64,000 bases of DNA from Propionibacteriales bacterium. GTDB taxonomy: Bacteria > Actinomycetota > Actinomycetes > Propionibacteriales > Nocardioidaceae. Positions 1 through 64,000 of this stretch are shown here, piece by piece (the first letter of the stretch is position 1; each line of letters starts with the position of its first letter). Below the pieces are notes generated by a model. The model was not told the DNA's origin and made no database searches. It worked only from the letters and a program-made list of their open reading frames with translations. Where the stretch lies: NCBI GenBank assembly GCA_026392455.1, contig JAPLCB010000010.1, positions 62,001 to 126,000 on the forward strand. Reading direction: 5' to 3'. Both the position numbers and the translations under genes were made by a program.

Positions 1-186
1 GCCCGGGCCGCTCAGGATCACACCACGGCCGACCCGCTCGAGGAGCGCGACGCCGGACTGACGTTCCAGCCGCTTGATCTGCTGGGAGACGGCCGACGGG
101 GTGAAGCCGAGCTCGTCGGCCGCAGCGACCACCGAGCCGAACTGGTCGACGGCTTCCAGGGAACGCAGGGCGGTCAGATCAATCAT
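1..186 (-). CDS. LysR-family transcriptional regulator (N-terminal part, cut by window edge)
   Basis: The reverse strand from the ATG at 186 reads an open frame of 62 codons to the edge. It encodes a winged helix-turn-helix typical of LysR regulators: MIDLTALRSLEAV, then a helix pair containing GSVVAAADELGFTPSAVSQQ, then IKRLERQSGVALLER. The effector domain lies outside the window. It is divergent from an EamA-type exporter 72 bp away, the usual LysR arrangement in which the regulator controls the neighbouring transporter. That regulatory link is inferred, and the ligand cannot be guessed from the HTH alone. Confidence 0.85.
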   Translation of the reverse strand, partial: MIDLTALRSLEAVDQFGSVVAAADELGFTPSAVSQQIKRLERQSGVALLERVGRGVILSGPG

Positions 187-258
187 GAAGTCAGATTACA
201 TGGATTACTGAAGATGCCATCGCTGGTGCTTCATCAATCTGGGGCCCAGACTGACTCC
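187..258. promoter_or_regulatory. Divergent promoter region between LysR gene and exporter
   Basis: This 72-bp gap must hold both divergent promoters. It contains a direct repeat GATTAC at 194-199 and 203-208, and an ATGAAG (185-190)/CTTCAT (229-234) inverted pair, either of which could belong to a LysR operator. It is AT-richer than its surroundings. No exact promoter boxes are claimed. Confidence 0.35.
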
Positions 259-1188
259 ATGAGCGCACGTCACAGCCTCCTCGCGGTCCTGGTCGCGACC
301 ATCTGGGGCTTCAACTTCGTGGTGATCGAGTGGGGCCTGGACGACGGCGTGCCGCCCCTGCTCTTCGTCGCGCTCCGGTTCGTCGCTGTGGTGCTTCCGG
401 CGGCGTTCTTCGTCCCGCGTCCGCAGGCGCCCGCCAGGACCGTCGTCGCCGTGGGTCTGTTCATGTCCCTGGGACAGTTCGGCTTCCTCTACACCGCGAT
501 GGACGCCGGGATGCCTCCCGGGCTGGCCGCGCTGGTGCTGCAGGCGCAAGTGCTCTTCACCGTCGTCATCGCCGCGCTCTGGTTGGGGGAGCGGCCGACC
601 GCTGGACAGCTGGCCGGGGTCGGGCTCGGGGCTGCCGGTCTGGTCGTCGTGGGTGTCGGTCGGGGCGGTCACATCCCGCTCGCGGCACTACTGCTGTGCC
701 TGGCCGGTGCCCTGAGCTGGGGCGTCGGGAACGTCGTCGCCCGGAGGGCAGGGGTCCGGTCCGGCTTGTCCATGGCTGTCTGGTCCTCGTTGGTGGTGCC
801 GGTTCCGCTCGTGGTCCTGAGCTGCCTGCTCGACGGCCCGGGCGTGGTCGCCGACGCGACCCTGCACCTGGGCTGGCACGCGATCGTCTCCACGCTCTAC
901 ACCGCCGGGCTCGCCTCGCTGGTCGGCTACTCGATCTTCAACGGCCTGCTGGCGCGGTACCCGGCGTCCTCGGTGGTGCCGTTCATCCTGATCGCGCCCC
1001 CGGTGGCGATGATCAGCGCTTGGGCCTTGCTGGGCCAGGTGCCGAACATCGCGGAGCTGGCCGGTGGACTGGTGGTCCTGACCGGTGTCCTGGTGGCCCT
1101 GCGGCCGTCCCGAGCGGGCGGTCCGGCGGTACCAGACACCCGGCCCGACCGTTTTCCGCAGCATTCGGCGGTCGGGCCTCGGATCTGA
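259..1188 (+). CDS. EamA/DMT-family membrane transporter
   Basis: A 309-residue integral membrane protein of the drug/metabolite transporter superfamily with two EamA repeats (ten predicted membrane helices). The N-terminal MSARHSLLAVLVATIWGFNF is the classic first helix of EamA exporters. The second repeat begins near ALSWGVGNVVARR, and the protein ends in a long helix followed by a short basic tail. The ATG at 259 was preferred over the upstream ATG at 214 because it starts directly before the first helix. Relatives export amino acids or metabolites, some of them O-acetylserine/cysteine, but the substrate here is unknown. The divergent LysR gene is the likely regulator. Confidence 0.85.
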   Translation: MSARHSLLAVLVATIWGFNFVVIEWGLDDGVPPLLFVALRFVAVVLPAAFFVPRPQAPARTVVAVGLFMSLGQFGFLYTAMDAGMPPGLAALVLQAQVLFTVVIAALWLGERPTAGQLAGVGLGAAGLVVVGVGRGGHIPLAALLLCLAGALSWGVGNVVARRAGVRSGLSMAVWSSLVVPVPLVVLSCLLDGPGVVADATLHLGWHAIVSTLYTAGLASLVGYSIFNGLLARYPASSVVPFILIAPPVAMISAWALLGQVPNIAELAGGLVVLTGVLVALRPSRAGGPAVPDTRPDRFPQHSAVGPRI

Positions 1189-1191
1189 CCG

Positions 1192-1237
1192 GTTCGCACC
1201 AACTTCACTGACGTCGTTCGCACGCTGTTCACCGGAA
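1192..1237 (+). promoter_or_regulatory. Candidate PHO box (PhoP binding site) upstream of the pst operon
   Basis: Four 11-nt units resembling the actinobacterial PHO-box unit GTTCACCNNNN lie in line: GTTCGCACCAA (1192-1202), CTTCACTGACG (1203-1213), a 2-nt gap, GTTCGCACGCT (1216-1226) and GTTCACCGGAA (1227-1237). The site is about 90 bp before pstC. Direct repeats of this unit are what PhoP of the PhoR-PhoP system recognises in Streptomyces. The match is seen in the sequence; function is inferred from that and from the phosphate genes downstream. Confidence 0.6.
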
Positions 1238-1325
1238 TACGAGTTTCGCGACACCCGGCCTCGCGACGGTACTCCCGTCAGCAGGCTGGATCTGCGACAC
1301 GGGATTCTCGGCCCGTCCAGTACGA

Positions 1326-2375
1326 ATGATCTTTCAGGGCAGGTTCGGTTTGACGTCCGTGGCTCAGGTTCCCGGTGGGGGCGCGCTCAGCGACCCCCGC
1401 TCCAAGCGCTCCCTGAGGAGCCGCCCGACCGGTGCGGACCTCGTGTTCCGCAACCTCACCTCGGCGACCGCGATCACCGTGCTGGTCATCATGCTGCTCG
1501 TCGGCGGGTTCCTGGCGTTCCGGGCCTCCGAGGCGCTGATCGACGCGAAGCTGAACTTCCTCACCGAGACCCAGTGGGAGCCGGACTCCCACAAGTTCGG
1601 GGTCCTGGGCATCCTGGTCGGCACCGTTCTGATCGGGCTGGTGGCGATCAGCTTCGCCGTTCCGCTGGCGACCGGGACCGCGCTGTACATCAGTGAGTAC
1701 GCCCCGCCGCGCCTCAAGAGCACCCTGATCAGCCTGGTCGACCTGATGGCTGCGGTGCCCAGCGTCGTCTACGGGCTGTGGGGCTTCTTCCTGCTGCAGA
1801 ACAAGGTCGTGCCGCTGGCCCAGTGGATCTCCGAGCACTTCGGCTGGCTGCCCCTGCTCGGCATCGACAGCGACGGGTACGAGAAGGGCAGCGCCCTGAC
1901 CCAGAACACCGTCTTCACCTCCTCGACCTTCATCGCCGGCATGGTCGTCGGCTTCATGGTCACCCCGATCATGTGCGCGATCATGCGCGAGGCCTTCTCG
2001 CAGGCGCCGATCGGCGAGCGTGAAGGCGCGTACGCACTGGGCAGCACCCAGTGGGGCATGATCCGCAGCGTCGTACTGCCCTTCGGCAAGGGCGGCATGA
2101 TCGGTGGTTCGATGCTCGGCCTGGGTCGCGCCCTCGGCGAGACCATCGCGGTCTACATGATCCTCTCGGTGGTGCCGGCGCTGCAGCCGAACATCTTCCA
2201 GAACGGCGGCAGCTCGGTCTCCTCGCTGATCGCACTGCGGTACGGCGAGGCGCAGCAGTTCTCGCTCTCCGCCCTGTTCGCCGCTGGCCTCGCGCTCTTC
2301 CTGATGACGCTGGCCATCAACTTCGCGGCGTCGACGATCGTCGCCCGCAGCCGATCGGGGGCCGAGAGCGGATGA
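1326..2375 (+). CDS. pstC: Phosphate ABC transporter permease PstC
   Basis: An inner-membrane permease of about 349 residues with six predicted helices, one of the two membrane subunits of the high-affinity phosphate ABC importer. The binding-protein-dependent permease signature is present: the EAA loop reads GEREGAYALGSTQWGMIRSV, and the motif LGRALGETIAVYMI before the last helices is typical of PstC. The N-terminal 40 residues are a cytoplasmic arm. ATG 1326 is used here, but the in-frame TTG at 1350 has a better Shine-Dalgarno (AGGGCAGG at 1336-1343) and may be the real start. The stop overlaps the next start (ATGA), so translation is coupled. It lies just downstream of a candidate PHO box. 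Confidence 0.93.
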   Translation: MIFQGRFGLTSVAQVPGGGALSDPRSKRSLRSRPTGADLVFRNLTSATAITVLVIMLLVGGFLAFRASEALIDAKLNFLTETQWEPDSHKFGVLGILVGTVLIGLVAISFAVPLATGTALYISEYAPPRLKSTLISLVDLMAAVPSVVYGLWGFFLLQNKVVPLAQWISEHFGWLPLLGIDSDGYEKGSALTQNTVFTSSTFIAGMVVGFMVTPIMCAIMREAFSQAPIGEREGAYALGSTQWGMIRSVVLPFGKGGMIGGSMLGLGRALGETIAVYMILSVVPALQPNIFQNGGSSVSSLIALRYGEAQQFSLSALFAAGLALFLMTLAINFAASTIVARSRSGAESG

Positions 2376-5170
2376 CGATGACCGAAGAACCCACGACCGC
2401 GCCGAGGACCTTCCTCCCGGTCCCGGCCGACCAGCGGCCGGGGACACCGGTCCCGCGTCCGGTTGCGAAGGTGAAGCGGACCGACGTGTTCTCGCTCCTC
2501 GGCGCCTTCGTCGCTGCGGTCACCACCACGGCCCTGCTGGTCTCGGTGATGCCGATCACCGGCCCGATCGCCTCGGTCGCGATCGGGTACGCGCTCTTCC
2601 TCGGCTTCTACGCGGTCCTGGTCTCGCTGGACGACGACGGGCAGGTCGTCCAGGCCCGGGTGGCCGCCGCGGTGATCCACACCCTCAGCTTCATCCTGCT
2701 CTCGGTGCTGGTCCTGGTGGTCAGCTACACGCTGTACCGCGGGTTCCCGGCGATGACGCACTGGAACTTCTACTCCGAGGACATGCAGAAGGCGGGTCCG
2801 CTGGACCCGCTGACGCTCGGCGGCATCAAGCACGCGATCATCGGCACGCTGGAGCAGATCACGATCGCGCTGCTGATCACGGTGCCGCTGGGCGTCCTCT
2901 GCGCGGTCTACCTCAACGAGTTCCCCGGTCGCTTCGCCCGGTTCACCCGGACGATCGTCGAGGCGATGACGGCCCTGCCGAGCATCGTGGCCGGCCTGTT
3001 CATCTACGCGGTCTGGATCCTCGGCGTGAAGGTCACCGTCGCCGGCCTCGACCTGCAGCTGATCCCCAAGCACGAGAAGAGCGGCTTTGCCGCAGCCCTG
3101 GCGATCAGCGTGATGATGCTGCCGATCATCATCCGCGCCTCGGACGTGGTGCTCCGGTTGGTTCCCGGGCACCTGAAGGAAGCCTCCTACGCGCTGGGAA
3201 CCAGCCACTGGCGAACCATCTGGCACGTCGTGCTGCCGACCACCCGGTCCGGTCTCACCACGGCCGTCATCCTCGGCGCTGCCCGTGGCATCGGCGAGAC
3301 CTCGCCGGTGCTGCTCACCGCCGGCTTCAACAACGCGTTCAACGCCGATCCCTCGAAGGGCCCCCAAGTGTCACTCCCGTTGCAGGCATTCATGGCCGTC
3401 AAGTCCCCCCAGGACACGATGATCACTCGTGGCTTCGGGGCTGCGGCCTTCCTGATGATCCTGGTGCTGGTGATGTTCGTGATCGCCCGTGCTCTCGGTG
3501 GCCGCGGGCCCGGTCAGCTGACCGGACGTCAGCGCCGGCGGATCCTGGGAGCGTCGCACCGCGACGTGAAGCGTTTCGCGATGCGGGCCGGGGTCGTCGT
3601 CGGGGCGATCGGCCTGCTCGGTGCGGTGCTGGTGCACCCGACCTCCAAGGCGTACGCCGCGGACAGCTACGTCCCGATCTCCGGGTCCGGCTCGACCTGG
3701 TCGCAGAACGCGCTCGACCAGTGGCGCCGCAACGTCAACCAGTACGGCCTGCAGATCAACTACCAGGGCACCGGTTCCTCCGACGGTCGTAACCAGTTCC
3801 GCAACGGGACCGTCGACTTCGCGGTCTCCGAGATCCCGTACGGGCTGACCGACGGCGGTGTGAAGGACGTTCCGCCGACGCGGAAGTACGCCTACATGCC
3901 GATCGTCGCCGGTGGTACGTCGTTCATGTACAACCTGAAGATCGGCGGCAAGCGGGTCACGAACCTGCGGTTGTCCGGCGAGAACATCGCCCGGATCTTC
4001 ACCGGCCAGGCGAAGACCTGGAACGACGCCGGGATCAGGAAGGACAACCCCGGCCTGTCGCTGCCGGCGCGCCGGATCGTCCCGGTGGTCCGCTCGGACG
4101 GTTCCGGAACGACGGCCCAGCTCACCACCTGGCTGAGCAAGCGGTACGCCTCGTTCTGGGACCCGTACTGCAAGAAGGCCGGCCGGAGCACCCCCTGCGG
4201 GATCACCTCCAACTACCCGGTCGTCAGCGGCAGCGGCTTCACCGCGCAGTCCGGTTCGCTCGGTGTCTCTGGCTACGTCTCCCAGGAGGCGAACGACGGC
4301 ACCATCACCTACGTCGAGTACTCCTACGCCCTCAACACCCGCTTCCCCGTCGTCAAGATGCTCAACAAGAAGGGCTACTACGTCGAGCCGACCGCGCAGA
4401 ACGTGGCGGTGGGCCTGCTCGGGGCCAAGATCAACGACACCCCGAGCTCGCCGAGCTACCTGACCCAGGTCCTCGACGGCGTGTACGACAACCCGGACGC
4501 CCGCGCCTACCCGCTGTCCAGCTACAGCTACATGATCGTGCCGACCGAGCTGTCCGGCTCGTTCAACGGCTCCAAGGGCAAGTCCCTGGGCGGGTTCGCG
4601 AACTACTTCCTCTGCGAGGGTCAGCAGCAGGCCGAGGAGCTGGGCTACTCACCGTTGCCGATCAACCTGGTCCAGGCCGGGCTCAAGCAGGTCAAGCGGA
4701 TCCCGGGAGTCACCGCCGGAACCGTCGACATCGCCAAGTGCAACAACCCGACCTTCTCCGCGAGCGGCAAGAACCTGCTCGCCGCCTCGGCCCCGCAGCC
4801 GCCCGCGTGCGACAAGGCCGGCCCGACGCAGTGCGCGACCGGAACGGGTGGCAACAAGGCCCCGACCGCGACCGCCGGCGGCGGCACCGGGACGACCGGC
4901 GGCACCGGGACGACCGGCGGCACCACCAGCGGCCCAGCCGGCGCACCCGGTACCGGCACCGTCGTGGACCCCGACACCGGTCAGGTCATCTCTGCCGGGG
5001 GTGAGGTCGGCGGGATCACCCCGGTCGTCTCCGAGAGCGTGAACCTCCAGCGTGGTTACTCCCAAGGCATGTCCACGCTCCTGATGGTGCTGGCGGGCCT
5101 GTTCGTGGTCGGCGCCGTGCTGGCCCCGCCGTTGGTCGCCCAGGCACTGCGTGCCCGGAGCCAGCGATGA
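2372..5170 (+). CDS. PstA-PstS fusion: phosphate permease joined to phosphate-binding protein
   Basis: A single 932-residue frame. Residues about 1-390 are a PstA permease: N-terminal helices, an EAA loop in LKEASYALGTSHWRTIWHVV, then LGAARGIGETSPVLLTAG. Residues about 404-429 form an internal signal-peptide-like segment (MRAGVVVGAIGLLGAVLV, with AYA before ADSY as a possible signal peptidase site). Residues about 430-820 are a PstS-type binding domain with the phosphate loops SGSGSTW, VDFAVSEIPYG and RSDGSGTTAQL. A Gly/Thr-rich linker (about 823-860) and a C-terminal membrane helix (about 902-926) follow. Normally PstA and PstS are separate proteins. An internal ATG (3581) or GTG (3566) could also start PstS on its own, and signal peptidase might cut the fusion. 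No frame break is seen. Confidence 0.9.
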   Translation: MTMTEEPTTAPRTFLPVPADQRPGTPVPRPVAKVKRTDVFSLLGAFVAAVTTTALLVSVMPITGPIASVAIGYALFLGFYAVLVSLDDDGQVVQARVAAAVIHTLSFILLSVLVLVVSYTLYRGFPAMTHWNFYSEDMQKAGPLDPLTLGGIKHAIIGTLEQITIALLITVPLGVLCAVYLNEFPGRFARFTRTIVEAMTALPSIVAGLFIYAVWILGVKVTVAGLDLQLIPKHEKSGFAAALAISVMMLPIIIRASDVVLRLVPGHLKEASYALGTSHWRTIWHVVLPTTRSGLTTAVILGAARGIGETSPVLLTAGFNNAFNADPSKGPQVSLPLQAFMAVKSPQDTMITRGFGAAAFLMILVLVMFVIARALGGRGPGQLTGRQRRRILGASHRDVKRFAMRAGVVVGAIGLLGAVLVHPTSKAYAADSYVPISGSGSTWSQNALDQWRRNVNQYGLQINYQGTGSSDGRNQFRNGTVDFAVSEIPYGLTDGGVKDVPPTRKYAYMPIVAGGTSFMYNLKIGGKRVTNLRLSGENIARIFTGQAKTWNDAGIRKDNPGLSLPARRIVPVVRSDGSGTTAQLTTWLSKRYASFWDPYCKKAGRSTPCGITSNYPVVSGSGFTAQSGSLGVSGYVSQEANDGTITYVEYSYALNTRFPVVKMLNKKGYYVEPTAQNVAVGLLGAKINDTPSSPSYLTQVLDGVYDNPDARAYPLSSYSYMIVPTELSGSFNGSKGKSLGGFANYFLCEGQQQAEELGYSPLPINLVQAGLKQVKRIPGVTAGTVDIAKCNNPTFSASGKNLLAASAPQPPACDKAGPTQCATGTGGNKAPTATAGGGTGTTGGTGTTGGTTSGPAGAPGTGTVVDPDTGQVISAGGEVGGITPVVSESVNLQRGYSQGMSTLLMVLAGLFVVGAVLAPPLVAQALRARSQR

Positions 5171-7551
5171 GGAGGCTCACCCTGGCCGTTGCCGCCGCGG
5201 CGCTGCTGGTGCCGGCGGTCCTGCTCGGCTCGTCTGCCGCACCGGCCGTCGGGGCCGACTCCGACGAGGCCGGAACCGCGGTCACGGTGCAGGGCACCGG
5301 TCGGTTCTCGAACCTCAAGGTCACGGTCAGCAAGACCGATCACCTGGTCAACGAGGTCGTGCACATCACCTGGTCCGGGCTGAAGGGCGGCTCGGGCGAC
5401 AACTTCCCGGCGAACTACCTGCAGATCATGCAGTGCTGGGGCGACGAGGCTGCTCCGGTCCGGGAGAAGTGCCAGTTCGGTGGCCTGGTCGACATCCGGT
5501 ACGGCGGGTTCAACGCCGCCAACCGGCAGGTCAACGGCCAGGTCGTCGACCCCCTGGAGACGATCACGAAGGCTCCCGGCCAGCCGAACGCCTACGTCCC
5601 GTTCCAGTCGGTGACCGGGGTCACCGAGCCAAACACCCCCAGCCAGTTCTTCGGCGGCTACACCACCAACGAGCAGCCGTTCGGCCGCACCGCCTCCGAC
5701 GGCACCGGTCAGGACTACTTCGAGGTCCAGACCGGTCGCGAGGCGCCCGGACTCGGGTGCGGTTCCCGGCTGCCCAGCGGGGCCGCTCGCGACTGCTGGC
5801 TGGCGATCGTGCCGCGCGACAACGTCGAGGTCGACGGCAACCCGTCCTCGACCGGCACCCTGAACTCGTCGCCGCTGTCCCAGACCAACTGGAACGACAA
5901 GCTCGCGGTGCGGCTGCACTTCGACCCGGTCGGCATCACCTGCCCGATCGGCACGGCGGAGAAGCGGCTGCTCGGCCAGGAAGAGGTCTCCGAGGCGATC
6001 GTCCGGTGGCAGCCCAAGCTCTGTGGTGAGACCGGGTCGATCTTCGGCTTCTCGCAGGTCTCCGGCGACCTGGCGCGCAACAAGGTGCTCGACGACGACC
6101 CGTGGCTCAATTTCGTCAGTCGCCCGCTCGATCCCGCCACGGTTCCCGAGGGGCGTCCGGTCACCTACGCCCCGGTGACGATCAGCGCGCTGGGGATCGC
6201 CTTCAACCTGGACATCATCCCGTCGTTCGGTGCGCCGGCCGACGTCCAGGCCAAGCGCGGCCAGCGCGTCGAGTCGATGAAGCTGAGCCCCCGCCTGGTG
6301 GCCAAGCTCCTCACCCAGTCCTACCTGGCCGGCTCCTACAGCCCCGGGATGCCGCCGGGCAACGCGATCGACATGCTCCGGGACCCCGAGTTCAAGGAGC
6401 TGAACCCGCAGCTGGCCAAGATCAAGACCGAGACCCCGTTGGTCTCGCTGCTGCAGCCGCTCGGCCTGGCTGACGGGCACGCAGAGCTGTGGGGTTACAT
6501 CAACTCCGACACCGACGCGGTCGACTTCATCAAGGGCAAGGCCGACCCGTGGGGGATGAAGATCAACCCCCGGTACAAGAACCTGTCGCTGGACCGTTCG
6601 GACTTCCCCCGCAGCGACCTGGGCCAGCTCAACCTCGGCGACAACGGCGCTGGCGGGACGATCGAGGTCCAGGAGCTCGACGCCCGCCCCTTCGCCGCCG
6701 ACATGCACGAGGTGGCCCGGAGCGCGGTCAAGGGCGACACCCTGTCGCGGACCCAGTACGACCGGCTCGCGAACCCGCCGGTCTTCAAGAAGGACCCGCC
6801 GCAGGTCGGTGGCCAGCGGTCGATCCTCGGCATCACCGACCTGCCGACGGCACTGCGGTACAGCCTGCCGATGGTGTCGCTGAAGAACGCCGCCGGCAAG
6901 TACGTCGCGCCGACCTCGGCCTCGATCCGAGCGGGCCTGGCCCAGATGAAGAAGTCCGAGGTCGACGGGGTGCTGCTGAGCAACCCGGACGCCACCGACC
7001 CCGAGGCCTACCCGATCCCGGTGATCACCTACGCGGTGACCTCGCCGCAGCAGCTCCCGGCCGACGACGCCAAGGCGTACTCGGCGTTCCTGAAGTACGC
7101 CGCTGTCAAGGGCCAGGTCCCCGGGATCGAGCAGGGCAAGCTGCCGGGCGGCTACGTCCCGCTGCCGGCGGCGATGGTCGAGCAGACCCTGGCTGCGGCC
7201 GGCCTCATCGCACGACGCGGTGACCGGACGAACGAGCCCGCCGCCGAGCCGTCGGCTACTCCCACCGACACGGTCGTCCCGCCTGCTTCCTCGGGCCCGG
7301 TCGCACTGCCCGGCGTGGTGCCGGTGGCCGGCAACGGCGCCCCGTCGAAGGGCCCCGTGGCCGCGCCCGTCCTCACCGGTCCGGTGGCGTCGCCGTTCAC
7401 GACCCCGGACAACGCGGCCGGACCGCAGCGCTACCTGCTGCTCGCGGCCCTCGCGCTCGGCCTCGCTGCCGGTGCGTTCAAGCCGCTGACCACCTGGCTG
7501 TACGCGCGCAAGCTCGCAGCCTCCCCCCATACGACCGGACCGTCCTCGTGA
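5167..7551 (+). CDS. Large secreted, membrane-anchored binding-protein-like protein of the pst operon
   Basis: A 794-residue protein with a Sec signal peptide (MRRLTLAVAAAALLVPAVLL, Ala-rich cleavage region near residue 30), a long extracellular part, a Pro/Ala/Ser-rich linker near residues 690-755 and a C-terminal helix (RYLLLAALALGLAAGAF) followed by a basic tail. It is therefore anchored with its body outside. The body contains several cysteines and weak similarity to periplasmic phosphate-binding folds (segments such as ITDLPTALRYSLPMV and the repeated theme of asking where the tail substrate loop lies), but the phosphate-loop motifs are not clear. The start overlaps the previous stop (ATGA). 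A role in phosphate capture or surface assembly is inferred from the operon only. Confidence 0.75.
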   Translation: MRRLTLAVAAAALLVPAVLLGSSAAPAVGADSDEAGTAVTVQGTGRFSNLKVTVSKTDHLVNEVVHITWSGLKGGSGDNFPANYLQIMQCWGDEAAPVREKCQFGGLVDIRYGGFNAANRQVNGQVVDPLETITKAPGQPNAYVPFQSVTGVTEPNTPSQFFGGYTTNEQPFGRTASDGTGQDYFEVQTGREAPGLGCGSRLPSGAARDCWLAIVPRDNVEVDGNPSSTGTLNSSPLSQTNWNDKLAVRLHFDPVGITCPIGTAEKRLLGQEEVSEAIVRWQPKLCGETGSIFGFSQVSGDLARNKVLDDDPWLNFVSRPLDPATVPEGRPVTYAPVTISALGIAFNLDIIPSFGAPADVQAKRGQRVESMKLSPRLVAKLLTQSYLAGSYSPGMPPGNAIDMLRDPEFKELNPQLAKIKTETPLVSLLQPLGLADGHAELWGYINSDTDAVDFIKGKADPWGMKINPRYKNLSLDRSDFPRSDLGQLNLGDNGAGGTIEVQELDARPFAADMHEVARSAVKGDTLSRTQYDRLANPPVFKKDPPQVGGQRSILGITDLPTALRYSLPMVSLKNAAGKYVAPTSASIRAGLAQMKKSEVDGVLLSNPDATDPEAYPIPVITYAVTSPQQLPADDAKAYSAFLKYAAVKGQVPGIEQGKLPGGYVPLPAAMVEQTLAAAGLIARRGDRTNEPAAEPSATPTDTVVPPASSGPVALPGVVPVAGNGAPSKGPVAAPVLTGPVASPFTTPDNAAGPQRYLLLAALALGLAAGAFKPLTTWLYARKLAASPHTTGPSS

Positions 7552-7607
7552 CCGCCCGGATCGAGCCAGGGGCGACCGCTCCTGGAAACGTCTCAAAAGG
7601 AGATAAA

Positions 7608-8753
7608 ATGAAGGGAATCAAGCGCTTCTCCGTCGCCGCTATCGGCCTCGGAGTTGCGGGCACCCTCATCAGCGCGGGGATGGCTGTCGCCGACCCGTCG
7701 GGGTCGCCGGCCGCCAACACCCGTCCGCTCCAGGGAACTGGTTCGGACACCTCCGAAGAGGTCATGAACGGCCTGTCTGACGCCGTCACCATCGGTGGCA
7801 GCAAGGTGATCTCCTCCTACAACGCGAGCGGCGGCACCTTCACCAGCCGGCCGACCGGTTGTTCCTACGCCGCCACCGGCACCGTCGGTGCCCCGGACGG
7901 AGTGCTGCGCCCGAACGGTTCGGGTCAGGGCCGTGCTGCTCTGGTCGCCAGCGAGACCGTCGGCAACCCGCGGGAGAACTGCCTGGACTTCGCGCGTTCC
8001 TCCAGCGTCGGTGGGACCGCTGGGTCGAACCTGACCTACATCCCGTTCGCCAAGGACGCGGTGGCGTTCGCGGTGACTGCCTCGAGCAACCTGCCCAAGC
8101 AGCTCACCCTCGCGGACCTCAAGGCCATGTACGACTGCACCTACCCCGGCTTCGAGGACAACTCGGCGGCCGCCGGCTGGCAGAGCAACTTCAAGGCCCT
8201 GCTCCCGCAGTCCGGCTCCGGCTCGCGGGACTTCTTCTACAACACGATCCTGGGGTACGCGAACTCCACGCTGACCGGTGACCCCGCCACCGTGCGGGGC
8301 TGCGTCTCCGACGAGAAGGACCGTTCGGGTCGCGGCGACTACACCAACAACAACGGCATCCAGGAGCACCGGGCCAACGTGCTCGACAACAACTCGATCA
8401 TCGGTGTCTCGATCGCCCAGTACATCGCGCAGGCCACCGGCACCTCGCCGACCTTCATCGGCAAGGGCGTGCTCGGCTCCATCGTGAACACCGCCGGTGA
8501 CGTCCCGTCGTACCCGTTCCAGCTGAACACCACGTACGGCACCGTCGCTGGTGCGGGCGACTCCCAGAACGCCCCCGCCACCCGCGACATCTACAACGTC
8601 GTCCCGACCGCTGACCTGAACGACCCCGAGGTCGACCAGGTCTTCACCGGCAGCGACTCGTTGCTCTGCCTCCAGGCCACGCTCATCGCGAAGTACGGCT
8701 TCGGAACCCTGGGCTCCGCCTGCGGTGCCACCACCATCACCCGGAACAACTGA
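7608..8753 (+). CDS. PstS-like secreted substrate-binding protein
   Basis: A 381-residue secreted protein with a signal peptide ending near GMAVADPSG. It carries PstS-fold loops: LQGTGSDTSEEVMNGLSD near the N-terminus, LDFARSSS in the position of the second anion loop, and PQSGSGSRDFFYNTI resembling the third. It lacks a lipobox and a C-terminal membrane helix, so it is either free or held by partners. The start has a very strong Shine-Dalgarno (AAAGGAG at 7596-7602) after a 56-bp gap, suggesting high expression compared with the overlapping genes upstream. It is the second or third phosphate-type binding protein in the operon. Ligand specificity (phosphate or another oxyanion) cannot be decided by eye. 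Confidence 0.85.
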   Translation: MKGIKRFSVAAIGLGVAGTLISAGMAVADPSGSPAANTRPLQGTGSDTSEEVMNGLSDAVTIGGSKVISSYNASGGTFTSRPTGCSYAATGTVGAPDGVLRPNGSGQGRAALVASETVGNPRENCLDFARSSSVGGTAGSNLTYIPFAKDAVAFAVTASSNLPKQLTLADLKAMYDCTYPGFEDNSAAAGWQSNFKALLPQSGSGSRDFFYNTILGYANSTLTGDPATVRGCVSDEKDRSGRGDYTNNNGIQEHRANVLDNNSIIGVSIAQYIAQATGTSPTFIGKGVLGSIVNTAGDVPSYPFQLNTTYGTVAGAGDSQNAPATRDIYNVVPTADLNDPEVDQVFTGSDSLLCLQATLIAKYGFGTLGSACGATTITRNN

Positions 8754-8784
8754 TCTACACCTACTTAGAGGAAATGAGTCAGTC

Positions 8785-10413
8785 GTGAAGAAAAGGACCT
8801 TCGCGAGGGTTTCGGCCCTCGTTGCTGGTGCTGTCGTCGCCAGCACCGCCACCCTTCTGGGTGGCGGTGCGGCGAACGCTGCCACCATCGGAACCCTCAC
8901 CGTTTCGCCTGCTACGAGCTCTACCGGTGACGTGTTCGGAACTCTGACGACAAGCAGCACCTGCCCTGCAGGTGCGACCAACACTATCGCGCGCCTGTTC
9001 GGCACCGGCCTCCCGGCCGGTGGGGAGAACTTGTCGGGCAACACCAGCCTGGGTGCCACCACCCCGGCCGGGTCCGGTTTCGCCATCACCGGCAGCAACA
9101 CGTTCAAGGACGTGTTCCAGACGGCGGGCGTCACGGCACCGAGCGGGCAGTACACCATCAAGGTGTTCTGCCAGAACGCCCCGGGCAACATCCAGTACGG
9201 CGAGTACGTCGGGCTGATCAACTTCACCCCGACCACCACCTTCGACGGCAGCTACACCACGTCGGTCCCGGCCACGCCGACCACCACCACGGTGGCGCCG
9301 ACTGGTCCGGCCACCTTCGGGAGCCCGGTCACCCTGACCGCGAACGTGTCCCCGGCTGCTGCCGGAACCGTGCAGTTCAAGGACGGTGGCGTCAACCTCG
9401 GCGCTCCCCAGACCGTGACCGCCGGTGCGGCCACGTTCACGACCTCGGCGCTGACCGCGGGTACCCACCCGATCACCGCTGAGTTCGTGTCGGCCAACAC
9501 GTCGGCCTTCGACAGCAGCTCGGACCTCACGGCCGAGAACGTCGTCATCAACGCGGCCAGCACCACGGTGGCGATCACCGGTAACGGGTCGACCAGCCAG
9601 TACGGCCCGGTCACCTTCACCGCGACCGTCACCCCGGCTGCGGCGAACGGCACCGTGCAGTTCAAGATCGACGGAGCCAACGCCGGTGCGCCGGCAACCG
9701 TGAGTGGTGGCGTCGCCACCTACTCCACGGCGGCTCTCTCGGTGGCGACCCACACGGTGGACGCGACCTTCATCCCGGCGAACGGCAACTACACCACGTC
9801 GGACGCCACCCAGGTCATGCATGCTGTCACCGCCTTCGGTGGTGCCAGCACGACCGAGCAGATCAACGCGTCCGTGGACAACGGCGCGCTGACCATCTCG
9901 GTCGAGGGCGACACCATCGTCAACCTGCACGCGCCTGCGTCGTCCGGCATCCTGCCGTCCGACCCGCAGTACGCGTTCGCGCAGATCAACGCCGGCGGTG
10001 ACCTGCTCCAGGCCGAGGGCAACCTCGACACCGTGGTCATCACCGACACCCGTGCCGGCGACCCCGGCTGGGCCGCCACCGGCGTGGTCTCCGACTTCAC
10101 CAACCCGACCGGAGTCAACGGTGCGACCAGCGTGTCCGCCTTCAACTTCGGCTGGGCCCCGGTGATCGCGGTCTCCGCTGCCAACCAGGTCGGCATCACG
10201 GCGGGGGCAGTCGTTGCTCCCGACACGCTGCCCTCCGTCGGTGCTCCGCAGTCGAACCCGGCCCTCGGCCTGGGTGCGGCCCGGGCGTTCGCCACGACGA
10301 CCGACGACAACGGAAACGGTACGGCCAAGGTCGACGCTGCACTCAAGCTCAACCTGCCGACCGACGTCGCCGCCGGCACCTTCTCGGCGACGCTCACCTT
10401 CACCGTCATCTGA
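8785..10413 (+). CDS. Secreted Ig-like-repeat protein with WxL-like C-terminus
   Basis: A 542-residue secreted protein. The signal peptide starts at the GTG (VKKRTFARVSALVAGAVVAS) and is cleaved near ANAA. Residues about 33-170 form a two-cysteine domain shared with two other proteins of this operon (motifs STCPAGA, NTFKDVFQTAGVTAPSGQY, KVFCQN, YGEYVGLINF). Two bacterial Ig-like repeats follow (VTLTANVSPAAAGTVQFKDG and VTFTATVTPAAANGTVQFK). The last part ends in LKLNLPTDVAAGTFSATLTF, which resembles the end of WxL surface domains. RBS AGAGGA lies at 8767-8772. It is probably a cell-wall-associated structural or adhesive protein. Confidence 0.8.
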   Translation: MKKRTFARVSALVAGAVVASTATLLGGGAANAATIGTLTVSPATSSTGDVFGTLTTSSTCPAGATNTIARLFGTGLPAGGENLSGNTSLGATTPAGSGFAITGSNTFKDVFQTAGVTAPSGQYTIKVFCQNAPGNIQYGEYVGLINFTPTTTFDGSYTTSVPATPTTTTVAPTGPATFGSPVTLTANVSPAAAGTVQFKDGGVNLGAPQTVTAGAATFTTSALTAGTHPITAEFVSANTSAFDSSSDLTAENVVINAASTTVAITGNGSTSQYGPVTFTATVTPAAANGTVQFKIDGANAGAPATVSGGVATYSTAALSVATHTVDATFIPANGNYTTSDATQVMHAVTAFGGASTTEQINASVDNGALTISVEGDTIVNLHAPASSGILPSDPQYAFAQINAGGDLLQAEGNLDTVVITDTRAGDPGWAATGVVSDFTNPTGVNGATSVSAFNFGWAPVIAVSAANQVGITAGAVVAPDTLPSVGAPQSNPALGLGAARAFATTTDDNGNGTAKVDAALKLNLPTDVAAGTFSATLTFTVI

Positions 10414-10474
10414 CGGCTGGCTGAGCTCCACCAGCAGTACCTGCAGCACCAGCACGACCAGTAAGGAAGGGGAG

Positions 10475-10502
10475 GTGAGGTGCCGGGAGACCGGCACCTC
10501 AC
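10475..10502 (+). terminator. Perfect 12-bp stem-loop between surface-protein genes
   Basis: GTGAGGTGCCGG (10475-10486), loop GAGA (10487-10490), then the exact complement (10491-10502). No T-run follows. It lies 60 bp after the Ig-repeat gene and 30 bp before the next start, so it could be a partial terminator, an mRNA-stabilising hairpin or a processing site that sets different expression levels inside the operon. The GAGA loop is of the stable GNRA type. Confidence 0.55.
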
Positions 10503-10532
10503 CGAACCGCCCACCACCGAATGACAGGTCCT

Positions 10533-12362
10533 ATGAAGAACAAGCTCGTAGTCACGGCGGTCGTCGCACTGACGATCGCCCTGCTCCCGTTCTCGGCAAG
10601 CCCGGCGCCTGCTCCGGATGCCGACGTCCAGAACAGGACCACGGTCGGTATCCGGACCGCGACCGACGGCGTTCCCGACAACCGCGCCCGGTACGAGTAC
10701 GAGATCCTGCCCAAGAAGAGCAAGCAGGACGCGGTCGCCGTCTACAACTACTCGCTCAAGCCGGTGACGGTGCGGCTCCTCGCGCGCGACGCGACCAGCA
10801 CCCCGGACGGCGAGTTCTCGACGCAGCCGAGCAGCGAGGCGCCCCAGGACGTCGGGGCCTGGATCGCCCTGTCCAAGACCGAGCTGAGGCTCAAGCCCCG
10901 GCAGGTGGCGATCGTGCCCTTCCAGGTGGGAGTCCCGTTCAACGCGACCCCGGGGGACCACACCGGGTCGATCCTGGTCTCCCTGCTCGCCAAGGAACCG
11001 AAGCCGGGCAGCTCCGACGTCGTCGTCGAGCACCGCGTCGGCCTGCGGGTCTACCTCCGCGTCCCCGGGACGCTCAAGCCTGAGCTGGCGGTCCAGGACC
11101 TGAAGGCGAGCTACACCGGTGGCTGGAAGTCCCTGGGGTTCGGCCGGTCCGAGGTCGACTACACCGTCCGCAACACCGGCAACGTCCGGCTGTCGGCGCG
11201 CCAGCAGGTCGAGATGCTCCGGTCCTTCGGGCTCTCCTCGGCCTCGCGGAACCCGGCTGAGATCAAGGAGCTGCTGCCCGGCGGCTTCGTGCAGGTCCAC
11301 CAGGAATTCGGCGGCACCTGGGCCGTCGGCTCGGTGACCTCCCAGGTCACCCTCGAACCCGCCGGGTTCGACCAGTCCGTCCAGGACGTCCCGCCCGTGG
11401 TCAAGGAGACCTCCGTGTTCGTGTTCCCCTGGCTGCTCGCCGTGATCCTTGTGCTGTTTGCCCTGGCCGTCGGCCTGTGGTTCCGGCGCAAGCGCCGCGG
11501 TGCCCAGGTCCTCGCCGCTGCCGGGACTCCGCAGAGCGGGACCACCGTACCGGCCGACGCCCTGGCTGAGCCGGTTGCTGCCGGAGCCGGTCGACCGGTC
11601 GGCGGCAAGCGCAGGTTGACCCGCTCGGCACTCGCCCTCGGAGCGTCCGTGGTGCTGGTCGCACTCGTCACCGGTGGTACGCCGGCGGCGCACGCGGCCG
11701 ACGCCGACCCGCCGGTCTGGAAGGCCGTCGTGGTGGCGAAGTCCGGCGGTGCCGACGACCCGATCGAGCTGCAGACGTCCGGCGGCTGCCCGCAGCCGGC
11801 CGACAGCATCCTCGGGAAGGTCTACGGCAAGGGCTTCCCGAAAGACGGCGAGAACGTCATCGGCAACACCAAGGCCGGGGTCAACCCGCTGGGTCCGTTC
11901 CCGGCGCCGCTGGTCTACAGCATGAAGGAGTTCATGTCCGAGCAGGACCGACCGGTCGCGCTCGAGGGCACCTACCGGTTCGTGGTCACCTGCCGCACGG
12001 CGAAGTTCCCGAAGTCGTACGGCGACTACGTGGCCGAGATCAGGTTCACCAGCCCCACGTCGTGGGTCGCTGCCAAGCCCGTCACGACCAAGGTCGGCCC
12101 GAACGTCCCGGTCGACGAGTTCGGCAACCCGATCCCGAGCTCCCCGGGGACGGCGGGGTCGAAGTCAGGCACCCCAGCGGCGGGAGGTCAGGCGACCCCA
12201 GGAGCTCCGTCAGCCCAGGACCCGGCCAGTGCCGCGAACGGGATTCCCGACCTGACTCCGGCCGCGGACTCCGGCAGCAGCGCGTTGGCCTACGTCCTGA
12301 TCATCGGCGGCATTGCCGCCGCAGCAGTAACAGGCTTCCTCCTCTGGAGGAGAAGCAGTTGA
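10533..12362 (+). CDS. WxL-interacting/DUF916-like membrane protein fused to a second secreted module
   Basis: A 609-residue protein made of two complete secretion units. Unit 1: signal peptide (MKNKLVVTAVVALTIALLPF), an extracellular domain (about 30-290) resembling WxL-interacting, peptidoglycan-binding DUF916 proteins (YEILPKKSKQDAVAVYNYS, TPGDHTGSILVSL, VDYTVRNTGNVRLSAR), and a membrane helix (about 292-313) with a basic RRKRR stop. Unit 2: a second hydrophobic signal-like segment (about 363-390, ending GTPAAHAAD), the two-cysteine domain shared with the neighbours (about 393-510), a Pro/Ser/Gly linker and a last membrane helix (about 583-605). ATG 10533 was chosen because it lies at the signal peptide; ATG 10521 is also possible. 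It looks like a gene fusion comparable to PstA-PstS upstream. Confidence 0.8.
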   Translation: MKNKLVVTAVVALTIALLPFSASPAPAPDADVQNRTTVGIRTATDGVPDNRARYEYEILPKKSKQDAVAVYNYSLKPVTVRLLARDATSTPDGEFSTQPSSEAPQDVGAWIALSKTELRLKPRQVAIVPFQVGVPFNATPGDHTGSILVSLLAKEPKPGSSDVVVEHRVGLRVYLRVPGTLKPELAVQDLKASYTGGWKSLGFGRSEVDYTVRNTGNVRLSARQQVEMLRSFGLSSASRNPAEIKELLPGGFVQVHQEFGGTWAVGSVTSQVTLEPAGFDQSVQDVPPVVKETSVFVFPWLLAVILVLFALAVGLWFRRKRRGAQVLAAAGTPQSGTTVPADALAEPVAAGAGRPVGGKRRLTRSALALGASVVLVALVTGGTPAAHAADADPPVWKAVVVAKSGGADDPIELQTSGGCPQPADSILGKVYGKGFPKDGENVIGNTKAGVNPLGPFPAPLVYSMKEFMSEQDRPVALEGTYRFVVTCRTAKFPKSYGDYVAEIRFTSPTSWVAAKPVTTKVGPNVPVDEFGNPIPSSPGTAGSKSGTPAAGGQATPGAPSAQDPASAANGIPDLTPAADSGSSALAYVLIIGGIAAAAVTGFLLWRRSS

Positions 12363-12415
12363 CGAACGAGACCGGCACCACCCCTCAGCAGCACCCCACG
12401 TACAGGAGACAAGAC

Positions 12416-13720
12416 ATGCTCGGAACGTCCCCCCGCCGCTTCCTCGCCGGCTTTGCCAGCGTCGTCGTGGCCACTGGCCTGCTCGGCCTCGCTGTGCCCA
12501 CGGCCCACGCGGCCGAGGTTGACCTGGGTGACCTCACCGTCACGCCGACGAGCGGTCCGGCAACGGACTTCATCACGGTCAACACTCCGCAGGCCTGCCC
12601 GGCCGGCACGGTGAACTTCAAGGTCTCGCTGAACGGTCCGGGCATCACCGGCACCCAGGACAACAACCTCAACGGGGTGAGCTCCTACGCCTCGGCGACC
12701 CCGCTCCCGACCGGGACCGGCGTCACCGTCCAGGCCGCCAACACCCTCAAGGACCTCTTCCAGGCCAACGGTGTCACGGCGCCGTCGGGCCAGTACGTCA
12801 TCAACTTCCGGTGCCAGAACGGCAACGGCGGGACGGTCTACGGGGACTTCCTGGCCACGATCAACCTGGTCGCGGGCGCCAACGCCTTCGAAGGCACCTA
12901 CACCTACGTGCCGCCGGCCCCGGCCGGGGTCGCCACCACGACCACGCTGGCCCAGCCGGCCACGCCGATCAAGGTCGGCACCACGACCACGCTGACCGCC
13001 ACGGTCTCGGAGTCCGCGGCCGCTGGCACCGTGCAGTTCAAGGACGGCGCCACCAACCTCGGTGCCCCGGTCGCGGTCGTCTCGGGCACGGCCACCAAGT
13101 CAGGCGTCGCCCTGGTCGCCGGGAACCGCAGTCTGACCGCGGTGTTCACCTCCGCGGACACCAATGCCTTCCTGAGCTCGACCTCGACCGCCACGTCGGT
13201 CGTCGTGGCCGGTGTCCCGGTGATCACCGGGACCGCAGCCGTGGGCAAGACCCTGACCTGCGCCACCAGCACCGGCGGCACCCAGACCTTCGCCTGGCTG
13301 GTCAACGGGGTCGCCTCGACGACCGCGAAGTCGAAGACCGCCGTGGTTCCGGCTGCCTGGTACGCCAAGTCCGTGGCCTGCCGCGCGACCTTCACCGTCA
13401 ACGCCACCAGCGTCGTGCAGACCAGTGCCGCCAAGAAGATCGCCCTGGGCGCCAAGCTCGTGGCGACCACCAAGCCGAAGGTCCTCGGCACTGCCAGGGT
13501 CGGCCGGATCCTGACCTGCGCGAAGGGCACCTGGACGCCGGCTCCCACCGGGTACAAGTACCAGTGGTTGCGGGGGACCACGCCGCTGTCCGGCAAGGTG
13601 GCCTCGACCTACAAGACGGTCGCCGGTGACAAGAACAAGCTCGTCACCTGCAAGGTCACCGCGCTCAAGACCGGGTACGCCTCGGGCGTCGCCCTGGCCC
13701 CGGCGAGGAAGATCCTTTGA
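12416..13720 (+). CDS. Secreted Ig-like-repeat surface protein with shared two-cysteine domain
   Basis: A 434-residue secreted protein with signal peptide MLGTSPRRFLAGFASVVVAT, cleaved near AHAA. Residues about 32-165 are the two-cysteine domain common to this operon (QACPAGTVNFK, NTLKDLFQANGVTAPSGQY, INFRCQN, YGDFLATINL). One Ig-like repeat follows (TLTATVSESAAAGTVQFKDG). Then come two copies of a roughly 90-residue module with TCA motifs (GKTLTCATSTGGTQTFAWLV and GRILTCAKGTWTPAPTGYKY), like the tandem domains seen in many actinobacterial surface proteins. The Shine-Dalgarno AGGAG lies at 12404-12408. The stop overlaps the TTG start of the sortase-like gene. It has no LPXTG-type signal or C-terminal anchor. 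Confidence 0.8.
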   Translation: MLGTSPRRFLAGFASVVVATGLLGLAVPTAHAAEVDLGDLTVTPTSGPATDFITVNTPQACPAGTVNFKVSLNGPGITGTQDNNLNGVSSYASATPLPTGTGVTVQAANTLKDLFQANGVTAPSGQYVINFRCQNGNGGTVYGDFLATINLVAGANAFEGTYTYVPPAPAGVATTTTLAQPATPIKVGTTTTLTATVSESAAAGTVQFKDGATNLGAPVAVVSGTATKSGVALVAGNRSLTAVFTSADTNAFLSSTSTATSVVVAGVPVITGTAAVGKTLTCATSTGGTQTFAWLVNGVASTTAKSKTAVVPAAWYAKSVACRATFTVNATSVVQTSAAKKIALGAKLVATTKPKVLGTARVGRILTCAKGTWTPAPTGYKYQWLRGTTPLSGKVASTYKTVAGDKNKLVTCKVTALKTGYASGVALAPARKIL

Positions 13721-14649
13721 CCCAGTTGGACACCCGACCTGAAGCCGTCGGAGCCGGTGCACCCGCACCGGCCCCGACGGCCCCGGCTGATCGATCGGCC
13801 GGGATCAGCCACCTCGCCTCGACCTCGATGGTGCTGCTGGCGATCGTGCTGCTCACCTTCGTGCTGGAGGTGACCGTGATCGGTGCCGTCCGGCACACCC
13901 GGGACCAGGACGTCGCCTACGCCGAGCTGCGCTCGGACCTGGCCAACGCGATCGGTCCGACCGGTCAGCTCGACCAGAACGGCAAGCCGTACCCGCTGGG
14001 CAAGCCGATCGCCCTGCTGAACATCCCGTCGATCGGCGTCAAGGAGGTCGTCCTGGAGGGCACCACCGCCGACGTGCTGAAGTCCGGCCCGGGGCACCGG
14101 CGCGACTCGGTCTTCCCGGGGCAGGCCGGTACCAGCGTGATCTTCGGTCGCCAGGCCGGGTACGGCGGGCCCTTCCGCAAGATCGTCGACCTCAAGGCGG
14201 GAGCCACCATCGAGGTCGTTACCGGGCAGAGCCTGGAGACGATCAGGTACCAGGTCACCGGGATCCGGTACGCCGGCGACCCCGGCACCAGCACCACCGA
14301 CCCGAAGTCCGGTCGCCTCACCCTGGTCACCGGTGACGGTCCGCTGTTCATGCCGGGCAACGCCGTCCGGGTCGACGCCGAGCTGGTGTCCGCCGTGCTG
14401 CCGGCGCCCGGGTTCGCCTTCGGGTCGAGCTCCTTGGGTGACAGCGAGCAGGCGATGGCCGGCGACACCGGCGGAGTGCTCAAGCTCTTCCTCTGGTCCC
14501 AGCTCCTGCTCGGGCTGGCGGTGCTCTTCGCCTGGGCCCGCACGACCTGGGGTCGCTGGCAGTCCTGGCTGGTCGCGGTCCCGGCCCTCGGCTTCGTCGG
14601 CCTGCAGATCGCCGGTCATGCCGCCCAACTCCTGCCCAACCTGTTGTGA
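13717..14649 (+). CDS. Sortase-like membrane protein lacking catalytic His and Cys
   Basis: A 310-residue membrane protein with a cytoplasmic arm, one helix (about 30-55), an extracellular sortase-type beta-barrel domain (about 80-235) and two or three C-terminal helices, like actinobacterial class E-type sortases. Conserved fold markers are present: IALLNIPSIGVKEVVLEGT, GPGHRRDSVFPGQAGTSVI and a TL.T strand. The catalytic residues are not. The usual AGHR histidine position reads FGRQ (Arg145), and the usual TLTTC cysteine position reads LTLVTGDG (Gly206). It should therefore be unable to do transpeptidation and may act as a binding or scaffold protein. The TTG start overlaps the previous stop (TTGA). 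Confidence 0.8.
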   Translation: MTQLDTRPEAVGAGAPAPAPTAPADRSAGISHLASTSMVLLAIVLLTFVLEVTVIGAVRHTRDQDVAYAELRSDLANAIGPTGQLDQNGKPYPLGKPIALLNIPSIGVKEVVLEGTTADVLKSGPGHRRDSVFPGQAGTSVIFGRQAGYGGPFRKIVDLKAGATIEVVTGQSLETIRYQVTGIRYAGDPGTSTTDPKSGRLTLVTGDGPLFMPGNAVRVDAELVSAVLPAPGFAFGSSSLGDSEQAMAGDTGGVLKLFLWSQLLLGLAVLFAWARTTWGRWQSWLVAVPALGFVGLQIAGHAAQLLPNLL

Positions 14650-14656
14650 GGATCTG

Positions 14657-15508
14657 ATGACCGAGCTCGAGAACGACGCTGCCGTCGGGCGGCACCTGCT
14701 GGAGGAGGCCCTCTTCGCCGAGGACACGGGTGGTCAGATGGGCCTCTCGGCGCGGAACGTCTCGGCCTGGTTCGGTGACCACCTGGTGCTCGACGACGTC
14801 TCCCTGGAGATGCCGGCACGCCTGGTCACGGCGCTGATCGGACCGTCCGGCTGTGGCAAGTCGACCTTCCTGCGCACCCTGAACCGGATGCACGAGCTGA
14901 TCAAGGGGGCCTCCTTCGCCGGTGAGGTCCGGCTCGGGGACCAGGACCTCTACGACCCCACGCTGAAGCTGACCGAGGCCCGCGCCCACGTCGGGATGGT
15001 CTTCCAGAAGCCGAACCCGTTCCCCGCGATGTCGATCTACGACAACGTCCTCTCGGGGCTGAAGATGACCGGGAAGCGGCTCGACCAGGCCGCGAAGGAC
15101 GACGTCGTCGAGGAGATGCTGATCAAGGGCGGGCTCTGGAGCGAGGTCAAGGGGCGTTTGCGGGAACCAGGCGGCTCGCTCTCGGGCGGGCAGCAGCAGC
15201 GGCTGTGCATCGCCCGTTCGCTGGCCGTCCGTCCCCGGGTCCTGCTGATGGACGAGCCCTGCTCGGCGCTCGACCCGACCTCGACGAACCGGATCGAGGA
15301 GACCATCCGGGAGCTGCGTGACGACGTCACGATCGTGATCGTCACCCACAACATGCAGCAGGCCCAGCGGGTCTCCGACCAGTGTGCGTTCTTCCTGGCC
15401 AGCTCGACGACCCCGGGCAAGATCGTGGAGGCGGGCGCGACCCGCAAGCTCTTCGAGGACCCGGCCGACGAGCGGACCGCGGACTACGTCAACGGCAGGT
15501 TCGGCTGA
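14657..15508 (+). CDS. pstB: Phosphate ABC transporter ATP-binding protein PstB
   Basis: A 283-residue cytoplasmic ATPase that drives phosphate import with PstC and PstA. All ABC motifs are present: Walker A GPSGCGKST, the PstB-typical VGMVFQKPNPFPAMSIYDNV around the Q-loop, the signature LSGGQQQRLCIARSLA, Walker B VLLMDEPCSALDP and the H-loop VTHNMQQAQRVSD. The N-terminal 30 residues are an extension. It starts 7 nt after the sortase-like stop and closes the operon, so the membrane and ATPase subunits sit at opposite ends of the cluster with the surface genes between them. No phoU follows. Confidence 0.95.
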   Translation: MTELENDAAVGRHLLEEALFAEDTGGQMGLSARNVSAWFGDHLVLDDVSLEMPARLVTALIGPSGCGKSTFLRTLNRMHELIKGASFAGEVRLGDQDLYDPTLKLTEARAHVGMVFQKPNPFPAMSIYDNVLSGLKMTGKRLDQAAKDDVVEEMLIKGGLWSEVKGRLREPGGSLSGGQQQRLCIARSLAVRPRVLLMDEPCSALDPTSTNRIEETIRELRDDVTIVIVTHNMQQAQRVSDQCAFFLASSTTPGKIVEAGATRKLFEDPADERTADYVNGRFG

Positions 15509-15511
15509 CCC

Positions 15512-15577
15512 CTTGAGTCGGGCCTCCCGCGCGCTTGAGTCGGGCCTCCGGCGCGCTTGAGTCGGGCGTCGTGCTCG
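15512..15577 (+). repeat. Tandem 22-nt repeats, array 1
   Basis: Three head-to-tail copies of a 22-nt unit start at 15512, 15534 and 15556. The first 16 nt are CTTGAGTCGGGCCTCC, the second copy is nearly identical, and the third is diverged after CTTGAGTCGGGC. It begins 3 nt after the pstB stop codon and has the same period as array 2, which runs on the opposite strand. Confidence 0.7.
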
Positions 15578-15608
15578 GCCGAACGCGGCGTGCCGCTCTC
15601 CACGGTCG

Positions 15609-15690
15609 GCAGGCCCTTCTCGACCGCGCGGCAGGCCCTTCTCGACGGTGCCGGAGGCCCTTCTCGACGGTGCCGGAGGCCCGGTTGAAC
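15609..15690 (-). repeat. Tandem 22-nt repeats, array 2 (opposite orientation)
   Basis: Four 22-nt units start at 15609, 15631, 15653 and 15675, with core AGGCCCTTCTCGAC in the first three and a diverged last copy (GGAGGCCCGGTTGAAC). Read on the minus strand the unit is GTCGAGAAGGGCCTCC, similar to the plus-strand unit of array 1. The two arrays thus face each other between convergent genes and can form several alternative hairpins, possibly a two-way terminator. Confidence 0.65.
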
Positions 15691-15693
15691 GGG

Positions 15694-16473
15694 CTAGGAG
15701 CGGCCGCTCTCGGTGTACGGCGCTCCGGGGGAGTCGGAGAGGTTGATCAGTGCGGAGACGATCCGACGAGCAGTGAAGTCGGCACAGAGGTCGTGGACCT
15801 CCTCGATGGTGCAGAACTTGGCCGACCTGATCTCGCGCTTCTGCCGGACGATCTTCTCGACGATCGCCTCGTCGTGGACGCCACCGTCGAAGACCAGGCA
15901 GATCGCGTCGTCCCAGCCGCCCCACGGCGGCAACCAGTCGGTCAGAACCAGCGGGCCCGGGGTGATCGTCAGACCGAGCTCCTCCTCGACCTCGCGACCG
16001 ACCGCCACCATCGGGGACTCACCGACCTCGACGACGCCGCCGGGAAGGTCCCAGTCCTTCTTGTAGGTCAGCTGGCAGAGCAGGACGCGGTCCGCCGGGG
16101 AACCGTCGGCCCGGATCAGCATCTGGCTGATCCCGCGCTTGCGGGGGAGGAAGGAGTTCAGCAGTCGGCGGAAGCCGGCCGGGTCGTCGACCGGGGTGTC
16201 GTCGGCCAGCCGGGCGTAGACGATCCGGTCGAGGCCGTCGACGACGCTGCGGGCGACGCCTTCGCGCATCAGCCCGGAGAAGGTCGCGATCCGCTGGGCG
16301 TCCTCGTCCTCGGGATCGACATGGGTCTCGATCCGCTGGTTCCCGGCGCCGAAGCCTTCGACCAGCGCGTTGCGGACCGCTTCGACCGACGGGCCGAGCC
16401 CCTGCTCCTGGAGCTCCAACGTCCAGGTCAGGCGGACGACACCGGGGGAGACAGGGATGAGTTCTGCGGCCAC
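15694..16473 (-). CDS. Nudix hydrolase with N-terminal acetyltransferase-like segment
   Basis: A 259-residue protein. The C-terminal half (about 115-240) is a Nudix domain with a complete Nudix box, GGVVEVGESPMVAVGREVEE followed by ELGL, matching GX5EX7REUXEEXGU. The N-terminal half (about 1-105) resembles the last part of a GNAT/RimJ-type acetyltransferase (RIETHVDPEDEDAQRIATFS, then MREGVARS) but lacks a full acetyl-CoA site. It may be a fusion remnant. Nudix enzymes cleave nucleoside diphosphate-linked substrates; the substrate here is unknown. It is convergent with pstB and lies 23 nt beyond the glgB stop on the same strand. Confidence 0.8.
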   Translation of the reverse strand: MAAELIPVSPGVVRLTWTLELQEQGLGPSVEAVRNALVEGFGAGNQRIETHVDPEDEDAQRIATFSGLMREGVARSVVDGLDRIVYARLADDTPVDDPAGFRRLLNSFLPRKRGISQMLIRADGSPADRVLLCQLTYKKDWDLPGGVVEVGESPMVAVGREVEEELGLTITPGPLVLTDWLPPWGGWDDAICLVFDGGVHDEAIVEKIVRQKREIRSAKFCTIEEVHDLCADFTARRIVSALINLSDSPGAPYTESGRS

Positions 16474-16496
16474 GCGGACAGCCTAGGTCAACGTCG

Positions 16497-18353
16497 TTAC
16501 GCGGGGGTGAACCACAGCGTCCCGAGCGGCGGCAGTCGCAGCGTCGCGCTGGCCGGCTGGTCGCCGTACGGCTGGTCGACCGCGGTGACCGCACCGAGGT
16601 TCCCGACCCCCGAGCCGCCGTACGGTTCGGCGTCGGTGTTGAGCACCTCGCGCCAGGTCCCGGCGAACGGGAACGGCAACCGGTACTGCTCGTGCGGTCG
16701 ACCGGAGAAATTGCAGACGCAGACCAGGGCCTCGCCGCCGGTGCCCCACCGGACGAAGGCGATCACGTTCGCAGTGGCGTCGTCGGAGGTGAGCCAGGTG
16801 AAGCCGTTGCCGACCGCGTCCTGGGTCCACAGCGCCGGGCTGGAGGTGTAGCCCCGGTTGAGGTCGCCGACGAGGCGTTGGACGCCGCGGTGCTCGGCCT
16901 GGTCGAGGAGCCACCAGTCCAGCTCGCCGGCCTCGGCCCACTCGTTGTCCTGGGCGAACTCGCAGCCCATGAAGAGCAGCTGCTTGCCCGGGTGGGCCCA
17001 CTGGTAGGCCAGGAAGGAGCGGACCCCGGCGAACTGCTTCCACCGGTCACCAGGCATCTTGCGCAGCAGCGAACCCTTGCCGTGCACGACCTCGTCGTGG
17101 CTGATCGGCAGCACGTACTGCTCGGAGAAGGCGTACGCCAGCGAGAACGTGAGCTGGTCGTGGTGGTGGGTCCGGTACATCGGGTCCCGGGCCACGTAGG
17201 CGAGCGAGTCGTGCATCCAGCCCATGTTCCACTTGAAGCCGAACCCGAGACCTTCACTGTCCACCCGCGCGGTGACTCCCGGCCAGGAGGTCGACTCCTC
17301 GGCGATGACGGTCGCCCCCGGCACCTCGGCGCCGACGGCGACGTTGAGCTCCTGGAGGAACGCGACCGCCTCGAGGTTCTCCCGGCCGCCGTGCACGTTC
17401 GGGGTCCACTCGCCGTCGCTGCGGGAGTAGTCCAGGTAGAGCATCGAGGCCACCGCGTCGACCCGGAGTCCGTCGACGTGGAACTCCTGGAGCCAGTAGA
17501 GCGCGTTGGCGACCAGGAAGTTGCGGACCTCGAGACGGCCGAAGTCGAAGACCAGGGTGCCCCACTCCGGGTGCTCGCCGCGCGACGGGTTGGGGTCCTC
17601 GTACAGGGGTGTCCCGTCGAACCGGGCCAGCGCGAACTCGTCCTTCGGGAAGTGCGCCGGGACCCAGTCCAGGATCACCCCGATACCGGCCCCGTGCAGG
17701 GCATCGACCAGCCGGCGGAAACCGTCCGGGTCGCCGAAGCGGGAGGTCGGCGCGTAGTAGGAGGTCACCTGGTAGCCCCAGGACCCGCCGTACGGGTGCT
17801 CCATCACGGGCATCAGCTCGACGTGGGTGAAGCCCAGCTCCTGGACGTACGCCGGGAGCTGCTCGGCGAGCTGATCGTAGGTCAGGCCCCGGCGCCAGGA
17901 GCCGAGGTGGACCTCGTACACCGACATCGGCGCCAGGTCCGGTCGGTTCGTCCGGGCCAGCATCCAGGCCTCGTCGGTCCAGGTGTGCTGGCTGGCGAAG
18001 ATCACCGAGTGGGTCTCGGGCGGGACGGCCGTGTGGATCGCCATCGGGTCGGCGCGGTCGGTCCAGATCCCGTCGGCGCCAGCGATCACGTACTTGTAGC
18101 GGGAACCCGGCCGGGCTCCGGGAACGTCGAGCTCCCAGACCCCGGACGCCGCGTGCCGCGACATCGGCAGGGTCGTCCGGTCCCAGCCGTTGAAGTCGCC
18201 GACCAGGCGGACCTCGTGGGCATGCGGAGCCCAGACGGCGAAGCGGGTGCCCCCGTCGTACGGGTGCGCGCCGAGCGCCTCCCAGAGCCGGTGGTGGCGC
18301 CCCTCACCGATGAGGTGCAGGTCGAGGTCGCCCAGCGTCCCGTGACCCGTCAT
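16497..18353 (-). CDS. glgB: 1,4-alpha-glucan branching enzyme GlgB
   Basis: A 618-residue GH13 enzyme that makes alpha-1,6 branches in glycogen-like glucan. An N-terminal CBM48-type module ([20 protein letters not shown]) precedes the barrel. Catalytic residues are visible: Asp in [19 protein letters not shown] (about residue 298), Glu in [10 protein letters not shown] (about 351) and the [12 protein letters not shown] transition-state Asp. The short N-terminus, about 110 residues shorter than the mycobacterial form, is consistent with ATG 18353, whose ATGA overlaps the stop of mak. As last gene of the glgE-treS-mak-glgB operon it branches the linear chains made by GlgE. Confidence 0.95.
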
Positions 18354-19741
18354 GGTGCCGTGACCGCGATCCCGGCCAGGGCAGCCAGCGGGATCGGCAA
18401 CCAGCCGGGCCGGTTGCGCGCTTCGTAGGTCGCTTCGTAGATCGCCTTGTCCGCGATGTACGCCCGCAGCAGCGCGGCCTCGTCCTCGGACATCGGGGCC
18501 CCGCGCTGCTCGGTGTAGCCGGTCAGGAAGGCGGCCGTCGAGTGGGCCGTCCAGGCTCCGGCCCGGTGGGCGACCTCGCCGGCGTCGGTGTCGGTGCCGC
18601 CGAGGTCGCGGACGATCGTGGATGCCGCGTAGTCGAAGGAACGGATCATCCCGGCGACGTCGCGCCACGGCGAGTCGGGCTCCTGGCGCTCAGCGAGGTC
18701 CTTGGCCGGTTCGCCCTCGAAGTCGACCAGCTTCCACCCCAGCGAGGTGCGCAGCGTCTGTCCGAGGTGCAGGTCCCCGTGGACCCGGTGCGCCAGCTGG
18801 CCGCCCACCTCGGCGATCGCGTCGAACCGCTGCGCCAGGGTGTCGCGGATCGCCGCGATCTCCGGGACGACGTCGACGGCAGCATCCAGACGGTTCGTCA
18901 TGGTCGCAGCGACGGCAGCGCTGTCCAGCGGGAAGGCGGCGAACGACGAGGCCAGCACCGTGTGGATCTCGGCGAGGTTGGCGCCGAGCCGGTAGGCCTC
19001 GGCCGCGAAGTCACCCCCGGCCTCCTCGGGCTCCAGGTCGGTCTGCCGGACCAGGTTGCGGACGCTGGCCAGGGCCAGCTCCCAGCCGTCGCTGGCGGTA
19101 CGCAGGAACTGCTGAAGCATGGCGAGGTGGATCGGCCCGGCCTCGGAGGCCACCTCGGCCCAGCCGTACAGGGCGGCGACGTGGGTGTTGCCGGCGCGGG
19201 TCAGGACCGTGTGGATCTCGATGTCGGGGTTGGCCCCTGCATGCACCCGGCGGAAGACCTTGAGGATGGCGTCCTCGCCGAAGGCGACCGACGAGTTCGA
19301 CTGCTCGCCCGAGAACAGCGTCGAGTGCGCCTCCAGGTCGAGGTCGTGCTCCTGGACCGTCCCGAACACCACGGCCTCGTCGGCCACGGCGGCGCGCTGG
19401 CCGGCGAACGCCCGCAACCACAGGTGCATGGCGTCGCGGTCGTGGACCGCGTCGTAGTGGTGCTGACCGCCCCAGAAGCCGACGGCGGCGTGCGCCAGGC
19501 GGTCCTGGGGCTGGTCGTAGGCGGACAGCGGAACCTGGTAGGTGTCCGTGGCCGGTGCGCCTGCGTCGGCGTACCGGAGCCCGACCAGGTTCGTGGTCAC
19601 GCCGGGGCCCAGGACGTACGACGTCACCGAGGTCACCTCGAAGTCGCGTCCCTTGCCCCCGAACCACCGTGCCTGGCTGACGTAGCTGGCGAGGTGGGCA
19701 CGGTGCTCGGCGTGCTCGTTGAACTCTGGGTCAGGCGTCAT
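18350..19741 (-). CDS. mak: Maltokinase
   Basis: A 463-residue cytoplasmic kinase (Pep2/Mak type) that phosphorylates maltose with ATP to maltose-1-phosphate, the donor used by GlgE. It has the aminoglycoside-phosphotransferase-like catalytic loop [13 protein letters not shown], followed by the metal-binding [13 protein letters not shown], and the Mak-specific N-terminal lobe ([11 protein letters not shown]). ATG 19741 overlaps the treS stop by 11 nt; an in-frame TTG at 19747 is a weaker alternative. Its place directly after treS fits TreS supplying maltose to Mak, and in many actinobacteria TreS and Mak form a complex or are fused. Confidence 0.92.
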
Positions 19742-21469
19742 CGGCAACCTCCGGGAGGCGGATCCAGTAGAAGCCGTACCCGCCCAGGGTCAGCAGGTAG
19801 GGGAGCTCCCCTACCTGGGGGAATCGGACACCGCCGAGAAGCTCGACGGGGGTGACGCCCTCCCAGCGGCGCAGGTCGAGCTCGACCGGTTGGGGGAAGC
19901 GCGACAGGTTGTTCACGCAGAGGACCGAGTCGCGGTGCTGCAGCCCGTCCTCGGGATCGGTCCAGGTGTACTCGCGGACGTAGGAGAGCACGGACGGGTT
20001 GCTGCCACCGAGGTCACTGAACTCGCCGAGGCCGAAGCAGGGGTGCTGCTTGCGGGTGTGAATCATTCGCCGGGTCCAGTGCAGCAAGGAGGAGGCGTTG
20101 TCGAGTTCGGCTTCCACGTTGACCGACTGGTACCCGAAAACGGGATCCTGAATCACCGGGAGGTGCAGGCGGCCCGGGGTGGCAGGGGAGAAACCGCCGT
20201 TGCGGTCCGAGGTCCACTGCATCGGGGTCCGTACGCCGTCGCGGTCACCGAGCCAGATGTTGTCGCCCATCCCGATCTCGTCGCCGTAGTACAGGACCGG
20301 GGAGCCGGGCAGCGAGAGCAGCAGCGCGGTGAAGAGCTCCATCCGGTTGGTGTCGTTGTCGAGCAGCGGCGCGAGCCGGCGGCGGATGCCGATGTTGGCC
20401 TTCATCCGCGGGTCCTGCGCGTACTCCGACCACATGTAGTCGCGGTCGTCGTCGGTGACCATCTCCAGGGTCAGCTCGTCGTGGTTGCGCAGGAAGATTC
20501 CCCACTGGCAGCCCGAGGGGATCGACGGCGTCTGCTCCATGATCTCGGAGATCGGGAAGCGGGACTCGCGGCGTACGGCCATGAAGATGCGGGGCATCAC
20601 CGGGAAGTGGAAGGCCATGTGGCACTCGTCGCCGCCGACCTCGGGGTCTCCGAAGTACTCCACGACGTCGGAGGGCCACTGGTTCGCTTCGCACAGCAGC
20701 ACCGTGCCGGGGTACTTCTCGTCGACGAACCTGCGGACCATCCGCAGGAACTCGTGGGTCTCGGGCAGGTTCTCGCCGTTGGTGCCGGGGCGCTCGTAGA
20801 GGTAGGGCACGGCGTCGAGGCGGAACCCGTCCAGGCCCATGTCGAGCCAGAACGACATCGCCTCCAGCATCGCCTCGTGCACCTGGGGGTTGTCGAAGTT
20901 GAGGTCCGGCTGGTGGGAGAAGAACCGGTGCCAGAAGTACTGCCCGCGCACCGGGTCCCAGGTCCAGTTCGACGGCTCGGTGTCGACGAAGATGATCCGG
21001 GCCTCCTCGTAGAGCTGGTCGGTGTCGGACCACACGTAGAAGTCGCCGTACTCGCCGTCGGGATCTGAGCGGCTGGCCTGGAACCACGGGTGCTGGTCCG
21101 AGGTGTGGTTCATGACGAAGTCGATGATCACCTTGATGTCGCGGGCGTGCGCGGCGTCGAGGAACGCGTGGAAGTCGTCGACCGTGCCGCACTCGGGAAG
21201 GATGTTGGTGTAGTCGGCGACGTCGTACCCGCCGTCGCGCAGCGGCGAGGTGAAGAACGGCGGCACCCAGAGGCAGTCGACGCCGAGCCACTGCAGGTAG
21301 TCCAGCTTCTCGGTCAGGCCGCGGAAGTCACCGACCCCGTCGCCGTTGGAATCCTTGAAGGACCGGACCAGGACCTCGTAGAAGACAGCCGTCTTGAACC
21401 ACTCGGGGGCTTCGCCGATGACCTCGGCCTGGTGCTCGATCGCCTGGATCTCCATGGACGCTGCGTCGG

Positions 21470-21473
<4 letters not shown>
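19731..21473 (-). CDS. treS: Trehalose synthase (maltose alpha-D-glucosyltransferase)
   Basis: A 580-residue GH13 enzyme that interconverts trehalose and maltose. Typical features are [20 protein letters not shown] at the start, the barrel Asp in [20 protein letters not shown] (about residue 218), Glu in LLCEANQWP (about 260), [11 protein letters not shown] and the TreS hallmark [20 protein letters not shown]. It begins at GTG 21473, whose GTGA overlaps the glgE stop; ATG 21455 is a possible alternative. It links trehalose to maltose-1-phosphate and glucan synthesis through Mak and GlgE. Confidence 0.95.
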
Positions 21474-23452
<1,979 letters not shown>

Positions 23453-23500
23453 GGGTCAACCCTTGCGGGTCTGGCCCGAGGAATCAAACGCGGGGCCCCG

Positions 23501-23587
23501 GTTTCACACCAGCTGGTGTGAAACTTGGCGAAACGGTCGTTGCAACGTGCTGTCGAGCCGGTTTCACGCCTCCTGGTGTGAAACCGA
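23501..23587 (+). repeat. Dispersed hairpin element, copy A
   Basis: A perfect 24-bp palindrome at 23501-23524 (half GTTTCACACCAG) is followed by CGAAACGGTCGTTGCAACG at 23529-23547 and a second, imperfect hairpin of the same family at 23561-23584 (GTTTCACGCC...GGTGTGAAAC). It lies between the phoD stop and the glgE start, both on the minus strand, and may end phoD transcription. Related copies are at 47604-47651 and 48733-48779. Confidence 0.8.
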
Positions 23588-23598
23588 CTCGGCCGGGC

Positions 23599-25266
23599 TC
23601 AGGTCAGGGGCCCGGACGCCTTGGTGATCTTCCGCGATCCCACCACGCTCTGGTACGACGCGGCGACCTTCTCGGGGGCGTCGGGCTTGGTGCTGTCGAG
23701 GTGGTGCCAGTCGGCCTGGACCCGGGTGGCGGTGAAGTCGACGACCATGAAGCCTGCCTTGAGGCCCTCGGAGTACTTCACCCACGGGTTGGCGAGCCGG
23801 TCGTTCGTGGTCAGGACGGCGTCGAAGAGCGTGCCCACCCCAGGGGCGACCTGGTTGATCTGGGTCGGCAGCGAGGGGCTGGCCAGCCCGGGCGTGATGA
23901 ACTCGACGGCGGCGGACTTGCGGTCGAGCAGGTACTTGTTCGGCTTCACCGGGATCTCGCTGGCGTAGCTCTGGTGGACGTCACCGGTCAGCACCACGAC
24001 GTTGTCGATCGTCGCCATCCCGTCAACGATCCGCTGGCGTTCGTCGAGGAAGCCGTTCCAGTCCTCGACCTGGAGCTGGAGCAGGGGTTGCTCGAAGGTC
24101 TTGGAGAGCTCCGGGCCGAGGATCGTCGTGAGCTGTCCGGGGACGTTGGCGAGCAGCGTGGTCGGGTAGAAGGGCACCTGGTTGCCGACCACCTTCCAGG
24201 TGGCGCCGCTGGTGGCGAGCCCGTCGACCAGCCAGTGCGTCTGCTCCTCGCCGATCATGCCGCGACCCGGCGCGCTCGACGTACCGCCGGTCGAGCCGTA
24301 GCCGAAGAAGAGGCTCTTCGGCGGCTGGTCGCGGAAGCGGCGCTCGTCGAGCATCCAGAGGTCCACCAGCGTGCCGAACCGCAGCCGACGGTTGATCCGG
24401 TACCAGTCGTCCGGGTCGGTGTGCCTGACCGGCAGCCACTCCAGCCAGGCCCGCCGACCTGCGGTCGCCCGGGTGGCCCAGTCGCCCTCGGTGGCCGGGT
24501 CGTGGTTCTCGGCACCGTCCTTCCAGGTGTCGTTGGCGATCTCGTGGTCGTCCCACACGGCCACGACCGGGTGCCGTGCGTGCAGCAGCTGCAGGTTCGG
24601 CTCGAGCTTGTAGTGACCGTGCCTGATCCGGTAGTCGGCCAGGGTCAGGCACTCCCGCTGCGGCTCGGCGGTCCGGACGGTCTTCGGGATGCCCTCGGCG
24701 AGCACGCCGCCGGGCGCGTACTCGTAGATGTAGTCGCCCAGATGGAGCACGGCGTCGAGGTTGTTCTGGTTCGCCAGGTACTTGTAGCCGGTGAAGTAGC
24801 CCCAGTTGAAGTTGGCGCACGAGACCACGCCGAACCGGACCGGCGCGGCCGTGTCCGCCGAAGCCGCGGTCCTGGTGCGGCCCACCGGGGAGGTCGACCC
24901 GAGAGCCCGGAACCGGAACCAGTACGCGGTGGCGGGCTGAAGTCCGCCCGCATCGACGTGGACGGTGTGGTCGCTGGTGGCGCTGGCGGTGCTCGACCCG
25001 CTGGCGACGACGTCGGTGAATCCGGCGTTCGAGGAGATCTCCCAGTCCACCGGGACGTCCGGTCCGAGACCTGAACCGGGGGTGGCGTCGACCGACGGGG
25101 TCACCCGCGTCCACAGGATGACGGCGTTCGGCAGCGGGTCGCCGGAGGCAACGCCGTGGACGAACGGGGCGGTCGCAGCGACGGCTTCGGTCCACTGGCT
25201 CATCGCCAGGACGGCGCTGCCGCCGACTCCTCCTGCGATCAGGGCGCGGCGGGACAGTTCAGGCAT
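23599..25266 (-). CDS. phoD: PhoD-type alkaline phosphatase/phosphodiesterase, Tat-exported
   Basis: A 555-residue secreted metallophosphoesterase. A twin-arginine signal (SRRALIAGGVGGSAVLAM) is followed by an Fn3-like N-terminal domain (about 35-135) and the PhoD catalytic domain: VVSCANFNWGYF, HLGDYIYEYAPGG, VWDDHEIANDTWKDGAE and LTGDVHQSYASEI, which supply the Fe/Ca-binding Asp, Asn and His residues. It releases phosphate from organic phosphate esters outside the cell. It fits the phosphate-uptake theme of the window but lies in its own transcription unit upstream of glgE. Confidence 0.93.
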   Translation of the reverse strand: MPELSRRALIAGGVGGSAVLAMSQWTEAVAATAPFVHGVASGDPLPNAVILWTRVTPSVDATPGSGLGPDVPVDWEISSNAGFTDVVASGSSTASATSDHTVHVDAGGLQPATAYWFRFRALGSTSPVGRTRTAASADTAAPVRFGVVSCANFNWGYFTGYKYLANQNNLDAVLHLGDYIYEYAPGGVLAEGIPKTVRTAEPQRECLTLADYRIRHGHYKLEPNLQLLHARHPVVAVWDDHEIANDTWKDGAENHDPATEGDWATRATAGRRAWLEWLPVRHTDPDDWYRINRRLRFGTLVDLWMLDERRFRDQPPKSLFFGYGSTGGTSSAPGRGMIGEEQTHWLVDGLATSGATWKVVGNQVPFYPTTLLANVPGQLTTILGPELSKTFEQPLLQLQVEDWNGFLDERQRIVDGMATIDNVVVLTGDVHQSYASEIPVKPNKYLLDRKSAAVEFITPGLASPSLPTQINQVAPGVGTLFDAVLTTNDRLANPWVKYSEGLKAGFMVVDFTATRVQADWHHLDSTKPDAPEKVAASYQSVVGSRKITKASGPLT

Positions 25267-25316
25267 GCGTGGCTCCTGGCGGTAGTGAGTTCCCCGGTAC
25301 GGCCTTCAACGACGAT

Positions 25317-25345
25317 GTGTGACGACAGTCACGGTTCCGTCACAC
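25317..25345. promoter_or_regulatory. Inverted repeat upstream of phoD
   Basis: GTGTGACG (25317-25324) and CGTCACAC (25338-25345) form an 8-bp inverted repeat with a 13-bp spacer, 50 bp before the phoD start and 14 bp after the stop of the oxidoreductase gene upstream. It could be an operator or a terminator stem. A PHO box was looked for here, but no clear GTTCACC repeats were found. Confidence 0.35.
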
Positions 25346-25359
25346 CTGGTGTTGGCCAC

Positions 25360-26766
25360 CTACCCGTGGATCAGCGGCGACATCAGCCGGGCGATCCGGC
25401 TGTCGCGGCCGGTCACCCGCTCCTCGAGGTCGGCTGCGCGCATGGCGTGCAGCCCGCTGTTGATACCCAGCCAGCGCAACGGTTCGGGCTCCCAGGCCGG
25501 GCTTCGGTGGTTGACCCAGCCCAAGGTGGTCAGGTCGGTGCTCTGCCCCAGGACCAGGTCACGCAGGGTCCGTCCGGCCAGGTTGCTGGTGCCGACACCA
25601 TCGCCGACGTACCCGCCGGCCCAGGCCTGACCGGTCCGCCGGTCCAGGCCGACCGACGCGCTCCAGTCCCGGGCGATCCCCAGGGGGCCGCCCCAGGCGT
25701 GCGTGAAGCCGATCCCGCCGAGCGCCGGGAGCAGCTCGGTCAGGGTCCGTCGAAGCAGTGCGTGGACCCGTGCCTCGGTGTCGTAGCCCGGCTGGATCCG
25801 CGAGCCGAGGTGGTACGGCGCCCCGCGCCCACCGAAGGCGATCCGGTCGTCCTCGGTGCGCTGGCCGTAGATGATCACGTGCCGGCCATCGCTGAACGTG
25901 GTCCGGTCAGCGAGCCCGATCTCCTCCCAGAGCCCGGGTGGGATCGGTTCGGTGGCCACCATCAGCGAGTAGACCGGGGCAACCTGGCGCCGGGTCCGCG
26001 GCAGCCGTGCGGTCCAGGCCTCGGTGGCCCGGACGACGACCTCCGCCCGGACCGTGCCCGAGGCGGTCCGGGCCGCGCGGTCGCCGATGCCCAGCACCCG
26101 TGTGTCCTCGAAGATCGCGACCCCGTTGCCCTCCACCGCGCGGGCCAGGCCGTTGACCAACCGGGCGGGATGAACCGCGGCACAGTGCGGGGTGAAGGTG
26201 CCACCGACGACCTGGCTGGCTGCGAGGAACCGGCTGGCCTCGTCCGCGTCCAGCAGGCGCAGGTCGTCGGCGGTGAAGCCCCGGCGCCGGCTCAGGTCGA
26301 CCTCGGTACGCAGCCGCTCCAGCTGCGGTGCGGAGCGAGCGAGCGTGACGGTCCCGCCGTGCTGGAACCCGGCGTCGATGCCCTCCTCCGCGCAGACGCG
26401 GCCGACCTCGGCGACGGTGCTGGCCATCGCGTGGTGCAGGCGTCGGGCGTCGTCCTGGTTCGAGGCGGCGACCAGCTTCTTCCACGGCGTCGGGAACAGG
26501 GCGCTGCACCACCCGCCGTTGCGCCCGGAGGCGCCGAAGCCGACCTGCTCGGCCTCGAGGACCGCGATCCGCAGGGTGGGGTCGGCGCGGCTCAGGTAGT
26601 ACGCCGTCCAGAGCCCGGTGTACCCGGCGCCGATGATCGCCACGTCGTACTCGGCCGGCCCGGGCAGCGCCGGGCGGCGGGCCGGGGCGGTCCCGGCGGT
26701 GTCAGCCCAGAGGCTCACGCGTGCCGGACTCGGCTCGATGGAGCTGGCGGTCAGCGCACACCCCAC
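25360..26766 (-). CDS. FAD-dependent amine oxidoreductase (DAO/PuuB-like)
   Basis: A 468-residue flavoenzyme of the D-amino-acid-oxidase fold, similar to gamma-glutamylputrescine oxidases. An FAD-binding Rossmann motif (YDVAIIGAGYTGLWTAYYLS) lies near residue 40, followed by VLEAEQVGFGASGRNGGWCS. The C-terminal FAD motif is GGYVGDGVGTSNLAGRTLRD. The start is GTG 26766, overlapping the end of the Lrp-type regulator by 16 nt; about 35 residues precede the FAD domain. It lies at the left edge of the polyamine island and is co-transcribed with the regulator, so oxidation of a polyamine or its derivative is likely but not proven. Confidence 0.85.
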   Translation of the reverse strand: MGCALTASSIEPSPARVSLWADTAGTAPARRPALPGPAEYDVAIIGAGYTGLWTAYYLSRADPTLRIAVLEAEQVGFGASGRNGGWCSALFPTPWKKLVAASNQDDARRLHHAMASTVAEVGRVCAEEGIDAGFQHGGTVTLARSAPQLERLRTEVDLSRRRGFTADDLRLLDADEASRFLAASQVVGGTFTPHCAAVHPARLVNGLARAVEGNGVAIFEDTRVLGIGDRAARTASGTVRAEVVVRATEAWTARLPRTRRQVAPVYSLMVATEPIPPGLWEEIGLADRTTFSDGRHVIIYGQRTEDDRIAFGGRGAPYHLGSRIQPGYDTEARVHALLRRTLTELLPALGGIGFTHAWGGPLGIARDWSASVGLDRRTGQAWAGGYVGDGVGTSNLAGRTLRDLVLGQSTDLTTLGWVNHRSPAWEPEPLRWLGINSGLHAMRAADLEERVTGRDSRIARLMSPLIHG

Positions 26767-27242
26767 GAGTAGGTCTGCTTGCGGAGCTTGAGGTAGACGA
26801 AGGTCTCGGTGCTGCGGACCCCGGGGATACCGCGAACCCGGGTGGAGACGACGTCGAGCAGCTTCTCGTCGCTCTCGCAGACGACCTCGGCGAGGATGTC
26901 GAAACCGCCCGCGGTGATCACGACGTACTCGATCTCCTCGATCTCGGCCAGCGCATCGGCGACCGGCTCGATGGGGCCGTCGACGTGGACGCCGATCATC
27001 GCCTGCTTGGCGAACCCGAGCTCCAGCGGATCGGTGACCGCGACGATCTGCATCACGCCGCTCTCGATCAGGCGCTGCACGCGTTGGCGCACCGCAGCCT
27101 CGGAGAGCCCGACCGCCTCGCCGATCCGGGCGTACGGCCGTCGGCCGTCCTGCTGCAGCTGCTCGATGATCGCCTTGGACACGTCGTCGAGCGGGGCGGT
27201 ACGACGACTGGCCTGGTTCTCGGACTCACCCATGGGACTCAT
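26751..27242 (-). CDS. Lrp/AsnC-family transcriptional regulator
   Basis: A 163-residue regulator with an N-terminal HTH (SKAIIEQLQQDGRRPYARIG, then EAVGLSEAAVRQRVQRL) and a C-terminal RAM effector-binding domain (VVITAGGFDILAEVVCESDE). ATG 27242 was chosen, with ATG 27233 as alternative; neither has an obvious Shine-Dalgarno, and an upstream extension to 27308 shows no conserved sequence. It is divergent from the polyamine transporter genes and upstream of an amine oxidase, so it is the likely local regulator. It may sense a polyamine or a breakdown product such as GABA. Confidence 0.9.
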   Translation of the reverse strand: MSPMGESENQASRRTAPLDDVSKAIIEQLQQDGRRPYARIGEAVGLSEAAVRQRVQRLIESGVMQIVAVTDPLELGFAKQAMIGVHVDGPIEPVADALAEIEEIEYVVITAGGFDILAEVVCESDEKLLDVVSTRVRGIPGVRSTETFVYLKLRKQTYSWGVR

Positions 27243-27276
27243 GGTGGCGCCAGGCCCGACCCAAGGCAAGTTTATG

Positions 27277-27291
27277 CAGCGGTTTTCGTTG
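27277..27291 (+). promoter_or_regulatory. Candidate operator for the Lrp-type regulator, copy 1
   Basis: The 15-mer CAGCGGTTTTCGTTG lies in the divergent promoter between the regulator and the polyamine transporter. It has the inverted-repeat form CArCG-n5-CGTTG and matches 13 of 15 positions of the second copy at 35902-35916, in the other divergent promoter of the island. A shared GCAAGT sequence lies close by in both regions. Confidence 0.4.
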
Positions 27292-27373
27292 TGAAACAAG
27301 ATCTTCACGACGGAATCTATTGTTATGAACTGTGGCGCGTGTCACGATGCGCTGAAACAACCGGGGAGGTTGC

Positions 27374-28546
27374 GTGGCCGGAGATTCCCGTTTCTCGCGG
27401 AGGACGGTCCTGAAGGGTGCTGCTGTGACAGCGCTCGGGGTCGGGAGCTTCGCCGCGCTGCCGCTCTTCGAGACCCAGGGCAAGCGCCAGGACCCGGCGA
27501 CCTGTCGGGCCGACGATCTCTCGGCGTCGGAGAAGCGCCTGGTCGTCTCGAACTGGCCGGGCTACATGGACGAGGACGAGCCGACCACGCTGACGGACTT
27601 CGAGAAGCTGACCGGCATCAAGGTCCGCTACGACATCGACGTCAACGACAACGACGAGTTCTACGCCAAGGTCAGCAACCAGCTCGGTGCCTGCGAGTCG
27701 ACCAAGCGGGACATGTTCGTGCTGACCGACTGGATGGCCGCCAAGATGATCGACGTCGGGTGGATCCAGAAGCTCGACCGGGCGAAGGTGCCCAACCTGC
27801 ACGCCAACCTGATCGACTCGCTGAAGTCCCCGGGCTGGGATCCCGAGCGGGACTTCTCGGCGCCCTGGCAGAGCGGCCTGACCGGCATCGCCTACAACAA
27901 GGCGAAGGTCAAGGAGGTCCGGTCCTTCTCCGAGCTGCTGACCCGCTCGGACCTCAAGGGCCGGATCACCCTGCTGACCGAGATGCGCGACACGATGGGG
28001 TTCGCGATGCTGGTCAACGGAGCCGACCCCGCGAACTTCGCCGAGAGCGACTGGGAACGCGGCGTCGAGACCATGAAGAAGGCCCGTCGCGACGGGCAGA
28101 TCCGGGCCTTCACCGGCAACGAGTACATCCAGGACCTGGCGGCCGGCAACATCGTCGCCTGCGAGGCCTGGTCCGGTGACGTGGCCGCAGCAGAGGACGA
28201 GAACCTGGTCTTCGTGCCTCCCGAGGAGGGCCTGATGATCTGGGCCGACAACATGCTGGTCCCGAACCTCGCCACCCACCAGGGCAACGCCGAGAAGTGG
28301 ATCGACTACTACTACCAGCCGGAGGTCGCCGCCCGGCTGGCTGACTGGGTCTACTACATCTGTCCGGTCAAGGGTGCCGAGCAGGAGATGGAGAAGATCG
28401 ACCCGGACCTGCTGCGGAACAAGGCACTGAAGAACCTGATCTTCCCCGACGAGGAGACCTTGGCCCGGACCAAGAAGTTCATGCCGCTCAACGAGGCTCA
28501 GACGACCCGCTACGGAAGGGATTTCGCCGATGTCCAGAGTGGCTGA
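27374..28546 (+). CDS. Polyamine ABC transporter substrate-binding protein, Tat-exported
   Basis: A 390-residue extracellular binding protein of the PotD/PotF family. It starts at GTG 27374 (GAGG at 27366-27369) with a twin-arginine signal (SRRTVLKGAAVTALGVGSFA). The mature part begins near LVVSNWPGYMDEDEPTTLTD and contains PotD-type features: YDIDVNDNDEFYAKV, FSAPWQSGLTGIAYN, NEYIQDLAAGNIVACEAWSGD and the ligand-pocket acidic residues. It has no lipobox, which is unusual for a Gram-positive binding protein. It is the first gene of a potDABC-type transport operon. Confidence 0.92.
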   Translation: MAGDSRFSRRTVLKGAAVTALGVGSFAALPLFETQGKRQDPATCRADDLSASEKRLVVSNWPGYMDEDEPTTLTDFEKLTGIKVRYDIDVNDNDEFYAKVSNQLGACESTKRDMFVLTDWMAAKMIDVGWIQKLDRAKVPNLHANLIDSLKSPGWDPERDFSAPWQSGLTGIAYNKAKVKEVRSFSELLTRSDLKGRITLLTEMRDTMGFAMLVNGADPANFAESDWERGVETMKKARRDGQIRAFTGNEYIQDLAAGNIVACEAWSGDVAAAEDENLVFVPPEEGLMIWADNMLVPNLATHQGNAEKWIDYYYQPEVAARLADWVYYICPVKGAEQEMEKIDPDLLRNKALKNLIFPDEETLARTKKFMPLNEAQTTRYGRDFADVQSG

Positions 28547-29687
28547 GGATGCAGTGTCGGCCTCGACGCCGACCGGGAACCGGGATCTGCGGATCTCGCA
28601 GCTGACCAAGGACTTCGCCAGCTTCACCGCGGTGAAGTCGCTCGACCTCGTCGTGCCCCAGGGCAGCTTCTTCGCCCTGCTGGGTCCGTCCGGCTGCGGA
28701 AAGACCACCACCTTGCGGATGGTGGCCGGTCTGGAGACACCGACGTCCGGCTCGATCCACCTCGGTGACCTCGACGTCACCTACGAGAAGCCGTACCGCC
28801 GACCGGTGAACACGGTCTTCCAGAACTATGCGCTGTTCCCGCACCTCGACATCTACGAGAACGTGGCCTTCGGGCTGCGGCGACGTCGGTCCAAGGAGGT
28901 CGACCAGCAGGTCAACGACATGCTCGACCTGGTCGAGCTGACGTCGCAGGCACGCAAGAAGCCGCCGCAGCTCTCCGGCGGCCAGCAGCAGCGGGTCGCG
29001 CTGGCCCGGGCCCTGATCAACAAGCCCGAGGTCCTCCTGCTCGACGAACCTCTCGGCGCCCTCGACCTCAAGCTGCGGCGCTCCATGCAGCTGGAGATCA
29101 AACGGATCCAGACCGAGGTCGGCCTCACCTTCGTGCACGTCACCCACGACCAGGAGGAGGCCATGACGATGGCCGACACCATCGCGGTGATGAACAGCGG
29201 GGTGATCGAGCAGATGGGCAGCCCGTCGGAGCTCTACGAGAACCCGGCCACGACCTTCGTCGCCAACTTCCTGGGCCAGTCGAACCTGATCGCCGGCGAG
29301 ATCGTCGGCCGGGAGGGCGATGTGGTGAAGGTCGAGATGCAGGGCACCATCGTCTCCATCGAGCTGGACCGGGCGCACGCCGAGACCGGGGCCGGCTGGG
29401 TCGGGATCCGTCCCGAGAAGGTGCTGATCGCGCCGGCCGGCGAGCCGATCGACGCACCGGGGAACCACATGACCGGCGCCTACGTCACCGACGTCAGCTT
29501 CGTCGGGGTCAGCACCCAGTACCTGATCCGGATGGCCTGGGGGCAGGAGCTGATGGCCTTCGAGCAGAACACCGGCGTCCGCGGGATCATCCCGGTCGGG
29601 ACCCAGGTCGACGTCTCCTGGAGGCCGGAGTTCGCCTTCCTGCTCGATGCCAGCCAGGACGTGAACGCCGGGATCGAGGTGGCCTGA
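28530..29687 (+). CDS. potA: Polyamine ABC transporter ATP-binding protein
   Basis: A 385-residue ATPase of the PotA type. ABC motifs are Walker A GPSGCGKTT, Q-loop FQNYALFPHLDIYENV, signature LSGGQQQRVALARAL, Walker B VLLLDEPLGALDLK and H-loop VTHDQEEAMTMAD, followed by a C-terminal TOBE domain (IVSIELDRAHAETGAGWVGI, then RPEKVLIAPAG). It overlaps the binding-protein gene by 17 nt and shares one nucleotide with the next gene. It powers spermidine/putrescine uptake. Confidence 0.93.
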   Translation: MSRVAEDAVSASTPTGNRDLRISQLTKDFASFTAVKSLDLVVPQGSFFALLGPSGCGKTTTLRMVAGLETPTSGSIHLGDLDVTYEKPYRRPVNTVFQNYALFPHLDIYENVAFGLRRRRSKEVDQQVNDMLDLVELTSQARKKPPQLSGGQQQRVALARALINKPEVLLLDEPLGALDLKLRRSMQLEIKRIQTEVGLTFVHVTHDQEEAMTMADTIAVMNSGVIEQMGSPSELYENPATTFVANFLGQSNLIAGEIVGREGDVVKVEMQGTIVSIELDRAHAETGAGWVGIRPEKVLIAPAGEPIDAPGNHMTGAYVTDVSFVGVSTQYLIRMAWGQELMAFEQNTGVRGIIPVGTQVDVSWRPEFAFLLDASQDVNAGIEVA

Positions 29688-30559
29688 TGGCGACGGCCCC
29701 GGCTGCGGTGCGACCGAGACGGAAGCTCACCGGCTACTGGTTGATCCTTCCGGCTGCGCTCTGGCTCGGGTTCTTCTTCGTCATCCCGCTGTACTCGCTG
29801 ATCGCCAACAGCCTGTACGACCCGGACGGCTCGCCGCTGGGCGGGTACGAGGTCACGTACCACTTCGGAAACTTCACCGACGCCCTCGAGCAGTACTGGA
29901 AGCCGCTGCTGCGCTCGCTGGGGTACGCCGGACTGGCGACGGCCTTCTGCCTGGTGCTCGGCTACGTGCTCGCGTACGCGATCGCCTTCAAGGCGGGCAA
30001 GTGGCGCAACCTGCTGCTGGTGCTGGTGATCGCGCCGTTCTTCACCAGCTTCCTGATCCGGACACTGTCCTGGAAGCTGATCCTGGCCGACGACGGATTC
30101 ATCGTGAACTCGCTCCAGGCGGTCCACGTGCTCGGCCCCGACGACCGACTGCTGGCCACCCCGTTCGCGGTCATCGCCGGTCTGACCTACAACTTCCTGC
30201 CGTTCATGGTGCTGCCGCTCTACGCCAGCCTGGAGAAGATCGACGGCCGGCTGATCGAGGCCGCCGGCGACCTCTACGCGTCCCCGGCGCGGGCGTTCTT
30301 CAAGGTCACGCTGCCGCTGTCGATGCCGGGGGTCGTCGCCGGCACCCTGCTGACGTTCATCCCGGCGGCCGGCGACTACATCAACGCCGATCTTCTCGGG
30401 AACCCGAACACCCGGATGGTCGGCAACGTGATCCAGGACCTGTTCACCAGCATCAACGACTACGCGGCCGCAGCCGCGCTCTCGGTGATCCTGATGGTGG
30501 TCATCATCAGCATGGTCCTGGTCTACGTCCGCAAGGCCGGGACGGAGGAGCTGGTATGA
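29687..30559 (+). CDS. potB: Polyamine ABC transporter permease (PotB-like)
   Basis: A 290-residue permease with six predicted helices. It begins MATAPAAVRPRRKLTGYWLI; the EAA loop is IEAAGDLYASPARAFFKVTL, and the typical PotB segment is FIPAAGDYINADLLGNPNT. It pairs with the PotC-like permease in the polyamine importer. The start shares its A with the stop of the ATPase gene (TGATG), and the stop overlaps the next start (ATGA). Confidence 0.92.
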   Translation: MATAPAAVRPRRKLTGYWLILPAALWLGFFFVIPLYSLIANSLYDPDGSPLGGYEVTYHFGNFTDALEQYWKPLLRSLGYAGLATAFCLVLGYVLAYAIAFKAGKWRNLLLVLVIAPFFTSFLIRTLSWKLILADDGFIVNSLQAVHVLGPDDRLLATPFAVIAGLTYNFLPFMVLPLYASLEKIDGRLIEAAGDLYASPARAFFKVTLPLSMPGVVAGTLLTFIPAAGDYINADLLGNPNTRMVGNVIQDLFTSINDYAAAAALSVILMVVIISMVLVYVRKAGTEELV

Positions 30560-31392
30560 GCGACGTCCTGAGGCGACCTGGTCGGATCCGGCTCTGGATC
30601 GGCGACCACCTGGTGCTGGCGCTCGGCCTGCTCGTGCTGGTCTACATGTTCGTGCCGATCGCAGTCGTGATCCTGATGAGCTTCAACGACAACTCGAACT
30701 CGCGCAACATCTACGCCTTCCGAGGTTTTACCTGGGACAACTGGTCGAACATGTGCAACCCGACCGGGATGTGCTCGGCCGTGGGCAAGAGCGTCCAGAT
30801 CGGTCTGCTCGCGACGGTGGTCGCGGTGATCCTGGGGACCCTGGCTGCCTTCGGGATGGTCCGGCACAGCTTCAAGGGAAAGTCGGCCGCGAACCTGATC
30901 GTCTTCCTCCCGATGGCGTCGCCGGAGATCGTCCTGGGCTCGTCGTTGCTGGCCCTGTTCGTCTCGAGCGGCAACAGCAACCTGCTCGGCTTCCGGGCGA
31001 TCTTCATCGCCCACGTGATGTTCTGCCTGTCCTTCGTCATCGTCACGGTGAAGTCGAGGCTCAGCGGGATGGACGCGAACCTCGAGCAGGCCGCGATGGA
31101 CCTCTACGCCAACGAGTGGCAGACCTTCTGGCGGGTGACCTTCCCGTTGGTCCTGCCCGGCATCCTGGGCGCAGCGATGCTGAGCTTCTCGCTGTCCTTC
31201 GACGACTTCATCATCACCAACCTCACCGCCGGTCAGACCACCACGTTCCCGATGTTCGTCTACGGGGCGTCCCAACGCGGCGTGCCGATGCAGGTCAACG
31301 TGATCGGCACGATCATGTTCCTGGTCTCGATCACCATCGTGATCGGCAACGAGCTGAACAACCGGCGGAAGGCCCGGGCGCTGGCGGCCTGA
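30556..31392 (+). CDS. potC: Polyamine ABC transporter permease (PotC-like)
   Basis: A 278-residue permease with six predicted helices, starting at ATG 30556. PotC marks are the first helix region LVLVYMFVPIAVVILMSFND, the EAA loop EQAAMDLYANEWQTFWRVTF and LSFSLSFDDFIITNLTAGQ. An insertion with two cysteines (NMCNPTGMCSAVG, about residues 64-76) lies in the first periplasmic loop, a spot that could form a disulfide. It is the fourth gene of the transporter operon and is followed directly by an amine oxidoreductase. Confidence 0.92.
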   Translation: MSDVLRRPGRIRLWIGDHLVLALGLLVLVYMFVPIAVVILMSFNDNSNSRNIYAFRGFTWDNWSNMCNPTGMCSAVGKSVQIGLLATVVAVILGTLAAFGMVRHSFKGKSAANLIVFLPMASPEIVLGSSLLALFVSSGNSNLLGFRAIFIAHVMFCLSFVIVTVKSRLSGMDANLEQAAMDLYANEWQTFWRVTFPLVLPGILGAAMLSFSLSFDDFIITNLTAGQTTTFPMFVYGASQRGVPMQVNVIGTIMFLVSITIVIGNELNNRRKARALAA

Positions 31393-32807
31393 TGACTCCT
31401 CCCACCGCTCACCCGGCCCTGCTCGATGCTGCCCCGACGCCGTACTGGCTCGAAGATCCGTCGCGCCCGGAGCCGCTCGGTCCGCTCCCCGGCGAGATCG
31501 GCACGGACCTGGTGGTCGTCGGGGGCGGGTACCTGGGGCTGTGGACCGCGCTGCTGGCGGTGACCCGGGAGCCCGGCAGGCCGGTGGTGGTCATCGAGGC
31601 CGGCACCTGCGGCCATGCCGCGAGCGGACGCAACGGCGGCTTCTGCGAGGCCAGCCTGACCCACGGTCTGGGCAACGGTCTCGCCCGTTGGCCCGACGAG
31701 CTGGGCACCCTGGTCCGGTTGGGCCGGGAGAACCTGGACGCGATCGGGGCAACGATCGCGACCGAGTCCATCGACTGCGATTTCCTCCGGGCCGGGGCGT
31801 ACAGCGTCGCCACCCGTCCCGACCAGGTCGTCGGGCTCGCGATGGAGCAGGCCGAGGGCGCCGAGCACGGGGCCCTGCTCACCCTGCTCGACGGTGACCA
31901 GATCCGCGCCCGGGTCGATTCCCCGACGTACCTCGGTGCGCTGCACGACCCGGACTCGGCGATCCTCGAGCCCGCCCGGTTGGCCTGGGGACTGCGGGAG
32001 GCCTGCCTGCGCGCGGGTGTGCAGATCTTCGAAGGCGTCCGCGCGACGGGCCTGCGCAACGAGAAGGGGCGGGGGAGTGTCGACCGGGTCGCGGTGGTCA
32101 CCGGCTCCGGCACGATCCGGGCCCGGCAGGTCGTGCTGGCCACGAACGCGTTCCGGCCGCTGCTGCGCCGGTTGCGGTTGATGACGGTGCCGGTCTACGA
32201 CTACGCCCTGATGACCGAGCCGCTCAGCACCGAGCAACGGGACGCGATCGGCTGGTCGGGGCGCGAGGGCATCGGTGACCGGTCGAACCTGTTCCACTAC
32301 TACCGGACCACTCGTGACGGCCGGATCCTCTGGGGCGGCTACGACGCGATCTACCACTACGGCAGTCGGCAGCGGCCGGCGTACGACCAGCGGCCGGCCA
32401 CCGCCGCGGTGCTGGCCGAGCACTTCTTCGCCACCTTCCCGCAGCTCGAGGGCCTGGCGTTCACGCACTCCTGGGGTGGGGTGATCGACACCTGCACCCG
32501 GTTCACCGCCTTCCACGGCACCGCGTACGACGGCCGGGTCGCGTACGCGCTCGGCTTCACCGGTCTCGGCGTCGCGGCCACCCGGTTCGCCGCCGAGGTG
32601 GCGCTCGACCAGCTCGCCGGGGCCGAGACCGAGCGGACCGCCCTGCGGATGGTCCGGGAGAAGCCGGTGCCGTTCCCGCCGGAACCACTGCGGTGGGCCG
32701 GGATCGAGCTGACGAAACGGTCCCTGGCGAACGCGGACGAGAACGGTGGCCGGGAGAATCTGTGGCTGCGCACGATGGACAAACTGGGATTGGGGTTCGA
32801 CTCATGA
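31392..32807 (+). CDS. FAD-dependent amine oxidoreductase (DAO/PuuB-like), transporter-linked
   Basis: A 471-residue flavoenzyme of the DAO fold, a paralogue of the oxidase at 25360-26766. It has TDLVVVGGGYLGLWTALLAV (FAD Rossmann motif), VIEAGTCGHAASGRNGGFCE and the C-terminal ALGFTGLGVAATRFAAEVAL. It shares one nucleotide with the stop of potC (TGATG), so uptake and first oxidation step are made together. By analogy with Puu-type routes it may oxidise a putrescine derivative or the polyamine itself to an aminoaldehyde. No glutamylputrescine synthetase gene is present in the window. Confidence 0.85.
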   Translation: MTPPTAHPALLDAAPTPYWLEDPSRPEPLGPLPGEIGTDLVVVGGGYLGLWTALLAVTREPGRPVVVIEAGTCGHAASGRNGGFCEASLTHGLGNGLARWPDELGTLVRLGRENLDAIGATIATESIDCDFLRAGAYSVATRPDQVVGLAMEQAEGAEHGALLTLLDGDQIRARVDSPTYLGALHDPDSAILEPARLAWGLREACLRAGVQIFEGVRATGLRNEKGRGSVDRVAVVTGSGTIRARQVVLATNAFRPLLRRLRLMTVPVYDYALMTEPLSTEQRDAIGWSGREGIGDRSNLFHYYRTTRDGRILWGGYDAIYHYGSRQRPAYDQRPATAAVLAEHFFATFPQLEGLAFTHSWGGVIDTCTRFTAFHGTAYDGRVAYALGFTGLGVAATRFAAEVALDQLAGAETERTALRMVREKPVPFPPEPLRWAGIELTKRSLANADENGGRENLWLRTMDKLGLGFDS

Positions 32808-34309
32808 CTGCTGTACTGCCGCACTGGATCGACGGGGCGTCGCTGACGGTGCCGGGAGCGCGAACCGGCCCGATCACCAACCCGGCGACCGGGGAGGTCA
32901 CCGGAGAGGTCGGGTTCGCCTCGACTGCCCTGGTCGATACCGTCGTCACCTCGGCGCGCGTCGCCGGCGCCGCCTGGGGACGGCTGTCGCTGACCCGGCG
33001 GACCCAGGTCCTGTTCGCCTTCCGGGAGCTGTTGAACGCCCGCAAGCACGAGGTCGCTGCCGCGATCACGGCCGAGCACGGCAAGGTCCCCTCCGACGCC
33101 CTCGGAGAGGTTCAGCGCGGCCTCGAGGTCGTCGAGTTCGCCTGCGGGATCGCGCACCTGCTCAAGGGCGGGCTCTCGATGGAGGTCTCCACCGGGATCG
33201 ACGTCTCGTCGGTCCGCCAACCGCTGGGGGTGGTGGCCGTGATCTCGCCGTTCAACTTCCCGGCGATGGTGCCGCTGTGGTTCCTGCCCGTCGCCCTGGC
33301 CACCGGGAACGCCGTGGTCCTCAAGCCCAGCGAGAAGGACCCGACGGCCGCCAACCTGATTGCGGGGCTCTGGGCCGAGGCCGGGCTGCCCGCCGGGGTG
33401 CTCTCGGTGGTGCACGGGGACAAGGAGGCCGTCGACGCTCTGCTGGTGCATCCGGACGTCGCTGCGATCTCGTTCGTGGGGTCGACCCCGGTGGCGAGGT
33501 ACGTCTACGAGACCGGCACCGCGCACGGCAAACGGGTCCAGGCCCTGGGGGGTGCCAAGAACCACATGGTGGTGCTCCCGGACGCCGACCTCGACCTCGC
33601 GGCAGATGCGGCGGTCAACGCCGGGTTCGGTTCGGCGGGTGAACGGTGCATGGCGATCTCGGCGCTGGTCGCGGTGGACCCGATCGGCGACGAGCTGGTC
33701 GCCAAGATCGCCGAACGGATGGCTGGACTGACCATCGGGGCGGGCGACGCGACCGGTGTCGAGCCGGACCTCGGCCCGCTGATCACCCGCGAGCACCGGG
33801 ACCGGGTCGCGGGCTACCTCGACGTCGGGGTCGCCGAAGGTGCCACCCTGGTGGTCGACGGCCGCACGGTTGCTCCCCGCGGTGACGCAGGCGGGTTCTG
33901 GTTGGGGCCGTCCCTGATCGATCACGTCGCCCCCGGATCACGCGTCCACGCCGAGGAGATCTTCGGTCCGGTGCTCAGCGTGCTGCGGGTGCCGACGTAC
34001 GACGCGGCGCTCGCGCTGGTGAACTCGCTGCCGTACGGCAACGGGACGGCGATCTTCACCCGCGACGGCGGTGCGGCCCGGCGCTACGTCGCCGAGGTCG
34101 AGGTCGGCATGGTCGGGGTCAACGTCCCGATCCCGGTGCCGGCCGCGTTCTACTCCTTCGGCGGGTGGAAGGCCTCGCTGTTCGGCGACACCCATGCGTA
34201 CGGTCCCGAGGGCGTGCACTTCTTCACCCGGGGCAAGGTCGTGACCACCCGCTGGCCCGAGCCGGACTCCTCGACCGGGATCAACCTGGGCTTCCCGCAG
34301 AACTCGTGA
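32804..34309 (+). CDS. mmsA: Methylmalonate-semialdehyde dehydrogenase-type (CoA-acylating) aldehyde dehydrogenase
   Basis: A 501-residue NAD-dependent aldehyde dehydrogenase of the MmsA class. It has VISPFNFPAMVPLWFLPVAL, the glycine motif FVGSTPVARYVYETG, the MmsA-typical GGAKNHMVVLPDAD and catalytic Cys in AGERCMAIS (about residue 282). MmsA enzymes convert (methyl)malonate semialdehyde to a CoA thioester; in polyamine or beta-alanine breakdown, malonate semialdehyde to acetyl-CoA is a fitting role. It starts at ATG 32804 (ATGA overlap) and ends inside a repeat that supplies its stop codon. Confidence 0.88.
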   Translation: MTAVLPHWIDGASLTVPGARTGPITNPATGEVTGEVGFASTALVDTVVTSARVAGAAWGRLSLTRRTQVLFAFRELLNARKHEVAAAITAEHGKVPSDALGEVQRGLEVVEFACGIAHLLKGGLSMEVSTGIDVSSVRQPLGVVAVISPFNFPAMVPLWFLPVALATGNAVVLKPSEKDPTAANLIAGLWAEAGLPAGVLSVVHGDKEAVDALLVHPDVAAISFVGSTPVARYVYETGTAHGKRVQALGGAKNHMVVLPDADLDLAADAAVNAGFGSAGERCMAISALVAVDPIGDELVAKIAERMAGLTIGAGDATGVEPDLGPLITREHRDRVAGYLDVGVAEGATLVVDGRTVAPRGDAGGFWLGPSLIDHVAPGSRVHAEEIFGPVLSVLRVPTYDAALALVNSLPYGNGTAIFTRDGGAARRYVAEVEVGMVGVNVPIPVPAAFYSFGGWKASLFGDTHAYGPEGVHFFTRGKVVTTRWPEPDSSTGINLGFPQNS

Positions 34310-34418
34310 CCGGGCGCAGATGTCTCGCTAGAACGCGCTGACCGGGCGCAGATGTCCCACCGCGGTGGGACATCTGCGCCCGGTCAGCGCCAATTGCTGG
34401 GACATCTGCGCCCGGTCA
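34307..34418. repeat. Four-copy inverted repeat / 56-bp perfect palindrome between convergent genes
   Basis: The 18-nt unit TGACCGGGCGCAGATGTC occurs at 34307-34324 and 34339-34356 on the plus strand, and at 34369-34386 and 34401-34418 on the minus strand. The inner pair forms a perfect palindrome of 56 bp at 34335-34390 with no spacer. The first TGA of each outer copy is the stop codon of the gene that runs into it. It should form very stable hairpins in either transcript and so act as a two-way terminator. Confidence 0.85.
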
Positions 34419-35804
34419 GAGGTGGTTCTCGGCCTCGGTCAGCACGCTGCGCAGGGCCCGCTCGATCTCGTCGAAATGCTGCTGGTTGCAGCCCAGCGGG
34501 GGAGCGAACTGGATCACCGGGTCCCCGCGGTCGTCAGCGCGGCAGTACAGGCCGGCCTCGAAGAGCGCCTTGGACAGGAAGCCGCGCAGCAACCGCTCGG
34601 ACTCGGCGTCGTTGAAGGTTTCCTTGGTGGCCTTGTCCTTGACCAGCTCGAGCCCGTAGAAGTACCCGTCACCGCGGACATCGCCGACCAGCGGGAGGTC
34701 GAGCAGCTTCTCCAGCGTGGCCCGGAACGCGTCCTCGTTGTCGAGGACGTTCTGGTTCAGCTTCTCGCGTTCGAAGATGTCCAGGTTCGCCATCGCCACG
34801 GCCGTCGAGACCGGGTGCCCGCCGAAGGTGTAACCGTGCAGGAACGTCTCGCCGCTGGACTTGAACGGCTCGAAGAGCCGATCGGTCGCGATCATCGCGC
34901 CGAGCGGGGAGTACCCCGAGGTGAGCCCCTTCGCGCAGGTGATGATGTCCGGCTGGTAGCCGTACCGGTCGGCGGCGAACATGTGGCCGAGCCGGCCGAA
35001 CGCACAGATGACCTCGTCGGAGACCAGCAGGACGTCGTACTCGTCGCAGATCTCCCGGACCCGCTCGAAGTAGCCCTTCGGCGGTGGGAAGCAGCCGCCG
35101 GCGTTCTGGACGGGCTCGAGGAAGACGGCTGCGACGGTGTCGGCGCCCTCGAACTCGATGGCTTCGGCGATCCGCTCCGCCGCCCACTGCCCGAAGGCGA
35201 ACTCGTCGGCCTCGGTGCCGCCCTGGAACTGCTCCGGGGCGCGGTACAGGTTCGTGTTGGGGACCCGGAAGGTGCTCGGCACCAGCGGCTCGAACGGGGC
35301 CTTCATCGCCGGGAGACCGGTGATCGACAGCGCACCCTGCGGGGTGCCGTGGTACGCGATCGCCCTGCTGATCACCTTGTGCTTCCCGGGCTTGCCGGTG
35401 AGCTTGTAGAAGTTCTTCGCCAGCTTCCACGCCGTCTCGACGGCCTCGCCGCCACCGGTGGTGAAGAAGACCCGGTTCAGGTCGCCCGGCGCGTAGCCCG
35501 CGACCCGCTCGGCCAGATCGATCGCCCCGGGGTGCGCGTAGGACCAGATCGGGAAGAACGCGAGCTTCTCGGCCTGCTTGGCCGCGGCCTCGGCCAGCTC
35601 CTTGCGACCGTGCCCGGCCTGGACCACGAACAGCCCCGACAGAGCATCGAGGTAGCGCCGACCGTGGGTGTCGTAGATGTAGGCACCCTCCCCGCGCTCG
35701 ATGGTCGGGATGGCTGCGGTCTCGTACGAGGAGTGCCGCGTGAAGTGCATCCACAGGTGATCGCGGGCGGCATCCTGGCGGCTGGCTTCGACGGCGTCGT
35801 TCAT
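34416..35804 (-). CDS. Class III PLP-dependent aminotransferase (polyamine/omega-amine type)
   Basis: A 462-residue fold-type I aminotransferase. The PLP-binding region includes FFTTGGGEAVETAWKLAKN, LVSDEVICAFGRLGHMFA and the Schiff-base lysine in DIITCAKGLTSGYSPLGAMI. It resembles bacterial putrescine- or diamine-pyruvate aminotransferases of the SpuC kind, which start at aromatic-rich MHFTRHSSYET. ATG 35804 was chosen because the frame upstream lacks conservation. It is divergent from the aminobutyraldehyde dehydrogenase-like gene, giving the two consecutive steps putrescine to 4-aminobutanal to GABA. The exact substrate is inferred from context. Confidence 0.87.
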   Translation of the reverse strand: MNDAVEASRQDAARDHLWMHFTRHSSYETAAIPTIERGEGAYIYDTHGRRYLDALSGLFVVQAGHGRKELAEAAAKQAEKLAFFPIWSYAHPGAIDLAERVAGYAPGDLNRVFFTTGGGEAVETAWKLAKNFYKLTGKPGKHKVISRAIAYHGTPQGALSITGLPAMKAPFEPLVPSTFRVPNTNLYRAPEQFQGGTEADEFAFGQWAAERIAEAIEFEGADTVAAVFLEPVQNAGGCFPPPKGYFERVREICDEYDVLLVSDEVICAFGRLGHMFAADRYGYQPDIITCAKGLTSGYSPLGAMIATDRLFEPFKSSGETFLHGYTFGGHPVSTAVAMANLDIFEREKLNQNVLDNEDAFRATLEKLLDLPLVGDVRGDGYFYGLELVKDKATKETFNDAESERLLRGFLSKALFEAGLYCRADDRGDPVIQFAPPLGCNQQHFDEIERALRSVLTEAENHL

Positions 35805-35901
35805 GCACGCAAGTGTGCCTACACCCGTGCGATCAAAGCAAGTGATTCCGCACTTTGGAGGCACTTTGAACGTTGCTTTCATGTAAACATCCGGATTCAT
35901 T

Positions 35902-35916
35902 CAACGGATTTCGTTG
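35902..35916 (+). promoter_or_regulatory. Candidate operator for the Lrp-type regulator, copy 2
   Basis: CAACGGATTTCGTTG is an inverted repeat CAACG-n5-CGTTG in the 190-bp divergent promoter between the aminotransferase and the aldehyde dehydrogenase. It closely matches the site at 27277-27291. The surrounding AT-rich stretch (35830-35925) also contains repeated GCAAGT and GTTGCTTT words, as expected for several bound dimers of an Lrp-family protein. Confidence 0.4.
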
Positions 35917-35994
35917 CTGATCCTTGACGGGTCGCCCTGATCTGGCTTGACTTGGGAGCACCTGAGTCGGGTCAAGGAACTAAGGAGCGCCACC

Positions 35995-37428
35995 GTGTCC
36001 GGAACGGTCTTGGAGAACTTCGTCAACGGGGAGTCGGTCCCGTCCGCCGAGGGTGCGACGTACGACGTCATCGACCCGACCACCGGGGAGGCCTACGCCT
36101 CGGCGCCCGCCTCGGGGGCCGAGGACGTCGACCGTGCCTATGCGGCCGCGGCGAGCGCGTTCGAGAGCTGGGGCGAGACCACGCCGCAGGACCGGTCCAA
36201 CGCGCTGCTCAAGATCGCCGACGCGATCGAGGCGCGGGCCGAGGAGTTCAACGCGGTCGAGTCCCGCGACACCGGCAAGCCGCTGCACCTGACGATGAGC
36301 GAGGAGATGCCCTACGCCTGGGACCACTTCCGGTTCTTCGCCGGCGCTGCGCGGGTTCTGGAGGGCAAGTCGGCCGGTGAGTACATGGCCGACCACACCT
36401 CCTGGATCCGGCGCGAACCGATCGGGGTGGTCGGGCAGGTGACGCCGTGGAACTACCCGCTGCTGATGATGATCTGGAAGATCGCGCCGGCTCTGGCGGC
36501 CGGCAACACCGTGGTCCTCAAGCCCAGCGACACCACCCCGGCATCGTCGGTGCTGCTGGCCGAGCTCTGCGGTGAGTTCCTGCCGCCGGGCGTGCTGAAC
36601 GTGGTCTGCGGGGACCGGAACACCGGCCGGGCGCTGGTCGAGCACAAGACCCCGCAGATGGTCGCGATCACCGGTTCGGTCCGGGCCGGGATGGAGGTCG
36701 CGGGCTCCGCGGCGCTGGACCTCAAGAGGGTCCACCTCGAGCTGGGTGGCAAGGCGCCGGTGATCGTGTTCGACGACGCCGACATCGCCAAGGCCGCTGA
36801 GGGCATCGCCGGGGCCGGACTCTTCAACGCTGGGCAGGACTGCACGGCCGCCACCCGGGTGCTGGTCGGGGCCGGGATCCACGACGAGTTCGTCGCGGCG
36901 CTCGCCGAGGCCGCGCAGGGGATGCCGACCGGCATGCCCGACAGCGAGGACACCTACTACGGACCGTTGAACAGCCAGGCCCAGCTCGAGAAGGTCGCCG
37001 GCATGGTCGACCGGCTGCCCGACCACGCGAACCTGGTCACCGGCGGCACCCGCAACGGCTCGTCCGGCTACTTCTACGACCCGACGGTGCTCTCCGGTCT
37101 GCGCCAGGACGACGAGCAGGTCCAGCAGGAGATCTTCGGTCCGGTGATGACGGTCCAGAAGTTCACCGACGAGGGCGAGGCCCTGCGCTGGGCCAACGGT
37201 GTCGAGTACGGCCTCTCGTCCAGCGTCTGGACCAAGGACCATGCGCGGGCCTTGCGGATGTCGAAGCACCTCGACTTCGGTGTCGTCTGGATCAACACCC
37301 ACATCCCGTTCATCTCCGAGATGCCGCACGGCGGGTTCAAGCACTCCGGTTACGGCAAGGACCTGTCGCTGTACGGCCTGGAGGACTACACCCGGATCAA
37401 GCACGTGATGAGCTACATCGGTGAGTAG
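35995..37428 (+). CDS. Aldehyde dehydrogenase (gamma-aminobutyraldehyde dehydrogenase-like)
   Basis: A 477-residue NAD(P)-dependent aldehyde dehydrogenase. GTG 35995 has the Shine-Dalgarno AAGGAG at 35982-35987. It has VGQVTPWNYPLLMMIWKIAP, HLELGGKAPVIVFDDADIAK with the general-base Glu, catalytic Cys in FNAGQDCTAATRV (about residue 283) and EIFGPVMTVQKF. Similarity is to aminobutyraldehyde/betaine-aldehyde dehydrogenases. It is the expected enzyme for 4-aminobutanal to GABA and heads a three-gene operon with the saccharopine-dehydrogenase-family gene and gabT. Confidence 0.88.
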   Translation: MSGTVLENFVNGESVPSAEGATYDVIDPTTGEAYASAPASGAEDVDRAYAAAASAFESWGETTPQDRSNALLKIADAIEARAEEFNAVESRDTGKPLHLTMSEEMPYAWDHFRFFAGAARVLEGKSAGEYMADHTSWIRREPIGVVGQVTPWNYPLLMMIWKIAPALAAGNTVVLKPSDTTPASSVLLAELCGEFLPPGVLNVVCGDRNTGRALVEHKTPQMVAITGSVRAGMEVAGSAALDLKRVHLELGGKAPVIVFDDADIAKAAEGIAGAGLFNAGQDCTAATRVLVGAGIHDEFVAALAEAAQGMPTGMPDSEDTYYGPLNSQAQLEKVAGMVDRLPDHANLVTGGTRNGSSGYFYDPTVLSGLRQDDEQVQQEIFGPVMTVQKFTDEGEALRWANGVEYGLSSSVWTKDHARALRMSKHLDFGVVWINTHIPFISEMPHGGFKHSGYGKDLSLYGLEDYTRIKHVMSYIGE

Positions 37429-37432
37429 CGGG

Positions 37433-38689
37433 ATGAGGATCCTGCTCGTCGGCGCTGGGGGCGTCGGCGGGGCCTTCACCGCGATCGCGGCACGTCGCGA
37501 CTTCTACGACGCAATCGTGATCGCCGACTACGACCTGGCGAAGGCCGAGAGGGCGGCCGCGGCCGACCCCCGGTTCTCCGCGGCGCAGATCGACGCGTCC
37601 TCCCAGGACTCGGTGACCGCGCTGTGCCGCGAGCACGGCATCACCCACGTGATGAACGCCGTCGACCCGGTCTTCAACATGCCGATCTTCCACGGTGCCT
37701 TCCATGCCGGTGCCGACTACGTGGACATGGCGATGTCGCTGTCGAAGCCGCACCCGGAGAAGCCGTACGAGCAGGTCGGCGTGATGCTCGGTGACGAGCA
37801 GTTCGCCGCGGCCGACCAGTGGGAGAGCGCCGGACGACTGGCCCTGGTCGGGATGGGGGTCGAACCCGGGCTCTCCGACGTCTTCGCCCGGTACGCCGCC
37901 GACCACCTGTTCTCCGAGATCGACGAGCTCGGCACCCGGGACGGCGCCAACCTGGTCGTCACCGACGACGACGGGAACGAGATCTTCGCGCCGTCGTTCT
38001 CGATGTGGACCACGATCGAGGAGTGCCTCAACCCGCCGGTGATCTGGGAGAAGACCGCGGCGAACCCGGAGGGCGGCTGGTTCACCACGGCCCCGTTCTC
38101 CGAGCCGGAGGTCTTCGACTTCCCCGAGGGCATCGGGCCGGTCGAGTGCGTCAACGTCGAGCACGAGGAGGTGCTGCTGATGCCGCGCTGGGTCGACTGC
38201 AAGCGCGCCACCTTCAAGTACGGGCTCGGCGACGAGTTCATCAACATCCTCAAGGTGCTGCACACCCTGGGACTCGACGCGACGGACCCGGTGCGGGTCA
38301 AGGCCGCTTCTGGTGGGCACTGCGACGTCAGCCCGCGTGACGTGGTCGCCGCCGTGCTGCCGGATCCGGCGACCGTCGGCCCACGGATGAAGGGCAAGAC
38401 CTGTGCAGGACTCTGGGTCACCGGGACCGGCAAGGACGGCCAACGGCGGTCGACGTACCTCTACCACGTCGTCGACAACGAGACCGTGATGGCGGACTAC
38501 GGCCACCAGTGCGTGGTCTGGCAGACGGCGATCAACCCGGTCGTCGCGCTCGAGCTGGTGGCGACCGGGGTCTGGTCCGGAGTCGGGGTCCGGGGCCCGG
38601 AGGCCTTCGACGCGGTGCCGTTCCTGGACCTGCTGACCGCGTACGGGTCCCCGTGGGGGATCAAGGAGCTGGCGGGAGATGTCAGATGA
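37433..38689 (+). CDS. Saccharopine dehydrogenase-family oxidoreductase
   Basis: A 418-residue NAD(P)-dependent enzyme. The N-terminal nucleotide-binding fold is MRILLVGAGGVGGAFTAIAA, then VIADYDLAKAER. The middle has DPVFNMPIFHGAFHAGADYV and MGVEPGLSDVFARYAADH, typical of saccharopine dehydrogenase/LYS9-like proteins. ATG 37433 lies 4 nt after the upstream stop; a GTG at 37421 overlapping that stop is also possible. Family members include saccharopine and carboxynorspermidine dehydrogenases, both of which act on secondary amines. Its place between an aminobutyraldehyde dehydrogenase and a GABA transaminase suggests a role in polyamine or lysine-like amine metabolism. The reaction is not known. 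Confidence 0.83.
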   Translation: MRILLVGAGGVGGAFTAIAARRDFYDAIVIADYDLAKAERAAAADPRFSAAQIDASSQDSVTALCREHGITHVMNAVDPVFNMPIFHGAFHAGADYVDMAMSLSKPHPEKPYEQVGVMLGDEQFAAADQWESAGRLALVGMGVEPGLSDVFARYAADHLFSEIDELGTRDGANLVVTDDDGNEIFAPSFSMWTTIEECLNPPVIWEKTAANPEGGWFTTAPFSEPEVFDFPEGIGPVECVNVEHEEVLLMPRWVDCKRATFKYGLGDEFINILKVLHTLGLDATDPVRVKAASGGHCDVSPRDVVAAVLPDPATVGPRMKGKTCAGLWVTGTGKDGQRRSTYLYHVVDNETVMADYGHQCVVWQTAINPVVALELVATGVWSGVGVRGPEAFDAVPFLDLLTAYGSPWGIKELAGDVR

Positions 38690-40020
38690 GTAGTGGTGGA
38701 CCGACCCTGCCCCAGGAGCGGCGGATCGTCACGGCGATCCCTGGTCCGAAGTCGCAGGCACTGCACGCCCGTCGTACGGCCGCGGTGGCCTCGGGGGTCG
38801 GCAGCGTGCTGCCGGTCTACGTCGTCGCAGCCGGCGGTGGTGTGGTCGTCGACGTCGACGGCAACTCGCTGATCGACCTCGCCTCCGGGATCGCGGTCAC
38901 CTCCGTCGGCAACGCGGCCCCCGAGGTGGTCTCACGGGTGGTCGAGCAGGTGGCGGCGTTCACCCACACCTGCTTCATGGTGGCGCCGTACGAGGGCTAC
39001 GTGGAGGTCTGCGAGCAGCTCGCCGAGCTCACACCGGGCACCCACCCGAAGAAGGCCGCGCTGTTCAACTCCGGCGCCGAGGCCGTGGAGAACGCGGTGA
39101 AGATCGCGCGGGTGCACACCGGCCGGGACGCCGTCGTGGTGGTCGACCACGCCTACCACGGGCGCACCAACCTGACGATGGCGATGACCGCGAAGAACAT
39201 GCCCTACAAGCAGGGCTTCGGGCCGTTCGCCGGCGAGGTCTACCGCGCCCCGGTGTCCTACCCGTTCCGCGACGGGCTGTCGGGCCCGGAGGCAGCGGCC
39301 CGGACGATCGACGTCATCGACAAGCAGGTCGGAGCCAGCAACGTCGCCTGCATCGTGATCGAACCCGTCCTCGGCGAGGGCGGATTCATCGTGCCGGCTC
39401 CGGGCTACCTGGCGGCGCTGGCGGCGTACGCGCAGTCGGAGGGCATCGTCTTCGTCGCCGACGAGATCCAGTCCGGGATGTGCCGGACCGGGGCCTGGTT
39501 CGCCAGCGATCACGAGGGCGTCGTCCCGGACCTGGTCACCGTCGCCAAGGGGGTTGCCGGCGGACTTCCCCTGGCTGCTGTCGTGGGACGAGCCGAGATG
39601 ATGGACGCGGTTCACGCCGGTGGTCTCGGAGGCACCTACGGCGGCAACCCGGTCGCGTGTGCCGCCGCACTCGGGGCGATCGCCACGATGAAGGACCTGG
39701 ACCTGAACGGTCGCGCCCGCGAGATCGAGACTTTGCTGGTCGGACGACTCAACGCCCTGGCCGCCGACTTCCCGGCGATCGGCGAGGTCCGCGGGCGTGG
39801 CGCGATGGTCGCGATCGAGATCGTCGAGCCGGGGACCACCAAGCCCGACCCAGCCTTGGCGGGCAGGCTCAGCGCCGGGTGCCACCAGGCCGGCGTGCTG
39901 ACCCTGACCTGCGGCACCTACGGAAACATCCTGCGGTTCCTGCCGCCGCTGGTCGCCCCTGACGCGTTGCTGCACGAAGCGATGGACGTGCTGGCCGAGG
40001 TCACGTCGGGACAGGCCTAG
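38686..40020 (+). CDS. gabT: 4-aminobutyrate transaminase (GabT)
   Basis: A 444-residue class III aminotransferase. It has the GABA-transaminase start (QERRIVTAIPGPKSQALHAR), FNSGAEAVENAVKIARVHTG, VDHAYHGRTNLTMAMTAKNM, VADEIQSGMCRTGAWFASD and the PLP lysine in VTVAKGVAGGLPLAAVVGR. It converts GABA and 2-oxoglutarate to succinate semialdehyde and glutamate. ATG 38686 overlaps the upstream stop (ATGA). It is the last gene of the polyamine island. A dedicated succinate-semialdehyde dehydrogenase is not seen in the window. Confidence 0.94.
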   Translation: MSSGGPTLPQERRIVTAIPGPKSQALHARRTAAVASGVGSVLPVYVVAAGGGVVVDVDGNSLIDLASGIAVTSVGNAAPEVVSRVVEQVAAFTHTCFMVAPYEGYVEVCEQLAELTPGTHPKKAALFNSGAEAVENAVKIARVHTGRDAVVVVDHAYHGRTNLTMAMTAKNMPYKQGFGPFAGEVYRAPVSYPFRDGLSGPEAAARTIDVIDKQVGASNVACIVIEPVLGEGGFIVPAPGYLAALAAYAQSEGIVFVADEIQSGMCRTGAWFASDHEGVVPDLVTVAKGVAGGLPLAAVVGRAEMMDAVHAGGLGGTYGGNPVACAAALGAIATMKDLDLNGRAREIETLLVGRLNALAADFPAIGEVRGRGAMVAIEIVEPGTTKPDPALAGRLSAGCHQAGVLTLTCGTYGNILRFLPPLVAPDALLHEAMDVLAEVTSGQA

Positions 40021-40046
40021 CGGCCTCCCTCAGTACGAGCGCGCGA

Positions 40047-40328
40047 TCAGGAGACGGTGACGAGCTCGCGGCCCACCAGGTCGTCGAGGAAGGCAACGAT
40101 GTCGTCGCGGCAGGTCTCGGGAGTGACGTCGTACTCGGCGCTGACCAGGATCACCAGCTCCTCGAGCGACTTGGGCGCCTCGAGGTGCTTCCAGAGGGAC
40201 GCGGCGACGTCGCGCAGCCCGTAGTACTCGCCCTGCTCCTGACCCATCATCACGAGCTCGCCGTCCATCTCGACGGCGTTCAGCTCGGGCCGTCGGACGT
40301 AGGTCGTGTCGGGATGGCTGCTGCTCAT
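40047..40328 (-). CDS. PqqD-like RiPP recognition protein (lasso B1-type RRE)
   Basis: A 93-residue protein of the PqqD fold, the stand-alone RiPP recognition element that binds leader peptides in lasso-type pathways. Features: YVRRPELNAVEMDGELVMMG, YGLRDVAASLWKHLEAPKSL, and a C-terminal helix with CRDDIVAFLDDLVGRELV. ATG 40328 overlaps the stop of the kinase gene (ATGA). It is the last gene of the leftward precursor operon and should bind the YxxPxL motif of the precursor at 41760-41879. Confidence 0.9.
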   Translation of the reverse strand: MSSSHPDTTYVRRPELNAVEMDGELVMMGQEQGEYYGLRDVAASLWKHLEAPKSLEELVILVSAEYDVTPETCRDDIVAFLDDLVGRELVTVS

Positions 40329-41236
40329 GCACTCTCCTGAGAATCTCGGGCGATGTCCTGGAGGATCGCCTCTGCGGTGTCCTCGGCGGTCATCGTGGCG
40401 ACGGGGCGGCAGACCCGGGTGACCCGGGCCGCGGAGACAAGCCTGGCGCACTGCTCAAGGTGCTGAGCCATCGGCCCCGGGCCGTGAACCAGCTCGTTGC
40501 GGTAGGTGTGCTCGTGCAGGAGGCTGAAGGTGAGGGCTCCGTGCACGGGCGCCAGGGTCAGGGCATCACCCTCGTGCCGCTCGAGCACGTAGATCCAGCG
40601 CAGGCGGACCGGCTCGGACCGCGACCGTCGTACCGGCAGCTGGAACTTCTCGTGCGAGGTGTGGATCCGTTCCAGGGAGTCCTTGTCGACCCCGAGCCGC
40701 TCCAGGGCGTCGTCCCAGAGCTTGATCCTCGGGTACCCGGTGAGCGCCATCCCGGTCCGGTCGACCGGGACGACGTCGTCGGAGAGGACGTCGAGCCCGC
40801 GCCGGGCGAACTCGGCTGCCAGGGTGGACTTGCCTGCACCGGACCGACCGACCACCACGGCACAGGCGTCCCCGATCCGGACTGCGTTCCCGTGCAGCAC
40901 CAGGTGGTCCCGCTGCATCATCAGCGCCCCCATCATGCTGCCGAGGAGGAAGAGCCGCACCGCGGCGGGATCGGCTCCGGCCACCGGGTCCACGACGATC
41001 TCGCTCCCGGCCCGCACCTCGTAACGGGCGACGTCCGGGACGGCGACCCCGCAGGTGTCGCCCGAGCGCCACAGACCGTGGTCCAGGAGGGGGACGTCGG
41101 CCGGTGGTGCCGCCAGCGGGGCGATCCGGATCCTGACGTCAGCCTGGACCGGTCCGGGCAGCGGCTCGCCGAGGTCGGTCAGCTCGATCTCGCTGCAGAA
41201 CGTGAGCCCGTAGACGGAGTAGAAGAGCGTGCTCAC
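40325..41236 (-). CDS. HPr kinase-like peptide kinase of a lasso-type RiPP cluster
   Basis: A 303-residue P-loop protein related to HPr kinase. The Walker A motif VVVGRSGAGKSTLAAEFARR (about residues 125-144) is followed by the HprK-type LDVLSDDVVPV, and HGNAVRIGD precedes it. GTG 41236 overlaps the stop of the B2 gene (GTGA). In paeninodin-type lasso clusters such kinases phosphorylate the C-terminal serine of the precursor. The precursor here ends in Ser39, so the same action is likely. The N-terminal 110 residues are a poorly conserved domain seen in such RiPP kinases. Confidence 0.87.
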   Translation of the reverse strand: MSTLFYSVYGLTFCSEIELTDLGEPLPGPVQADVRIRIAPLAAPPADVPLLDHGLWRSGDTCGVAVPDVARYEVRAGSEIVVDPVAGADPAAVRLFLLGSMMGALMMQRDHLVLHGNAVRIGDACAVVVGRSGAGKSTLAAEFARRGLDVLSDDVVPVDRTGMALTGYPRIKLWDDALERLGVDKDSLERIHTSHEKFQLPVRRSRSEPVRLRWIYVLERHEGDALTLAPVHGALTFSLLHEHTYRNELVHGPGPMAQHLEQCARLVSAARVTRVCRPVATMTAEDTAEAILQDIARDSQESA

Positions 41237-41709
41237 CGTTTCCGGCTCACCCGGGGCGTCCACGCGAAGGCGCCGACCTCGGTGTACTCACGACCGTTGC
41301 CCCCGGTCACCGTGACGTCTCCTGCATGCACCCAAGCATGGGCGACCAGCGCGCCGGCGTCCCGCCGAACGCCGAAAGAGACCACGTGCGGGATCCGGCG
41401 GGCGGCCAGGAAGGTCCGCGCGGTCAACGCTTGCGGGTAGCAGTCCGACCGCCACGGCGCGTGGGCGGCTGCGGCTTCGACGATCCGGCCGATGTGCGCG
41501 GCCCGGAACTGCTGGGAAGCGCTCAGGACGGGGGCCTGGTGCGTCCCTGGTTCGGCCTGGTTCTCGCCCAGCAGCCGCCGTACGACGGTGAACGGGAGCG
41601 CGAGGATCAGCAGGCGGGTAAAACCGAGAAGGAACCAGGCCGCCGTGAAGCGAACCTGGTCCCTCAGTCCTAGACGGACAAAACCTCGAACCGTACGAAC
41701 GAATCCCAT
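41233..41709 (-). CDS. Lasso peptide biosynthesis B2-type protein (transglutaminase-like leader peptidase)
   Basis: A 158-residue protein. The C-terminal half is the transglutaminase-like fold of lasso B2 proteases, with the catalytic Cys90 in WRSDCYPQALTARTFLAARR, His124 in LVAHAWVHAGD and a candidate Asp131. The N-terminal half is helical with a hydrophobic segment (WFLLGFTRLLILALPFTVV), as is usual. ATG 41709 has GAGGA 9 nt upstream. It should cut off the leader of the precursor with the help of the PqqD-like protein. It starts 50 nt after the precursor stop. Confidence 0.9.
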   Translation of the reverse strand: MGFVRTVRGFVRLGLRDQVRFTAAWFLLGFTRLLILALPFTVVRRLLGENQAEPGTHQAPVLSASQQFRAAHIGRIVEAAAAHAPWRSDCYPQALTARTFLAARRIPHVVSFGVRRDAGALVAHAWVHAGDVTVTGGNGREYTEVGAFAWTPRVSRKR

Positions 41710-41759
41710 GGAACGAAGTCCTCGTGACACCCGAAGGTGCCCTTGAGTGGCTGGAGCCG

Positions 41760-41879
41760 TCAGCTACCGAGCGGGGGGAACGGGATCGAAACCCCGATAC
41801 CCAGGTCGATGTCGCTGGTGGCCCGCAGGCTGAGCGTCTCCAGCTTCGGAGCGCTGTACGCCTTCTCAGAACCGGTCAT
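41760..41879 (-). CDS. Lasso-like RiPP precursor peptide
   Basis: A 39-residue peptide starting at ATG 41879 with a strong Shine-Dalgarno (AGGAG at 41887-41891). The leader has the RRE-recognition motif YSAPKL (residues 8-13; consensus YxxPxL). Thr21 at position -2 suggests cleavage after Ser22, giving the core DIDLGIGVSIPFPPLGS. The core lacks Asp or Glu at positions 7-9, which every lasso ring needs, and ends in Ser39, the expected target of the adjacent kinase. A longer GTG start at 41966 is open but lacks a good RBS. It lies directly upstream of the B2 gene. Confidence 0.85.
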   Translation of the reverse strand: MTGSEKAYSAPKLETLSLRATSDIDLGIGVSIPFPPLGS

Positions 41880-42050
41880 CGTGGAGCTCCTGTCGGTTGT
41901 TGCCTTCTCAATCTTCCTCAACGATTCGGCACCCAGAAAGGTACGGATTGTTTGAGGGAGATCCACGAGGAATCCGTCACGGGGAAAGTCAGGCTACCCG
42001 ACTTGCACGTTCGCACTCCGTCAGCGGTGCGCGACTCCTACCCTTGCCGG
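41880..42050. promoter_or_regulatory. Divergent promoter region of the RiPP cluster
   Basis: This 171-bp region separates the leftward precursor-B2-kinase-PqqD operon from the rightward nucleotidyltransferase-exporter pair. It is clearly AT-richer than the flanking genes, especially at 41885-41970, and must hold both promoters. No inverted-repeat operator or regulator gene was recognised nearby. Confidence 0.5.
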
Positions 42051-43262
42051 GTGCAGATCACCCCGGGACCGTCCCCTGAAGCCGTCCGGCGAGTGCGTTC
42101 CTGGGTCCGTGGCGCACTGCGGCTGGAGGCTGGTCATTCGTGGCTGCCCGAACCGACCACCGAGACGACCGACGACCTCATGGAAGCGGTCCGGCGCCAC
42201 CGGGTCGCGGAGCTGCTCGGGAGCCAGGCGGCAGGCCTGGACCTCCCGGACGAGATCCGGCAGCCGATCGCCGATCTCCGGGCGGTCAGCCGCCGGGCTC
42301 TGATGGTCCAGGTCCTCGAGACCGGCCGCCTGACCGGGTTGCTCGCCGGTGCCGGGATCGCCAGCCTGGCCATCAAGGGACCCGCGCTCGCGGTGCAGAC
42401 GACGGGAGACCCAGCGGCACGGGGCTCGGGAGACATCGACCTGCTGGTTGATCCTGATCAGGTCCAGCAGGCGCACCAGGTCCTTCTGGACAGCGGGTGG
42501 TCGCTGCGTCCTGGCTACGACATCGCCCCGGGCACGTGGGCCTGGCGGCACGTGATGGGCGCTTTCAACGCGCTGACGTACGACGGACCTGGGAGCGCGG
42601 TCGACCTGCACTGGCGACTCGACCCGACCCTGGATGCGCTGCCGGTGTTCGCCGAGGCCTGGGAGCGGCGGGTGCCGGTCGACCTGGGTGGCGTCGTGGT
42701 CGACACGCTCTCGCGCGCGGACCTGCTGGGGCACGCCAGCCTGCACGCGGCCAAGGACTCGTGGCGGTGGATGCGCAGCCTGGTCGACGTGCACCGGATC
42801 GCCGCCGACCCGGCCACGTGGGACCGGTCCTGGAGCCGGGATCCCTTGCGCCGGCTGGAGGTCAGCACCTTGGCTGTGACCCGCTTCGTCGTCGGACTGC
42901 CCGGTGGTGTGCCCGCCGAGGTACTGGCCCGGCTCGACCAGGTACCGGCCTCGGTGCTGCTCCGTGCGGTCGCGGCCCAGGAACGACCGACGGCCGCTGA
43001 GAACCCCTTCCCGGGCAGTGAGAGCGTCCGGTTGCTGCGCTACATGCTGGAGGCCAGCCCGACCCCGCGCGACCTGCGGCACTCCGCGGTGAGCACGATG
43101 CTCCCGGTGAAGTCCGTCCTCGGGGTCGACGCGAAGAGCGCCTGGAGCGGTGTGCCGCTGACGCTGTGGGCGCGGGTTCGCAGGCTCCAGGTCCGTAGCG
43201 TCGCGTGGGCCAAGCGGTCGCCGTCGGCCGAGATCGACACGATGATCAGGTCGCGGCCGTGA
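42051..43262 (+). CDS. RiPP-associated nucleotidyltransferase-family protein
   Basis: A 403-residue protein of the uncharacterised nucleotidyltransferase group (NTP_transf_5) often found in lasso clusters with a kinase. The catalytic-type motif is LAIKGPALAVQTTGDPAARG, then SGDIDLLVDPDQ, matching the G[GS]...D.D pattern of polymerase-beta-like nucleotidyltransferases. It continues with VDLHWRLDPTLDALPVFAEA and LLGHASLHAAKDSWRWMRSL. GTG 42051 was chosen as start since the open frame further upstream lacks conserved features. It may add a nucleotidyl group to the phosphorylated peptide. The stop overlaps the ABC gene start (GTGA). Confidence 0.82.
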   Translation: MQITPGPSPEAVRRVRSWVRGALRLEAGHSWLPEPTTETTDDLMEAVRRHRVAELLGSQAAGLDLPDEIRQPIADLRAVSRRALMVQVLETGRLTGLLAGAGIASLAIKGPALAVQTTGDPAARGSGDIDLLVDPDQVQQAHQVLLDSGWSLRPGYDIAPGTWAWRHVMGAFNALTYDGPGSAVDLHWRLDPTLDALPVFAEAWERRVPVDLGGVVVDTLSRADLLGHASLHAAKDSWRWMRSLVDVHRIAADPATWDRSWSRDPLRRLEVSTLAVTRFVVGLPGGVPAEVLARLDQVPASVLLRAVAAQERPTAAENPFPGSESVRLLRYMLEASPTPRDLRHSAVSTMLPVKSVLGVDAKSAWSGVPLTLWARVRRLQVRSVAWAKRSPSAEIDTMIRSRP

Positions 43263-44962
43263 TCCGGAGCGCCGGGTTGTGTCTGCGAGAGATGGCCGAC
43301 ACCGTCGGTTCGGCGCGAGTGGCAGCGCTGCTGGTGCTGCAGTTCGTGGTGGCACTGCTGGAGGGCCTGGGACTGGTGCTGCTGGTGCCGGTGATCCAGG
43401 CGCTCGGCGGTGCCGACCGGTTCAGCGTTCCCGGTCTCAGCGTCGAGCTGACGTTGACCCGGGCGTTCTCCCTGGTGATCGCGGTCGTGGTGCTGCGCGG
43501 ACTGGGCCAGTGGTGGGCGATGGTGCTCGCCGTCGACATCCGCCTCGCCACCGTGGACCGGCTGCGGCTCGGTCTGATCGACGATCTGTACGGCTCGGAC
43601 TGGACCTACCTCGCGGCGCAGCGGCGCAGCGAGGTGGTGCAGAGCCTGACCACGAACGTCGAGCGCGCGCAGAGTGCGGTCGCGATGGTTCTGCGGCTCT
43701 TCGTCGGCACCTTCGTCCTGATCGCGACGGCGGCGGTCGGCGTCCTGGTGGCCCCGGTGGTCGGCGGCCTCGCTCTCGCCGCGGTGGTCCTGGTCCTCCT
43801 GCTCGCGGCGCGATCGACCCGGGGTGCGACGGCGCTGGGCCAGGTGATGTCCGAACGGATCGCTGGCTTCGGGGCCACCGTCTCGGACTCGTTGGCCTCA
43901 GCCCGGGTGATGCGGGCGCACGGAGCGGAACGAGCCTGGTCCGAGCTGGTCGCAGCCGAGGCGGCGCGGGTTCGCGAGGTACGCCGCACCTTCGTTGCGC
44001 GTTCCTCCATGGTCTCCTCGACGCTCGGTGTGGTCGGTGTCCTGGCCGTGCTGGTCCTGATCCTGATCGGGCGCGAGGTGGGACTCTCGCTCGCGGAGCT
44101 GGCCACCCTGCTGGTGGTCGCGACCCGGTTGCTCGCGTCCGGTCAGAACCTGCTGGTCGCGGCGCAGACCTTCGCCAACGACGTACCGGCCCTGGAGGCG
44201 TTGCTGACCTTCCAGGCAGAGGCGCGCCAGCACCCCGAGGTCGCGAGCCCGTCGCTCGACCCGGCCACGGTCGGGCCTCAGGTCGACCGTGAGGGGCGCC
44301 GCCGGGCCGTCGCGCTGCTGGAGCTCCGCGACGTCGGCGTCACCTACGACGGCGGCGACCTCCCGGCCCTGGCCGGGATCGACCTGGAGGTTCCGTACCG
44401 GGGCCTGGTCACCGTCACCGGCCCGAGTGGTTCGGGCAAGAGCACCCTGCTGGACGTGATCCTCGGACTTCTTCGCCCGGGTACCGGTGAAGTTCTGGTC
44501 GACGGGGTGGCCGTCGCCGATCTCGCTGCCTGGCGCCGCCGGATCGGGTACGTCGCCCAGCAGACCGTCCTGGTCCCCGGGACGGTGTGGCAGAACCTGG
44601 CGTGGTCGATGCAGCCTGGGGAGACCCTCACCGAGGAGACCGCGTGGGAGGCGCTCCGCCTGGCCTGCCTGGACGAGGTCGTCCGCGGCCTTGCCGGCGA
44701 GCTGCAGGCGCCGCTGCAGGAGATCGCCGGCCTCTCCGGCGGCGAGCAGCAGCGACTGGCAATCGCGCGAGCCCTCGTCCGCCGGCCGGAGCTGCTGGTC
44801 CTGGACGAGGCCACCAGCGGCCTCGATGCCGCGACCGAGGCGGCGGTGCTGGCCAACCTGCTCGACGGTGAACGGGCGGTCCTGATGGTGACCCACCGGG
44901 CCCCGAGCGACCGGCCCGGCGTGCTGCTGCGTCTCGAGAACGGAATTGGAACGATCAAGTAG
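43259..44962 (+). CDS. ABC exporter (fused membrane and ATPase domains), RiPP export
   Basis: A 567-residue half-transporter. Residues about 1-310 form a type I exporter membrane domain with six helices. Residues about 345-567 are the ATPase: Walker A VTGPSGSGKSTLLDVILGLL, Q-loop VAQQTVLVPGTVW, signature LSGGEQQRLAIARALV, Walker B LLVLDEATSGLDA and the H-loop MVTHRAP. GTG 43259 overlaps the stop of the nucleotidyltransferase gene. It most likely exports the mature peptide and gives self-protection, acting as a homodimer. No peptidase (C39) domain is present, as expected if the B2 protein removes the leader. Confidence 0.9.
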   Translation: MIRSAGLCLREMADTVGSARVAALLVLQFVVALLEGLGLVLLVPVIQALGGADRFSVPGLSVELTLTRAFSLVIAVVVLRGLGQWWAMVLAVDIRLATVDRLRLGLIDDLYGSDWTYLAAQRRSEVVQSLTTNVERAQSAVAMVLRLFVGTFVLIATAAVGVLVAPVVGGLALAAVVLVLLLAARSTRGATALGQVMSERIAGFGATVSDSLASARVMRAHGAERAWSELVAAEAARVREVRRTFVARSSMVSSTLGVVGVLAVLVLILIGREVGLSLAELATLLVVATRLLASGQNLLVAAQTFANDVPALEALLTFQAEARQHPEVASPSLDPATVGPQVDREGRRRAVALLELRDVGVTYDGGDLPALAGIDLEVPYRGLVTVTGPSGSGKSTLLDVILGLLRPGTGEVLVDGVAVADLAAWRRRIGYVAQQTVLVPGTVWQNLAWSMQPGETLTEETAWEALRLACLDEVVRGLAGELQAPLQEIAGLSGGEQQRLAIARALVRRPELLVLDEATSGLDAATEAAVLANLLDGERAVLMVTHRAPSDRPGVLLRLENGIGTIK

Positions 44963-44982
44963 CGGTCGGTTACGGTCGTTGC

Positions 44983-47598
44983 ATGCGCGCGATCCGACGC
45001 TTCACCGTCCGTCCCGTCCTTCCCCCCGAGCTTGCCCCGGCACTCGAGCTGGTCACCAACCTGCGGTGGTCCTGGAGCCCGGCGACCCAGGACGTCTTCG
45101 CCGCCATGGATCCCTCGGCGTGGGAGGAGTCCGGCCAGGACCCGGTCAAGCTGCTCGGGCTGATCTCCGCCGAGCGACTCGACCAGCTCGCCCGCGACGA
45201 GGGCTTCCTGGCCAGGCTCGAGGACGCCCGCGCCGACCTGGACCGCTACCAGAACGGCGAGCGCTGGTTCCAGAAGCGGGCCGCTGGCGGCGCCGTGACC
45301 TCGCCGCGCGCGATCGCCTACTTCTCGCCCGAGTACGGGATCACCTCGGTGCTGCCGCAGTACTCCGGCGGCCTCGGCATCCTGGCCGGAGACCACCTGA
45401 AGACGGCCAGCGACCTCGGCGTCCCACTGATCGGGGTCGGCCTGCTCTACCGGCACGGCTACTTCCGGCAGTCGCTCTCCCGCGAGGGCTGGCAGCAGGA
45501 GACCTACCCGGTCCTGGACCCGGACGGCCTGCCGATCACGCCCCTGCGCGAGGCGGACGGGACCCATGCCCAGGTCTCCCTGGCCATCCCGGGGGACCAT
45601 CCCCTGCTGGCCAGGATCTGGGTCGCTCAGGTCGGCCGGGTGCCGCTGCTGCTCCTGGACTCCGACCTCGAGGAGAACCCCGGACCGCTGCGCGAGGTCA
45701 CCGACCGGCTGTACGGCGGAACCTCGGAGCACCGGCTGCGCCAGGAGCTCCTCCTCGGGGTCGGGGGAGTGCGGGCCCTGCGCGCCTGGTCCCGGATCAC
45801 CGGCGCGCCCGAGCCCGAGGTCTTCCACACCAACGAGGGTCACGCGGGATTCCTCGGCCTGGAGCGGATCCGGGAGCTCAGCGTGGCCGAGGACGGCCCG
45901 CACCTGGACTTCGCCTCAGCCCTGGAAGTCAGCCGGGCCGGCACGGTGTTCACCACCCACACGCCGGTCCCGGCCGGGATCGACCGGTTCCCGCGCGAGC
46001 TGATCGCTCAGTACTTCGGCGCCCAGAGCGCCGTGGCGGGGGTCGGGGTCGAGGACATCCTGGCGCTCGGGACCGAGGACTACGACGGCGGCGACCCGGG
46101 TGTCTTCAACATGGCGGTGATGGGGTTCCGCCTCGGCCAGCGGGCGAACGGTGTCTCGCTGCTGCACGGTCACGTCAGCCGCGGGATGTTCAACGGGCTC
46201 TGGTCGGCGTTCGACGAGGCCGAGGTGCCGATCGCGTCGATCACCAACGGGGTGCACGCGCCGACCTGGGTGGCGCGCGAGGTCTTCGAGCTGGCCGCCC
46301 AGGTCGGCGCCGACCTGCCCGAGTCCGGCTCAGGCTCCGGGGACGACGCCTTCTGGGACGTGGTCGACCGGGTGCCTGCCGCTGAGCTCTGGGCCACCAA
46401 GCGCGAGCTCCGGTCCCGGCTCGTCGACGACGCGCGCGCCCGGCTGCGGAAGTCCTGGCAGCAGCGCGGCGCCGCCCCGGCCGAGCTCGGCTGGATCGAC
46501 GAGGTGCTGGACCCGGACGTGCTCACCATCGGGTTCGCTCGGCGGGTGCCGTCGTACAAGAGGTTGACGTTGATGCTGCACGACCGGGAGCGGCTGACCC
46601 GGATCCTGCTCGACCCCGCGCGCCCGGTGCAGCTGGTGATCGCCGGCAAGTCCCACCCGGCTGACGAGGGCGGCAAGCGGATGATCCAGGAGATCGTCCG
46701 GTACGCCGACGAGGCCGGCGTCCGGCACCGGATCGTCTTCCTGCCCAACTACGACATCGCGATGGCCCAACCGTTGTACCCGGGTTGCGACGTCTGGCTG
46801 AACAACCCGTTGCGCCCGTACGAGGCCTGCGGCACCTCCGGCATGAAGGCCGCCCTGAACGGTGGTCTGAACTTGTCGATCCTCGACGGCTGGTGGGACG
46901 AGTGGTACGACGGCAACAACGGCTGGGCGATCCCGTCCGCCGACGGCGTCGACGACCCCGACCAGCGCGACCTGATCGAGGCGAACGCCCTGTACGACCT
47001 GATCGAGAACGAGGTCGCACCCCGCTTCTACGACCATGACGCCGATGGCCTGCCGGTCCGCTGGATCGAGATGGTCCGGCACACCCTGAAGTCGCTCGGA
47101 CCCAAGGTGCTCTCGACCCGGATGGTCCGCGAGTACGTCGAGCGGCTGTACGTACCGGCCGCGGACGCTGCTCGCGCGATCACGCAGTCCGGCCCTGGCG
47201 GGAGCTACGACGGTGCCCGGGACCTGGCCGGTTTCAAGGCCAAGGTGCGAGCAGGCTGGGACCAGGTCCGGATCGACCACCTCGACACCGCCGGGGTCTC
47301 GGACTCCCCGGAGGTCGGCGGCGTCCTGGACCTGAACACCTACGTCAGCCTCGGCGGGCTCGCTCCCGCCGACGTTGCCGTCGAGCTCGTCCACGGTCGC
47401 GTCAAGGGCGAGGACGCCATCCTCGAGCCGGCCGTGACCCCGCTGGAGCTGGCCGAGAGCTACGAAGGTGGACGGCACCGGTTCGCCTGCCGGTTGGTGC
47501 TGGACCAGCCGGGCCCGTTCGGATACACCGTCCGCGTGCTGCCGAAGCATCCCGCGCTGGCTTCCCCCGCGGAGCTGGGGCTGGTCGCGCTGGCCTGA
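44983..47598 (+). CDS. glgP: Alpha-glucan (glycogen) phosphorylase GlgP
   Basis: An 871-residue PLP enzyme that releases glucose-1-phosphate from alpha-glucan. An N-terminal DUF3417-type domain (LVTNLRWSWSPATQDVFAAM) is followed by the catalytic part: YFSPEYGITSVLPQYSGGLG, HTNEGHAGFLGLERI, VFTTHTPVPAGIDRFP and the PLP region ACGTSGMKAALNGGLNLSIL (about residue 621), with WAIPSADG. This is the actinobacterial/alpha-glucan phosphorylase subfamily rather than the E. coli GlgP type. It complements the GlgE pathway and GlgX in this window. It starts 20 nt after the RiPP exporter but is a separate function. Confidence 0.94.
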   Translation: MRAIRRFTVRPVLPPELAPALELVTNLRWSWSPATQDVFAAMDPSAWEESGQDPVKLLGLISAERLDQLARDEGFLARLEDARADLDRYQNGERWFQKRAAGGAVTSPRAIAYFSPEYGITSVLPQYSGGLGILAGDHLKTASDLGVPLIGVGLLYRHGYFRQSLSREGWQQETYPVLDPDGLPITPLREADGTHAQVSLAIPGDHPLLARIWVAQVGRVPLLLLDSDLEENPGPLREVTDRLYGGTSEHRLRQELLLGVGGVRALRAWSRITGAPEPEVFHTNEGHAGFLGLERIRELSVAEDGPHLDFASALEVSRAGTVFTTHTPVPAGIDRFPRELIAQYFGAQSAVAGVGVEDILALGTEDYDGGDPGVFNMAVMGFRLGQRANGVSLLHGHVSRGMFNGLWSAFDEAEVPIASITNGVHAPTWVAREVFELAAQVGADLPESGSGSGDDAFWDVVDRVPAAELWATKRELRSRLVDDARARLRKSWQQRGAAPAELGWIDEVLDPDVLTIGFARRVPSYKRLTLMLHDRERLTRILLDPARPVQLVIAGKSHPADEGGKRMIQEIVRYADEAGVRHRIVFLPNYDIAMAQPLYPGCDVWLNNPLRPYEACGTSGMKAALNGGLNLSILDGWWDEWYDGNNGWAIPSADGVDDPDQRDLIEANALYDLIENEVAPRFYDHDADGLPVRWIEMVRHTLKSLGPKVLSTRMVREYVERLYVPAADAARAITQSGPGGSYDGARDLAGFKAKVRAGWDQVRIDHLDTAGVSDSPEVGGVLDLNTYVSLGGLAPADVAVELVHGRVKGEDAILEPAVTPLELAESYEGGRHRFACRLVLDQPGPFGYTVRVLPKHPALASPAELGLVALA

Positions 47599-47603
47599 GC
47601 GTC

Positions 47604-47651
47604 GGATTCACGCCAGTTGGTGTGAAACCGGATCGAACGGTCGTTGCAACG
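47604..47651 (+). repeat. Dispersed hairpin element, copy B
   Basis: An imperfect palindrome at 47604-47629 (GGATTCACGCCAG...GGTGTGAAACC) is followed by CGAACGGTCGTTGCAACG at 47634-47651, the same layout as copy A at 23501-23547. It begins 5 nt after the glgP stop and could end its transcript. Confidence 0.8.
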
Positions 47652-47771
47652 GGCTGATCTGTCAGAACGAGGCTGGAGCCCGGCGCGCACAGCCTCGAGA
47701 GATCGGCGGACGATCCACAGGGCTGAGGCGCTCCTTCGGCGGGCAGGCGTCGAGGAGCAAGCGTTGCCTTC

Positions 47772-48722
47772 ATGCTTGAACTAACTCGACGCCACGACCA
47801 TGGGGTCTTTCTCAGACGTGAAGCTCTGGCCCACGGCTACCTCGATCGCGATCTGCATCGTGCCGTCGCCGGTGGGTTGTTGGTTCGCGTGCGACACGGC
47901 GCCTATGCGGCTGCAGACCGATGGGACGAGCTCGATGCCGCGGGAAGGCACGCACTCGCCTCCCACGCGGTACTCATGACTCACGGCGAGCAGACCGCCT
48001 TGAGCCACGTGTCGGGTGCGATCCTCCACGGGATGCGTACCTGGGGGACCGACCTCTCGCGGGTGCACGTCACCCGACTGGAGGCGAGCGCCAGCCGTCG
48101 GCACCATGATGTCGCCTACCACGATGCGCCGGCGTCGCGATCGGTCTCGGTGGTCGGCGGTGCCAGGGTCATCGCCCCTGAGTACTGCGCGCTCGGCGCT
48201 GCAGCGATGAGCTCGGTGGAGTCCGGGCTCGTGCTGATCGACTCGGCACTCCAATCGGGCACGTGTGACGAGGCGGGCCTGCGGGCTGCGTACGACGCGA
48301 TGGCCGGGTGGCCTGGGACGGGCCGTCTCCGGATCACTCTCAGCCTCGCTCAGCCGGGGGCCGAGTCGGTGGGTGAGTCGCGAGCGCGGTTCCTCTTCTG
48401 GAAGCAACACCTGCCGCGGCCGATCCTCCAGTATCCGGTCTACGACCACGACGGAGTCCTGATCGGTTTCTCGGACTTCGCTTGGCCTGATCACGGTGTA
48501 CTCGGCGAGTTCGACGGCAAGGTGAAGTACGGCCGGTTCCTGCGTCCCGGCGAAGATCCGTCGAACGCTGTTTTCCGCGAGAAGATCCGGGAGGACCGGA
48601 TGCGAGAGGCGACAGGGTTCGGCTTTGTCCGCCTCACCTGGTCCGATCTCGACCAGGGGGACCAGACCGGAGCGCGCCTGCGCCGAGCGCTCCATCGCTC
48701 CGGTCGGACAGCAAGAGTCTGA
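47772..48722 (+). CDS. AbiEi-like winged-helix protein with nuclease-like C-terminal domain
   Basis: A 316-residue protein of a type common in actinobacteria. The N-terminal part (about 1-100) is an AbiEi-antitoxin-like winged helix (GYLDRDLHRAVAGGLLVRVR, then HGAYAAADRWDELD; ALSHVSGAILHGM). The C-terminal part (about 200-310) resembles a DUF559/Vsr-type PD-(D/E)XK fold: FSDFAWPDHGVLGEFDGKVK supplies a D...ExK-like pattern. No partner AbiEii toxin gene is adjacent, so a classical toxin-antitoxin pair is unlikely. The 5' end uses less GC-biased codons. It is flanked by oppositely oriented copies of a dispersed hairpin element, which hints at insertion. The cellular role is unknown. Confidence 0.72.
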   Translation: MLELTRRHDHGVFLRREALAHGYLDRDLHRAVAGGLLVRVRHGAYAAADRWDELDAAGRHALASHAVLMTHGEQTALSHVSGAILHGMRTWGTDLSRVHVTRLEASASRRHHDVAYHDAPASRSVSVVGGARVIAPEYCALGAAAMSSVESGLVLIDSALQSGTCDEAGLRAAYDAMAGWPGTGRLRITLSLAQPGAESVGESRARFLFWKQHLPRPILQYPVYDHDGVLIGFSDFAWPDHGVLGEFDGKVKYGRFLRPGEDPSNAVFREKIREDRMREATGFGFVRLTWSDLDQGDQTGARLRRALHRSGRTARV

Positions 48723-48732
48723 CTGCCCAGTA

Positions 48733-48779
48733 CGTTGCAACAGGTTGTTCGCGCAGTTTCACGCCATCCGGAGTGAAAC
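48733..48779 (-). repeat. Dispersed hairpin element, copy C (opposite orientation)
   Basis: On the minus strand a palindrome (48779-48756, GTTTCACTCCGG...GGCGTGAAAC) is followed by GCGAACAACCTGTTGCAACG down to 48733. Layout matches copies A and B. It lies between the stops of the AbiEi-like gene and the convergent glgX gene and may act as their shared terminator. Confidence 0.75.
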
Positions 48780-48791
48780 CGACAAACGGCG

Positions 48792-50987
48792 TCAACCCTG
48801 CTGAAGTACCACCAGCGACTGGGCCCGCAGGTTGAACGTCCCCCCGGCCCGGGCTTCGGTGCCCTCGGCAAGAGTCTCGTCGGTCGACAGGACCACCTGA
48901 CCGGACTGGACCCAGGCGTTCTCGGGGAGGCGGACCTCGCAGTCGATGTCCGAACCGTTGAACCAGATCAGGAACGACGCGTCGACCTGCTGCTCGCCGC
49001 GGGGGCCCGGGGACCGCAACGGGTTCCCGGAGACGAACATCCCGATCACCTTGAGATCGGTGTCGTGCCAGTCGTCGCCGCTCATCTCGCGGCCGGCCGG
49101 GTGGATCCAGGCCAGGTCCTTGGGTCCGCCCTTGATCGCGGGCCGGCCCTCGAACCAGTGCCGCTGCCGCAGCGCGGGGTGCTCGCGGCGGATCTTGAGC
49201 GCGGTCCGGGTCATGTCCCACATCCGCAGCCAGGCGTCGTCCGGGCGCCAGTCGATCCAGGAGATCTCGTTGTCCTGGGCGTACGCGTTGTTGTTCCCGC
49301 CCTGCGTCCGACCGCGCTCGTCGCCGGCGGTGATCATCGGGACGCCGTTGGAGAAGCAGAGCGAGATCATCAGGTTCGCGGCCACCCGCTGACGGCGGGC
49401 GAGGATCTCCGGATCCGTGGTCGGACCCTCGACCCCCCAGTTGGACGAACGGTTGTTGTCGGTGCCGTCCCGGTTCTCCTCGCCGTTGGCTTCGTTGTGC
49501 TTGTGGTCATACGAGACCAGGTCGCGCAGCGTGAACCCGTCGTGGGCGGTGATGAAGTTGACCGACGCGTACGGCGAGCGGCCGTCGTCGGCGTACAGGT
49601 CCGAGGAGCCGGCCACCCGGGTGGCGACGGTCCGGACACCGTCGGAGCGGCCGCGCCAGAAGTCGCGCATGGTGTCGCGGAACTGGTCGTTCCACTCGAC
49701 CCACGGGGGCGGGTACTCGCCGACCTTGTAGCCGTCGCCGGAGGCGTCCCACGGCTCGGAGATCAGCTTGGCGTGGCGCAGCGCGGGGTCCTGGCCGATG
49801 GTGACCAGCAAGTTGCTGGTCATGTCCACGTTGTAGCCGGACCGGGTGAGCGCCGACAGCAGGTCGAAGCGGAAACCGTCGACGTGCATCTCGTTGACCC
49901 AGTAGCGCAGCGAGTCCAGGATCAGCCGCAGTGCTTGGGGGTTCTGGGCGTTCACCGTGTTGCCGCAGCCGGTGACGTCCCAGTAGGTGTCGTCGAACCG
50001 GGCGTGCGCCGGGAGCGCGTCATCGTCACCCTCGACAGGCTCCGCCGGGGCCACCCGGTGGTAGAAGCCGCGGTCGTCCAGGCCCCGGAAGCTGTAGGTC
50101 GGGCCCAGAGCCCCCGCCTCGGCGGTGTGGTTGTAGACAACGTCCAGGATCACCTCGATCCCGGCCTCGTGGAAGTTCTTGACCATCTGCTTGAACTCGG
50201 TGACCTGTTGCCCGTCCTCGCCCGAGGACGAGTACGCAGCGTGCGGTGCGAAGAAACCGATCGAGTTGTAGCCCCAGTAGTTGGTCAGCCCGAGCTCGGC
50301 CAGGTGGGTCTCGGAGACGAACTGGTGGATCGGCAGCAGCTCGACCGCGGTGATGCCGAGGTCGGTGAGGTAACGGATCGCCTCGGGGGAGCCGAGCCCG
50401 GCGTAGGTACCGCGCAGCTCTTCGGGGATCTCGGCGTGCAGTGCCGTGAAGCCCTTGACGTGCAGCTCGTAGATGACGGTGTCGCGCCAGCGGTGCCGCA
50501 TCGGCGGGTCGCCGCCGGGGCCCCAGTCGAAGGGGTCGTGCACGACGACGCTCCGCGGCATCGAGCCGGCTGAGTCGAGCTCGCTGGGGCTCTCGGGGTA
50601 CTCCCAGTCGTGCGCGAACACCTCGGGCCCGGGCACGACCTGACCACTGATCGCGCGGGCGTACGGGTCGAGCAAGAGCTTGCGCGGGTTGAAGCGGAGA
50701 CCCTGGGAGGGCTGCCACGGTCCGGCCGCCCGGAAGCCGTAGTGCTGGCCGGGTTGCACCCCGGGGACGGCGCCGTACCAGATGCCCAGGGAGTGCTGGG
50801 TGAACTGGTACGACGTCTCGTTGCCGTGCTCGTCGAACAGGCAGACCCACATGGCAGTCGCGTGCGGTGCGTAGGCGGCGAAGTTCGTGGACTCCTCGCC
50901 CCAGGTCGCGCCGAGCGGCCAGCTCCGTCCCGGCCAGACCGGGGCAGAGTCCTCAGGGCTGGTCCATCGCCAGATCTCGTGCGGCAT
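48792..50987 (-). CDS. glgX: Glycogen debranching enzyme GlgX
   Basis: A 731-residue GH13_11 enzyme (isoamylase type) that removes alpha-1,6 branches from phosphorylase-trimmed glycogen. N-terminal CBM48 (LGATWGEESTNFAAYAPHAT), then VIYELHVKGFTALHAEIPEE, the nucleophile Asp in VDGFRFDLLSALTR (about residue 373), Glu in AKLISEPWDASGDGYKVGEY (about 408) and NFITAHDGFTLRDLVSYDHK. ATG 50987 gives the normal GlgX length. It acts together with GlgP to break down the glucan built by the GlgE pathway. It is convergent with the AbiEi-like gene. Confidence 0.95.
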   Translation of the reverse strand: MPHEIWRWTSPEDSAPVWPGRSWPLGATWGEESTNFAAYAPHATAMWVCLFDEHGNETSYQFTQHSLGIWYGAVPGVQPGQHYGFRAAGPWQPSQGLRFNPRKLLLDPYARAISGQVVPGPEVFAHDWEYPESPSELDSAGSMPRSVVVHDPFDWGPGGDPPMRHRWRDTVIYELHVKGFTALHAEIPEELRGTYAGLGSPEAIRYLTDLGITAVELLPIHQFVSETHLAELGLTNYWGYNSIGFFAPHAAYSSSGEDGQQVTEFKQMVKNFHEAGIEVILDVVYNHTAEAGALGPTYSFRGLDDRGFYHRVAPAEPVEGDDDALPAHARFDDTYWDVTGCGNTVNAQNPQALRLILDSLRYWVNEMHVDGFRFDLLSALTRSGYNVDMTSNLLVTIGQDPALRHAKLISEPWDASGDGYKVGEYPPPWVEWNDQFRDTMRDFWRGRSDGVRTVATRVAGSSDLYADDGRSPYASVNFITAHDGFTLRDLVSYDHKHNEANGEENRDGTDNNRSSNWGVEGPTTDPEILARRQRVAANLMISLCFSNGVPMITAGDERGRTQGGNNNAYAQDNEISWIDWRPDDAWLRMWDMTRTALKIRREHPALRQRHWFEGRPAIKGGPKDLAWIHPAGREMSGDDWHDTDLKVIGMFVSGNPLRSPGPRGEQQVDASFLIWFNGSDIDCEVRLPENAWVQSGQVVLSTDETLAEGTEARAGGTFNLRAQSLVVLQQG

Positions 50988-51053
50988 CGCCCTATCCTCG
51001 CAGCCTCGGGCAGGTGCTGGCGCCAAGCCCCCGGGTGGCGCAGGATGACCGGT

Positions 51054-52124
51054 ATGAACCGACTCCCTGCCGTCCGGACCGTCGTCGCCTGCTGCAGCCT
51101 CGCGGTGGTGGCCGGTGTGGCCTGGGGGCCCGGGTCGCCGGCGGCCGCGAAGCCCTCGGCCGGGAGCACGACCGGATCGGCGCGCGTCTTCATGGTCAAC
51201 CCGGTGCAGTCCAGCGGCAACCAGGACCTGGTCGACCTCAAGGACGCAGCCAGGGCCGTGCCCGACGACGCCTACGCGCCGGTCGGGCTGCGGAACCTGG
51301 ACGGATCGGGCTACCTGCGCGGGTCGTGGGCGCGGGTCGAGTCGGCCACCGGGACACCGGCGTTCAGCCGGACCAACACGTTCCGCTACGACCGCAGCCA
51401 GGACCAGTTCGAGCAGGTGATGGCGTACTTCTGGGTCAACCAGGCGCAGGAGTACCTGCAGTCCCTCGGGTTCGGCTCGACCTACCGGGGCATCGTCAAG
51501 CAGTCGTTCCCGGTCAAGGTCGACCAGTACGGCGGCGACAACTCCTACCAGACCGACAAGCCGTACCGGATCCGGTTGGGCAAGGGCGGGGTCGACGACG
51601 CCGAGGACGCGGAGGTGATCCTGCACGAGTACGGGCACGCGATCCACGCCTCCCAGGTCGAGGGCTTCGGCGCGAGCCCGGAGGCCGGCTCGATCGGCGA
51701 GGCCTTCGGCGACTACTTCGCGGTCACCGCAGGTCTGGCTGCTGCCGACCAGTACCACTGGCCGGTCGCGACCGACCTGGCCTGCGTCGGCGACTGGGAC
51801 GCGGTGTCCTACACCGACACGGCCCCGCACTGCCTGCGGACCTTGACCACCGGCCTGACCACGGCCGACCAGACCGGTGAGGTCCACCACGACGGTCAGA
51901 TCTGGTCGCAGGCCCTCTGGGAGATCCGGTTGGGCTACGGCGCTCTCGGCAAGTCCCCCCAGGACTGGGACACCACGCTGATCGGGTCGCAGTTCGGGTA
52001 CGCGGCCGACACGTCGTTCGTCGACGCTGCCCGCAAGACCTGGGTGGCCGCGGGCGAACGTGACGGCGACGCGGCAGCAGCCCTGGTCCGGGCCCGGTTC
52101 GCCGACCGCGGGATCACCTTCTGA
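51054..52124 (+). CDS. Secreted zinc metallopeptidase (thermolysin/fungalysin-like)
   Basis: A 356-residue secreted protein. A signal peptide (MNRLPAVRTVVACCSLAVVA, Ala-rich cleavage region near residue 32) precedes a metallopeptidase of the gluzincin type. The zinc motif HEYGHAIHAS (about residues 190-199) is followed by the third ligand Glu in GSIGEAFGDYFAVTAG. The C-terminal helical part has VHHDGQIWSQALWEIR, typical of M36-like enzymes. ATG 51054 has AGGA 8 nt upstream; ATG 51045 in frame is an alternative. It probably degrades extracellular protein. No propeptide of the long FTP type is present. Divergent from glgX. Confidence 0.85.
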   Translation: MNRLPAVRTVVACCSLAVVAGVAWGPGSPAAAKPSAGSTTGSARVFMVNPVQSSGNQDLVDLKDAARAVPDDAYAPVGLRNLDGSGYLRGSWARVESATGTPAFSRTNTFRYDRSQDQFEQVMAYFWVNQAQEYLQSLGFGSTYRGIVKQSFPVKVDQYGGDNSYQTDKPYRIRLGKGGVDDAEDAEVILHEYGHAIHASQVEGFGASPEAGSIGEAFGDYFAVTAGLAAADQYHWPVATDLACVGDWDAVSYTDTAPHCLRTLTTGLTTADQTGEVHHDGQIWSQALWEIRLGYGALGKSPQDWDTTLIGSQFGYAADTSFVDAARKTWVAAGERDGDAAAALVRARFADRGITF

Positions 52125-52202
52125 CCGGCGACGAACCGAGCGGACCGTTTCGCTAGTCTCGGCCGTCAGTGCAGGTCAGGGAACGCGAGGGAGTGGAGCA
52201 CC

Positions 52203-52982
52203 ATGGGTGAGTACGTACGGCTCGAGGTCGTCGACGGCGTCGGGACCATCCGGCTCGACCGGCCGAAGATGAACGCGATCGACACCCAGGTCCAGGCCGA
52301 GCTGGTCGAGGTCGCCGCCGAGGTGACCCGGCGTTCCGAGGTGAAGGCCGTCGTGCTCACCGGGGGCGAGCGGGTCTTCGCTGCCGGCAACGACGTCAAG
52401 GAGATGGCCGACTGGTCGTACACCGATCTGGTCGACCGGGTCAGCAGCGTGCAGGGTGCGGTGACCGCGATCGCGCAGATCCCCAAGCCGGTGGTCGCGG
52501 CCGTGAACGGCTACGCGCTCGGCGGTGGCTGCGAGCTCACCCTGGCCGCGGACGTCAGGTTCGCCGCCGAGAACGCCGTCTTCGGCCAACCGGAGGTGCT
52601 CCTCGGCATCATCCCCGGCGCCGGCGGGACCCAGCGACTGGCGCGCCTGATCGGCCCCAGCAAGGCCAAGGACCTGCTCTTCACCGGCCGGATGGTCAAG
52701 GCGGACGAGGCGCTGGCGATCGGCCTGGTCGACCGGGTGCTCCCGGCTGCGGACGTGTACGCCGAGGCCCACGCCTGGGCGGCTCAGTTCGTCGGCGCCG
52801 CGTCGTACGCACTGCGGGCCCTCAAGGACGCGGTCGACCGTGGCCTCGAGGTCGACCTGGAGACCGGGCTGGCGATCGAGCGCCAGCACTTCGCGGGGGT
52901 CTTTGCCACCGAGGACCGGACCACCGGGATGACCTCGTTCGTCGAACACGGTCCCGGCAAGGCGCAGTTCCAGGGTCGGTGA
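52203..52982 (+). CDS. Enoyl-CoA hydratase/isomerase family protein
   Basis: A 259-residue crotonase-fold enzyme. Oxyanion-hole segments AAGNDVKEMADWS (about residue 60-72) and VVAAVNGYALGGGCELTLAA (about 98-117) are followed by the catalytic Glu regions FGQPEVLLGIIPGAGGTQRL, with both acidic residues of hydratases in place. It adds water to trans-2-enoyl-CoA in beta-oxidation. RBS GAGGGAGTGG lies before ATG 52203. It lies upstream of the EtfBA genes, which take electrons from acyl-CoA dehydrogenases, so a common fatty-acid-oxidation theme is likely. Confidence 0.92.
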   Translation: MGEYVRLEVVDGVGTIRLDRPKMNAIDTQVQAELVEVAAEVTRRSEVKAVVLTGGERVFAAGNDVKEMADWSYTDLVDRVSSVQGAVTAIAQIPKPVVAAVNGYALGGGCELTLAADVRFAAENAVFGQPEVLLGIIPGAGGTQRLARLIGPSKAKDLLFTGRMVKADEALAIGLVDRVLPAADVYAEAHAWAAQFVGAASYALRALKDAVDRGLEVDLETGLAIERQHFAGVFATEDRTTGMTSFVEHGPGKAQFQGR

Positions 52983-53052
52983 GTCCGGTCCGGGTACGGT
53001 GAGGGTCAGCACCGCGCGGGCGGTGCCGGCAACGTTCAAGGGGACATTCCTG

Positions 53053-53424
53053 GTGGCACGAGTAGTCAAGTCCGACGAACCCCTCCCGGGGCGCGCGGAA
53101 GCCAAGAAGATCCAGAACGACCAGATCCGCGACACCATGTCGAAGGTCCTGCGGGTGATCTTCCTGTTCTTCGCGCTCGCCCTGGCGCTCGGTGCCTTCC
53201 TGGTCGCCGCCCAGGAGAACGTGAGCCAGGACAACGGGGTGGTGAAGTTCGTCTTCGACGTCGCCGACGCCATCGACGGCCCGTTCGGCCGGGACAACGG
53301 AATCTTCAGCTTCCACGGGGAGAATGCCGACACCAAGAACGCCGTGGTCAACTGGGGCATCGCTGCCCTGGTGTACCTCGCAATCGGGCGGTACCTGCAG
53401 CGGGTGCTGGCTCCGAAGAAGTAA
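53053..53424 (+). CDS. Small membrane protein of unknown function
   Basis: A 123-residue protein starting at GTG 53053 with AAGGGG nearby. Charged N-terminus with Lys/Arg-rich stretch, a first helix (VLRVIFLFFALALALGAFLV, about residues 34-55), an extracellular-type loop with acidic and Asn residues (NVSQDNGVVKFVFDVADAID), and a second helix near the C-terminus (VNWGIAALVYLAIGRYL). Proteins of this look are conserved in Nocardioidaceae next to etfBA, but I do not recognise a function. Confidence 0.75.
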   Translation: MARVVKSDEPLPGRAEAKKIQNDQIRDTMSKVLRVIFLFFALALALGAFLVAAQENVSQDNGVVKFVFDVADAIDGPFGRDNGIFSFHGENADTKNAVVNWGIAALVYLAIGRYLQRVLAPKK

Positions 53425-53515
53425 CGTCGAGGTCGCTGTGATCGACCCCACCTGAGATCGGGTGTGGTCAGGCCTTACCGACTAGTAGTCTCACCAGAAC
53501 TCAACACTCTGATTC

Positions 53516-53535
53516 AGGAGGGGCCCTCGCGGGCC
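53516..53535 (+). promoter_or_regulatory. Shine-Dalgarno plus hairpin in the etfB leader
   Basis: AGGAGG at 53516-53521 is 24 nt before the etfB ATG, too far for normal use. GGCCC (53522-53526), loop TCGC and GGGCC (53531-53535) form a hairpin between them. Folding leaves only 10 nt between the Shine-Dalgarno and the start codon, so the hairpin could bring the ribosome site close to the start. Confidence 0.5.
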
Positions 53536-53545
53536 GTACACCAGC

Positions 53546-54340
53546 ATGAACATTGTCGTCTGTGTGAAATTCGTCCCTGACTCGACCGCCGACCAGGCCT
53601 TCGAGTCGGACAACACCGTGGACCGCGTTGGCGTCCCCGGACTGCTCTCCGAGCTCGACGAGTACGCCGTCGAGCAGGCGCTGCAGCTCAAAGAGAAGAA
53701 CGAGGCTCCCGACTCGGTCACCGTGACCGCCCTGAGCGTCGGCCCCGAGGGTGCTGCGGACGCGATCCGCAAAGCCCTCCAGATGGGTGCTGACGCAGGC
53801 GTCCACGTGGTCGACGACGCGATCGCCGGCTCGGACGCGCTCGCGACGTCCAAGGTGCTCGCCGCCGCGATCAAGAAGGTCGGCGACGTGGACGTGATCG
53901 TCTGCGGGATGGCTTCCACCGACGGCGGCATGTCGGTCGTCCCCGCGATGCTCGCCGAGCGGCTGGACCTGCCTCAGGTCACCTTCGCCTCGGTCATCGA
54001 GTCGCAGGGCAACCAGTTCCGGATCAAGCGTGACGGTGACATCGCCACCGAGGTCATCGGTGCGGTCGCGCCGTTGGTCCTGTCGGTGACCGACCAGACC
54101 GGCGAGGCTCGTTACCCGTCGTTCAAGGGCATCATGGCGGCGAAGAAGAAGCCCCTGGAGTCGTACTCGCTGGCCGACCTGGGCGTCGACGCCGGAGAGG
54201 TCGGCCTCTCGGCCGCCTGGACCGCCGTCGACAGCACCGAGGCCCGTCCGCCGCGTACCGCGGGCACCATCGTGACCGACGAGGACGGCTCGGGCGCCAA
54301 GGCGCTGACCGAGTTCCTCGCGTCCAAGAAGTTCATCTGA
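53546..54340 (+). CDS. etfB: Electron transfer flavoprotein subunit beta
   Basis: A 264-residue subunit of the EtfAB heterodimer, which carries electrons from acyl-CoA dehydrogenases to the respiratory chain. It has NIVVCVKFVPDSTADQAFES at the start, LDEYAVEQALQLKEKN, VDVIVCGMASTDGGMSVVPA, the AMP-binding loop region and the ETF-beta signature part with KRDGDIATEVIGAVAPLVLS and YPSFKGIMAAKKKPLE. A 13-nt gap separates it from etfA. Its leader contains an unusual hairpin after the Shine-Dalgarno. Confidence 0.95.
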   Translation: MNIVVCVKFVPDSTADQAFESDNTVDRVGVPGLLSELDEYAVEQALQLKEKNEAPDSVTVTALSVGPEGAADAIRKALQMGADAGVHVVDDAIAGSDALATSKVLAAAIKKVGDVDVIVCGMASTDGGMSVVPAMLAERLDLPQVTFASVIESQGNQFRIKRDGDIATEVIGAVAPLVLSVTDQTGEARYPSFKGIMAAKKKPLESYSLADLGVDAGEVGLSAAWTAVDSTEARPPRTAGTIVTDEDGSGAKALTEFLASKKFI

Positions 54341-54353
54341 GAGGCCTGAGCAC

Positions 54354-55316
54354 ATGACTGAAATCCTGGTTCTGGTGGACCACCTCGAAGGTGCCGTCCG
54401 CAAGCCCACCTACGAGCTGCTGGCGATCGCCAAGCGTCTCGGCACGCCGTCCGCCGTCTTCATCGGGGGAGCGGACAAGGCTGACGCCGCCGTGGCTGCT
54501 GTCACCAAGTTCGGGGCCGAGAAGGTCTACGTCGTCGACGACGCCGAGATCAAGGGCTACCTCGTCGCTCCCAAGGCCGAGGCACTGCAGCAGATCGCCG
54601 CTCAGGCGAGCCCGGGTGCGATCCTGATCAGCTCGTCGGCCGAGGGCAAGGAGATCGCTGGTCGCCTGGCGGTCAAGCTGGACTCGGGCCTGATCACCGA
54701 CGCCGTCGACGTCCAGGTCGACGGTGGCAGCCCGGTGACCACGCAGAGCGTGTTCGCGGGCAACTTCACCGTGCAGGCGAAGGTCACCCAGGGCACACCG
54801 ATCATCACGGTCAAGCCCAACGCCGCCGCTCCTGAAGAGGTCGCCGGTGCTGGCACGGTCGAGAACGTCACCGTGACGATCTCCGACTCCGCGAAGAAGG
54901 CCCAGGTCGTGGCGTCCCAGCCGCGTCAGTCCTCGGGCCGCCCCGAGCTCACCGAGGCCGCGATCGTGGTCTCCGGTGGTCGTGGCACCGGTGGCGACTT
55001 CTCCGAGGTCGAGGGTCTCGCCGACTCGCTCGGTGCCGCTGTCGGCGCCTCGCGTGCCGCTGTGGACTCCGGCTGGGTGCCCCACACCTTCCAGATCGGT
55101 CAGACCGGCAAGACCGTGTCGCCGCAGCTGTACATCGCGGCCGGCATCTCCGGAGCCATCCAGCACCGGGCCGGGATGCAGACGTCCAAGACGATCATCG
55201 CGATCAACAAGGACGAAGAGGCCCCGATCTTCGAGCTCGTCGACTTCGGTGTCGTCGGAGACCTCAAGTCGGTTCTCCCGGCGGCGTCGTCCGCGATCAC
55301 GGCTAGCAAGGGCTGA
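54354..55316 (+). CDS. etfA: Electron transfer flavoprotein subunit alpha
   Basis: A 320-residue FAD-binding subunit of ETF. The N-terminal domain starts [20 protein letters not shown]. The C-terminal FAD domain has [60 protein letters not shown] and [20 protein letters not shown], all standard FAD contacts. It works with EtfB and an ETF:quinone oxidoreductase not present in the window. RBS is GAGAGG before ATG 54354. Confidence 0.96.
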
Positions 55317-55519
55317 GCACTCACCTGCTCAGTTCACTGAACACAGTCAGGGGACCGGTCAGGGTCGCCGCCGCGTGTGTCGCGGCTGGCGCCCTGGCCG
55401 GTTCGCTGGTTCTGAGCCTGCTCTGGGCGCTGCGGGCCGACTCGTACTGGTTCGCGCTGTTCCTCAGCTACACGCCGTACGCCCTCCCCGGCTACCTGGT
55501 CGCCGTCGCCGCCCTGCTC

Positions 55520-56326
55520 GTGTTCCGAGCGGGGGTCCAGCCACCCCTGCGGGCCTGGGTCAGCGCGGCGACGGCCGTCGGCGCTGCTGGGGTCGCACTG
55601 CACGCGGTGCTGCTGGCGCCGGCGTTCCTCGGGGAGCACCCGGCGCACGCCGATGACCTGACCGTGCTGACCCTCAATGCCCGGCGCGGCGGCGTTGATG
55701 CTGCTGAGGTGGTGCGGCAGGTCCGGGCCGAGGTTGCCCAGCTGGTCGTCGTCGAGGAAGTCACCCCCTCGCTGCGGCAACGCCTGGCCGACGCGGGGCT
55801 GGAGGCCTCGCTGCCCTACGTGGGCGGAGCTCCCGGGCCGGTCTCGTCCGGCACGATGGTGTTCTCGGCCTACCCGCTGACCGGGTCCGTCCGGGTCCCG
55901 CTGGACCACGGTTCCTACCAGCTCCGGGTGGCTGCGCCGGTCCCGTTCTGGCTCGTCGCGGTCCACCTCGCCCAGCCGTTGGACGGCCAGGGGAGCTCCT
56001 GGCGGCGGGACTGGTCGGTGCTCGAGCAGGTGACCCGGTCGCTGGACGGCGACGTGCTGGTCGTCGGGGACTTCAACTCGACCCTGGAGCACCGCGGCAT
56101 GCGACGGCTGCTCGACCAGGGGTTCGTCGACGCGGCTCGCCGGGCGAACGCGGGCTGGCAGCCCACCTACCCCAGCTCTCCGGGGCTGATCGCCATCGAT
56201 CACGTCCTGTCCCGGGGCGGCTACGCGGCCGGGAGCGCCCGGACCGCAGCCCTCAACGGGACCGACCACCGGGCTTTGGTGGTCCGGTTCGCTGCGCCCG
56301 GAACGAGCCTGGGGCCACGGAAGTAG
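55520..56326 (+). CDS. Membrane-anchored endonuclease/exonuclease/phosphatase-family protein
   Basis: The EEP domain covers the C-terminal 225 residues: LTVLTLNARRGGVDAAEVVR (Mg-binding Asn), VVVEEVTPSL (Glu), VVGDFNSTLEH (Asp/Asn) and IDHVLSRGG plus GTDHRALVV (Asp/His pair). All catalytic elements are present. A membrane helix precedes it, so the domain is probably extracellular. The GTG at 55520 is the first ordinary start codon of the frame, but the same frame is open back to 55307 and encodes two further convincing helices (GALAGSLVLSLLWALRA; YTPYALPGYLVAVAALLVF). The true start may be CTG 55325 or similar. Substrate (nucleic acid or phospholipid head group) is unknown. Confidence 0.8.
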   Translation: MFRAGVQPPLRAWVSAATAVGAAGVALHAVLLAPAFLGEHPAHADDLTVLTLNARRGGVDAAEVVRQVRAEVAQLVVVEEVTPSLRQRLADAGLEASLPYVGGAPGPVSSGTMVFSAYPLTGSVRVPLDHGSYQLRVAAPVPFWLVAVHLAQPLDGQGSSWRRDWSVLEQVTRSLDGDVLVVGDFNSTLEHRGMRRLLDQGFVDAARRANAGWQPTYPSSPGLIAIDHVLSRGGYAAGSARTAALNGTDHRALVVRFAAPGTSLGPRK

Positions 56327-56338
56327 GCTGGAGCGGCT

Positions 56339-57538
56339 ATGACTGTGTACCTCGACCACGCGGCGACCACGCCGATCCTTGCTGAAGCGGCAGCGGCGAT
56401 GACCGCGCAGCTGGGCAACGTGGGCAACGCCAACTCGTTGCACGCCTCGGGTCGTGCGGCGCGGCGGGTCGTGGAGGAGTCCCGGGAGACGGTGGCGCGG
56501 GCGCTGGGCTGCCGCCCCGGAGAGGTCGTCTTCACCTCGGGCGGCACCGAGTCCGACAACCTGGCGCTCAAAGGACTGTTCTGGGCGCGGCGTGCGGCGG
56601 ACCCGCAGCGCACCCGGGTGCTGGCCACGAAGATCGAGCACCACGCGGTCCTCGACCCGCTGGAGTGGTTGGAGGCCGAGGAGGACGCGCGGGTCGACCT
56701 GATCGCCGTCGACGCTCTCGGTCGGATCGACCTGGCCGCTTTCGAGGCGGCCGTCGAGGCTGCGCCGCAGGACGTCGCGCTGGTCTCGGTGATGTGGGCC
56801 AACAACGAGGTGGGGACCATCCAGCCCATCGCCCGGATCGTGGAGATCGCGCACCGGTACGGGATCCCGGTCCACACCGATGCCGTGCAGGCGATCGGGC
56901 AGGTCCCGGTCGACTTCGCCGCCTCCGGGGTCGATGCGATGACGGTCACCGGCCACAAGATCGGCGGCCCGTACGGCGTCGGTGCCCTCCTGGTGCGGCG
57001 CGAGGTCCAGCTGACCGCCTTGCTGCACGGCGGCGGGCAGGAGCGCGACGTCCGGTCCGGGACCATCGACGCTCCCGCGATCGCAGGGTTCGCGGCAGCC
57101 TGCGAGCTGGCGGTGAAGGAGCAACCTGCACTGGCCTCGCGGCTGACCGCCCTGCGCGACCGGATGGTGGCCGGGATCCTGGCCGTCGCCCCGTCCAGCG
57201 CCTACAACGGCGACCCGGTCAGCGATGTCGAGCACCGGCTTCCCGGCAACGCCCACCTGACATTTCCGGGGTGCGAGGGTGACTCGCTGCTGATGCTGCT
57301 GGACGCCCGGGGGATCGAGTGCTCCACCGGATCCGCCTGCAACGCGGGCGTCCCGCAGCCCTCGCACGTGCTGCTGGCGATGGGGTGCGGCGACGAGCAG
57401 GCACGAGGCTCGCTGCGGTTCTCCCTGGGTCACACCTCGACCGACGCGGACATCGATGCGCTGCTCGAGGCGATCGGCCCGGTCGTCATCCGCGCCCGGG
57501 CGGCCGGTCAGACCTCGAGGGGTGCGGAGCGAGCATGA
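56339..57538 (+). CDS. iscS: Cysteine desulfurase (IscS/NifS family)
   Basis: A 399-residue PLP enzyme that moves sulfur from cysteine to a protein persulfide. It has [20 protein letters not shown], the [12 protein letters not shown] and HHAVL motifs, the PLP lysine in [20 protein letters not shown] (about residue 206), and catalytic Cys in [20 protein letters not shown] (about residue 328). The stop overlaps the mnmA start (ATGA), so its main role is very likely to feed sulfur to MnmA for tRNA thiolation, with possible Fe-S use as well. Confidence 0.94.
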
Positions 57539-58641
57539 GAGTCCTCGCAGCCATGTCCGGCGGCGTCGACTCGGCGGTGGCGGCAGCCCGCGCGGTCGAG
57601 GCCGGCCACGACGTCACCGGCATCCACCTCGCGCTCTCCAGGAACCCGAAGTCGTACCGCACCGGGGCACGTGGTTGCTGCACCATCGAGGACTCGAACG
57701 ACGCTCGTCGGGCCGCGGACGTGATCGGGATCCCGTTCTATGTCTGGGACATGAGCGACCGGTTCCACGAGGACGTCGTGGAGGACTTCCTGGCCGAGTA
57801 CGCCGGCGGCCGGACCCCGAACCCGTGCCTGCGCTGCAACGAGAAGATCAAGTTCGCCGCCGTCCTCGACCGCGGCCTGGCGCTGGGGTACGACGCCGTG
57901 GTGACCGGGCACTACGCCCAGCTGCGCACCGGCGACGACGGCCTGATCGAGATGCACCGCGCCATCGACCCGGGCAAGGACCAGTCGTACGTGCTCGGCG
58001 TCCTGACCCAGCACCAGCTCGCGCACTCGTTGTTCCCGCTGGGCGACACGGCGAAGCCGCAGATCCGCACCGAGGCCGAACGCCGTGGTCTCCAGGTCGC
58101 CGACAAGCCGGACAGCCACGACATCTGCTTCATCGCTGACGGGGACACCGGCGGTTGGTTGGACGAGAAGCTCGGTGCGGCGGCGCCCAACCGCGGCGGT
58201 GCCATCCTCGACGAGGCCGGCGAGGTCCTCGGTGACCACGAGGGCACGTACCGGTTCACCATCGGTCAGCGCAAGGGCCTGCGGATCGGCACCCCGGCCG
58301 CAGACGGCAAGCCCCGGTTCGTTCTCGACATCGAACCCGTGTCCGGCACCGTCACCGTCGGGCCACGCGAGTCACTGGCGGTGACCGGTCTGGACTGCAT
58401 CCGGCCGCTCTGGTGCGGGACGCCGCCGACCGGACCGTTGGAGTGCACGGTCCAGCTCCGCGCCCACGGCGACGAGCACCGGGCGGTCGTCGTACCAGCC
58501 GCCGACCGGTCGGACGGTGCGGCGGGCTTCTCGGTAACCCTTCTGGACTCAGCCTCCGGCATCGCTCCTGGACAGGCGTGCGTGGTCTACGACGGCACCC
58601 GGGTCGTGGGCTCGGGAACGATCGCGTCCACCCGGCGCTGA
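57535..58641 (+). CDS. mnmA: tRNA-uridine 2-sulfurtransferase MnmA
   Basis: A 368-residue enzyme that makes 2-thiouridine at the wobble base of Lys, Glu and Gln tRNAs. PP-loop ATP site [20 protein letters not shown], catalytic cysteines in [15 protein letters not shown] (about residue 98) and [13 protein letters not shown] (about 198), the [14 protein letters not shown] motif and the C-terminal beta-barrel starting near [10 protein letters not shown]. It follows the cysteine desulfurase with a 4-nt overlap. Its last 93 nt overlap, in antisense, the end of the next gene. Confidence 0.95.
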
Positions 58642-59058
58642 CTGGTAGCGGCCCCGCTGCGCTGGAACTACCGGTGCGTAACCGGCGGTGAGTCGAGCAG
58701 TGGCTGCTCGCTCGCGCAGCGTCGGGATCCCGAACAGGTGCGCCCGGACGACCCTCTCGAAGCCTTCGGGATCCACCGGTGTGACGGTCGGCTTGAACCG
58801 TTCTCCGGTGTCGAGCACCAGGGCCACGGACTTCTCGGTGCGGTGGATGTCCAGGTTCCACCAGTGCTCCAGGTCGACCGGACCCCAGATCCGCCAGGGT
58901 TGGATCAGCGACCAGTCGCTGAGGGCCAGAACCTGGACGTCGCGGATCTCGCCGTACCGGATCCGCCGGACTCCCCAGGGGTAGTACCGCTGGATCGCCA
59001 CGCCGGTCTCGTCGCAGGCGACGCTGCCGTCGTGGTAGTGCGCTCGTGCATAGTCCAT
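58549..59058 (-). CDS. Hypothetical PH-like protein
   Basis: A 169-residue protein starting at ATG 59058 with Shine-Dalgarno GGAGGG. Residues about 1-110 look like a compact beta-rich domain: [60 protein letters not shown] and [14 protein letters not shown], the pattern of bacterial PH-like domains. The last 35 or so residues are low-complexity and lie on the antisense strand of mnmA, so the natural end may be a run-on. No function recognised. Confidence 0.7.
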
Positions 59059-59168
59059 CTGCCCTCCCCAGAGCAATCCGGGATTCCCTCGCAGCCATCT
59101 TGATCCGGTCCCTGGCGGCGCGCCAGAGGTCGAAGGTCCCTCGTGGTCCTGCGGTGGGCCTGAGCTCC

Positions 59169-59447
59169 CTAGGAGCCGTAGCCCGGTGGCGAACCGTAAC
59201 CGGGGGGTGGCGGTCCGACCTGGCGCAGAGCAGGACGGGCCGTGACGGCGTAGATGATCGTGCCGACGATGCCGAGCAGGACCATCAGCAGGACCTGGAG
59301 CAGCTTGTTCTGGCCGGCTGCGGCCCACTGGGCGTCGGGGAAGCGGACGGCCTCGATCAGCAGGACCAGCCACCAGACGGCGGCGGCCAGGGCGAGGACC
59401 AGGAACGCGATGAACACGAGGACGGACAGGCCGGCGAGGATCTCCAC
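59169..59447 (-). CDS. Small two-helix membrane protein (PLDc_N-like)
   Basis: A 92-residue protein with two membrane helices (LAGLSVLVFIAFLVLALAAA and LLQVLLMVLLGIVGTIIYAV) separated by VRFPDAQWAAAGQNK, the pattern of phospholipase-D N-terminal-type small membrane proteins. A Pro/Gly/Tyr-rich tail (PPPPGYGSPPGYGS) ends it, as in several actinobacterial membrane proteins that interact with others. Function unknown. It lies 9 nt downstream of the DUF1295 gene and may belong to the lipid operon. Confidence 0.75.
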   Translation of the reverse strand: MEILAGLSVLVFIAFLVLALAAAVWWLVLLIEAVRFPDAQWAAAGQNKLLQVLLMVLLGIVGTIIYAVTARPALRQVGPPPPGYGSPPGYGS

Positions 59448-59456
59448 GCCGCGAAT

Positions 59457-60329
59457 CTAGCGCTTCGGCGGCAGCGGGAAGAACATGCTGGTCCGGGCGG
59501 CGTACTCGGGGTAGCCAGGTCGCTGCATCATGGTCCGCTCGAGCAGGCGGGCTCCGGTGGCGAAGACCAGGAAGTAGGTCATCGCCACCGGGGACAGGAT
59601 CGTGAAGACCCCGGGCCACGACGAGGCGCAGACCAGGTAGAGGCCCCACCAGATGCAGGCGTCGCCGAAGTAGTTCGGGTGCCGGGTGTACTTCCAGAGT
59701 CCGCGGTCCATCACGCCGCTCCGGTTCGGGTCCTTCTTGTACGCCGCGAGCTGGGCGTCGCCGACGGTCTCGAAGCCGAGACCGATCGCGAAGACGAGCA
59801 CCCCGACCAGCAGCACCGGTGTGACATGGGTCAGCGAGAGGGCGGTGACCTGGATCGGCAGCGAGATGAACCAGATCGCGAGGCCCTGGGGGAGCAGCAC
59901 CTTGCGGATCAGGTGAACGACTCCGCCGTTGCCCCCGGCCATCAGTTCTTCGTAGCGCGGATCCTCACCGGCGCCGTGCGAGCGCCGGGCAATGTGCCAG
60001 GCGAGCCGACCGCCCCAGAGCGCCACCAGGGCGATCAGCAGGAACCCGCGGAAGTGCTGCTCGTCGAACGGGTTGTCGATCATGTCCAGCGGCGCGTACC
60101 CCATCCAGGCAACGCCGACGTCCTGCGAACCGATGGTGCGTCCGAGCACGACCGCGGTCACCGTCACCACGATGAAGCCCAGGCCCCAGATGGTGTCGAC
60201 CACCGAGACCCGACCGGTGATCTTGGTGAGCACGGCGGTGAGCACCATCAGTGCCACCACCACACCCAGGCACGCGCCCGAGACGATCAGGAAGTCGCTG
60301 AACGGGTAGTCGTACTGGACATCGATCAA
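59457..60329 (-). CDS. DUF1295 (steroid 5-alpha-reductase-like) membrane protein
   Basis: A 290-residue membrane protein with about eight helices. The C-terminal region has the DUF1295/steroid-reductase/ICMT-like motif GLWKYTRHPNYFGDACIWWG and ends RPGYPEYAARTSMFFPLPPK. N-terminal VSVVDTIWGLGFIVVTVTAV is typical. Its start overlaps the stop of the cyclopropane-synthase-family gene (ATGA). Members near fatty-acid methyltransferases probably reduce a double bond or modify the methylated lipid, but the reaction is not established. Confidence 0.85.
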   Translation of the reverse strand: MIDVQYDYPFSDFLIVSGACLGVVVALMVLTAVLTKITGRVSVVDTIWGLGFIVVTVTAVVLGRTIGSQDVGVAWMGYAPLDMIDNPFDEQHFRGFLLIALVALWGGRLAWHIARRSHGAGEDPRYEELMAGGNGGVVHLIRKVLLPQGLAIWFISLPIQVTALSLTHVTPVLLVGVLVFAIGLGFETVGDAQLAAYKKDPNRSGVMDRGLWKYTRHPNYFGDACIWWGLYLVCASSWPGVFTILSPVAMTYFLVFATGARLLERTMMQRPGYPEYAARTSMFFPLPPKR

Positions 60330-61618
60330 AAGTTTCGCACCGCCGGCAGGGTGTGCGGGGCGCCGGGGCGCACCGCGAGGATCTGGTCGACCCCCATCCT
60401 GCCGTCACGGAAGGCCATTCCGCCACCGACGAGGTACAGCCGCCACACGCGGATGTACTCCTCGGGGACCAGGGCCCGCAGGTGCTCGAGCTTGGCGTCG
60501 AAACGCTCGATCCAGTGGTTGACGGTGTGCACGTAGTGCTCGCGCATCCCGTGCACGTCCCGGACCTCGAGCCCGCCGGCCTCGATCAGGGCAACGGTCT
60601 CGCCGACCGGCCGCATGGTCATGTCGGGGGCGATGAAGGACTCGATGAACGGTCCGCCCCCCGGGTAGTTGCCCCCGCCCTTGCCCTGGCGGGACATCGC
60701 CTGGATCAGGACCCGGCCGCCCGGCTTCGCGGAGCGGCGCAGCACCTCGACGTACGTCGGGTAGTTGCCCTGGCCCACGTGCTCGCCCATCTCGATCGAG
60801 GCCACGGCGTCGTACTCCCCGGTGGCGTCCCGGTAGTCGCACAGCCGGATCTCCACCAGGTGACCCAGGCCGCGCTCAGCGATCCGGGCGTCGATGAACT
60901 TCTTCTGCTCCGCGGCGATGGTGATGCCGGTGACCTTGGCGCCGAAGTGCTCGGCGGCGTACAGCGACAGCGAGCCCCAGCCGCAGCCGACGTCGAGGAA
61001 GGTCTTCCCGGGCTCCAGCCCCAGCTTGCGGCAGACCAGGTCGAGCTTGGCGTCCTGGGCCTCCTCCAGGGAGGTCTCCGGGGTCGCGTAGTAGCCCGAG
61101 GAGTACGCCATGTTCTTGTCGAGGACGGCCTCGTAGAAGTCGTTGCTGAAGTCGTAGTGGTGGCTGATCGCCTCACGGTCGCGGGCCTTGCTGTGCAGGC
61201 GACCCTTGAGCACGGCCTGCGAGACCGGTGCTGCTGGACGCTTGCCGAAGGCGCCAACCTTCAGCGCCGCGCGGGCGGCCCGCCAGACGGTGCTCGGGGA
61301 CGCGGTCACCCCGGTCAGGCCCCGCTCGCCGATGACGTCCCAGACGTGGGTCAGCGCGGCGTCGAGGTCGCCGTCGACATCGATCTCGCCGGTGACGTAG
61401 GCCTGGGCCGCTCCGAGCTCGCCGGGGGCCCACAGCAACCGCCTGAGCGCCTGCGCGGAGTTCAGCCGGACGACCGGACCGGTTCCGGCGACCGAGCCGT
61501 CCCAGGCGTGCAGCTCGACGGGCAGGTCGCCGCCGACGATCGGCCGCAGGGCGGCCTCGAGGGTCTGGGCGACGCCGGCGGTGGTCGTGGTCGAGGGGCG
61601 GTCCTCGAGGGTGGTCAT
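60326..61618 (-). CDS. Cyclopropane-fatty-acyl-phospholipid synthase-family methyltransferase 1
   Basis: A 430-residue SAM-dependent methyltransferase acting on unsaturated acyl chains of phospholipids. It has the CFA N-terminal domain (about 40-130), then ISHHYDFSNDFYEAVLDKNM, YSSGYYATPETSLEEAQDAK, the SAM motif FLDVGCGWGSLSLYAAEHFG and VASIEMGEHVGQGNYPTYVE. ATG 61618 shares one nucleotide with the stop of the second such gene (TGATG). It forms part of an FAD oxidoreductase-DUF1365-CFA-CFA-DUF1295 operon, as in branched-chain (tuberculostearic-type) fatty-acid synthesis. Confidence 0.9.
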   Translation of the reverse strand: MTTLEDRPSTTTTAGVAQTLEAALRPIVGGDLPVELHAWDGSVAGTGPVVRLNSAQALRRLLWAPGELGAAQAYVTGEIDVDGDLDAALTHVWDVIGERGLTGVTASPSTVWRAARAALKVGAFGKRPAAPVSQAVLKGRLHSKARDREAISHHYDFSNDFYEAVLDKNMAYSSGYYATPETSLEEAQDAKLDLVCRKLGLEPGKTFLDVGCGWGSLSLYAAEHFGAKVTGITIAAEQKKFIDARIAERGLGHLVEIRLCDYRDATGEYDAVASIEMGEHVGQGNYPTYVEVLRRSAKPGGRVLIQAMSRQGKGGGNYPGGGPFIESFIAPDMTMRPVGETVALIEAGGLEVRDVHGMREHYVHTVNHWIERFDAKLEHLRALVPEEYIRVWRLYLVGGGMAFRDGRMGVDQILAVRPGAPHTLPAVRNF

Positions 61619-62943
61619 CAGTTCTCCCGGGTGAAGGTCAGCTGCTGGACGTCGATGTACTCCGCGGCGAAGCCGGCCCGCGAGTACTCGAGGTAGAAGT
61701 GCCACATCCGCAGGAAGGTCTCGTCGAACCCGACGGCGATCACCTCGTCGTGCGCAGCGGTGAAGGTGGTGTCCCACTGGCGCAGGGTCTCGGCGTAGTG
61801 CAACCCGAAGGTCTTGCGCGCCGTCAGCCGCAGGGTGGTCTTCTCCCGGGTGACCTGGTCGAGCTGCTCGGTCGAGGGCAGGAACCCGCCGGGGAAGATG
61901 TACTTGTGGATCCAGGTCCAGGTGCGCCGGGTGGCGAGCATCCGCTCGTGGCCCATCGTGATCGCCTGGATCGCGACCTTGCCGCCGGGCGCCAGGACCC
62001 GGTCGATGGTCTCGAAGTAGCTCGGCAGGTACTCGTAGCCGACGGCCTCGATCATCTCGACCGAGACGACGGCGTCGTACTGGCCCTCGACGGCGCGGTA
62101 GTCGAGCAGGTCGACCTGGACGGCGTCGGCCCGGAGGCCCTCGGCGGCCACGGCGTCGGCGAAACGGGCCCGGGCCAGCGACTGCTGCTCGCTGGACAGG
62201 GTGACCGAGCGGACGACGGCACCGCGTCGGGCGGCGCGGATGGCGAGCTCGCCCCAGCCGGTGCCGATCTCCAGGACCCGGGAGCCCGCGGTGACGCCAG
62301 CAGCGTCCAGGATGCTCTCGATCTTGCGGCCCTGGGCCTCCTCGAGCGGGGAGCCCGGGGCGGGAGCCTCGAACCGGATCACCGAGGAGTCGTTCCCGAT
62401 GCTGACCGAGTCGGTGTCGAAGAGCGCCGACGAGTAGCTCATCGTCGGGTCCAGGAACGCCGCGAACAGGTCGTTGGACAGGTCGTAGTGGTGCGCGATG
62501 TTCTTGCGGGTGTTCTTCTCGCTGTTGCGCTGGAGCTTGGGCGGCCGCGCGACGTACGTCGCCCGCAGCCGTTGCATCCAGGCCGGCACCAGGTCGCCGA
62601 TCTCGGCACAGAGCACCGTCAGGGTGCCGCCGAGGTCAGCAGCGTCCCAGGCGCCGGTCATGTAGGACTCGCCGAAGCCGATCAGTCCGTCGTTGCCGAG
62701 CCGGTTGAAGAACTCGTCGGGGCGGTGCAGCACCAGGTCGGCCTCGGCGACGCCGGGGTCTCCGTCCATCGCGACCGTGATGCCGTAGCGCTCGGTGACC
62801 CGCAGGAAGATCCGGCGCGCGATGGCGGCGGAGATCTTGGCCTTCGGGCCCTTGCGCAGCGGGCTGATGTCGGCCCAGCGGTCGGCAACGCGGGACGGGG
62901 TCCCGGCGAGGCTCTCGGAGAGGTTCTCGGCGATCGAGGTCAT
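61618..62943 (-). CDS. Cyclopropane-fatty-acyl-phospholipid synthase-family methyltransferase 2
   Basis: A 441-residue paralogue of the preceding enzyme. It has the N-terminal lipid-binding domain (RIFLRVTERYGITVAMDGDP, FGESYMTGAWDAADLGGTLT), IAHHYDLSNDLFAAFLDPTM, SAM motif VLEIGTGWGELAIRAARRGA and VVSVEMIEAVGYEYLPSYFE. It is closest in look to UfaA1-type (Rv0447c) proteins, which sit next to DUF1365 and FAD oxidoreductase genes in mycobacteria. ATG 62943 overlaps the DUF1365 stop (ATGA). The presence of two CFA-family enzymes suggests methyl addition to a double bond by one and a different modification by the other. Confidence 0.9.
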   Translation of the reverse strand: MTSIAENLSESLAGTPSRVADRWADISPLRKGPKAKISAAIARRIFLRVTERYGITVAMDGDPGVAEADLVLHRPDEFFNRLGNDGLIGFGESYMTGAWDAADLGGTLTVLCAEIGDLVPAWMQRLRATYVARPPKLQRNSEKNTRKNIAHHYDLSNDLFAAFLDPTMSYSSALFDTDSVSIGNDSSVIRFEAPAPGSPLEEAQGRKIESILDAAGVTAGSRVLEIGTGWGELAIRAARRGAVVRSVTLSSEQQSLARARFADAVAAEGLRADAVQVDLLDYRAVEGQYDAVVSVEMIEAVGYEYLPSYFETIDRVLAPGGKVAIQAITMGHERMLATRRTWTWIHKYIFPGGFLPSTEQLDQVTREKTTLRLTARKTFGLHYAETLRQWDTTFTAAHDEVIAVGFDETFLRMWHFYLEYSRAGFAAEYIDVQQLTFTREN

Positions 62944-63689
62944 CGAACACCTTCCTGGTGATGGGTGGGTCGGGGCTGGACCGGAAGTCGGCGGGCCCAC
63001 AGGCGGATACCTTGTATTCGGATCCGAACGGCCCCGAGGATTGCCGCCGGTGCCGCCCGGAAAATGGTTCGGCGGGTGGTGCTCGTCACGGCCTGCCCGA
63101 GAAGGACGGCGTCGAAGACGGTGCGGTCGGCGGTCACGAGCCGGACCGTGATCTGCAACCGGTCCGTGGGGGCCGGGACGGTGAGCTCGTAATGCCCGTC
63201 GGTGCCGTGGAACGGCGAGACGTACATCGCCTTGGAGACCAGCGCCCGGCCCGCGGCATCGGGGTGCACGAGGTAGGCGTGCCGGTCGCCGTAGGTGTTG
63301 TGCACCTCGACGACCGTGGCCGCGAGGGCGCCGGTCGCGTCGTGGCACCAGAAGACGCTGATCGGGTTGAAGTTGTAGCCGAAGGCGCGGGCATTGGCAG
63401 CCATCAGGATCCGGCCACCGGTGACCACGATGCCCTCGGCGGCCAGGAAGGCCTCCAGGTTCTGCCTGATCGTGCGGTCCGGTACGCCGAGGTGGTCGCG
63501 GGCCTCGAACCGGCCGAGCACCCCGTGGTCGGGGAGCTCGTCGAGGTCGACCACCCACAGGTAGGAGGTGTTGGTGAACCGGTTCTTCAGGGGCCCCCGA
63601 CGGGTGTGCGTGATGGTGCTCCGGTAGATCACCGGGGTACTGGTCAGCGCGCTCACCGGGCTGGGCCGCGAACCGGTCGAGGCGCTCAC
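62940..63689 (-). CDS. DUF1365 protein
   Basis: A 249-residue protein of the DUF1365 family. Typical features: VIYRSTITHTRRGPLKNRFT, YLWVVDLDELP, ANARAFGYNFNPISVFWCHD, VVEVHNTYGDRHAYLV and KAMYVSPFHGTDGHYEL. The starting GTG at 63689 overlaps the stop of the FAD oxidoreductase (GTGA). The family always occurs with the FAD oxidoreductase and CFA-type methyltransferases (for example Rv0448c), so it acts in the same lipid modification. Its biochemical role is unknown. Confidence 0.9.
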   Translation of the reverse strand: MSASTGSRPSPVSALTSTPVIYRSTITHTRRGPLKNRFTNTSYLWVVDLDELPDHGVLGRFEARDHLGVPDRTIRQNLEAFLAAEGIVVTGGRILMAANARAFGYNFNPISVFWCHDATGALAATVVEVHNTYGDRHAYLVHPDAAGRALVSKAMYVSPFHGTDGHYELTVPAPTDRLQITVRLVTADRTVFDAVLLGQAVTSTTRRTIFRAAPAAILGAVRIRIQGIRLWARRLPVQPRPTHHQEGVR

Positions 63690-64000
63690 GCGCTCGGTTC
63701 CTCCGGCCACCCGAGTCCGAGCTTCGCGGCGGCAGCGGCGCCGGACCGGGAGCCGTCCTCGTGGAAGCCCCAGCCGTGCCAGGCACCGGCGAAGACCAAC
63801 CGGTCGCTGTCGATCTCGGGCAGCCGGCGCTGGGCCGCGACCGAGGTCGGGTTGTAGATCGGGTGCGCGTAGTGCCGGACCGCGATGATCTTGGCCGGGT
63901 CGATCTGGTCGCTCGAGCCGAGCGTGACGAAGTAGCGCACGCCGTCTGCCGAGGGCAGGGACATCAGCCGGGTCATGTCGTAGCTGACCGTGACGGCGTC
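63686..64000 (-). CDS. FAD-dependent oxidoreductase (C-terminal part, cut by window edge)
   Basis: The last 104 codons of a protein of the flavin amine-oxidase-like group that precedes DUF1365 in lipid-modification operons. The visible part begins DAVTVSYDMTRLMSLPSADG and ends with the C-terminal FAD-contact motif FAGAWHGWGFHEDGSRSGAA. The N-terminal Rossmann domain lies outside the window. In this operon type the enzyme likely reduces a methylene intermediate of the methylated acyl chain, an inference from bacterial tuberculostearic-acid-type systems. Confidence 0.87.
   Translation of the reverse strand, partial: DAVTVSYDMTRLMSLPSADGVRYFVTLGSSDQIDPAKIIAVRHYAHPIYNPTSVAAQRRLPEIDSDRLVFAGAWHGWGFHEDGSRSGAAAAAKLGLGWPEEPSA

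What the first reader, a model, noticed from the sequence alone, without database searches (positions are those of the whole stretch)
40047..44962. Lasso-type RiPP cluster without a lasso cyclase
Six genes form a compact divergent cluster: precursor, B2 protease, HPr-kinase-like kinase and PqqD-like RRE leftward; nucleotidyltransferase and ABC exporter rightward. This is the full set of a paeninodin-like lasso pathway except the asparagine-synthetase-like C protein that closes the macrolactam. Both edges are occupied by unrelated complete genes (gabT and glgP), so the cyclase is not merely missed nearby. Either the product is a new non-lasso class made by leader removal plus C-terminal phosphorylation and nucleotidylation, or a cyclase acts from elsewhere in the genome. 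I do not know of a described product from such a set.
Basis: partly seen in the sequence, partly recalled or inferred. Interest (0 to 1): 0.92.

Follow-up and report, generated by a model that had tools for sequence, protein, structure and literature searches.

The report
Lasso-type peptide cluster without cyclase
An actinobacterium and its relatives carry the genes to make a lasso peptide except the enzyme that ties the knot, so they probably make a linear peptide that is trimmed and phosphorylated at its last residue, a variant of a peptide class first described in 2026.

Summary
Window 40047-44962 carries a precursor, B2 leader protease, HPr-kinase-like kinase and PqqD-like RRE (minus strand) and an NTP_transf_5 nucleotidyltransferase and ABC exporter (plus strand). 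No Asn_synthase (PF00733) gene was found anywhere in the 3.55-Mb genome (listed 100% complete). This is no local deletion: 22 of 22 close relatives' loci in the same family (Nocardioidaceae) carry the same divergent set (11 with the ABC gene beside it) and none has a cyclase there; one of the 22 genomes has a lasso-type cyclase, in a separate cluster. All 23 precursors share YxxPxLxxL...T and end in Ser; 20 of 23 predicted cores do not fit the classic lasso-ring rule. The kinases form one cyclase-free clade (support 100/98) nested among lasso-peptide kinases. [quoted passage not shown] The nearest described class, Linear Polyphosphorylated Peptides (LPP; Bacillota; 2026), has the same logic but a signal-peptidase-like leader peptidase, another leader motif and a distant kinase. 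So: a new variant, apparently parallel to LPP. The chemistry is inferred; no product was measured.

The parts
40047..40328 (-). RRE, PqqD-like leader-binding protein (B1), 93 aa
   Evidence: PF05402 2.1e-18; nearest solved chains 9x90_B (44.3 bits) and 9x8z_B (38.9 bits); an Asp at the place inferred to be LppB D70, present in 24 of 24 family rows
40325..41263 (-). HPr-kinase-like peptide kinase; likely start GTG 41236
   Evidence: PF07475 1.6e-8; His124, Lys145, Asp162, Asp163 invariant in 21 rows; predicted fold matches PEPCK and HprK/P
41233..41709 (-). B2 leader protease, transglutaminase-like, 158 aa
   Evidence: PF13471 6.1e-22 and NF033537 79.9 bits; Cys90 and His124 invariant in 18 rows
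41760..41879 (-). Precursor peptide, 39 aa; leader 41814-41879 with YxxPxL and Thr(-2), predicted 17-aa core 41763-41813 ending in Ser
   Evidence: single match in the genome
41880..42050 (.). Intergenic stretch between the divergent operons, with the precursor's ribosome-binding site next to 41879
   Evidence: sequence
42051..43262 (+). NTP_transf_5 nucleotidyltransferase-fold protein, 403 aa
   Evidence: PF14907 1.8e-35; predicted fold matches nucleotidyltransferase-fold proteins
43259..44962 (+). ABC exporter (fused membrane and ATPase parts), 567 aa, overlapping the previous gene by 4 bases
   Evidence: PF00005 1.4e-28; PF00664 26.7 bits, just under its cut-off of 28

Best explanation
This is a cyclase-free branch of the phosphorylated lasso-peptide pathways that makes a linear peptide. 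Inferred order: the RRE binds the YxxPxL leader and presents the precursor; the HPr-kinase-like enzyme phosphorylates, perhaps repeatedly, the side chain of the C-terminal Ser; the NTP_transf_5 protein adds a group (hexose or nucleotide) to that phosphate; B2 cuts one residue after the invariant Thr, releasing the predicted core DIDLGIGVSIPFPPLGS; the ABC protein exports it. Without the Asn-synthetase-like C protein no macrolactam is closed. Shown by sequence: gene set, genome-wide lack of C, conservation in relatives, invariant leader motif and terminal Ser, conserved catalytic residues, fold of the kinase. Inferred: every chemical step, their order, the cut site, the added group, export and biological role (unknown).
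For: Gene set. No PF00733 gene in the genome. Same divergent set without C in 22 of 22 family loci. PF00733 matches in 5 of the 24 carrier genomes, of which one is a separate cluster with a lasso-cyclase-like gene (G227, L137), one a full-length match in G113 (not examined further), one QueC and two without a match to a C profile. Terminal Ser in 23 of 23 precursors; the search, which did not ask for Ser, found 17 of 22 loci, and 5 more were read. Terminal Ser is the only S/T/Y of the predicted core in 14 of 23. His-Lys-Asp-Asp of peptide kinases (PMC9266682, passages) invariant in 21 rows. Precursors of cyclase-bearing loci that fit the lasso rule were found in 11 of 24 loci, against 3 of 23 here. 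Kinases of the family form one cyclase-free clade, 25 rows, 100/98.
Against: No product or enzyme activity was measured. Three of 23 cores (L038-L040) do fit Gly1 plus Asp7. The lasso-rule control was picked with a pattern that contains the rule, so it shows only that such precursors exist in cyclase loci; in 13 of 24 control loci it found none, and the candidate precursor beside the cyclase of G227 does not fit the rule either. B2's third catalytic residue could not be assigned. Eleven of 23 loci lack the neighbouring ABC gene. The window's core has a second Ser (position 9). BsfK and LppK phosphorylate Ser3, not the last residue (PMC10368454, PMC13381572), so kinase site cannot be read from family alone.
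Confidence: 0.72

Rival explanations
1. The product is a lasso peptide after all: a cyclase of another family, or one encoded elsewhere, closes the ring.
For: B2, RRE and leader motif are lasso-type; 3 of 23 cores have Gly1 and Asp7; G227 carries a cyclase-bearing cluster as well.
Against: No PF00733 match in the window's genome; 19 of 24 carrier genomes have none at all; the window's core has acidic residues only at 1 and 3; only RRE, kinase, B2, nucleotidyltransferase (with antisense shadows) are shared by all 23 loci.
Confidence: 0.1
2. The set is a decaying lasso cluster that lost its cyclase and makes nothing useful.
For: Patchy: 24 of 245 family genomes; the ABC gene is absent beside 11 of 23 loci.
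Against: Open reading frames and catalytic residues kept across three genera; leader codons under strong purifying pattern, 6 second-position against 105 third-position differences; kinase clade cyclase-free at its base; position kept in the genus: glgP in 8 of 8 and gabT in 7 of 8 other genus g1 loci.
Confidence: 0.08
3. It is an LPP cluster in the sense of Popov et al. 2026 in another phylum.
For: Same logic: RRE, HprK-like kinase, NTP transferase, ABC, no cyclase.
Against: B2 instead of a SipW-like peptidase (tblastn with the comparator's signal peptidase finds none in window or 23 loci); leader lacks the published LPP consensus; kinase 154 bits to the paeninodin-type kinase of L063 against 27.7 to the LPP-type kinase of the same locus, NTP_transf_5 95.5 against 31.2.
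Confidence: 0.1

Closest known systems
Linear Polyphosphorylated Peptides (LPP), Popov et al., Nat Commun 2026, PMC13381572 (outline, first two parts of the text, Discussion and passages read)
   Same: Discrete RRE, YxxP leader, HprK-like kinase, NTP_transf-type protein, MsbA-like transporter, no macrolactam cyclase
   Different: LPP uses a SipW-like signal peptidase, another leader consensus, phosphorylates Ser3, is stated to be restricted to Bacillota; here B2, terminal Ser, Actinomycetota, kinase of another lineage
Phosphorylated lasso peptides paeninodin and pseudomycoidin (review PMC9266682, passages read)
   Same: RRE, B2, kinase with His-Lys-Asp-Asp, C-terminal Ser, NTP_transf-type protein, ABC
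   Different: They have the C cyclase and ring-compatible cores; none here
Bsf cluster of Bradymonas sediminis (PMC10368454, passages read)
   Same: RRE, B2, kinase, nucleotidyltransferase, ABC; RRE stimulates the kinase
   Different: Has bsfC; Ser3 phosphorylated; Ile(-2) in place of Thr(-2)

Membership tests
Lasso peptide cluster | Asn-synthetase-like C cyclase | tested here: not met
   No PF00733 match in the genome; 0 of 22 family loci
Lasso peptide cluster | RRE (B1) and B2 leader protease | tested here: met
Lasso peptide cluster | Leader YxxP motif and Thr(-2) | tested here: met
   Invariant in 23 rows
Lasso peptide cluster | Core with small residue 1 and Asp/Glu at 7-9 | tested here: not met
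   Window: acidic only at 1 and 3; family 3 of 23 fit; cut site assumed from Thr(-2)
Lasso peptide cluster | Threaded macrolactam product | not testable with these tools
   needs mass spectrometry or NMR
LPP | Linear, no cyclase, RRE + HprK-like kinase + NTP transferase + transporter | tested here: met
LPP | SipW-like signal peptidase as leader peptidase | tested here: not met
   (window and 23 loci; whole genome not searched); B2 present instead
LPP | Leader consensus YxxPxVLxHQxIxFETxxS | tested here: not met
   Family has YxxPxLExLSLxxT
LPP | RRE or kinase in the LPP clade | tested here: inconclusive
   Pairwise scores favour paeninodin type; no tree with LPP proteins was built
Paeninodin-type phosphorylated RiPP | Kinase His-Lys-Asp-Asp and C-terminal Ser | tested here: met
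Paeninodin-type phosphorylated RiPP | Phosphate on the C-terminal Ser | not testable with these tools
   needs mass spectrometry

The most novel reading that the evidence does not exclude
The set makes surface-tethered linear peptides: the phosphoserine at the C-terminus is the acceptor or leaving group by which the NTP_transf_5 protein, acting like an FKRP/LicD-type sugar-phosphate transferase, joins the peptide through a phosphodiester to a sugar or surface glycan. The alternating acid/aliphatic cores (DIDIDIDI, GIGIGIGS) would then be strand-forming surface or metal-binding peptides rather than secreted toxins, and loss of the exporter gene in one genus would be explained by a shared exporter.
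Probability: 0.1. Interest if true: 0.85.

Novelty: new variant of a known kind. Interest (0 to 1): 0.6.

Why it matters
Lasso leader proteases and RREs are usually taken as signs of a lasso peptide. Here they serve a family with no cyclase, kept for long enough to spread over three genera, so genome miners who ask for PF00733 will miss it. With LPP it suggests that phosphorylated linear peptides arose more than once from lasso-type machinery. It gives a clean natural system, without a ring, in which to ask what the NTP_transf_5 protein really adds to phosphoserine, an open question for paeninodin-type clusters and LPP alike.

Tried and rejected
Deletion only in this strain: rejected, 0 of 22 relatives' loci have C. 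Cyclase elsewhere in the genome: no PF00733 match. Second precursor served by the same enzymes: profile A2 finds only this one in the genome. Empty site beside glgP in 14 non-carriers of the genus: inconclusive; 11 genomes gave 12 loci, and in one (L138, G071) gabT lies next to glgP but on the opposite strand, in the other 11 loci gabT was not seen; so no clean empty site. Solved-structure sequence searches with B2 and the nucleotidyltransferase: no match. Kinase sequence profile reaches HprK only weakly, 1.4e-5. Weak PF00733 matches in G053, G006, G078: G078 is QueC; the other two have no match to the C profile (the QueC frame scores 11 bits, E 5.7e-4). LPP kinase of L063 was too partial for the kinase tree and was left out. 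Rows left out of that tree: matches with under 180 profile positions, and L050 (same place as L137). The label 'C-minus' there is also given to loci cut short by contig ends (for example L133) and to L135, where PF00733 matches lie nearby but the C profile is weak. L052 and L028 are the same genome. Papers not held: PMC6993621 and PMC4919450. Paper searches for such a set; only LPP came close.

Full report
Observation. The window holds, leftward, the precursor (41760-41879), B2 (41233-41709), kinase (40325-41263) and RRE (40047-40328), and rightward the NTP_transf_5 protein (42051-43262) and an ABC exporter (43259-44962). Pfam and NCBIfam support each assignment except the precursor, which matches no family. 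The flanks are an aminotransferase class III gene and a DUF3417/phosphorylase gene. Neighbouring genes overlap by a few bases, as in translationally coupled operons (sequence).

The cyclase is absent. PF00733 has no match in the whole 3,552,019-base genome, listed as 100% complete, while the search rings in 11 of 14 control genomes. A B2 search over 245 genomes of the family found 24 carriers, the window's own included. Twenty-two were read over 9-16 kb (L025-L046; L047 is the divergent G113 locus). All 22 have RRE, kinase, B2 and, divergently, the NTP_transf_5 gene; 11 have the ABC gene next to it; 0 have a C gene by profile. With a single C protein as tblastn query the window and the 23 loci give only two short matches at E 0.45 and 0.55, while 30 of 53 other loci ring. 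Fourteen C proteins from those loci trained the profile, so the tblastn is the independent control. Genome-wide, 5 of the 24 carriers have a PF00733 match: G227 has a second, cyclase-bearing cluster (L137; NCBIfam lasso cyclase 4e-16, under its cut-off), G113 a full-length match not followed, G078 is QueC, G053 and G006 do not match the C profile.

The family. Carriers fall in three genera; in the window's genus 10 of the 24 genomes listed carry a B2. In that genus glgP adjoins in 8 of 8 and gabT in 7 of 8 other loci; 11 loci of genus g6 share a different neighbourhood. Beyond RRE, kinase, B2 and NTP_transf_5 no gene is common to all 23 loci at the threshold used, so no hidden cyclase travels with the set.

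Precursors. A motif search that asked only for a YxxP-type stretch found short genes upstream of B2 in 17 loci; 5 more were read directly. With the window all 23 hold Tyr, Pro, Leu, Leu and Thr at fixed places and end in Ser. Taking the cut one residue after that Thr, cores are 14-30 residues; the last Ser is the only S/T/Y in 14 of 23; 3 of 23 fit the classic ring rule. Many cores alternate acidic or Gly with Ile/Leu/Val. Codon differences are concentrated at third positions in the leader (18/6/105) and spread in the core (73/40/94).

Enzymes. The kinase keeps His124, Lys145, Asp162 and Asp163 in all 21 rows; the review PMC9266682 (passages) names His-Lys-Asp-Asp as catalytic in lasso kinases. 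Its model (mean pLDDT 92.0) matches PEP carboxykinases (1.4e-7) and HprK/P (1.2e-4). B2 keeps Cys90 and His124 in 18 rows. The NTP_transf_5 model (91.3) matches nucleotidyltransferase-fold proteins, best 1.6e-4, and more weakly FKRP, a sugar-phosphate transferase (0.017). An Asp at the place inferred to be LppB D70, which holds the leader Tyr, is present in 24 of 24 family RREs and in the LPP-type RRE of L063, but is Gln or His in four paeninodin-type RREs (residue roles from PMC13381572; the mapping is mine).

Kinship. In a tree of 81 kinase rows, 25 rows of the family (L047 and the duplicate L052 included) form a clade with 100/98 support and no cyclase locus; next lie a Blastomonas kinase and three gammaproteobacterial or proteobacterial ones, two without C nearby (L053, L054) and one with C (L056). 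L053 has a precursor ending in Ser; L054 lies on a 7.6-kb contig, and L053's genome has weak PF00733 fragments. In the order search 14 of 293, in the phylum search 9 of 396 genomes matched; apart from the family, E-values were 1e-67 or weaker. Of nine such distant genomes, four have PF00733 near the kinase (G522, G440, G735, G532) and all nine have some PF00733 match.

Known systems. LPP (PMC13381572; outline, two parts, Discussion, passages) is a published cyclase-free set with a SipW-like peptidase, stated to be restricted to Bacillota, whose kinase phosphorylates Ser3. L063 carries an LPP-like set (its peptidase matches TIGR02228, 53.1 bits, cut-off 51.85) next to a paeninodin-like one, which allows a direct comparison: kinase 27.7 against 154 bits, NTP_transf_5 31.2 against 95.5, RRE 43.1 against 55.5, ABC 104 against 200. 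The window's set is thus closer to the lasso side and seems to have lost the cyclase on its own; with one LPP comparator this is suggestive, not proved.

Verdict. A real, conserved, cyclase-free relative of phosphorylated lasso pathways, most likely making a linear, C-terminally phosphorylated peptide. New variant of a known kind. Function unknown; chemistry untested.

Noticed in passing
L131, L132, L134 (G501, G533, G609): A second actinobacterial group with RRE, B2, kinase, NTP_transf_5 and ABC but no C nearby; its precursors are different, Gly/Pro-rich and do not end in Ser. G501 and G533 have only short PF00733 matches genome-wide.
   Followed up: partly
L053:2876-8068 and L054:2199-7086: Cyclase-free B2-kinase-RRE-ABC-NTP_transf_5 sets in a proteobacterium and in Leucothrix pacifica, whose kinases are the nearest outside Nocardioidaceae.
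   Followed up: partly
L047:5991-11201 (G113): A divergent relative with a sulfotransferase (PF00685), two kinase-like genes and a candidate precursor ending in Ser; arrangement differs from the rest.
   Followed up: no
L087-L103: Sphingomonas loci with an HprK-like kinase beside an NTP_transf_5 gene but no B2, RRE or C seen.
   Followed up: no
L063:1-4603: An LPP-like set directly before a paeninodin-like lasso cluster in Paenibacillus silvestris.
   Followed up: partly
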